IMG/VR virus record: IMGVR_UViG_3300017917_001081
Coordinates: 1 to 20,689 of that record
Reading direction: 5' to 3' (one strand)
Source: a virus
DNA length: 20,689 nucleotides
A program made the position numbers and the translations under genes. Positions within the stretch are counted from its first letter, which is position 1. Every line of letters starts with the position of its first letter. The notes under the pieces were generated by a model. That model did no database searches and was not told where the DNA came from. It saw only the letters and a list, made by a program, of their open reading frames with translations. Shown here one piece after another: positions 1 to 20,689 of the stretch.

Positions 1-76
1 AATTTAGATACACTTGAGTAATACAATTTAACTCTCACTCATTTGCGGAACATAAGACCTTGCTCATATTACTATT

Positions 77-110
77 ACTAACCTAAGTTAGTTTACCATA
101 ACTAACCTAA
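77..110. repeat. Nested inverted and direct repeats
   Basis: ACTAACCTAA occurs twice (77-86 and 101-110). The sequence GTTAGTT at 87-93 is complementary to both flanks: ACTAAC (77-82) pairs with GTTAGT (87-92), and GTTAGTT (87-93) pairs with AACTAAC (100-106). Two alternative hairpins therefore share one arm. This looks like a protein-binding or iteron-like site. Confidence 0.7.
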
Positions 111-116
111 ATTCAA

Positions 117-130
117 TACCATTGGTAAAG
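117..130. repeat. Palindromic 14-mer repeat, copy 1
   Basis: TACCATTGGTAAAG is repeated exactly at 290-303. Its core TACCATTGGTA is a perfect palindrome around a central T. Paired palindromic copies flanking an A+T tract suggest binding sites for a dimeric protein such as an initiator or repressor. The protein is unknown. Confidence 0.7.
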
Positions 131-195
131 CATCCCTAATATAATATACTATATAATTTATAATCTATAATATAATATATATTATATAATATATA

Positions 196-233
196 GTATA
201 TAATATATAATACACTATATAATATATAATACA
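196..233. repeat. 19-bp tandem repeat, two units
   Basis: Unit 1 (196-214) and unit 2 (215-233) are 19 bp each and differ only in the first base (G versus C). Both consist of TATATAATATATAATACA after that base. More degenerate relatives lie to the left (about 150-195). Such A+T-only tandem units are candidate DNA-unwinding elements, although low-complexity slippage could also make them. Confidence 0.75.
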
Positions 234-258
234 ATATATAAGTACATTAGTAAATATA

Positions 259-280
259 TACCAGGATTAAATACCTGGTA
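259..280. repeat. Inverted repeat TACCAGG / CCTGGTA
   Basis: TACCAGG (259-265) is the exact complement of CCTGGTA (274-280), with an 8-base A+T loop. It shares the TACC...GGTA arms of the nearby palindromic 14-mers, so it may be a spaced variant of the same operator-like site. There is no T-run after it, which argues against a terminator. Confidence 0.65.
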
Positions 281-287
281 AAATAAG

Positions 288-303
288 TTTACCATTGGTA
301 AAG
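288..303. repeat. Palindromic 14-mer repeat, copy 2
   Basis: This is an exact second copy of the 14-mer at 117-130 (here 290-303). In this copy the palindrome extends to 15 bp, TTTACCATTGGTAAA (288-302). It lies about 40 bp upstream of the -33 element of the candidate promoter, a plausible place for an operator. Confidence 0.7.
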
Positions 304-343
304 TACTTAGGTCAAAATATTTTTAATAATATTTAATATTTTT

Positions 344-375
344 TTTGTTTATTTAATATTTAGTTTATACTTTTA
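344..375 (+). promoter_or_regulatory. Candidate Bacteroidota-type promoter
   Basis: TTTG (344-347) is followed after 20 bases by TACTTTTA (368-375). This fits the -33 TTTG / -7 TAnnTTTG pattern with one mismatch in the -7 element and normal spacing. Transcription would start near 382, about 25 bases before the first small gene. It probably drives the + strand early block. Confidence 0.5.
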
Positions 376-405
376 GGTCTCATTAATAACACTAAAACAA
401 ATACA

Positions 406-507
406 ATGACACACATCACAATCATCGAAGCGGCTCTTTTATTCATTGGCTCAATCTTTATTTACACACTTGCTAAAACAATATGGCAAGAAATCACAAA
501 CAAATAA
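406..507 (+). CDS. Small single-span membrane protein, 33 aa
   Basis: This ORF begins MTHITIIEAALLFIGSIF and is mostly one hydrophobic helix (about residues 8-27) followed by a short polar tail ending EITNK. The leader is A-rich (AAACAAATACA), like other starts in this block, and it is the first ORF after the candidate promoter. Size and topology resemble small phage early membrane peptides, but no family is recognised. It ends 26 bases before the next start. The short length leaves real doubt about expression. Confidence 0.45.
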   Translation: MTHITIIEAALLFIGSIFIYTLAKTIWQEITNK

Positions 508-533
508 ACCTTAAACACAAAAACACAAACACA

Positions 534-815
534 ATGACAAACACAAAAGTAAACAACATGAGAAGCCCAAAGGGCAATTTAGTAGCTAATCAATTTATAG
601 TACACACTCCCGAGGCTACCTATTTTCAATCTTACAATTCATTAATAGTGAAAACTACTTTCGAAGATGGCCAAAGAGTAGTTTATTTAGATGAGTATTA
701 TTGGAACTATTCGAGAACAACCTCTAAATATAGGACTGAATTTTTAGGGGAGAACACAAAAGAAACAAAAGAAAAGATAGAAAAGGGAATTTATAAATTA
801 ACAAATCTAAATTAA
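534..815 (+). CDS. Conserved phage protein, possibly DUF8033-like, 93 aa
   Basis: I place the start at 534 (MTNTKVNNM) because it has the ACACACA-type leader seen at the next three genes. The longer frame from 483 would overlap the 33-aa gene and adds only low-complexity residues. The core has FQSYNSLIVK (about residues 32-41), DEYYWNYSRTTSKYR and FLGENTKET. I associate this pattern of a short sheet followed by a W/Y-rich Ser-Arg-Thr-Thr motif with a small phage family annotated DUF8033, from memory only. The function of that family is unknown. The gene leads a run of small early genes. Confidence 0.75.
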   Translation: MTNTKVNNMRSPKGNLVANQFIVHTPEATYFQSYNSLIVKTTFEDGQRVVYLDEYYWNYSRTTSKYRTEFLGENTKETKEKIEKGIYKLTNLN

Positions 816-820
816 TCACA

Positions 821-1036
821 ATGAAAAAGAAAGTATTAAACGCAAAAGAATTAATGGATTATTTAATTGAATTAGAGGATTACGGATTAGACTTAAATAC
901 TATTACTCTGCACTATAGAGAAGATTTCGATTCAGATGTTGAATTAATAACGGGAGTTTGTGAGGATTTATATGATGCTGAAACAAATTCAGTACTTGAG
1001 TCTATTTTATTTTATACAAATTCAGAAAACCAATAA
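821..1036 (+). CDS. Small acidic protein of unknown function, 71 aa
   Basis: No family is recognised. The protein starts MKKKVLNAKELMDYL and is strongly acidic after residue 15, with helices likely at 8-20 and 50-66. It lies 5 bases after the previous gene and 11 bases before the next, so it is co-transcribed. Small acidic early phage proteins often bind and block host proteins, but nothing in this sequence proves that role. Confidence 0.7.
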   Translation: MKKKVLNAKELMDYLIELEDYGLDLNTITLHYREDFDSDVELITGVCEDLYDAETNSVLESILFYTNSENQ

Positions 1037-1047
1037 AACTTAACACA

Positions 1048-1494
1048 ATGAAAAAGACAATTAAAAAAGCATTTGTTGCAAGACCTTCTGAGTGGTACAA
1101 ATTAACGGAAGGCAGAAAGGCCACAATAAAGAAAGACAGCTTTTATAATGGCGAAGGATATTACTCGGGCACTTGGGATGATGACGGCACTAAGTTTGAA
1201 TGCCCAAGCATCTTTTTTGATGAGATTGAGGAATTTAATAATGAGATGATTTTAACATCAAGACAAAAGAACGAAAAAGAGGAAACCATTTTCACATATC
1301 AAACGAAAGACAAAGAGAGTAAAATTACATTTCAAATGCACCCAAGAAAGGCTTTTTCTTTTATTGTTATTGATGTGGTAAATATCCCTAAAAACATGAT
1401 TAATGATATACTCGATGGGTTCATGCTTAAGGGTATTAGACAAAATAATTTTAATGGTGGATATGATGAAGCTATAAAAACAATACAATTTTAA
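1048..1494 (+). CDS. Unknown protein, 148 aa
   Basis: No family is recognised. The N-terminal part (about 10-60) has YKLTEGRKA, an aromatic/glycine run (YNGEGYYSGTWDDDG) and an acidic stretch, which suggests a beta-rich domain. The C-terminal part (about 75-148) is mixed, with DKESKITFQM and a final helix. No signal peptide or membrane segment is visible. It shares the ACACA-type leader and sits in the same run of tight small genes. Confidence 0.75.
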   Translation: MKKTIKKAFVARPSEWYKLTEGRKATIKKDSFYNGEGYYSGTWDDDGTKFECPSIFFDEIEEFNNEMILTSRQKNEKEETIFTYQTKDKESKITFQMHPRKAFSFIVIDVVNIPKNMINDILDGFMLKGIRQNNFNGGYDEAIKTIQF

Positions 1495-1505
1495 ATTAAT
1501 ACACA

Positions 1506-1733
1506 ATGAAAACAAAAGTAAAATTTTTATACCATGAGGAAAATCAAGATTTAATGGCTTATTTTCCCGAAGAGGTTTGGTGCGATAATACAAAGACCTG
1601 CTATTCTCATATTGGACAACATTCTGCATGTCATCCAAACTACGCAAAAGAATGCAGAGAAGCCACAATGCTTGAGTACTTAGATTTATTTAATGAACTA
1701 CAAAGCATCGGCTACCGATTGGAACTTATTTAG
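1506..1733 (+). CDS. Small Cys/His-containing protein, 75 aa
   Basis: No family is recognised. The middle carries three cysteines and two histidines: C26 of VWCDNTK, C32 and H35 in CYSH, then H39 and C42 in HSACHP, with another Cys in AKECREA. They could form a metal site, but the spacing matches no zinc finger I know. A C-terminal helix (LEYLDLFNELQSIGY) follows. It is 11 bases after the previous gene with an A-rich leader. Confidence 0.7.
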   Translation: MKTKVKFLYHEENQDLMAYFPEEVWCDNTKTCYSHIGQHSACHPNYAKECREATMLEYLDLFNELQSIGYRLELI

Positions 1734-1746
1734 GGTTTACTGAAGA

Positions 1747-1789
1747 GGGGTAAGATTCCCCGAAATGGCGTAAGTTCCCCCACTTACCC
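1747..1789. repeat. Intergenic direct plus inverted repeat
   Basis: Two related 12-mers, GTAAGATTCCCC (1750-1761) and GTAAGTTCCCCC (1770-1781), lie in the gap between two genes. GGGTAAG (1748-1754) is also complementary to CTTACCC (1783-1789). The local GC content is much higher than the surroundings. It may be a weak RNA hairpin or a binding site. There is no T-run, so it is not an evident intrinsic terminator. Confidence 0.5.
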
Positions 1790-1811
1790 ATATAAACCAA
1801 AAATAAAGACA

Positions 1812-2021
1812 ATGAGCTTTAAAATTGACAGCTACCACGTAAACGAATACACAAATGACCTTGTTTTGTACGTTGGTAATTCTATTTTTTTAACAATTAA
1901 TTGCCTAAATGGAAGAGGCGAAGTTGTAAGCCAAGAAGAAATAGAAGATATTATTTATGACATTGAATGGGAAGAAAATATTGGCAAGTCTCAAGGTTGG
2001 AATGATTATTTAGCAAAATAA
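1812..2021 (+). CDS. Small acidic protein of unknown function, 69 aa
   Basis: No family is recognised. The first half looks beta-rich (FKIDSYHVNEYTNDLVLYVG), then an acidic helix follows (about 41-57, with repeated Glu, Asp and Ile), and the protein ends GWNDYLAK. The leader contains ATAAACCAAAAATAAAGACA, an A/C-rich type also seen before other genes that follow a gap. It is the last gene before a 244-base non-coding gap. Confidence 0.7.
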   Translation: MSFKIDSYHVNEYTNDLVLYVGNSIFLTINCLNGRGEVVSQEEIEDIIYDIEWEENIGKSQGWNDYLAK

Positions 2022-2265
2022 ATCCTTTCCAGGCTATTTAATTTTTTTATGATAACATGATAAGGAAATAAAAAGAAAAAGCAAATTTGAGGCTTAAAAG
2101 TGGCTTTAAATGGCATTTTTTGCTATATTGGCAATCTATGCCAGGCAATGACTACTTTTTGCCATTGCGACTGCTTTGTAGTTGCATACCCAAAAATCTG
2201 CCAAAAAGCTCCAAAAGCCCTATCCAAAAACCCCTCAAAAATCTTTTATAATTAAACAAAAATCT
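2022..2265. other. Non-coding gap before the methyltransferase gene
   Basis: No gene is evident on either strand. It contains a short hairpin, GCAATG (2146-2151) against CATTGC (2163-2168). There is a weak promoter-like pair, TTG (2128-2130) and TACTTTTTG (2153-2161), which is one base off the TAnnTTTG pattern. The gap is large for this block and suggests that the next gene has its own promoter or was acquired as a cassette. A TTG-initiated extension of the next gene runs into this gap but is low-complexity, so I do not count it as coding. Confidence 0.4.
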
Positions 2266-2898
2266 ATGGCAAAAATCCTTGTGGCTTGTGAAGAAAGCCA
2301 ATCAGTAACAAAAATCCTCAGAGAATTAGGTCACGAAGCATTTTCTTGTGACATTTTACCTTGTAGTGGTGGTCATCCCGAATGGCATTTCCAGGATGAT
2401 GTATTTAATGTAATTAACAAAGGTTGGGATTTAATGATTGCTCATCCTCCTTGTACTTGTTTATCTGTTAGTGGTGCAAGACACCTTTACAACAAAGATG
2501 GTTCACCTAACTTGGAACGATATAAAAACCAAGCAGAAGCCTTGGATTTTGTCCAAAAACTTATGGATGCACCTATTCCACGAATAGCTATTGAGAATCC
2601 TGTTTCTGTTATATCGACAAAAATCCGTAAGCCAGACCAAATTATACAGCCATGGATGTTTGGCGATGAAGCTACAAAGACAACTTGCCTATGGCTCAAA
2701 AATCTGCCAAAATTAGAACCTACTAATATAGTTGGTAAAGGTGAAAGAACAGTTTTTAAAAGTGGCAAATCTCATCCAAAATGGTATGCAGATGCTTTAG
2801 CTAAGGCGAAAACACCAGCAGAAAGGAGAACATTGAGAAGCAAGACTTTTCAAGGCATTGCTTATGCTATGGCAACACAATGGACAAAAGAATTATAA
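2266..2898 (+). CDS. Compact C5-cytosine methyltransferase-like protein, 210 aa
   Basis: The N-terminus MAKILVACEESQ with LGHEAFSCDILPCSGG (residues 21-36) resembles the SAM-binding start of DNA cytosine methyltransferases. Motif IV with the catalytic Cys is seen as HPPC (60-63) and the ENP motif as IENP (109-112). These are hallmarks of the C5-MTase fold, which transfers a methyl group from SAM to cytosine. At 210 aa it is shorter than usual (over 300) and has no clear target-recognition domain; the C-terminal part (GDEATKTTCLWLKNLP) is typical of phage members. I start at 2266 rather than at an upstream TTG (2182) because the extension is low-complexity. No restriction enzyme gene is adjacent. 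Likely roles are self-DNA modification or escape from host restriction; the modified site is unknown. Confidence 0.85.
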   Translation: MAKILVACEESQSVTKILRELGHEAFSCDILPCSGGHPEWHFQDDVFNVINKGWDLMIAHPPCTCLSVSGARHLYNKDGSPNLERYKNQAEALDFVQKLMDAPIPRIAIENPVSVISTKIRKPDQIIQPWMFGDEATKTTCLWLKNLPKLEPTNIVGKGERTVFKSGKSHPKWYADALAKAKTPAERRTLRSKTFQGIAYAMATQWTKEL

Positions 2899-2966
2899 AA
2901 AAATTAACTAAAAAATATTAAATTGTAACAAAATTTACTTAATTTTACTAAACCAAAACAAAAACA

Positions 2967-3176
2967 ATGTACGAATTAATCACACTTACTTACCCAATGA
3001 AATGCGGTATCACTGGACAACTAATCCAGAAAGGCGAACAAGCCTATTACAACTATGAGTCTAACAAGTGCATTCATCCAGTTGAATATGAACGTGGGAT
3101 GTCTAAGGCAGTTATTGGAGACAAAAAAACCTACTTTACCAGACTTTCTAAACTAAACACAAAAAACCTAAAGTAA
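2967..3176 (+). CDS. Small unknown protein, 69 aa
   Basis: No firm family. The sequence KCGITGQLIQKGEQAYYN (residues 12-29) followed by NKCIHP resembles a reduced treble-clef or zinc-ribbon fold in which some cysteines have been lost. Only two cysteines remain, so metal binding is doubtful. A basic tail follows. The leader (ACCAAAACAAAAACA) is of the A/C-rich type. The stop shares one base with the next start (TAATG), so the pair should be translationally coupled. Confidence 0.7.
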   Translation: MYELITLTYPMKCGITGQLIQKGEQAYYNYESNKCIHPVEYERGMSKAVIGDKKTYFTRLSKLNTKNLK

Positions 3177-3376
3177 TGAAAACCTACACTTTTATCGAAG
3201 AGCACGACTTTTTACTCAATGAAATTTTTTACTTCACCAGATTAGATGGAATATTCGTTCCAGGAACCATGTCTAAGGACTACGATAAGGCGTATCAAGC
3301 CTATCAAGATTTGATTAGAACAAGACCCAAAAACGAAGAAAAAATCTTGTTTACGGTGACTACACCATCAAACTAA
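3176..3376 (+). CDS. Small unknown protein, 66 aa
   Basis: No family is recognised. It has an aromatic N-terminal half (FLLNEIFYFTRLDGIF) and a helix with repeated Tyr-Gln-Ala (DKAYQAYQDLI), and it ends in a short Thr/Pro stretch. The 1-nt TAATG overlap with the previous gene indicates coupled translation. No signal peptide or membrane helix is visible. Confidence 0.7.
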   Translation: MKTYTFIEEHDFLLNEIFYFTRLDGIFVPGTMSKDYDKAYQAYQDLIRTRPKNEEKILFTVTTPSN

Positions 3377-3382
3377 AAACTA

Positions 3383-3613
3383 ATGAAACTAACCCTCGAA
3401 CAGAAGAAAAAAGGTATAAAAGAAGAATATACCTATGTAAACAGCAACGGAAGGATTTCCAAACAATACACTTACAAGGGCATGATTATCAAGTGGGATA
3501 ACATGATACTTAACGGAAAGTGGTTTTACTGGAGACACTCCTATTACGCCTCACTTGATGCAGCTGTTCAAGGAATAGACAGACACCTAAAATTATACAC
3601 CAAAACCAAATAA
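3383..3613 (+). CDS. Small basic protein of unknown function, 76 aa
   Basis: No family is recognised. It is Lys/Tyr-rich with alternating patterns (EEYTYVNSNGRISKQYTYKG) and KWFYWRHSYY, which suggest a small curved beta-sheet, followed by a helix (LDAAVQGIDRHLK). The basic charge would suit nucleic-acid binding, but there is no motif to support it. It starts 6 bases after the previous gene and ends 1 base before the next. Confidence 0.7.
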   Translation: MKLTLEQKKKGIKEEYTYVNSNGRISKQYTYKGMIIKWDNMILNGKWFYWRHSYYASLDAAVQGIDRHLKLYTKTK

Positions 3614-3614
3614 A

Positions 3615-3902
3615 ATGAAAATTGACACCGAAGCACATGAATTGAATGATGCTGAAAAATTACACGCTTATAATTTGATTAAGCAAATGTTAATCTCTAT
3701 TGATAACATAGAAGAGTCTTATATCTTATTCTGTTCTGATGAAGAGAACAAAGAAGCAGCAAAAAAACTCGCAAATATGTTTAAGGAGGATAAGAATTTC
3801 GAAGGCGAAGTAGATGAAGCAGTATTGTTCATGTCTATCTTTAAAGCTAAATTAATGTCAGAGTACAACAGATTAAATTCATCAATAAATAAATACAATT
3901 AA
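3615..3902 (+). CDS. Helical acidic protein of unknown function, 95 aa
   Basis: No family is recognised. The sequence is almost all helix-forming, rich in Glu, Lys, Leu and Ala (for example AEKLHAYNLIKQMLI and NKEAAKKLANMFKED). It is probably a soluble helical bundle, perhaps dimeric. One base separates it from the previous stop and the next gene starts one base after its stop, so this is a tightly coupled gene string leading into the replication module. Confidence 0.7.
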   Translation: MKIDTEAHELNDAEKLHAYNLIKQMLISIDNIEESYILFCSDEENKEAAKKLANMFKEDKNFEGEVDEAVLFMSIFKAKLMSEYNRLNSSINKYN

Positions 3903-3903
3903 A

Positions 3904-4200
3904 ATGGAAAATCAAGAACAACAACCAGAATTACAATTAGAGCAGAAAGAACTCACACCTATTTTTCCATGTGAGTGGTGCTTCACATTTGATGATGATG
4001 AGCCACAAGTGTTCGCTGCTACTAATGAGAAAGTAAATGACCAAGAACCAGCTATTAGATTGATTTTAGCTAACACTAAAGAAACTACAGTTACCTTTCA
4101 ACATGAAGGAAAAACTTTTAAATTATTCTGTAGAGAATTAACCGAAGCTGGTCAAAATTTAATTAACCAAAATAACGAAGAGCAAAATGATAGAAGTTAA
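3904..4200 (+). CDS. Unknown protein with Gln/Glu-rich N-terminus, 98 aa
   Basis: No family is recognised. The first 17 residues are Gln/Glu-rich and likely disordered. Then comes PCEWCFTFDDDEP with a C-x-x-C pair, followed by a likely beta domain (TTVTFQHEGKTFKLFCREL) and a polar tail. A single C-x-x-C is not enough to claim a zinc ribbon. It overlaps the next gene by 14 nt in another frame. Confidence 0.7.
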   Translation: MENQEQQPELQLEQKELTPIFPCEWCFTFDDDEPQVFAATNEKVNDQEPAIRLILANTKETTVTFQHEGKTFKLFCRELTEAGQNLINQNNEEQNDRS

Positions 4201-4387
4201 AGATTATAGAGCACTCATCAGACATGGTGATTTAAAGAAGATTTGTGCTATCACTGGGCTTACGCCTTACTTGTTAAACACAAGATTAAGTAAGCACGAC
4301 TACGAGACAGAGGAAATTGTTAAAGCATACTATGCTAAAAAATTAGAAGCACTAAAAAACCAAATAAATGATTACAGTGAAGAATAG
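4187..4387 (+). CDS. Small HTH-like protein, 66 aa
   Basis: Residues about 12-32 (DLKKICAITGLTPYLLNTRLS) have the pattern of a helix-turn-helix: a helix, a Thr-Gly-Leu turn and a recognition helix. A second helical part follows, YYAKKLEALKNQI. It could be a small DNA-binding protein of the replication or recombination module. It overlaps its upstream neighbour by 14 nt and its downstream neighbour by 20 nt. A regulator and a replication accessory are both possible; the HTH reading is by eye. Confidence 0.65.
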   Translation: MIEVKDYRALIRHGDLKKICAITGLTPYLLNTRLSKHDYETEEIVKAYYAKKLEALKNQINDYSEE

Positions 4388-4742
4388 ACCATCGAGAGAG
4401 CACTTGATGAGCAATAAACCGATTGAGATTGAAAAATCTATTTACAAAGATGTTATAAATAATGTAGCTAATCAATTTGAGCTATCTACAAAAAAACTTT
4501 TAAGTAAAGATAGATACAGAAAACAAGTATTAGCAAGGAATATGGCGTATTATATTCTACACACAGCTTACAAACAAAAAGCTGCACAGATAGCACCACA
4601 TTTCAAAAGAGATAGAACTACTATCCTACATGGCTTAAACACTTTTGTAAACGACATAGAAGTAATACCATTTTACATGGAGAAGTATGAGAAAGTAATG
4701 GACACTTTATTTGAACCACAAAACATTTATTCACTACAATAA
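4368..4742 (+). CDS. Stand-alone DnaA domain IV-like DNA-binding protein, 124 aa
   Basis: Residues about 28-95 match the C-terminal duplex-DNA-binding domain of the initiator DnaA: VANQFELSTKKLLS, then RYRKQVLARNMAYYIL, and the signature-like DRTTILHGL (DnaA: RDHTTVLHA). No AAA+ ATPase domain is present, so it cannot be a full initiator. It may bind DnaA boxes or phage origin repeats, or interfere with host DnaA. I keep the start at 4368, which has an A-rich leader; an internal ATG at 4407 would remove the overlap with the previous gene. It sits at the head of the replication and recombination genes, consistent with a role at the origin. Confidence 0.85.
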   Translation: MITVKNRPSREHLMSNKPIEIEKSIYKDVINNVANQFELSTKKLLSKDRYRKQVLARNMAYYILHTAYKQKAAQIAPHFKRDRTTILHGLNTFVNDIEVIPFYMEKYEKVMDTLFEPQNIYSLQ

Positions 4743-4752
4743 AACAACAACT

Positions 4753-4965
4753 ATGTTATCTACATTTCAACTATTATCAGAGCAAGACAAAAAGCTATTT
4801 ATGGCTAAGATTTGCAATGAGATTAATTACAATCAAGCTTCTTATAATCTATTAAAGTTATTAGTTAGCTATTGGGATGAAAACCCAATCAATGATGTAA
4901 CTTATTTTCCACAACAATTTAATAAACCTTTAAACAGACTACAAAATGGACAATCAAATAACTAA
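4753..4965 (+). CDS. Small helical unknown protein, 70 aa
   Basis: No family is recognised. I place the start at the ATG at 4753 (MLSTFQLLSEQDKK), behind AAAACAACAACT. An upstream TTG frame at 4711 would overlap the DnaA-like gene and lacks this leader. The protein is helical with several aromatic residues and ends NGQSNN. It overlaps the next gene by 20 nt in another frame, so translation of the two is probably linked. Confidence 0.65.
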   Translation: MLSTFQLLSEQDKKLFMAKICNEINYNQASYNLLKLLVSYWDENPINDVTYFPQQFNKPLNRLQNGQSNN

Positions 4966-5635
4966 ACCAACGTATGACATCGTAAACAAAGACTCGATGT
5001 TATCTCTTAGCAACGAACTTGCTAAACTAATCAAAGAAAAAAACCTTTCAACTACTATTCAAAGAAAGGAATATGTAAATGTTTCTGGATGGCAGTTTGC
5101 TGGTTCAGCACTTGGACTAATGCCAATCATTACAGAAATTACTGACTTGACTCGTAGAGGTGAGCAACCTGGTCAAGTAGAGTTTAAGTACTTAGCTAAG
5201 TGTGAAGTAAGGAAAATTACTACTGGTGAAGTGGTATCTACTGGAGTAGCATTATGTTCCTCTTTTGAAAGAACTAAAGCATCTTTTGATGAGTATGCAA
5301 TCTTATCAATGGCACAAACAAGAGCAATAGGTAAGGCGTATCGTAACTTACTTGCTTGGTTAATGAACGCAGCTGGATTCGAAGCAACACCAGCAGAAGA
5401 AATGGACTTTGCAGTTCAAGAAACTCCTAAACAACCATCTAAACCAGTTGTAGAAGTAGTAGCTGAGATTTTAGAAGAAGGACCAAGTAAAGAAGAGTTA
5501 ATGATGGAGATTGCTAAGTGCACTAAAGTTAAGCAATTAACTGATTTATATTATGGATATAAACAAGCATTTGATGCTGATGAAACATTAATGGCCGTAT
5601 TGAAAGCTAAAAAACAAAATCTAACAACAAAATAA
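4946..5635 (+). CDS. Putative phage strand-annealing/recombination-type protein, 229 aa
   Basis: The core (about residues 40-150) has SGWQFAGSALGLMP, a beta region with CEVRKITTGEVV, and the strongly conserved AILSMAQTRAIGKAYRNLLAW followed by AGFEATPAEEMD. I recognise this block from many phage proteins that sit with replication and recombination genes and are usually treated as single-strand annealing or ssDNA-handling proteins, but activity is not proven for this family as far as I know. Residues 155-180 are a Pro/Val/Glu-rich linker and the rest is a helical tail. It lies between the DnaA-like gene and helicase-loading genes, which supports a DNA-metabolism role. Confidence 0.8.
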   Translation: MDNQITKPTYDIVNKDSMLSLSNELAKLIKEKNLSTTIQRKEYVNVSGWQFAGSALGLMPIITEITDLTRRGEQPGQVEFKYLAKCEVRKITTGEVVSTGVALCSSFERTKASFDEYAILSMAQTRAIGKAYRNLLAWLMNAAGFEATPAEEMDFAVQETPKQPSKPVVEVVAEILEEGPSKEELMMEIAKCTKVKQLTDLYYGYKQAFDADETLMAVLKAKKQNLTTK

Positions 5636-5639
5636 AATT

Positions 5640-5846
5640 ATGCCTTCATTTCAAAAAGACTGGTGCACTGTTATAGAGCAAGATGGTATGCACTTTGTAA
5701 TTACACCAAACGGAAGTAAAATACCAGCTGTAATAACAACAGTTACAACTGATTCGACTGGAACTAATCCACAATGCACACTAACAATTCATTGCAATAT
5801 TGCAAAGGATTTAGAAGATGCAATTAATAAATATCAAAACAAATAA
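5640..5846 (+). CDS. Small unknown protein, 68 aa
   Basis: No family is recognised. It looks like a beta-rich domain (HFVITPNGSKIPAVITTVTT, then CTLTIHCNIA) with a short C-terminal helix. It lies 4 bases after the putative annealing protein gene and 1 base before the next start, so it probably belongs to the same functional group. Confidence 0.7.
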   Translation: MPSFQKDWCTVIEQDGMHFVITPNGSKIPAVITTVTTDSTGTNPQCTLTIHCNIAKDLEDAINKYQNK

Positions 5847-5847
5847 A

Positions 5848-6312
5848 ATGAGCTTAGAATTATTACCAAAGATAGAATTAACGTCTATCGAACCATCAAA
5901 GTTTAACATTGAACTTTTAAAACAAACAATCGTGCATCACTTTAGAGAAACTGGAGAGAGTCCTTTAGAGATGCTTGTCAAGGCTGAGGCGTTAATTCAG
6001 CTTTTAGATGGCATTAGAGCCGAATTAAAGGAAGATGTAATTGGAATCTTAGACCACCATCCAAATGGAAAAGCAGATGTCTTAGGAGCAGAAGTTAGCC
6101 GATTTGAGTCTGGAGTTAAATACGCTTATGATGGAGACTACACTTGGCAAAAACTTAACCAAGAAGTTGAGTCAATAAAGTACAAATTAAAGGAAAGAGA
6201 GTCTTTACTTAAAACCATAAAAGAGCCATTGGTAGACCCAGAAACTGGAGAGATGATTTATCCAGCACCTAAATATTCAACAACCACATTTAAAATATCT
6301 TTAAAGAAATAA
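5848..6312 (+). CDS. Conserved phage helical protein, 154 aa
   Basis: I start it at 5848 (MSLELLPKIEL) behind ATAAA; an in-frame ATG at 5818 lies inside the previous gene. The middle (about 28-95) is helical and the region 105-135 (KLNQEVESIKYKLKERESLLK) is a likely coiled coil. It ends with VDPETGEMIYPAPKYSTTTFKISLKK-type beta sequence. Proteins like this are common beside recombination genes of phages, but I cannot name a function. The gene string suggests a partner of the annealing-type protein. A short TAATATG junction leads to the next gene. Confidence 0.75.
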   Translation: MSLELLPKIELTSIEPSKFNIELLKQTIVHHFRETGESPLEMLVKAEALIQLLDGIRAELKEDVIGILDHHPNGKADVLGAEVSRFESGVKYAYDGDYTWQKLNQEVESIKYKLKERESLLKTIKEPLVDPETGEMIYPAPKYSTTTFKISLKK

Positions 6313-6313
6313 T

Positions 6314-6472
6314 ATGAACGCACCTACAATGACCAACGAACAATTCGCTTTATGGTATGCACCAGCTTATCCAGGCAAAGGAACTATTTTAGAAAAAGCC
6401 GAGATTATACTTGATTGGCTTGATAAAAAAAGTAAAAAGTCAGAGAAGCCTATTACGCCTAAAGCAAAGTAA
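6314..6472 (+). CDS. Small unknown protein, 52 aa
   Basis: This short gene begins MNAPTMTNEQFALWYAPAYP, has a helix (ILEKAEIILDWLDKK) and a Lys/Pro tail. It exactly fills the space between the neighbouring genes, starting one base after the previous stop with junction TAATATG and ending one base before the next start with the same junction. That fit supports translation. No family is recognised. Confidence 0.7.
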   Translation: MNAPTMTNEQFALWYAPAYPGKGTILEKAEIILDWLDKKSKKSEKPITPKAK

Positions 6473-6473
6473 T

Positions 6474-6626
6474 ATGAAAAAAACATTGATTTTTATTTAT
6501 GAGATGACATACTTTATGTTAATTTCAGTGCCATTAGCTATTATGATTTACTTAGTAGCACATTTATATTACGAAACAAAACGAATTTTTAATGTCTTTA
6601 GAGTTAATGCCAAGAGGATTAGATAA
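6474..6626 (+). CDS. Small membrane protein, 50 aa
   Basis: Starts MKKTLIFIYEM at 6474 after the same TAATATG junction as its neighbour; a longer frame from upstream overlaps the 52-aa gene and is not likely. One membrane helix spans about residues 10-33, followed by a basic tail (RIFNVFRVNAKRIR), which predicts a cytoplasmic C-terminus. Function unknown. It overlaps the next gene by 35 nt if that gene starts at 6592. Confidence 0.6.
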   Translation: MKKTLIFIYEMTYFMLISVPLAIMIYLVAHLYYETKRIFNVFRVNAKRIR

Positions 6627-6807
6627 CAATATTAAAATTAAGATGGTATATGTTGATACAAAAGAAGAAGAGGTCTTTAAATCTATAGCAGCAGCTAATA
6701 GGAAAACCAATATCAACGCAAAGTCAATCAGAGATGCACTCAATCCTATCGCTAAAAAACGATTTGAATTTAATGGTAGGATTGTAGTGTTTCGTATAAA
6801 AAAATAA
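6592..6807 (+). CDS. NUMOD1-like small DNA-binding protein, 71 aa
   Basis: A beta strand (IKIKMVYVDT) leads into EEVFKSIAAANRKTNINAKS, followed by a helix and KRFEFNGRIVVFRIK. This resembles the NUMOD1/homing-endonuclease-associated helix-turn-helix module, here without any nuclease domain. It may be a free-standing DNA-binding protein or the remnant of a homing endonuclease. An alternative start at 6643 would avoid the 35-nt overlap with the membrane protein gene but would cut the first beta strand. Role in the replication block unknown. Confidence 0.65.
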   Translation: MSLELMPRGLDNNIKIKMVYVDTKEEEVFKSIAAANRKTNINAKSIRDALNPIAKKRFEFNGRIVVFRIKK

Positions 6808-6811
6808 TCTT

Positions 6812-7006
6812 ATGAAACTACAAAAAAGAAAATTTGCTACACCTACAACATCAATACCTATATGGGGGTTACCATTTTGTTCATATTTAATTCAAAAATC
6901 ATTAGGAATAATTAGTCAAGGTAGAGATTGGTATTGGTTTTTTTGTATTTCCTTAGCATTTTTAGTTTGGTTAACATTAAATTTTAAATTAACTAAAACA
7001 AAGTAA
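6812..7006 (+). CDS. Small membrane protein, 64 aa
   Basis: The N-terminus is basic (MKLQKRKF), residues 14-32 are moderately hydrophobic and 41-58 form a clear membrane helix (YWFFCISLAFLVWLTLNF) with a Lys-rich end. Topology is therefore one or two spans. No family is recognised. The stop overlaps the next start by one base (TAATG), coupling it to the replication protein gene. Confidence 0.65.
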   Translation: MKLQKRKFATPTTSIPIWGLPFCSYLIQKSLGIISQGRDWYWFFCISLAFLVWLTLNFKLTKTK

Positions 7007-7605
7007 TGTCTCAATTTTACACAACAATTATTCACCCAGTTAGAAAGCACTTTAAGCTATCTTGCAACGAATACTGCATATTAGATACGATTATGCGTAT
7101 GCAGAACAATGAGAGCAACTGGTGCTATATGAGCAGAGAAACAATGGCAAAGGACCTTGATTTATCTAAACAATCTATTTTAAACATTATAAACAAGTTA
7201 GTAGACTTAGGATTACTAACGAAAAACGTAAGTACTAAACACCTTAGAGTTACTTCTATTTTTCAAGAGCACATAAACAATTACAAAAACTTTACCGATG
7301 GTAAAGAAAGTTTACTTGAAGAGTCAAAAAACTTTACCGAAAATGGTAAAAAAACTTTACCTAACAATAATACTAACAATAAGAATACATTTATAGTACC
7401 AAAACCAGAACAAGTTAGTGATTATGCTAAGGAATTAGGATTTACTTTAGATGGTAACCATTTTGTTGACCACTACGAAGCAAGAGGATGGTTAATAGGT
7501 AAGAATAAGATGAAAGATTGGAAAGCTGCAGTTAGAACTTGGAAACGAAACAGTAGTACTTTTACTACCAATACACAACAACCAACTAAAATATCACTTA
7601 AATAA
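7006..7605 (+). CDS. DnaD/O-like replisome organiser (winged helix), 199 aa
   Basis: Residues about 15-85 are a winged-helix domain (SCNEYCILDTIMRM, MSRETMAKDLDLSKQSILNIINKL, DLGLLTKN). Residues 90-128 are an Asn/Lys-rich linker. The end (about 135-182) has VSDYAKELGFTLDGNHFVDHYEARGW and DWKAAVRTWKRN, the C-terminal pattern of phage replication proteins that bind the origin and load the helicase. This fits its place just upstream of the DnaB gene. The family assignment is from pattern memory. It shares one base with each neighbour's start or stop (TAATG), so synthesis is coupled. Confidence 0.85.
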   Translation: MSQFYTTIIHPVRKHFKLSCNEYCILDTIMRMQNNESNWCYMSRETMAKDLDLSKQSILNIINKLVDLGLLTKNVSTKHLRVTSIFQEHINNYKNFTDGKESLLEESKNFTENGKKTLPNNNTNNKNTFIVPKPEQVSDYAKELGFTLDGNHFVDHYEARGWLIGKNKMKDWKAAVRTWKRNSSTFTTNTQQPTKISLK

Positions 7606-7877
7606 TGGATATTATAAATAGTAAAGATTTAATATTTAGTCATTTTAAAAATAGACTTAAAGAAAGATATGATATTGATATAACATACAAGCAATATATA
7701 TCACTATGTTTTAATGAATCGTTATTTTCACACGTTTACTCTCATAATAAAAAGAAAAATGTTGTACTATTTAGATATAATGAACAATGGATTATTGGAG
7801 TAAGAGATAAAAAGGGTTATTTAATTACTTGTTTACCAATTCAAAAATTAAATAAAATTTTAACACAAAAAATATAA
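7605..7877 (+). CDS. Unknown protein between replication genes, 90 aa
   Basis: The N-terminal helical part has HFKNRLKERYDIDITYKQYI; the rest is a likely beta-sheet (VVLFRYNEQWIIGVRDKKGYLITCLP). This layout resembles small phage and RelE/BrnT-like proteins with an RhLxxR-type start, but no catalytic residues can be assigned. Its codons are more A+T-biased than those of both neighbours, like the homing endonuclease gene downstream, so it may be a recent insertion. One-base overlaps (TAATG) with both neighbours nevertheless tie it into the operon. Confidence 0.7.
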   Translation: MDIINSKDLIFSHFKNRLKERYDIDITYKQYISLCFNESLFSHVYSHNKKKNVVLFRYNEQWIIGVRDKKGYLITCLPIQKLNKILTQKI

Positions 7878-9211
7878 TGGAAGCTATAATTCTACCACAC
7901 AACAAGGACTTAGAAAAAACAATATTGGGTACGATATTAATGGATAAGAGAGTGCTTCCTTTAATAGTTGGACACCTAAAAACTGAGATATTCTACGATT
8001 TGGGACACCAAAAAATCTTCTCAGCCATTAAAAAGATGTACGATGATGGCGTTTATGTAGATATAACTACTCTTAATCAAAAATTAGTAGGTGATGAATC
8101 TTACAAAGAATTAGGAGGTGCTTACTACCTTACGAAGCTTACTGATAACATCACTGGTAATTACAATATCAATAGCCATGTTGAGATGCTAATTGAGCTG
8201 TATAAGAAGCGTGAAGCATTTATCCTATTTAAACAAACAGAAGTAGAGTGCTTAGATAACGATAGTCAATCTATAGATTTACTTTCTATGGTAAATAGTA
8301 AACTTATAGCTTTACAAGAGTTTGGTAATATCCATGAAAAAACCATTGATGATGTAATTTTATCACTGAATTACTCAAGAGATAAGGCACAAAATGGAGA
8401 ATTGTTAGGTTTTAGCACTGGTTTTGAGGAACTAAACAACACCTTAGCTGGATGGTGCAAACCAGACTTTGTGGTTATAGCTGCAAGACCAGGAATGGGT
8501 AAGACAGCGTTCATGTTATCAACCATATATCACTTGTGTATCTTAAATAAGGTTCCTACGGCTGTTTTTAGCCTCGAAATGAGCTCCGAACAGCTTGTTG
8601 AAAGGTTAGAGTCAATTACGAGTATGATACCGTTAAAACGCCTTAGAATGAATTTAATGAATGATGAGGAAAGGAAGATACTCATGAAAACAGATGACAA
8701 GATTTTACTATCCCCCCTACATATTGAAGATACTGGCGGTATAAGTATCTCACAACTCCGAGCTAAAGCTACCATAATGAAGCAGAAGTACGGTATTAAG
8801 GCAGTTTTTATCGATTACTTACAGCTTATGAGTGGACAAGGCAAGTCAAACCAAAACAGAGAGCAAGAGGTTAGTACAATAAGCAGAAGCCTTAAAGCGT
8901 TAGCTAAGGAGTTGGAGTTACCTATTATCGCCTTATCTCAATTGTCTCGTAGAGTAGAAGAACGAGCTGATAAGATGCCACAATTATCAGACTTAAGAGA
9001 ATCTGGGTCTATCGAACAAGACGCTGATGCTGTTATTATGCTAATGAGGCCTAACTACTATGAGATGACTAATCCAATAGAAATTGGAGGAACTGAATAT
9101 GCTACAAGTGATTTAGTTATCTGTAAGGTTGAAAAGAACAGACATGGTACAACCAAAAATATACCACTTAGATTTTTACCAGAAACAATGACTTTTATTG
9201 ATTATAAATAA
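7877..9211 (+). CDS. dnaB: DnaB-type replicative helicase, 444 aa
   Basis: The N-terminal domain (about 1-105) has the DnaB pattern NKDLEKTILGTILMD and HQKIFSAIKKMYDDG. The RecA-like ATPase domain follows: Walker A ARPGMGKTAF (about 201-210), FSLEMSSEQLVERL, Walker B VFIDYLQLM (about 310-318), SRSLKALAKELELPIIALSQLSR, and LRESGSIEQDADAVIMLMRP near 375-395. The length is normal for bacterial and phage DnaB. It forms the hexameric helicase that unwinds the fork 5' to 3', presumably loaded by the winged-helix protein upstream. The gene overlaps each neighbour by one base (TAATG). Confidence 0.97.
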   Translation: MEAIILPHNKDLEKTILGTILMDKRVLPLIVGHLKTEIFYDLGHQKIFSAIKKMYDDGVYVDITTLNQKLVGDESYKELGGAYYLTKLTDNITGNYNINSHVEMLIELYKKREAFILFKQTEVECLDNDSQSIDLLSMVNSKLIALQEFGNIHEKTIDDVILSLNYSRDKAQNGELLGFSTGFEELNNTLAGWCKPDFVVIAARPGMGKTAFMLSTIYHLCILNKVPTAVFSLEMSSEQLVERLESITSMIPLKRLRMNLMNDEERKILMKTDDKILLSPLHIEDTGGISISQLRAKATIMKQKYGIKAVFIDYLQLMSGQGKSNQNREQEVSTISRSLKALAKELELPIIALSQLSRRVEERADKMPQLSDLRESGSIEQDADAVIMLMRPNYYEMTNPIEIGGTEYATSDLVICKVEKNRHGTTKNIPLRFLPETMTFIDYK

Positions 9212-9582
9212 TGGGAAAGCATAATGGATATAGAAACAGACGTAAGTTTGAGATAGAGGAAGCACGTAATAATGATGGAACATATCAAGCTATTAAGTTA
9301 TTTGCTAAGAACACTAAGATATGGGTGATTAGTGCAGATGGTGCTTTTAAGGATGGTTACTTTTGGATTGAGTATGAACGAGATGGACAACCTACAGTAC
9401 TTGCTAACTATCTTGTTGAGTTCTATGCTATTAACTTTGATTTAAGGGATAGAATTTACTTTATAAGAGCAGAAATGCTAAGGCGTAAAGCTCGTAGATA
9501 CTACAAAGTAAACGATGTAAAAGAGGAAAATGGAGTGAAATATGTCAAGTTCCCAACGAGTGAAATAATTAGGTTTGATTAA
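9211..9582 (+). CDS. Unknown protein downstream of the helicase, 123 aa
   Basis: No family is recognised. It starts with a basic segment (MGKHNGYRNRRKFEIEEARN), then a beta-rich domain (IWVISADGAFKDGYFWIEYE), a Tyr-rich helix (VEFYAINFDLRDRIYFIRAEMLRRKARRYY, about 67-97) and an end FPTSEIIRFD. The basic helix could bind nucleic acid. TAATG coupling to the helicase gene suggests a replication accessory role, not proven. The -33-like TTTG of the next gene's promoter lies in its last codons. Confidence 0.7.
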   Translation: MGKHNGYRNRRKFEIEEARNNDGTYQAIKLFAKNTKIWVISADGAFKDGYFWIEYERDGQPTVLANYLVEFYAINFDLRDRIYFIRAEMLRRKARRYYKVNDVKEENGVKYVKFPTSEIIRFD

Positions 9583-9609
9583 ATATATTAATAATATATC
9601 TTAACTTTG
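9574..9609 (+). promoter_or_regulatory. Promoter-like site for the homing endonuclease gene
   Basis: TTTG (9574-9577) is followed by a perfect -7 element TAACTTTG (9602-9609). The spacing of 24 bases is slightly long. The -7 element ends only 4 bases before the ATG at 9614, so transcription would start at or near the start codon and the mRNA could be leaderless. This would give the inserted gene its own promoter inside the operon. Confidence 0.5.
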
Positions 9610-9613
9610 ACTT

Positions 9614-10108
9614 ATGGAATCAAAAATAATATATAAATATTATGAAATTTTTGAAGATGGCACACTATTTAGCCATAAAACAAAAAGATATTTATCTCCT
9701 AACAAAGATAAATTAGGATATGTAGGATATAATATTTTTATTGACGGTAAAAATAAAAGATTTTATGGACATAGATTAGTTGCTATTAATTTTATTGATA
9801 ATAAATTTAATTATAAAGAAGTTAATCATAAAGATTGTAATAGGTCAAATAATCATAAGTCAAATTTAGAATGGGTAAATAGAGTTCAAAATGTAAGATA
9901 TTCTATTGATTTTGGTGGTAGAAAGAAAGGTGATGTAAAAAAGATTAAGATACATAGAAAAAGTAGTAAAATAATTTTAGACTTTGATACTGGTATATTT
10001 TATGAATCAACAAGATATGCAGCAGAAGCTAAAAATATTAATAGAAGTTCTTTAATTGGTAAATTAAGTGGTAATTTTAAAAATAATACATCACTTAAAT
10101 ACGTATAA
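9614..10108 (+). CDS. HNH homing endonuclease (NUMOD4-HNH-NUMOD1 type), 164 aa
   Basis: The N-terminal part (about 5-35, YYEIFEDGTLFSHKTKRYL) is NUMOD4-like. The HNH nuclease has GHRLVA (His53), VNHKDCNRSNN (Asn71, His72) and SNLEWVN (Asn84 region). The C-terminal part (about 120-164, ILDFDTGIFYESTRYAAEA then RSSLIGKLSG) is a NUMOD1-type DNA-binding module. It cuts DNA at a specific site and promotes its own spread. The gene is markedly A+T-richer than its neighbours, has its own promoter-like site and sits between two intact genes, so it is free-standing rather than inside an intron. It is one base from the next gene. Confidence 0.93.
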   Translation: MESKIIYKYYEIFEDGTLFSHKTKRYLSPNKDKLGYVGYNIFIDGKNKRFYGHRLVAINFIDNKFNYKEVNHKDCNRSNNHKSNLEWVNRVQNVRYSIDFGGRKKGDVKKIKIHRKSSKIILDFDTGIFYESTRYAAEAKNINRSSLIGKLSGNFKNNTSLKYV

Positions 10109-10109
10109 T

Positions 10110-10478
10110 ATGGCAGCATACAAAACAGCTTCTGAATTAACAAAAATGATGTTAGATTATTTGCGTGAAAGAGGTAACGAAGTGTGGCGAAATAATAATC
10201 TTGCTGTGAAGGGAAGAACATTTATAGGTAAGAAAGGCGTTCCAGATATTATTGGCTATAGCAAAAAATATGGTCAGTTTATAGGATGCGAAATAAAAGC
10301 TATAGGTGACAAAGCTTCTCCAGAGCAGATGTCTTTTTTAATCAATTTAGCAATGTGTGGCGGTATAGGAATGTTATGCCAACAGTTAAGAGATGAACAA
10401 ATCATTGTAAAAATATTTAATCAAGATGGCGAAAGCAAAGACTTCCAATTCACAGAAGGTGAACTTCGGAAAACGTAA
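10110..10478 (+). CDS. VRR-NUC domain nuclease, 122 aa
   Basis: I start it at 10110 (MAAYKTASEL); an in-frame ATG at 10068 lies inside the previous gene. The VRR-NUC (PD-(D/E)XK) pattern is clear: GVPDIIGY (Asp46), FIGCEIKA (Glu61, Lys63) and a Gln in PEQMSFL (Gln73). Stand-alone VRR-NUC proteins of phages are thought to resolve or cut branched DNA during replication and recombination. Here it follows the helicase region, which fits. Its 3' end overlaps a 41-aa gene by 53 nt in the +1 frame. Confidence 0.92.
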   Translation: MAAYKTASELTKMMLDYLRERGNEVWRNNNLAVKGRTFIGKKGVPDIIGYSKKYGQFIGCEIKAIGDKASPEQMSFLINLAMCGGIGMLCQQLRDEQIIVKIFNQDGESKDFQFTEGELRKT

Positions 10479-10551
10479 AGAAGGTAAGGCAAAGAAATCT
10501 TATAACAAACACAGCCCAAAGCCTAAAGAGTATCGTGGTCAAGGGCGTTAA
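10426..10551 (+). CDS. Small very basic conserved phage protein, 41 aa
   Basis: Starts MAKAKTSNSQKVNFGKRKEG and ends KEYRGQGR. It carries at least 14 Lys/Arg and only 2 acidic residues, with NFGKRKEGKAKKSYNKHSPK as the core. I recall near-identical small proteins (VNFGKRKxGKAKKSYNKH...YRGQGR) in other Bacteroidota phages, which supports a real gene, though this is from memory. A disordered nucleic-acid- or protein-binding role is likely. It begins inside the nuclease gene, overlapping it by 53 nt, and ends 11 bases before the next gene. Confidence 0.8.
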   Translation: MAKAKTSNSQKVNFGKRKEGKAKKSYNKHSPKPKEYRGQGR

Positions 10552-10562
10552 AAATTAAAATT

Positions 10563-10748
10563 ATGGAAGAATTAGAATTAGAAAACAAATCAGAGAAGGC
10601 TCCTAAAGCTACTAAGAAAGCTAAAGAGTTTGTATCTAACGAGACAATCGAGCTTATTCAAGCTATCTTAGATGATGGTAGTGTTGAATTAAAGTGGAGA
10701 GAAGCACTTAAAGCTCAAGTAAAAAAATATAAAAAAGATGCAGAATAA
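10563..10748 (+). CDS. Small helical unknown protein, 61 aa
   Basis: The N-terminus is acidic then Lys/Ala-rich (SEKAPKATKKAKEF), likely flexible. The rest is a helical hairpin (NETIELIQAILDDG, LKWREALKAQVKKY). No family is recognised. It overlaps the next gene by 11 nt in another frame, so the two are co-translated. Confidence 0.7.
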   Translation: MEELELENKSEKAPKATKKAKEFVSNETIELIQAILDDGSVELKWREALKAQVKKYKKDAE

Positions 10749-10956
10749 CGAACACTTTGATAGTGTCGTAAATGCTGTAATCAACAAGTACAAGGATAGG
10801 GCTAATACTGGGTTCGCTAAGTATAATACGACACTTGACAGAGAAGATTTAACTGAGATGGAATGGCTTAATCACTTGCAAGAAGAATTAATGGATGCAA
10901 GTCTTTACGTTCAGAAACTCAAGCAAATCATAGAAAAAAGAAAAAACAGTTTATAA
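10738..10956 (+). CDS. MazG-like small protein, 72 aa
   Basis: The sequence DRANTGFAKYNTTLDREDL followed by EWLNHLQEELMDASLYVQKL (residues about 42-61) resembles a small phage family with the core helices of MazG-like nucleotide pyrophosphohydrolases (a Glu-Glu ... Asp helix). Such enzymes cleave dNTPs or NTPs to monophosphates. Only one acidic helix is visible (E49, E50, D53), so either activity needs oligomers or the protein is non-catalytic. It is placed with DNA metabolism genes and overlaps the previous gene by 11 nt. Confidence 0.75.
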   Translation: MQNNEHFDSVVNAVINKYKDRANTGFAKYNTTLDREDLTEMEWLNHLQEELMDASLYVQKLKQIIEKRKNSL

Positions 10957-10975
10957 CAAATAAAACCAAAACAAA

Positions 10976-11230
10976 ATGGCAAAATCGAAAGAGCTTTACA
11001 TTGGTAAATGCCACACAATTACAACTTCATTTGGAACCTTTAGAAAAGTATCTTTAGGACCAACTGACTTTAAGAAACTATTAGAGTTCGCTGAAGAGAA
11101 CAAAGGATGGGCTAACATCTTGATTAAGATGAAGAAGTCTCACAATGCTAACGAGTCTGATTTCTATGTAGAAATTGATACTTGGAAGCCATCTACAGCT
11201 GAAAAGCCTAAAACAGATTTACCTTTTTAA
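10976..11230 (+). CDS. Small protein with SSB-like C-terminal tip, 84 aa
   Basis: Residues 1-68 look like a compact beta/alpha domain: KELYIGKCHTITTSFGTF, then VSLGPTDFKKLLEFAEEN, GWANILIKMKKS and FYVEIDTWKP. A Pro/Lys linker leads to the C-terminal TDLPF. Ending in an acidic Asp-Leu-Pro-Phe tip is a hallmark of single-stranded DNA-binding proteins, used to recruit partners. The body is much shorter than an OB-fold SSB (about 110 residues) and I cannot confirm an OB fold, so it may instead be a phage protein that copies the tip. The leader AAATAAAACCAAAACAAA is A/C-rich. Confidence 0.75.
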   Translation: MAKSKELYIGKCHTITTSFGTFRKVSLGPTDFKKLLEFAEENKGWANILIKMKKSHNANESDFYVEIDTWKPSTAEKPKTDLPF

Positions 11231-11239
11231 TATTAAATT

Positions 11240-11422
11240 ATGAGACAAATATTAGAAGCTTTAGTTGGTATGTTAGCATTAATGGCAATACTTTATGTTC
11301 CATTTGCTTTTTTAATTGCTGAACTTAATCCAATAGCATGGCACGTTACTTTTAGAGCATTATATGTACTATCTGTAACAGCTATCATTACTTTTGCTGT
11401 GAAGCAACAGTACAAGAAATAG
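11240..11422 (+). CDS. Small membrane protein, 60 aa
   Basis: Two membrane helices are predicted at about residues 5-28 and 38-55, with a basic C-terminal end (KQQYKK) in the cytoplasm. No family is recognised. It is the last gene of the + strand block, and a strong intrinsic terminator follows 32 bases after its stop. Confidence 0.7.
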   Translation: MRQILEALVGMLALMAILYVPFAFLIAELNPIAWHVTFRALYVLSVTAIITFAVKQQYKK

Positions 11423-11454
11423 GTTGTGTTTTTTGTAGATAAAATAGAAGGTAC

Positions 11455-11486
11455 GGCTGGGGTTTCTACCCTGGCCTATTTTTTTT
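11455..11486 (+). terminator. Intrinsic terminator of the + strand block
   Basis: GGCTGGGGT (11455-11463) and ACCCTGGCC (11468-11476) form a 9-bp stem with two G-T wobbles and a 4-base TTCT loop. TATTTTTTTT (11477-11486) follows. A flanking AAAATAG (11441-11447) is complementary to CTATTTT (11476-11482) and could extend the structure. Confidence 0.9.
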
Positions 11487-11490
11487 GCAT

Positions 11491-11517
11491 AAAAAAACCT
11501 CCTTTTTTAAGGGAGGT
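11491..11517 (-). terminator. Intrinsic terminator of the - strand block
   Basis: On the - strand ACCTCC (from 11517-11512) pairs with GGAGGT (11502-11497) and is followed by a run of seven T (A-run 11491-11497 on the + strand). The loop is 9 bases. It lies 39 bases past the last - strand stop (11556), so it ends the late transcript. With the + strand terminator it forms a convergent barrier. Confidence 0.85.
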
Positions 11518-11555
11518 CTTTACCAAAACCAAAACACACCTATGAGAGAGCAAGT

Positions 11556-11828
11556 TTAATTATGCTTGTTTGTGTTATCATAGAACTTAGTTAGTACAGT
11601 TCCGTATAAAATTGCTTGATAACGAGCAATAAAGTTGTCCATTGATTCGTTTACATAGAAGTAATCTTCATTAGCCATATAAACAAAACATCTGTCTGGA
11701 TATTCATCATCTGCAGTTACACTTGCTACTTGATTTATATTGATATAAGCATCTGATTGTTCCGTATTATCTTGAAACTCATAGCTATCATCTTCATCTT
11801 CCGTAAGCTGTATAATGTGCATTAACAT
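11556..11828 (-). CDS. Acidic unknown protein, last gene of the late block, 90 aa
   Basis: The protein begins MLMHIIQLTEDEDDSYEF; a start two codons later (11822) is also possible. The pattern HIIQLT ... AYININQVASV ... CFVYMANEDYFYVNESMDNFI loosely matches short beta-barrel phage proteins of the FlbD-like type (strand, acidic loop, IN-x-I-x-V strand, final helix), from inspection only. It is strongly acidic and has no membrane segment. It starts 3 bases after the stop of the small gene upstream and is followed by the - strand terminator. Confidence 0.75.
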   Translation of the reverse strand: MLMHIIQLTEDEDDSYEFQDNTEQSDAYININQVASVTADDEYPDRCFVYMANEDYFYVNESMDNFIARYQAILYGTVLTKFYDNTNKHN

Positions 11829-11831
11829 AAA

Positions 11832-11948
11832 TCATCGTTTATTTACCAAGTATCGTAGTTCCTTTGCAATGACTTCAAGTTTTGCTTCTAACACTGTTTT
11901 CTCTTTCATCAACTTAGCTATCAATTCCAACTGTTCTGCGGTACTCAT
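11832..11948 (-). CDS. Small coiled-coil protein, 38 aa
   Basis: Reads MSTAEQLELIAKLMKEKTVL and continues as a Leu/Lys/Glu helix to ELRYLVNKR. Heptad-like spacing of Leu and Ile suggests a short coiled coil that probably dimerises. Its stop lies 3 bases before the start of the next gene, which supports translation. A terminator-like hairpin precedes it, so it and its neighbour may form a separate unit. No family is recognised. Confidence 0.7.
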   Translation of the reverse strand: MSTAEQLELIAKLMKEKTVLEAKLEVIAKELRYLVNKR

Positions 11949-11970
11949 ACAAATTTACGTTTTAATTATT

Positions 11971-12020
11971 TTAGAAATAAAAAGTGCATACCTTATTGAT
12001 TATCAATATGATACACACTT
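11971..12020 (-). terminator. Long imperfect hairpin, probable terminator or operator
   Basis: The sequence is symmetric around 12001. It has a perfect 13-bp palindrome ATTGATTATCAAT (11995-12007), matching AAGTG (11982-11986) with CACTT (12016-12020), and matching TA pairs between them. On the - strand the hairpin is followed by a T-rich stretch (CACTTTTTATTTCT), so it can act as a terminator after the exonuclease gene. The symmetry also fits a dimer-binding operator. Confidence 0.55.
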
Positions 12021-12037
12021 AAAATATTTATAAACTA

Positions 12038-12778
12038 CTACTTATCTGTCTTAGAAGAGAACTTTCCGCAAGTTTTACATCTATATTGGATTCTAACAAG
12101 ACCAGTAGCTGTTACTGTTTTCTTTGCCCTTATAAGCTCATCTGAGCCACATTCTGGGCAGCTTCCTCTGTCCTCACCGAATATTACGCCATAATGAGAT
12201 TTAGGCTCTATATGGTGCTGTAATGCCTTAAAGACTTCCTCTAACAATGATACGTCTTTTTTGCAATACTTAATCATCTTTTCCATGGCAATTTTATCCT
12301 TGTTTAAAAGAATATCTTTCCACAGATTAAATTCGGTTTTTATCTTCTGGCCTAAGCCTAAAAAGTCTGCTATGTAGTTGAGTCTGTTAGAGTTAAATCT
12401 AAACTTTGACCTTGCTACTTTTAAAGTATCGATAGTAGTGTACTTAGGGAACATTGGTATCTTATGAAATAAACACCTTGTTCTAATCCAAGCTAAGTCA
12501 AATTTATCACCATTATGACCTACTAATTCAGTAGCTGTGTCAGCCACTTCAATAAACTTTTCAAGCATTCTTTTGTCGCACTGCTTCGAATCCCAGTTTA
12601 GGGAAAACACCTCTTTATCTCCTTCCCACTTGTAACAAATACAGATAATAGCCCTTTCTTTGATAATGTTAGAATAATCAATATTCTTTTTAAATCCAGC
12701 TTCCCAGAATAATCCAATATTGGGAGAAGTTTCAATGTCAAAAAACAGACGTTTTCTGTGGGTTTTGTTGGTGCTCAT
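12038..12778 (-). CDS. RNase H-fold 3'-5' exonuclease with C-terminal zinc ribbon, 246 aa
   Basis: The three DEDD exonuclease motifs are visible: FFDIETS (Asp14, Glu16), GHNGDKFDLAW (Asn89, Asp94) and YCKKDVSLLEE (Tyr171, Asp175; DEDDy-like). The C-terminus has CPECG (207, 210) and CKTCG (234, 237), a four-cysteine zinc ribbon that may contact nucleic acid. This is the pattern of polymerase-B-proofreading-like or YprB-like exonucleases. Its place in the late strand next to lysis genes is unusual, since DNA metabolism genes are on the other strand here. A role in DNA processing or degradation of nucleic acid is inferred. The leader contains AACCAAAACCAAACAT. Confidence 0.9.
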   Translation of the reverse strand: MSTNKTHRKRLFFDIETSPNIGLFWEAGFKKNIDYSNIIKERAIICICYKWEGDKEVFSLNWDSKQCDKRMLEKFIEVADTATELVGHNGDKFDLAWIRTRCLFHKIPMFPKYTTIDTLKVARSKFRFNSNRLNYIADFLGLGQKIKTEFNLWKDILLNKDKIAMEKMIKYCKKDVSLLEEVFKALQHHIEPKSHYGVIFGEDRGSCPECGSDELIRAKKTVTATGLVRIQYRCKTCGKFSSKTDK

Positions 12779-12798
12779 TATGTTTGGTTTTGGTTAGA

Positions 12799-13257
12799 CT
12801 ATTTATAAGGTGCGTAGGCTGTTTTGCCATTCACCTTAAGTGCTCTCAACACTTGCTTTCGATTTGCCCCCTTATTATAAGAAACGTGAACCCAGTCTGG
12901 TTTATTGTTGTCACCAAACTCCCATATTAATTGGTCAAAATCTAAAGTGTCTTTTATAAAGTTAAAGATTTCTGTGTTAGTAGCTCCGCCCATACCATCT
13001 TGGTCTATATCTGCCGCTTTAGCCTCGCAATGTTGTGATTTCAAACTTCCACCGATGTAGTGGTTTAATGCCTTAGACCTATATCCAGAAGAAATGTTAA
13101 TAGGACCAAACTTAACTCTGATTGGTTCTAATACTTTTTCACAAAGTACTTTAAGGTTTTCTAAGTGCTCTGGAGTAGGCTCATTAGATACTCCATGTCT
13201 TTTAGCTGATTCGCTACGAGTAAATTCTGCAAGTGCAAAGTGTTCTGATAATTTCAT
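12799..13257 (-). CDS. Peptidase M15 endolysin (zinc endopeptidase), 152 aa
   Basis: Matches the M15 fold: LSEHFALAEFTRS at the start, PIRVKFGPINISSGYRS (about 45-61), and a zinc site with His76 and Asp83 in SQHCEAKAADID and His124 in DWVHVSY. It cuts peptide bonds in peptidoglycan during lysis and is the usual endolysin of Bacteroidota phages. In the first zinc motif (usually H-x-x-G-x-A-x-D) the glycine is Ala79. No signal peptide is seen, so it needs a holin. The small membrane genes just upstream on the same strand supply that candidate role. Confidence 0.93.
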   Translation of the reverse strand: MKLSEHFALAEFTRSESAKRHGVSNEPTPEHLENLKVLCEKVLEPIRVKFGPINISSGYRSKALNHYIGGSLKSQHCEAKAADIDQDGMGGATNTEIFNFIKDTLDFDQLIWEFGDNNKPDWVHVSYNKGANRKQVLRALKVNGKTAYAPYK

Positions 13258-13258
13258 C

Positions 13259-13345
13259 TTATATCATTTTAGAAAAAAAGTAAACAATAAGAGTGCCCCA
13301 CATAATGGCAGCACCAATCAATACTCTCTTTTCGTAATTAGTCAT
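13259..13345 (-). CDS. Very small membrane protein of the lysis cassette, 28 aa
   Basis: Reads MTNYEKRVLIGAAIMWGTLI and ends YFFSKMI. Basic residues (Lys6, Arg7) precede one hydrophobic helix (about 8-25). It overlaps the holin-like gene's stop by 8 nt (ATGACTAA) and ends 1 base before the endolysin start, an arrangement that argues for real translation. It may be a second holin component or antiholin, which is inferred only from place and topology. Confidence 0.65.
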   Translation of the reverse strand: MTNYEKRVLIGAAIMWGTLIVYFFSKMI

Positions 13346-13553
13346 TTTTCTTAAATATTTTCTCTACTGATGTAAGGCCTAAACAACCAAACGCTAACAA
13401 AGCTACTGATTCTACGAGAATTGGACTTGGAGCTGTATGCTCATCACTAAATTGATTATGGTACATAGTTGCACAAAGTGCGATAACACATAATAATCCG
13501 CATAAACGCTTCATACTAAATTGACCATTTTCTTCTTGAAAAAATTGTTTCAT
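13338..13553 (-). CDS. Putative holin, two membrane spans, 71 aa
   Basis: A short polar N-terminus (MKQFFQEENGQFSMKRLCG) is followed by two membrane helices (about 16-32 and 44-62) and a basic end (VEKIFKKND). The layout FF-EENGQFSMKRL plus a second helix with FGCLGL is common in Bacteroidota phage holin-like proteins. Both ends are expected in the cytoplasm (class II-like). It sits directly before the endolysin and would form pores for it. It overlaps the 28-aa gene by 8 nt. Confidence 0.8.
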   Translation of the reverse strand: MKQFFQEENGQFSMKRLCGLLCVIALCATMYHNQFSDEHTAPSPILVESVALLAFGCLGLTSVEKIFKKND

Positions 13554-13554
13554 A

Positions 13555-13938
13555 TTAATGTAGTTGACTAAATTGTAAAACGATAATAAACATTAGCAAC
13601 ATTTTGCTAAGTGCGTGTATCTTATCTATTTTTTTTTGGTTTTCTTCCCAGTCTTGGTATAAAGATTTATTAACTGAGTACTTGTATTTCCAATTATAGA
13701 AGCTATCTTTTTCAATAGTTCTAACGCTGAGTAAAGAGTCATTCTTTTTAAGTTTAAATTGTAAATTGTTTATAGAATCATGATATGACCTATAAAGATT
13801 GTTTATAGTATCTGCTTGACCTATGGTAATAATCACCACAGAGTCTTGGCCTATCTTTTTAGTTTTTGGGTATTGCGAGAATATTAAAGTTGGTGCCAGT
13901 ATCAACGCCAGCACTATCAAGCTTAATCTTAACTTCAT
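13555..13938 (-). CDS. Exported lysis-cassette protein, spanin-like candidate, 127 aa
   Basis: Residues 1-21 look like a signal peptide or anchor (LRLSLIVLALILAPTLIFSQ). A periplasmic helical part follows (NNLYRSYHDSINNLQFKLKK to about 105) and a hydrophobic C-terminal helix (110-124). Its 5' end lies inside the upstream gene (80-nt overlap, other frame). The embedded arrangement resembles Rz/Rz1 spanin pairs, but there is no lipobox cysteine, so the match is partial. It lies 1 base before the holin gene. Confidence 0.7.
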   Translation of the reverse strand: MKLRLSLIVLALILAPTLIFSQYPKTKKIGQDSVVIITIGQADTINNLYRSYHDSINNLQFKLKKNDSLLSVRTIEKDSFYNWKYKYSVNKSLYQDWEENQKKIDKIHALSKMLLMFIIVLQFSQLH

Positions 13939-14191
13939 TTAATTCTGTTTTTAGGGCGATAGTTTCTTCTTTTAATTCAGTAACCTTGTCAATGGTTTGC
14001 ATTACTATGGCTTCTTTTGCCTTGTCAGCTTGAACTTGTACTTCTTTATTCTTGGAAAGTGTCTGATGAAACTCATTCATCAACTGCTGAAACTCTTTAT
14101 CCTCTTGAGGGGCTATTTCTGGCTTGTCGGTTACCTTATGACCAACAACTAAAACACCAGATAATAATAAAGTTAATAAGGTCGCTTTCAT
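13859..14191 (-). CDS. Membrane-anchored coiled-coil protein, i-spanin-like, 110 aa
   Basis: A short N-terminal membrane segment (about 3-17, LLTLLLSGVLVVG) is followed by a long Glu/Lys/Gln-rich coiled coil (about 30-95). This is the layout of inner-membrane spanins (Rz). No cleavage site is obvious. Its end overlaps the next gene by 80 nt, and its start shares one base with the upstream stop (TAATG on the - strand). The C-terminal part reads GVDTGTNFNILAIPKN. Role inferred from topology and cassette position. Confidence 0.7.
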   Translation of the reverse strand: MKATLLTLLLSGVLVVGHKVTDKPEIAPQEDKEFQQLMNEFHQTLSKNKEVQVQADKAKEAIVMQTIDKVTELKEETIALKTELNEVKIKLDSAGVDTGTNFNILAIPKN

Positions 14192-14496
14192 TATTTAACT
14201 GATTTTTTTATTGCCCCCATAGCGTCTAAAGTCTCGAGTTTAGTCGTAGTAGATGATAGGGCTGTTTTACACTCTATTAATGCTTGAGTTTTTAGGCTAT
14301 CCTTATACTCAAGATTGTTAATTCTGTTCTCTTGATTGTCTATTCTGCTGTTAAAATTGGCTCTTATGTCCACATATAAAGCAGAAATTCCTATGATAAC
14401 AAGGAATAAAGTTCCCACAATGGGATTTTTAGCAAAGTCTTTAAAGCTAATCGGAAGAGGATTAGCACTCACATTTACATCTTTCTTAGGAGCCAT
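14191..14496 (-). CDS. Membrane-anchored coiled-coil protein, 101 aa
   Basis: A polar start (MAPKKDVNVSANPLPISFKD) leads to one membrane helix (about 26-43), then a coiled-coil (about 48-95; NFNSRIDNQENRINNLEYKD and LETLDAM). It is a bitopic membrane protein with a long periplasmic helix, like phage proteins near lysis genes. It lies 3 bases after the upstream gene, and its stop shares one base with the next start. Confidence 0.7.
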   Translation of the reverse strand: MAPKKDVNVSANPLPISFKDFAKNPIVGTLFLVIIGISALYVDIRANFNSRIDNQENRINNLEYKDSLKTQALIECKTALSSTTTKLETLDAMGAIKKSVK

Positions 14497-14499
14497 TTT

Positions 14500-15093
14500 C
14501 TATTTTTTACCAAGTTTAAAATATACGCCAACTGAGTAGCCTATATTATAAGTTTTACTAATATTAAGATTAAGACCTATTAGAGCCTTATTTTTGGCAT
14601 TTAGCATTAAACCAGGACTTAGTACTTCTAAGCCATTATTTTGGCTAAAATCGCCTCTTATGCCGTAAAAAAGCCTATACTTAGCTTTCTCTGCATAATA
14701 CTCCTTAACATAGATGGTTTTCTCGGTAAATTTAGCTGTAAAGCCACGAGATTTGATACGGTTTTGGGTTATAGTATCATTAATCACAAAGATATTAGAA
14801 TCTTGTTTAATAGTGTCTGAGTATGCCTTAACAGCCATGTAGTCTGTAAGCACATTCACAGTATCGTGAATTATGGTAGTGTCTGTAGCTATAATCACAA
14901 AAGGGATAGAATCCCCTTTTATGTACCGATTTTTGTACGTTTTTGTGTACAAGGTATCGTGTACCTCTTTAATCTTTTCGTAGTCTTTAGGATTAAACTC
15001 TTTTGGGTCGCTTATGCCATTAACTTGTCTATATGCCCAAACAGCCACAAAAGCTAAAAGTATAATCAGTAAGTAATCCTTAAGAGTTTTCAT
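14500..15093 (-). CDS. Membrane-anchored protein with beta-strand C-terminus, 197 aa
   Basis: One membrane helix is at about 7-21 (YLLIILLAFVAVWAY). A periplasmic part (25-135) has repeated Asp-Thr-hydrophobic strands (DTLYTKT, ATDTTIIHDTVNV, NDTITQN). The last 60 residues alternate polar and apolar residues and have aromatic ends (YRLFYGIRGDFS, GLMLNAKNKALIGLNLNIS, IGYSVGVYFKLGKK), like outer-membrane beta-barrel hairpins. A protein anchored in one membrane with an outer-membrane-like end could bridge the envelope as a unimolecular spanin. This is only a hypothesis; no family is recognised. It lies 1 base after the tail-tube-type gene upstream. Confidence 0.7.
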   Translation of the reverse strand: MKTLKDYLLIILLAFVAVWAYRQVNGISDPKEFNPKDYEKIKEVHDTLYTKTYKNRYIKGDSIPFVIIATDTTIIHDTVNVLTDYMAVKAYSDTIKQDSNIFVINDTITQNRIKSRGFTAKFTEKTIYVKEYYAEKAKYRLFYGIRGDFSQNNGLEVLSPGLMLNAKNKALIGLNLNISKTYNIGYSVGVYFKLGKK

Positions 15094-15094
15094 A

Positions 15095-15472
15095 TTATGC
15101 TAAAGTATAATCTCCAGTTCCTTGCAAACTTACAGAATACGTAGCAACTCCTTCTACTGGTCCATCAACTGACACAGATTCAATATTGCAAGTGCCAGAA
15201 AACACCTTAGTTCCGATTGTAAAAGTCACAGAAATCTGAGTATTATTCTCTTGGTCTGTAAGCATATCAAAATAATCGTAGTTGTCTAAAGTAACAAGTC
15301 CTTCACAACTAATTGTAAAAGATTTGAAACCATAAGCATATTCTTTTCTAAATGAAGATGATTTATTTGTTACATCTATTTGTTCTGATGATACGTCTAA
15401 TGTGCAAGATGTGGATGCTGCAAACACAGTTCCACTTTTAGCTAAAATTACGTCTGTTCCGTTAATTGCCAT
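15095..15472 (-). CDS. Phage tail tube-type protein, copy A, 125 aa
   Basis: Starts MAINGTDVILAKSG and has the Bacteroidota tail-tube pattern: CTLDVSSEQIDVTNKSS, FKSFTISCEGLV, LDNYDYFDML, then a beta sheet and the end EGVATYSVSLQGTGDYTL. This matches the TP901-1-like tail tube fold in which beta proteins stack as hexamer rings. It is clearly paralogous to the gene upstream. Its position after the distal tail gene is unusual for the main tube gene, so it may instead be a tail tip or decoration relative. Confidence 0.85.
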   Translation of the reverse strand: MAINGTDVILAKSGTVFAASTSCTLDVSSEQIDVTNKSSSFRKEYAYGFKSFTISCEGLVTLDNYDYFDMLTDQENNTQISVTFTIGTKVFSGTCNIESVSVDGPVEGVATYSVSLQGTGDYTLA

Positions 15473-15490
15473 TTTATTATATTTTTATTT

Positions 15491-15895
15491 TTATACGAAT
15501 GTGTAAGCCCCAGTTCCTTTAAGTGATACAGAATAAGTACCAGCACCTTCTGCTGGTGCATTTAAGTCTACAGAAGTTACATAAACTTCTGCATTAACAG
15601 TAACAGTTCCATCTAAATTAACTATTTGAAACTTAACTGTTAGTTTAGTACGAGCTATTTGAGCATCTAATAAGTCTTTATAGTCATAGTTATCTCTTGT
15701 AACAAAACCATCTGCTGTAATTTCAAACTCCATATTTGTTGGCAAATACTCCTTAAAGTTACCAGAAGCACCAGTTGTCACCTCTATTAAAGATGAACTT
15801 GTAGAAAATGAGCAAGTTGTAGATGCTCCAAAGACGTTACCAGCTGATACTGAATCTTTATAAAGAACCATATTGTTCCCAAGTGTAATAGGCAT
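15491..15895 (-). CDS. Phage tail tube-type protein, copy B, 134 aa
   Basis: Paralogue of the next gene on this strand. Shared blocks are CxxxxSxxxIxVT, MEFEITADGFVTRDNYDYKDLL, and EGAGTYSVSLKGTGAYTF. It is slightly longer in the NLDGTVTVN loop. The same beta-fold and ring-forming role are expected. The two may form alternate rings or differ in site of action. It lies 18 bases before copy A and 11 bases after the large tail protein gene. Confidence 0.85.
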   Translation of the reverse strand: MPITLGNNMVLYKDSVSAGNVFGASTTCSFSTSSSLIEVTTGASGNFKEYLPTNMEFEITADGFVTRDNYDYKDLLDAQIARTKLTVKFQIVNLDGTVTVNAEVYVTSVDLNAPAEGAGTYSVSLKGTGAYTFV

Positions 15896-15906
15896 TTTTT
15901 ATAATT

Positions 15907-17835
15907 TTATTGTTTCACGTTTAATAAATCAGATGTTGTAATTGTTATAGTTGTTCCGCTATAGTTTATTTTACATAATTTACATATTTGAGTTGCGTAT
16001 TTAACATCCCATTGAATATCTTTTAATAGATAATTGTACGTATTTACGCCATCAAAGCTATAATTAAATTTACTGTTAATCCAGTACCCAATACTCTTAA
16101 ATTCACCTTCAATAGTATATTGAGTCAAAAGTTCATCTATACCAATATCTTGGCCTACTAATGTAAATAACTTACTTGCACCAGTCGTTCCTCTTCCAAA
16201 GGCATCTGTTACCTTTAATAAGCTACTATCTAAAAATGCTCCTATAAAGTAATCTGTTGTAACTTGGTCTTTATCATTATAATTAGAGATGAATGATATT
16301 GTATCTCTGATATTAGGGTTTATAAAATATCCAAATTGTCTATTTGGCTCTATATTACTATCGAATTTTAAATCTTTTGATGCTATATAGTTTACACCAT
16401 CAAAATTAAATGAGTCACTTGATACAGAATATTGCTGAATAATAAAATATTCTACAGTTTGTAGTGATGTTCCAGCACCATTAAAATAAGGATTGTAAAT
16501 AGTCAAGTACATATCTCCATCTATAGGACATATTGAATAATCTGGCCATGTTCCAGAAACACTATTCCAATCTGGTAAAACATTAGGAGCTGGTGAAAAT
16601 GTACCATCATCTTGTAAATAATATGTATTTGTTCCATCTTGAATTGTTACAGCATATTGTCCATAAGTATCTGGATTAAATACATCCTTCCATTCTACAC
16701 TCAAATAATCCCCAGCCTTTACAGCAAAAGGATATTGACTTCTAATAAAATCTGAACCACCTCCAGGACTTGCATCATATGATGTAATAGTCAATCCTAA
16801 TGGGACAAAACTTTGAAATGCAGTTACCCCATTATTAATAAAGCCATCTAAATTACCTCCAGTCCATGAGATAAATCTATTGTTTGGTAATCCTCTACTA
16901 TTATCAATTACAGATTTATTGTATAAAGAGTATTTAGGTTTATTTACACTAACTAATAAAGAACTACTTATTTCTTTAAAATTATTATTAGCATCAATCT
17001 GTACAGAAGTGCTATTACTTACTGATTGTGTTGATTGATATGTACCAGCAATATTGTAAACATAATAACTAAGTGAAGTTTCTCTTGTAACAGCACCATA
17101 AGAAGTAAGAAACCATTTATCTTCTTTATAATAACACTCCCATCCAAATGTTCTACATAATCCTTCTAAAATATCATAATATGTATAATATTCTCCTGGT
17201 TGTTTAAGAAAGTAATTACTTCTTAAAAATAAGTTATCTACATTTCTGCTTGAAACACTTGCTGTTCTATAATATTCATTAATCCAAACATCTATAGTTT
17301 GGTCTGTTTTTGCTAATGCAGATACTATTAATTCTTTAATTGAATCAGTTTCTCTTGGACCGAATCCTACACCATTAACAGCATCATAAAAATATCTTGA
17401 TTCTTTCATCTTTGATAAACCATCAATGAATACCAAGTTGTACGATTGTCTTTCTACTACGCTGAATTGAACAGACTCCACTGGAACAAAGAATCCTCTC
17501 CATACTGTTGTTGTCCAACTATAACTACCACTATAAGTTCCTTTCTCTAATGTCAACATGAAATCATTAGAATCAGAATTAAGAAACTCTAATATGTCGA
17601 AATTAGTAAACTTAATGATATTTACAGTGGCTCTTGTAGATATTATTGGATTGTAAGAATTACCATTAGAATTGACTGTTTCTATTGATATAGGACTACT
17701 TCCACAAATCATATTATAAGTAGTTCCACCATATCCATCTTTCCATATTCTCAATCTGTAAGCATCATATGTTCCAGTTGCTTGTTGAAAGACATCACTA
17801 AATATAAGTTCGTATTTTGGAGTTGTAAATGCCAT
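15907..17835 (-). CDS. Large distal-tail/baseplate-like protein, 642 aa
   Basis: The first about 140 residues (YELIFSDVFQQATGTYDAYR, WKDGYGG, IISTRATVNIIKFTNFDILEFL) match the Dit/baseplate-type N-terminal domain seen in Bacteroidota siphoviruses. The middle (about 290-480) is Ser/Thr/Asn/Gly-rich and beta-like with many aromatics, which fits a carbohydrate-binding or receptor-binding part. The end (about 520-642) is a beta domain (DITI-type repeats, SYNYLLKDIQW, CKINYSGTTITITTSDL). The role is inferred from position after the tape measure protein and from the beta-rich make-up. It is probably the tail tip hub that contacts the host surface. Confidence 0.8.
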   Translation of the reverse strand: MAFTTPKYELIFSDVFQQATGTYDAYRLRIWKDGYGGTTYNMICGSSPISIETVNSNGNSYNPIISTRATVNIIKFTNFDILEFLNSDSNDFMLTLEKGTYSGSYSWTTTVWRGFFVPVESVQFSVVERQSYNLVFIDGLSKMKESRYFYDAVNGVGFGPRETDSIKELIVSALAKTDQTIDVWINEYYRTASVSSRNVDNLFLRSNYFLKQPGEYYTYYDILEGLCRTFGWECYYKEDKWFLTSYGAVTRETSLSYYVYNIAGTYQSTQSVSNSTSVQIDANNNFKEISSSLLVSVNKPKYSLYNKSVIDNSRGLPNNRFISWTGGNLDGFINNGVTAFQSFVPLGLTITSYDASPGGGSDFIRSQYPFAVKAGDYLSVEWKDVFNPDTYGQYAVTIQDGTNTYYLQDDGTFSPAPNVLPDWNSVSGTWPDYSICPIDGDMYLTIYNPYFNGAGTSLQTVEYFIIQQYSVSSDSFNFDGVNYIASKDLKFDSNIEPNRQFGYFINPNIRDTISFISNYNDKDQVTTDYFIGAFLDSSLLKVTDAFGRGTTGASKLFTLVGQDIGIDELLTQYTIEGEFKSIGYWINSKFNYSFDGVNTYNYLLKDIQWDVKYATQICKLCKINYSGTTITITTSDLLNVKQ

Positions 17836-17837
17836 TA

Positions 17838-19958
17838 TTAGAATGTATTTTGGTTGTTTCTGTTAGCTTTATTCATTAAAATTAATAAATCATTACCACT
17901 TATTCTTGCCTCCAATGTTCCTACACCACCACCAATCATATCTTTTAATTTGTCTAAAGGAGCTACAACCTCTGGATTAGATGCTGCACCAGGATATTCA
18001 CCCATTAAACCATAAGTAGGACCAGATACAATACCACCATTGGCAAACTTTTGAGTTTTATCTGCACTAAGCTTTGATTTTAGTAAAGTACCAGCGGCAA
18101 TAGCAGCAATACCAGCCCCAATAGCAGCTAACGCTGTAGGTATGCTTGGCTTTTTAAGTAGGGTTAATGTCAATAATACTGGAACCGCATAAGCCACTAA
18201 GGCCTTACCAAGGTCTATTAATGACTCAGCCAATATCAATGCTAATCCTTTAAATACTTCAATATTTTCACCAGCTAATGCTTTCCCAATAGATTCTGCT
18301 AAAAAATTTACAGAATTAGCAACAAAATCAATAATAGTCTTATTAATACTATTCATAGTATCTGTCCAACTTATCTTGAAATCTCTAAGATTATCTTTTG
18401 AGCCTTCTATTGCACCATCAACTCTTACAATAGCATCATCTATTTTATCTAATTGTTCTGCTGTCCATCCTCCAATAGAAGCTAAATCATATAAACTATT
18501 TTTATATTGCTGAAGTATTTTAATTCTATCAGCAGAAGTAGCTTTACCAGAAGCGTTAGCAATTTTCATTGCTACATCTGATTGGATTTTTAAAGCATCT
18601 AAAGAGTTTTGTAATTGTCTATTGTCTGCAGCTTCTGCATCTTTAGCAATCTTCTCAGATGTCTTTCTTGCTTCCTCAATTTCTTTATTGTTATAATATT
18701 GAGCTATCTTATCCATTTCTGCTCTATAAGCAGCATAATATGTTGTTGAATCAGTATATCCAGCAGCCCTCATCTTTTCAAGGTTATCTGCTAATTCTAA
18801 TCCAGCCTTATATTCTTTTTGACCTCTTTCATCTAATGTCTTAACAAAAGCATTTACTTCTGCATCATTAGCATCTTTTATAGCTTTTAATCTTTCTTTT
18901 GCAGCATTTTCTAAAGCAGCTAAACCTTCTTTATCTACACCAGGAATAACACCAGCTTTCTTGGCAGCTATACCAGCAGCTGTGTACATTTCTTCCATTA
19001 TCTTAACATAAGCTGTTCTTGTTTTTTCTGCTAATGTTAATTGAGATTTTTTAGCTTTTTCTCCAACTTTTAATGCAGCTTGTGAACTTGCTATCATTGA
19101 TTGAGCAAGTCCTCCAATATTAAATTTAGCACTAAAGAAAGCATCCCATCCATCTACAAATTCACCAGCAGATTTAGCTGATGTTTTTACTATATTTTCT
19201 GTTTCTTGAGCAACAAGTTTAGCTGCAGCAGTAGCCATAGCCAACTTATTCATGTAATCAACATAAGCTGGGCCTTGATTTATCAATGCTTGATTTACAC
19301 CTTCTAAATCTTTTTGCTTACCTATTGTTTTACCTAAAGCATCATTATAATCATTAACTACTGATTGCTTATCAATATAACCTTCTTTAGCTAATCTTAC
19401 TTTTTCAGTAAGAGATAAAACTTGCGTTTGAGCATCAACATAAGCTGAACCAGATTCTTTTACAACATTGTTATATAATTGTTGCTTTTTCTCTGCTTCT
19501 GTAGTAGTTATAAATAATGCCTTAATTTCTTTCTCGTAAGCTGTAATTAATGCAATTAATGCAGAAAATGCAAGATATGCTGGACCAGCAGCAGCTGCAA
19601 TACTACCAAATAAAGCTGGTAAGTTGTTCTGAATACCTCTAAATCCATATGGCAAATCTTGTACAACTAATGCTAAACTTGTCCATTTCTTGTTAGATTC
19701 TTTTAAAGAACCTTGTCCGTTATTTAAAGATTGACTAAGTTTATCATAATTAGCCTTCATCTCAACAATTTTCTTGTCTGCTGGATTTAAACCATTGGCA
19801 ACTAAACGAACCATCTCTTTTTCAAGAGCAGCCATGTGCCTTTCTGTATTTTTAGCAGTTTCACCAAATATCTTCGTAGAAGCTTCAATTCTTTTTATGG
19901 TCTCAGAAAACTTGTCTTCTGCGGTTATGACAATTTTAACACCTTCTTGATTAGCCAT
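17838..19958 (-). CDS. Tail tape measure protein, 706 aa
   Basis: The N-terminal half is coiled-coil rich with a hydrophobic stretch (about 117-142; AAAAGPAYLAFSALIALITA). The middle (about 300-520) is helical with Ala/Lys/Glu patterns. Two more hydrophobic segments lie near 569-600 and 609-626, and the end carries the tape-measure signature FANGGIVSGPTYGLMGEYPG with NPEVVAPLDKL. It sets tail length and helps DNA passage. It follows the chaperone genes (2 bases after the second), the usual order in siphophages. The length suggests a tail on the order of 100 nm, using about 1.5 angstrom per residue. Confidence 0.96.
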   Translation of the reverse strand: MANQEGVKIVITAEDKFSETIKRIEASTKIFGETAKNTERHMAALEKEMVRLVANGLNPADKKIVEMKANYDKLSQSLNNGQGSLKESNKKWTSLALVVQDLPYGFRGIQNNLPALFGSIAAAAGPAYLAFSALIALITAYEKEIKALFITTTEAEKKQQLYNNVVKESGSAYVDAQTQVLSLTEKVRLAKEGYIDKQSVVNDYNDALGKTIGKQKDLEGVNQALINQGPAYVDYMNKLAMATAAAKLVAQETENIVKTSAKSAGEFVDGWDAFFSAKFNIGGLAQSMIASSQAALKVGEKAKKSQLTLAEKTRTAYVKIMEEMYTAAGIAAKKAGVIPGVDKEGLAALENAAKERLKAIKDANDAEVNAFVKTLDERGQKEYKAGLELADNLEKMRAAGYTDSTTYYAAYRAEMDKIAQYYNNKEIEEARKTSEKIAKDAEAADNRQLQNSLDALKIQSDVAMKIANASGKATSADRIKILQQYKNSLYDLASIGGWTAEQLDKIDDAIVRVDGAIEGSKDNLRDFKISWTDTMNSINKTIIDFVANSVNFLAESIGKALAGENIEVFKGLALILAESLIDLGKALVAYAVPVLLTLTLLKKPSIPTALAAIGAGIAAIAAGTLLKSKLSADKTQKFANGGIVSGPTYGLMGEYPGAASNPEVVAPLDKLKDMIGGGVGTLEARISGNDLLILMNKANRNNQNTF

Positions 19959-19960
19959 TA

Positions 19961-20248
19961 TTAAACTGGTTTAATATTTTCATATTTTTTTAATACCTCT
20001 TGTAACTCTTCGTTACTCATAATCCTTACATTCTTCTTCCTACTTCTCTTGTCGCAATCTAACTCTAATAACTCAGTTGGTTTAACCTTCTTACCTTTTG
20101 GTAGTTGAATATTAATAAGCATAGTAGTTTGCCATCTTACTCTCACCCATTCTTGCTCCTCTTTATGTCTATAACCATACCAAACAAAATCTAAATCAGC
20201 CATGGTCATATCCCAAAACAAATGGGGAAGCACTTGGCACTCCCCCAT
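19961..20248 (-). CDS. Tail assembly chaperone, frameshift (T) part, 95 aa from its own ATG
   Basis: Read alone it starts MGECQVLPHLFWDMTMADLD and has a basic end (KRSRKKNVRIMSNEEL). It is in the -1 frame of the upstream gene. The open frame extends back to 20290, just after a TGA (20293-20291), and so can only be reached by ribosomes that slip in the A run. The fusion would be about 228 aa: 122 residues of the upstream frame plus 106. This gpG/gpGT design is standard for siphovirus chaperones that hold the tape measure protein during tail assembly. Independent translation from the ATG is less likely. Confidence 0.85.
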   Translation of the reverse strand: MGECQVLPHLFWDMTMADLDFVWYGYRHKEEQEWVRVRWQTTMLINIQLPKGKKVKPTELLELDCDKRSRKKNVRIMSNEELQEVLKKYENIKPV

Positions 20249-20274
20249 TGTATATCTTTCTATGTCAATCCATT

Positions 20275-20646
20275 CTAATTTTTTTTTTCTTCACCAGCCG
20301 CTGTTGACGTAGAACCAGGTTGCTCTAATCCGCTACTCATGCTATCTGATAATGCAGCCATTATCTCTTGGAATTGTGGTCCAGCTATACCGCCCATATC
20401 ATCTATCCAGTCACATACATCAATTTCTTTAAAATCTGGCGTTCTACCTTCTTTGTAAAAAGGATATTCAGCAGCAGACCTAACTAAATTAACGATAGCA
20501 TCTAAAGCAGATTCACCGCTTAAAGCTGTTCCTATCTCTGTTGGGCCTATACCTTGTAATTGACAGAATCTCTTTAAAGACCATGTACAAAAACGTAACG
20601 GTATTACCTTACCATCAGAAAGTGATAGGTTAAATTGTCCTCTCAT
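20275..20646 (-). CDS. Tail assembly chaperone, first (G) part, 123 aa
   Basis: Begins MRGQFNLSLSDGKVIPLRFC and has WSLKRFCQLQGIGPTEIG, a helical domain typical of these chaperones, and the end SGLEQPGSTSTAAGEEKKN. The C-terminal GEEKKN is encoded by the slippery A run. The gene lies directly upstream of the tape measure pair. It is made as G alone and, by frameshift, as the G-T fusion. Together they coat the tape measure protein while tail tube subunits assemble. The leader contains AAAAACCAAAATAT. Confidence 0.88.
   Translation of the reverse strand: MRGQFNLSLSDGKVIPLRFCTWSLKRFCQLQGIGPTEIGTALSGESALDAIVNLVRSAAEYPFYKEGRTPDFKEIDVCDWIDDMGGIAGPQFQEIMAALSDSMSSGLEQPGSTSTAAGEEKKN
20279..20288 (-). 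promoter_or_regulatory. -1 programmed ribosomal frameshift site, run of ten A (mRNA)
   Basis: On the - strand the message reads GAA GAA AAA AAA AAT TAG in the G frame. Slippage by -1 on A-AAA-AAA continues as AAA TTA GAA into the T frame. The -1 frame is closed by a TGA just upstream (20293-20291), so the shift must occur within this run. The position, next to the G stop (20277-20275), is the standard one for chaperone frameshifts. Confidence 0.85.
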
Positions 20647-20663
20647 ATATTTTGGTTTTTAGT

Positions 20664-20689
20664 TTATGCGTTGGTAGTCATCACTAATG
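20664..20689 (-). CDS. Possible 3' end of an upstream late gene, partial
   Basis: Only 26 bases remain. In one frame they end LVMTTNA-stop (stop at 20666-20664), similar to ends of tail tube proteins; another frame ends SDDYQRIN-stop (stop at 20661-20659). Gene order suggests a major tail protein gene just upstream, but the window is too short to choose the frame. Confidence 0.3.

Follow-up and report, generated by a model that had tools for sequence, protein, structure and literature searches.

A lone DnaA domain IV protein encoded in the early operon of a phage clade, with alleles exchanged between phages with near-identical flanks

Results

The window analysed in this study is an entire IMG/VR record, a linear and incomplete viral sequence of 20,689 bases from an uncultured freshwater phage, and the gene of interest (hereafter the DnaA-IV gene) lies on its plus strand at positions 4368-4742. 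It starts with ATG, encodes a stand-alone DnaA domain IV protein of 124 aa, and is located in an early operon upstream of the genes for a lambda-O/DnaD-like replication initiator with an HTH_36 N-terminus (7006-7605) and a DnaB-like replicative helicase (7877-9211), both on the plus strand. Its upstream neighbour is always the gene for a helical protein of 66 aa (4187-4387, plus strand), which overlaps it by 20 nt, and downstream on the same strand are the genes for a conserved protein of 70 aa (4753-4965, ATG start at 4753) and a conserved protein of 229 aa (4946-5635). The 229-aa protein is ERF-like in a resemblance seen by eye only and is possibly a single-strand annealing protein; no profile matched it. 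The DnaA-IV gene directly followed the 66-aa gene in 77/77 assessable loci, which came from a search seeded with the 66-aa protein and had enough downstream sequence (three contigs ending too early were left out), and this gene pair is obligate in the clade. Three helices were predicted in the 66-aa protein and no significant match to a known fold was obtained; its assignment as a helix-turn-helix protein was dropped, as neither Pfam nor the fold backs it.

Elsewhere in the window, an HNH endonuclease gene (phrog_59) at 9614-10108 is present in the relative G003 and absent at the same place in G002, and this gene, patchy among close relatives, is a homing-endonuclease-like insertion. The frame at 2182-2898 encodes a short protein that looks like a DNA methyltransferase by eye (PCTCLSVSGARH motif), has no Pfam match and is retained in a minority of relatives. 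On the minus strand, a PolB-type 3'-5' exonuclease with a C-terminal zinc ribbon (phrog_403, RNase_H_2) is encoded at 12038-12778, a position that holds a different gene in G002, and the adjacent paralogous structural genes at 15095-15472 and 15491-15895 both match one single gene in most relatives.

The initial annotation had proposed that the 124-aa protein is the C-terminal DNA-binding domain of DnaA, present in a phage and lacking the ATPase domain, and two of the checks proposed with it, by profile over residues 28-95 and by predicted structure, bore this out. The Pfam model PF08299 (Bac_DnaA_C) matched residues 27-91 (4446-4640, plus strand) with E=9.8e-15 and 54.8 bits (curated cut-off 31.5 bits), and neither an AAA+ domain nor any other significant domain was found in the protein by the Pfam scan. 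The same model was matched by 12/12 scanned members of the family and by no other protein across the whole 20,689-base record. The AAA+ ATPase domain III of a full DnaA initiator is thus absent from a protein that measures 124 aa in all. Among PDB sequences, phmmer matched the DnaA of A. aeolicus (E=0.0012) and E. coli domain IV, 1J1V (E=0.081). The AlphaFold2 model, built from a 27-sequence alignment, had a mean pLDDT of 80.6; its best PDB fold was the DNA-bound DnaA-DBD of M. tuberculosis (3PVP, TMt 0.90), and E. coli 1J1V superposed with a TMt of 0.89 and an rmsd of 1.1. At the level of profile and predicted model, the product of 4368-4742 is confirmed as a complete DnaA domain IV without the ATPase.

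The DNA-reading residues were numbered from the alignment with 1J1V, a chain of 94 residues that ends at residue 467, so that position n corresponds to residue 373+n. In DnaA, R399 contacts the minor groove to read the 5' portion of the DnaA box, R432-D433-H434-T435-T436 begin the recognition helix, which reads TnCACA, and R399, D433, T435 and T436 are needed for DnaA-box binding (PMC5742627). The equivalent of E. coli R399 is R49 (4512-4514, plus strand), which is invariant in the clade, and the start of the recognition helix is R81-D82-R83-T84-T85 (4608-4622, plus strand). The equivalents of R399, R432, D433, T435 and T436 are kept, apart from a few alleles that have K in place of R81. H434 opens the recognition helix, and all alleles of the window's clade have R in its place; the canonical RDHTT is retained by more distant alleles at the same locus. 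A change of specificity through this substitution is possible, and from these residues the 124-aa protein is tentatively predicted to bind DNA of the DnaA-box type.

Relatives of the 124-aa protein were found on more than 80 viral contigs with 50-82% identity. A scan of the bacterial and archaeal genome collection by two short peptide patterns returned none, a plasmid search returned one marginal match, and among cultured phages only distant proteins of SAR11 phages were matched. The neighbouring genes likewise had no close cultured relative, and no cultured member of this clade of phages of about 34 kb was found. Nine near-complete relatives measure about 32.7-34.3 kb, and four of them carry terminal repeats of 121-126 bp, which we read as the mark of circular assemblies. 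In one of the relatives (L105/L106, G005) the O-like protein encoded across the contig ends is internally repeated after circular joining, probably because of an untrimmed overlap of the contig ends. In these genomes, a divergent intergenic region separates a rightward early operon from a leftward structural block; the structural block appears to consist of HK97-type siphophage genes, to judge from reading of the sequences rather than from profiles. A strongly conserved GC-rich element, TTTTATATCARAA...GGGGGGCACAAG...GGTAGGGGGT, stands only in relatives, beside the terminase-side genes of their AT-rich genomes (in L002, for example, from about 6351); it would fall to the left of base 1 of the window and is a candidate cos/packaging site. 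Because Shine-Dalgarno-like motifs are almost absent (5/135 genes) and the leaders are A-rich, we infer that a Bacteroidota host would fit. A sister group (L200-L218, e.g. L221/L222) carries a DnaA-IV gene with canonical RDHTT at the same locus, and in each of its five longer records a single TTATNCACA lies within or close to the following gene, some 370 nt beyond the point where the DnaA-IV motif starts.

Alleles of the DnaA-IV gene have been exchanged between phages with near-identical flanks. The genomes G009 and G010 share 97-100% identity in six neighbouring early proteins and 73% in DnaA-IV, and G007 and G011 share 89-97% in three adjacent proteins and about 64% in DnaA-IV. DnaA-IV fell at least 8 points below all three of its neighbours in 115/267 pairs with close flanks, which are not independent of each other; the same drop was seen in 4/150, 48/201 and 34/174 such pairs, equally not independent, for the 66-aa, 70-aa and 229-aa genes, respectively. 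Fast amino-acid change alone does not account for these differences, which are replacements, because synonymous change was raised too (about 0.35-0.7 in DnaA-IV, against 0.1-0.3 for the most part in the flanks). AU tests on the DnaA-IV data rejected the flanking-gene clades (p 2.6e-10, 2e-38 and 5e-6), and those on the flanks rejected a DnaA-IV clade (p 3e-28). Three close genome pairs were compared across their shared early genes, and in two of them DnaA-IV ranked first or second in divergence. As a property special to DnaA-IV, the pattern is suggestive rather than unique, since phages are commonly mosaic and variation is seen in other genes too. Within the protein, 28/57 residues of the core (49-105) are invariant and pN of the core is well below pS; the hypervariable helix-1 segment at residues 23-48 (4434-4511, plus strand) has no invariant position.

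Positions 1-482 belong to the divergent intergenic region that precedes the early operon. Two plus-strand copies of the 14-mer TACCATTGGTAAAG, at 117-130 and 290-303, flank an AT-rich, partly palindromic block (139-241) that is a candidate unwinding element. The origin-like character that the initial annotation had seen here is credible, because the lowest-GC 100 bp of the genome falls in the divergent intergenic region in 9/9 near-complete relatives; for most of the additional relatives, this stretch is located 3-4 kb upstream of the DnaA-IV gene. The region at 1-480 is thus a reasonable AT-rich origin candidate. GC skew was rejected as further evidence for an origin, being confounded by the divergent arrangement of the genes.

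A link between the DnaA-IV protein and the repeats of this region, which had also been suggested, is not supported. Phage groups with identical recognition residues in DnaA-IV have different repeats, the sequence of the origin-like region shows no co-variation with the allele of the DnaA-IV gene, and neither the genomes nor the origin candidate is enriched in DnaA boxes, the RDHTT clade included: the box TTATNCACA occurs once in 31 kb of pooled divergent regions. Multiple cognate boxes were accordingly not found in the phage origin region, where the boxes are unenriched and the repeats do not track the allele. Avoidance of DnaA boxes by the phage was considered and rejected, for 10 boxes were counted against about 24 expected, but 17% of permuted patterns were as low. 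The motifs TGGTAAA/TRGTAAAG reach 1.6-1.8 per kb in the divergent region versus 0.3-0.5 elsewhere; as a cognate box they were rejected, because they were chosen post hoc, are mostly absent from group B despite its identical recognition residues, and show no co-variation with the allele. No convincing iteron or other repeated site emerged from an unbiased 8-mer scan.

Discussion

Lone DnaA domain IV proteins are already known and are annotated in many phages, SAR11 phages included, and a library of predicted viral structures shows them to be widespread. The 124-aa protein has the fold, the length and the R399/R432/D433/T435/T436 equivalents of domain IV of bacterial DnaA (PF08299; 1J1V, 3PVP), from which it differs by the absence of domains I-III, the change of H434 to R and a variable N-terminal extension of 26 residues. 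The stand-alone DnaA C-terminal proteins of tailed phages (e.g. A0A6J7WC85, and A0A6B9LVJ5 of Flavobacterium phage vB_FspS_tooticki6-1) are likewise lone domain IV proteins of 92-190 aa with the same fold, mostly 15-27% and at best 38% identical to the 124-aa protein, itself a lone domain IV of a tailed phage encoded near replication or recombination genes. In the SAR11 phages (Pelagibacter phages HTVC034P, Greip and Skadi) a lone domain IV gene is found near a nuclease gene and an ERF annealing gene; these proteins of 160-173 aa show 28-40% identity, have QDHTT with the canonical H and belong to phages of another host phylum. DnaA is among the proteins common to all HTVC010P-related genomes (PMC6811365). 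Domain IV is also found outside DnaA in the REP-associated/IS200-like transposases of subclass 2.1, but there it is fused to a HuH nuclease and is not a lone phage gene, and its presumed sites are unlike DnaA boxes (PMC6006769). What is added here is the pattern of allele exchange together with two motif classes, RDHTT and RDRTT, at one locus. In the papers searched, no function was reported for lone DnaA domain IV genes of phages, and the usual annotation 'DNA replication initiation' may be misleading for a protein that lacks the ATPase domain.

The reading that we slightly prefer, and hold tentatively, is that the DnaA-IV protein, which lacks the ATPase, competes with host DnaA for DnaA boxes of the host, and we lean towards ranking it ahead of an accessory factor at a phage site and, after that, a transcription regulator. 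Early in infection, the protein would occupy host DnaA boxes at oriC and/or at DnaA-regulated promoters; lacking domains I and III, it would not oligomerise, unwind DNA or load helicase, and its effect would thus be to antagonise host DnaA by competition, leaving replication machinery available to the phage. The phage would begin replication with an O-like initiator and a DnaB of its own, the AT-rich divergent region being the probable start site, and the possession of these two proteins would make DnaA unnecessary for this start. The family and fold of the protein and its kept R399, D433, T435 and T436 equivalents are consistent with such competition, as are the lack of DnaA-box enrichment in the phage genomes and origin candidate, and the exchange of alleles against steady flanks, which is expected of a host-facing gene. 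The constrained core beside a hypervariable helix 1 also fits, since a conserved DNA-reading face may reflect a constant host target and a variable helix 1 a changing protein partner. Against competition with host DnaA, the R in place of H434 in the window's clade means that the site read may differ from the DnaA box, the replication and recombination neighbours fit a role on phage DNA equally well, and allele exchange is common in phages, other genes here varying too.

The contacts between DnaA molecules are made by parts of DnaA that are missing from the 124-aa protein. Recruitment of host DnaA to boxes on the phage genome, raised as a possibility in the initial annotation, is therefore unlikely, and the boxes are not enriched. 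A more elaborate form of the antagonist, an exchangeable allele cassette with a frozen DNA face and a diversifying helix 1, whose alleles are traded to match hosts, seems rather doubtful to us; if true, it would represent an arms race at the step of chromosome initiation. The clade offers a natural series for such questions, with one locus, steady neighbours, many alleles and the RDHTT and RDRTT classes, and could reveal whether lone domain IV proteins act on host or phage DNA.

Somewhat less probable than competition with host DnaA, yet a serious possibility, is that the protein serves as an accessory phage initiator, which would bind a diverged phage-specific site, bend or mark the origin and help the O-like protein and DnaB to assemble; this is close to the origin reading of the initial annotation. 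The operon shared with the initiator and the helicase, the constant presence of the gene and the AT-rich origin candidate with repeats upstream agree with it, the change of H434 to R could mean a new site, and the SAR11 phages likewise keep such a gene near that of an annealing protein. The density of TGGTAAA/TRGTAAAG in the divergent region points the same way, but these motifs were picked post hoc and are mostly missing in group B despite the same recognition residues, the divergent region does not co-vary with the allele, and the 8-mer scan revealed no convincing repeated site.

A transcription regulator, a DnaA-like repressor or activator of phage (or host) promoters acting perhaps with the 66-aa protein, is a less probable reading again, though one well ahead of a decayed gene. 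Domain IV on its own binds DNA in a sequence-specific manner, gene regulation is a further role of bacterial DnaA, and the small DnaA-IV gene of the early operon overlaps the frame of a second small helical protein; that protein, however, has no confirmed DNA-binding fold, and the scans made yielded zero candidate operators. A non-functional remnant of a bacterial dnaA gene, which would explain why only domain IV is left, is highly improbable, as the gene is intact in all relatives and present at every assessable locus, and its core is strongly constrained, with pN well below pS.

What the first reader, a model, noticed from the sequence alone, without database searches (positions are those of the whole stretch)
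13259..15093. Dense lysis cassette with overlapping envelope genes and possible unimolecular spanin
Six consecutive genes encode proteins with membrane anchors, coiled coils or signal peptides, with overlaps of 8, 80 and 1 nt, leading to the endolysin. The 197-aa protein combines an inner-membrane anchor with an outer-membrane-like beta end. No lipobox was seen, so outer-membrane disruption may use an undescribed spanin type.
Basis: partly seen in the sequence, partly recalled or inferred. Interest (0 to 1): 0.6.

Follow-up and report, generated by a model that had tools for sequence, protein, structure and literature searches.

The report
Lipid-free spanin candidate in phage cassette
A widespread but undescribed family of phage proteins, almost always encoded just ahead of the wall-cutting enzyme, looks built to tie the inner membrane of the bacterium to its outer membrane through a sheet of beta-strands instead of the usual lipid anchor, and may be how many Bacteroidota phages burst the outer membrane.

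Summary
In detail: six genes (197, 101, 110, 127, 71 and 28 aa) run into an M15 endolysin with overlaps of 1, 80 and 8 nt, and the block is conserved in dozens of viral contigs. The 197-aa protein is the key part. Homologues in three clades lie upstream of an endolysin in 134 of 135 contigs with at least 1.5 kb downstream. The endolysins belong to five unrelated classes (M15, GH19, Amidase_2, Amidase_3, GH24), with at least nine switches on the family tree. In 89 minimal cassettes it is the only clear periplasm-spanning candidate, and 81 hold no lipoprotein-like ORF; the other eight hits lie inside the family's own membrane helix. AlphaFold2 (pLDDT 78) gives an N-terminal membrane helix, long beta-strands and a C-terminal four-stranded meander (pLDDT 82-85). 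That meander matches outer-membrane barrel pieces (EspP beta8-12, AtaA and Hia anchors), but only at Z 5-6, with soluble barrels tied. Best reading: a unimolecular spanin whose outer-membrane end is a beta-sheet and not a lipid, a case published spanin catalogues exclude by rule. A lysis-cassette role is well supported; outer-membrane insertion and lysis function are inferred. The 110 family is a lipoprotein in some relatives, so a two-component rival exists.

The parts
14500..15093 (-). 197-aa spanin candidate: N-terminal membrane anchor, beta-rich periplasmic part, C-terminal four-strand meander; no cysteine, no lipobox
   Evidence: relatives
15022..15084 (-). N-terminal membrane helix of the 197-aa protein (residues 4-24)
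   Evidence: hydropathy; AF2 helix 4-24
14512..14685 (-). C-terminal four-strand beta-meander (residues 137-194), candidate outer-membrane anchor
   Evidence: AF2 (strands 140-150, 154-166, 170-179, 184-192); VIA-align; amphipathicity
14191..14496 (-). 101-aa protein: one membrane helix (about residues 26-44), then a periplasmic coiled-coil-like part (i-spanin-like or holin-like)
   Evidence: PHROG holin E=0.003
13859..14191 (-). 110-aa protein: N-terminal signal or anchor plus coiled-coil-like part; no Cys here, lipobox in 11 of 71 relatives
13555..13938 (-). 127-aa protein: signal peptide plus C-terminal membrane helix; overlaps the 110-aa gene by 80 nt in another frame
13338..13553 (-). 71-aa two-helix holin-like protein
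13259..13345 (-). 28-aa single-helix protein, overlapping the 71-aa gene by 8 nt
12799..13257 (-). M15 peptidase endolysin
   Evidence: Pfam Peptidase_M15_3 E=1.3e-16; PHROG endolysin E=2.8e-36

Best explanation
The 197-aa protein is a unimolecular spanin of an undescribed anchor type. Its N-terminal helix stays in the inner membrane, a long beta-rich segment crosses the periplasm through the peptidoglycan mesh, and a C-terminal four-stranded beta-meander sits in the outer membrane, probably completed into a barrel by self-association (a trimer of 4 strands would give 12, as in YadA/Hia anchors). After the 71-aa holin-like protein fires and the M15 endolysin removes the wall, the tethers are free to move and collapse, which brings the two membranes together and opens the outer membrane. 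The 101, 110, 127 and 28-aa proteins are accessory parts of one cassette variant. Shown: gene anatomy, conservation, linkage to endolysins, absence of lipoprotein-like genes in most minimal cassettes. Predicted: topology and fold. Inferred: insertion into the outer membrane, oligomerisation, membrane fusion.
For: Family found in three clades. An endolysin lies downstream in 134 of 135 contigs with at least 1.5 kb of room, never upstream; classes M15 88, GH19 19, GH24 17, Amidase_2 9, Amidase_3 1 (Pfam); at least 9 class switches on the family tree. In 89 minimal cassettes the 101/110 genes are absent and this is the only clear periplasm-spanning candidate; 81 have no lipoprotein-like ORF, while the same scan flags 8 of 8 L239-clade loci with the lipobox-bearing 110. 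AF2: N-terminal helix, otherwise mostly beta, C-terminal blocks at pLDDT 82-85. VIA-align for residues 137-194: EspP beta8-12 Z 6.0 (rmsd 2.4 over 55), AtaA anchor Z 5.5, Hia anchors Z 5.2 with 18-20% identity; BFVD also lists YadA-like anchor proteins of phages over 52-60 columns. Only the four C-terminal strands show alternating hydrophobicity (combined p about 0.005). Kongari et al. 2018 (PMC6139136) found u-spanins beta-rich and without periplasmic cysteine, and foresaw that an outer-membrane protein could act as an o-spanin.
Against: No experiment. Z values of 5-6 are in the range of common arrangements, and soluble meanders (odorant-binding lipocalin, CcbJ, factor H binding protein) score about the same. 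No Pfam match to a membrane-anchor family in any of 49 members. The beta-signal pattern fits only the 197 clade (18/18, but 26% in shuffles), not the other two clades. Part of one subclade carries FFGC inside the helix (8 loci), and most of the L229 clade has a cysteine just after the helix. Some L229-clade cassettes also hold a small protein with one helix and a coiled-coil-like tail, so the 197 family is not strictly alone there. How an inner-membrane-anchored chain would reach the BAM machinery is unknown. The relative in the Bacteroidetes MAG contig L319 has no obvious endolysin among the flanking ORFs listed.
Confidence: 0.58

Rival explanations
1. The 197-aa protein is an inner-membrane (i-spanin-like) lysis protein whose C-terminal sheet is soluble and docks on a host outer-membrane protein, the inner leaflet or the wall; it does not itself sit in the outer membrane.
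For: Soluble barrels match the meander as well as membrane ones; no membrane-anchor Pfam hit; a four-strand sheet alone cannot close a barrel.
Against: All four strands alternate in hydrophobicity; outer-membrane anchors of three different proteins are among the best fold matches.
Confidence: 0.22
2. The real spanin of this cassette is two-component: the 110-aa protein is the outer partner and the 101-aa (or the 127-aa) protein the inner partner; the 197-aa protein has another lysis role such as holin or endolysin control.
For: The 110 family carries a lipobox in 11 of 71 members (L239 group, L249, L253); the 110/127 overlap resembles overlapped spanin genes; a lipobox-bearing 110 relative matches PHROG Rz-like spanin weakly (E=0.008).
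Against: The window copy and 60 of 71 relatives lack any N-terminal lipobox; 89 cassettes lack the 110 gene but keep the 197 family.
Confidence: 0.13
3. The genes encode virion parts, since the 197-aa gene follows the tail-tube genes directly.
For: Two tail-tube paralogues lie immediately upstream in the window.
Against: Linkage is to endolysins of five classes, with varying upstream genes; single N-terminal membrane anchor.
Confidence: 0.03

Closest known systems
Unimolecular spanins (T1 gp11 type; Kongari et al. 2018, PMC6139136)
   Same: One protein with a membrane helix at one end, a beta-rich periplasmic part, a place in the lysis cassette, and (window copy) no periplasmic cysteine
   Different: No lipobox; the membrane helix is N-terminal, not C-terminal; the outer-membrane end is a predicted beta-meander; no detectable sequence similarity to a named family
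Two-component spanins (Rz/Rz1, overlapped class)
   Same: The 101 and 110-aa genes abut and 110/127 overlap out of frame; the 110 family is a lipoprotein in some relatives
   Different: No lipobox in the window copy; the pair is absent from minimal cassettes
YadA/Hia-type trimeric autotransporter membrane anchor
   Same: C-terminal four-strand meander of about 55 residues (AF2 and VIA-align)
   Different: No Pfam match; preceded by a long beta-strand instead of a coiled coil; joined to an inner-membrane helix instead of a passenger; Z only 5-6
DUF6808 (PF20647) phage proteins
   Same: Foldseek match over most of the length (A0A8S5PJU3, E=2.4e-7); sub-threshold Pfam hits in 3 of 49 members
   Different: I know of no described function for DUF6808 and found no paper naming it; the window protein itself does not match the profile

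Membership tests
Unimolecular spanin (classical definition) | N-terminal lipobox directing the protein to the outer membrane | tested here: not met
   No Cys in the window copy; no conserved lipobox in the family
Unimolecular spanin (classical definition) | C-terminal transmembrane domain | tested here: not met
   The only membrane helix is N-terminal
Unimolecular spanin (classical definition) | Beta-rich periplasmic domain | tested here: met
   AF2 strands 38-59, 88-97, 100-109, 112-135
Unimolecular spanin (classical definition) | No periplasmic cysteine | tested here: met
   Window protein has no Cys; most L229-clade relatives have one just after the helix
Unimolecular spanin (classical definition) | Encoded in the lysis cassette | tested here: met
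   134 of 135 loci with room have an endolysin downstream
Unimolecular spanin (classical definition) | Disrupts the outer membrane or complements Rz/Rz1 | not testable with these tools
   needs a lysis assay
YadA/Hia membrane anchor | C-terminal four-strand meander matching solved anchors | tested here: inconclusive
   Z 5.2-5.5 against Hia and AtaA, below 8, soluble folds tied
YadA/Hia membrane anchor | Sequence match to the Pfam anchor family | tested here: not met
   No such family at E<=1 in 49 members
YadA/Hia membrane anchor | Trimeric 12-strand barrel | not testable with these tools
   only monomer prediction available
Two-component spanin (101/110/127) | Outer-membrane lipoprotein partner with lipobox | tested here: not met
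   No Cys in the window 110-aa protein; met in 11 of 71 relatives
Two-component spanin (101/110/127) | Inner-membrane partner with N-terminal helix and periplasmic coiled coil | tested here: inconclusive
   Hydropathy supports one helix in the 101-aa protein; coiled coil judged by eye only
DUF6808 | Pfam PF20647 match above cut-off | tested here: inconclusive
   3 of 49 members match weakly, best E=0.0053; the window protein does not; fold match

The most novel reading that the evidence does not exclude
A class of spanins in which one protein is integral to both membranes: an inner-membrane helix at one end and, at the other, four strands that trimerise into a 12-strand outer-membrane barrel. 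Bacteroidota phages counted as spanin-less would use it widely, paired freely with any endolysin type.
Probability: 0.4. Interest if true: 0.82.

Novelty: new variant of a known kind. Interest (0 to 1): 0.66.

Why it matters
Spanin surveys require a lipobox (Kongari 2018, PMC6139136; ISME J 2025, PMC12596118, whose filter removes u-spanin candidates without one). About 13% of phages, including Bacteroides B124-14 and Croceibacter P2559S/Y, were left spanin-less in the first survey, with the note that an outer-membrane protein might act as an o-spanin. This family is a concrete, widespread candidate that makes the question testable with one cloned gene, and it would show a second way to anchor a membrane-fusing tether.

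Tried and rejected
No named family for the 197-aa protein in Pfam, PHROGs or NCBIfam; no PDB sequence relative. tblastn against 50,697 phage records finds only MW202828 (Manatee Spring) as a convincing relative. Host genomes: no relative in 296 sampled Bacteroidota genomes apart from the MAG contig L319; a first genome scan with the narrow alignment found none. DUF6808 in Bacteroidota genomes gave two long ORFs and was not pursued. Croceibacter phage P2559S: three ORFs around its amidase were read by eye and none is a full-length equivalent, but one was read in a wrong frame, so this is not a proper test. An OMP beta-signal pattern was tried and set aside as uninformative (26% in shuffles). 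The first AF2 model (pLDDT 60) was replaced by one on a more diverse alignment (pLDDT 78). A first lipobox scan had too strict a lower limit and missed LAGC at position 12; it was repeated. Promoter scan no better than shuffles. The virion-component idea was set aside because linkage follows the endolysin.

Full report
What is there. The window is a 20,689-base IMG/VR viral contig, GC 32%. On the minus strand, after two tail-tube paralogues, come 197, 101, 110, 127, 71 and 28-aa genes and then an M15 endolysin. No lipoprotein-like ORF passes a strict scan anywhere in the window.

The block is conserved. Homologues of the 197-aa protein were found in about 98 distinct viral contigs of its own clade. 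Three cassette layouts occur there: 197-66-64-M15 (the two small proteins are holin-like), 197-101-110-127-71-M15 (the window's), and 197-101-125-71-M15. The 110/127 overlap is kept in 53 of 54 loci, always in the same frame offset, and the 28-aa gene in 43 of 53 loci of the window's layout. The 197 gene is the one non-holin member common to all layouts; because these loci were fetched by that gene, the converse test matters. Scanning by the endolysin instead recovered the same cassettes for the close M15 relatives; the more distant M15 genes (about 60% identity) lie in other surroundings.

The family reaches much further. Two more clades (L229 group, 50 contigs; L239 group, 20 contigs), one GenBank phage (MW202828) and one Bacteroidetes MAG contig (L319) keep the same architecture at 15-35% identity to the window protein: one N-terminal helix, a variable middle, a conserved beta C-terminus. 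Of 135 distinct loci with at least 1.5 kb downstream, 134 have an endolysin downstream (median gap 560 nt), from five unrelated classes: M15, GH19, GH24, Amidase_2, Amidase_3. On the family tree the class changes at least nine times. A gene that stays put while its neighbouring wall enzyme is replaced again and again is a lysis-cassette gene, not a companion of one enzyme. This is the strongest result here. The tree was a quick one with long branches, so nine is approximate.

Why a spanin. Holin-like and endolysin genes are accounted for. The missing third function in a Gram-negative lysis cassette is outer-membrane disruption. In 89 minimal cassettes without the 110 gene the 197 family is the only clear candidate for crossing the periplasm (some L229-clade cassettes also have a small one-helix protein with a coiled-coil-like tail), and 81 have no lipoprotein-like ORF on the sense strand; the remaining eight hits are an FFGC inside the family's own membrane helix. 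The scan does flag the lipobox proteins in 8 of 8 L239-clade loci that carry the 110 gene, so it works.

Structure. AlphaFold2 on a 49-sequence alignment gives pLDDT 77.6, pTM 0.39: helix 4-24, long strands 38-59 and 112-135, and a four-strand meander 140-192 at pLDDT 82-85. For residues 137-194 VIA-align lists EspP beta8-12 in complex with BAM (Z 6.0, rmsd 2.4 over 55 residues), the AtaA anchor (5.5), Hia anchors (5.2, 18-20% identity) and TamAB (4.9); soluble folds (CcbJ 5.8, factor H binding protein 5.8, odorant-binding protein 5.2) are tied, and all lie under Z 8, so this is suggestive only. BFVD adds YadA-like anchor proteins of phages at E 0.08-0.2 and, over most of the length, DUF6808 phage proteins (E 2.4e-7), a family that also matches 3 of 49 members weakly by sequence. 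Alternating hydrophobicity is seen in the four C-terminal strands and not in the others.

The rival pair. The 110 family has a lipobox in the L239 group (LAGC and variants) and in L249/L253 (VFGC, VLGC), 11 of 71 members in all. So 101+110, or 127+110, could be a two-component spanin in those phages, and perhaps a relic or a modified form in the window. Since whole groups of phages do without them, they are unlikely to be the general outer-membrane factor.

What is known. Kongari et al. 2018 (PMC6139136) define u-spanins by a lipobox plus a C-terminal helix, find them beta-rich and cysteine-free in the periplasm, leave about 13% of phages without a spanin (among them Bacteroides B124-14 and Croceibacter P2559S/Y), and state that other topologies and anchors, such as an outer-membrane protein as o-spanin, were not considered. 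A 2025 survey (PMC12596118) removed u-spanin candidates lacking a lipobox or helix and concluded that Bacteroidetes phages use only u-spanins. A paper on flavophages (PMC8776804) annotates a few unimolecular spanins; the passages I read describe no such anchor. I found no paper describing a beta-anchored spanin, within an open-access library only.

Limits. Host is inferred as Bacteroidota from the MAG contig, a Flavobacterium phage among the close cultured M15 relatives and low GC. Function, localisation and oligomeric state are untested. The spanin mechanism itself (tethers released by wall digestion, then membrane fusion) is carried over from the published model for known spanins.

Noticed in passing
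window 13259-13345 (-): A 28-aa single-helix ORF overlapping the 71-aa gene by 8 nt, conserved in most cassettes of this layout; possibly a small holin regulator.
   Followed up: yes
window 15095-15895 (-): Tandem tail-tube paralogues (both Phage_tail_2); relatives have up to three copies, or longer versions further upstream.
   Followed up: partly
L063:6448-7014, L076:5590-6273, L078:3647-4330, L243:4700-5302: Similar ORFs resembling GIY-YIG homing endonucleases (judged by eye) are inserted at different points of the lysis region.
   Followed up: no
L260:3890-5008: A 372-aa ORF resembling PAS sensor domains (judged by eye) lies between the holin-like gene and the GH19 endolysin of a large phage.
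   Followed up: no
BFVD A0A8S5PJU3, A0A8S5R786: DUF6808 phage proteins match the 197-aa model in fold, so that family of unknown function may include spanins.
   Followed up: partly
L249:4205-5068: A phage with both a 197-family protein and a lipobox-bearing 110 relative, the latter downstream of the endolysin: a natural place to separate the two roles.
   Followed up: no
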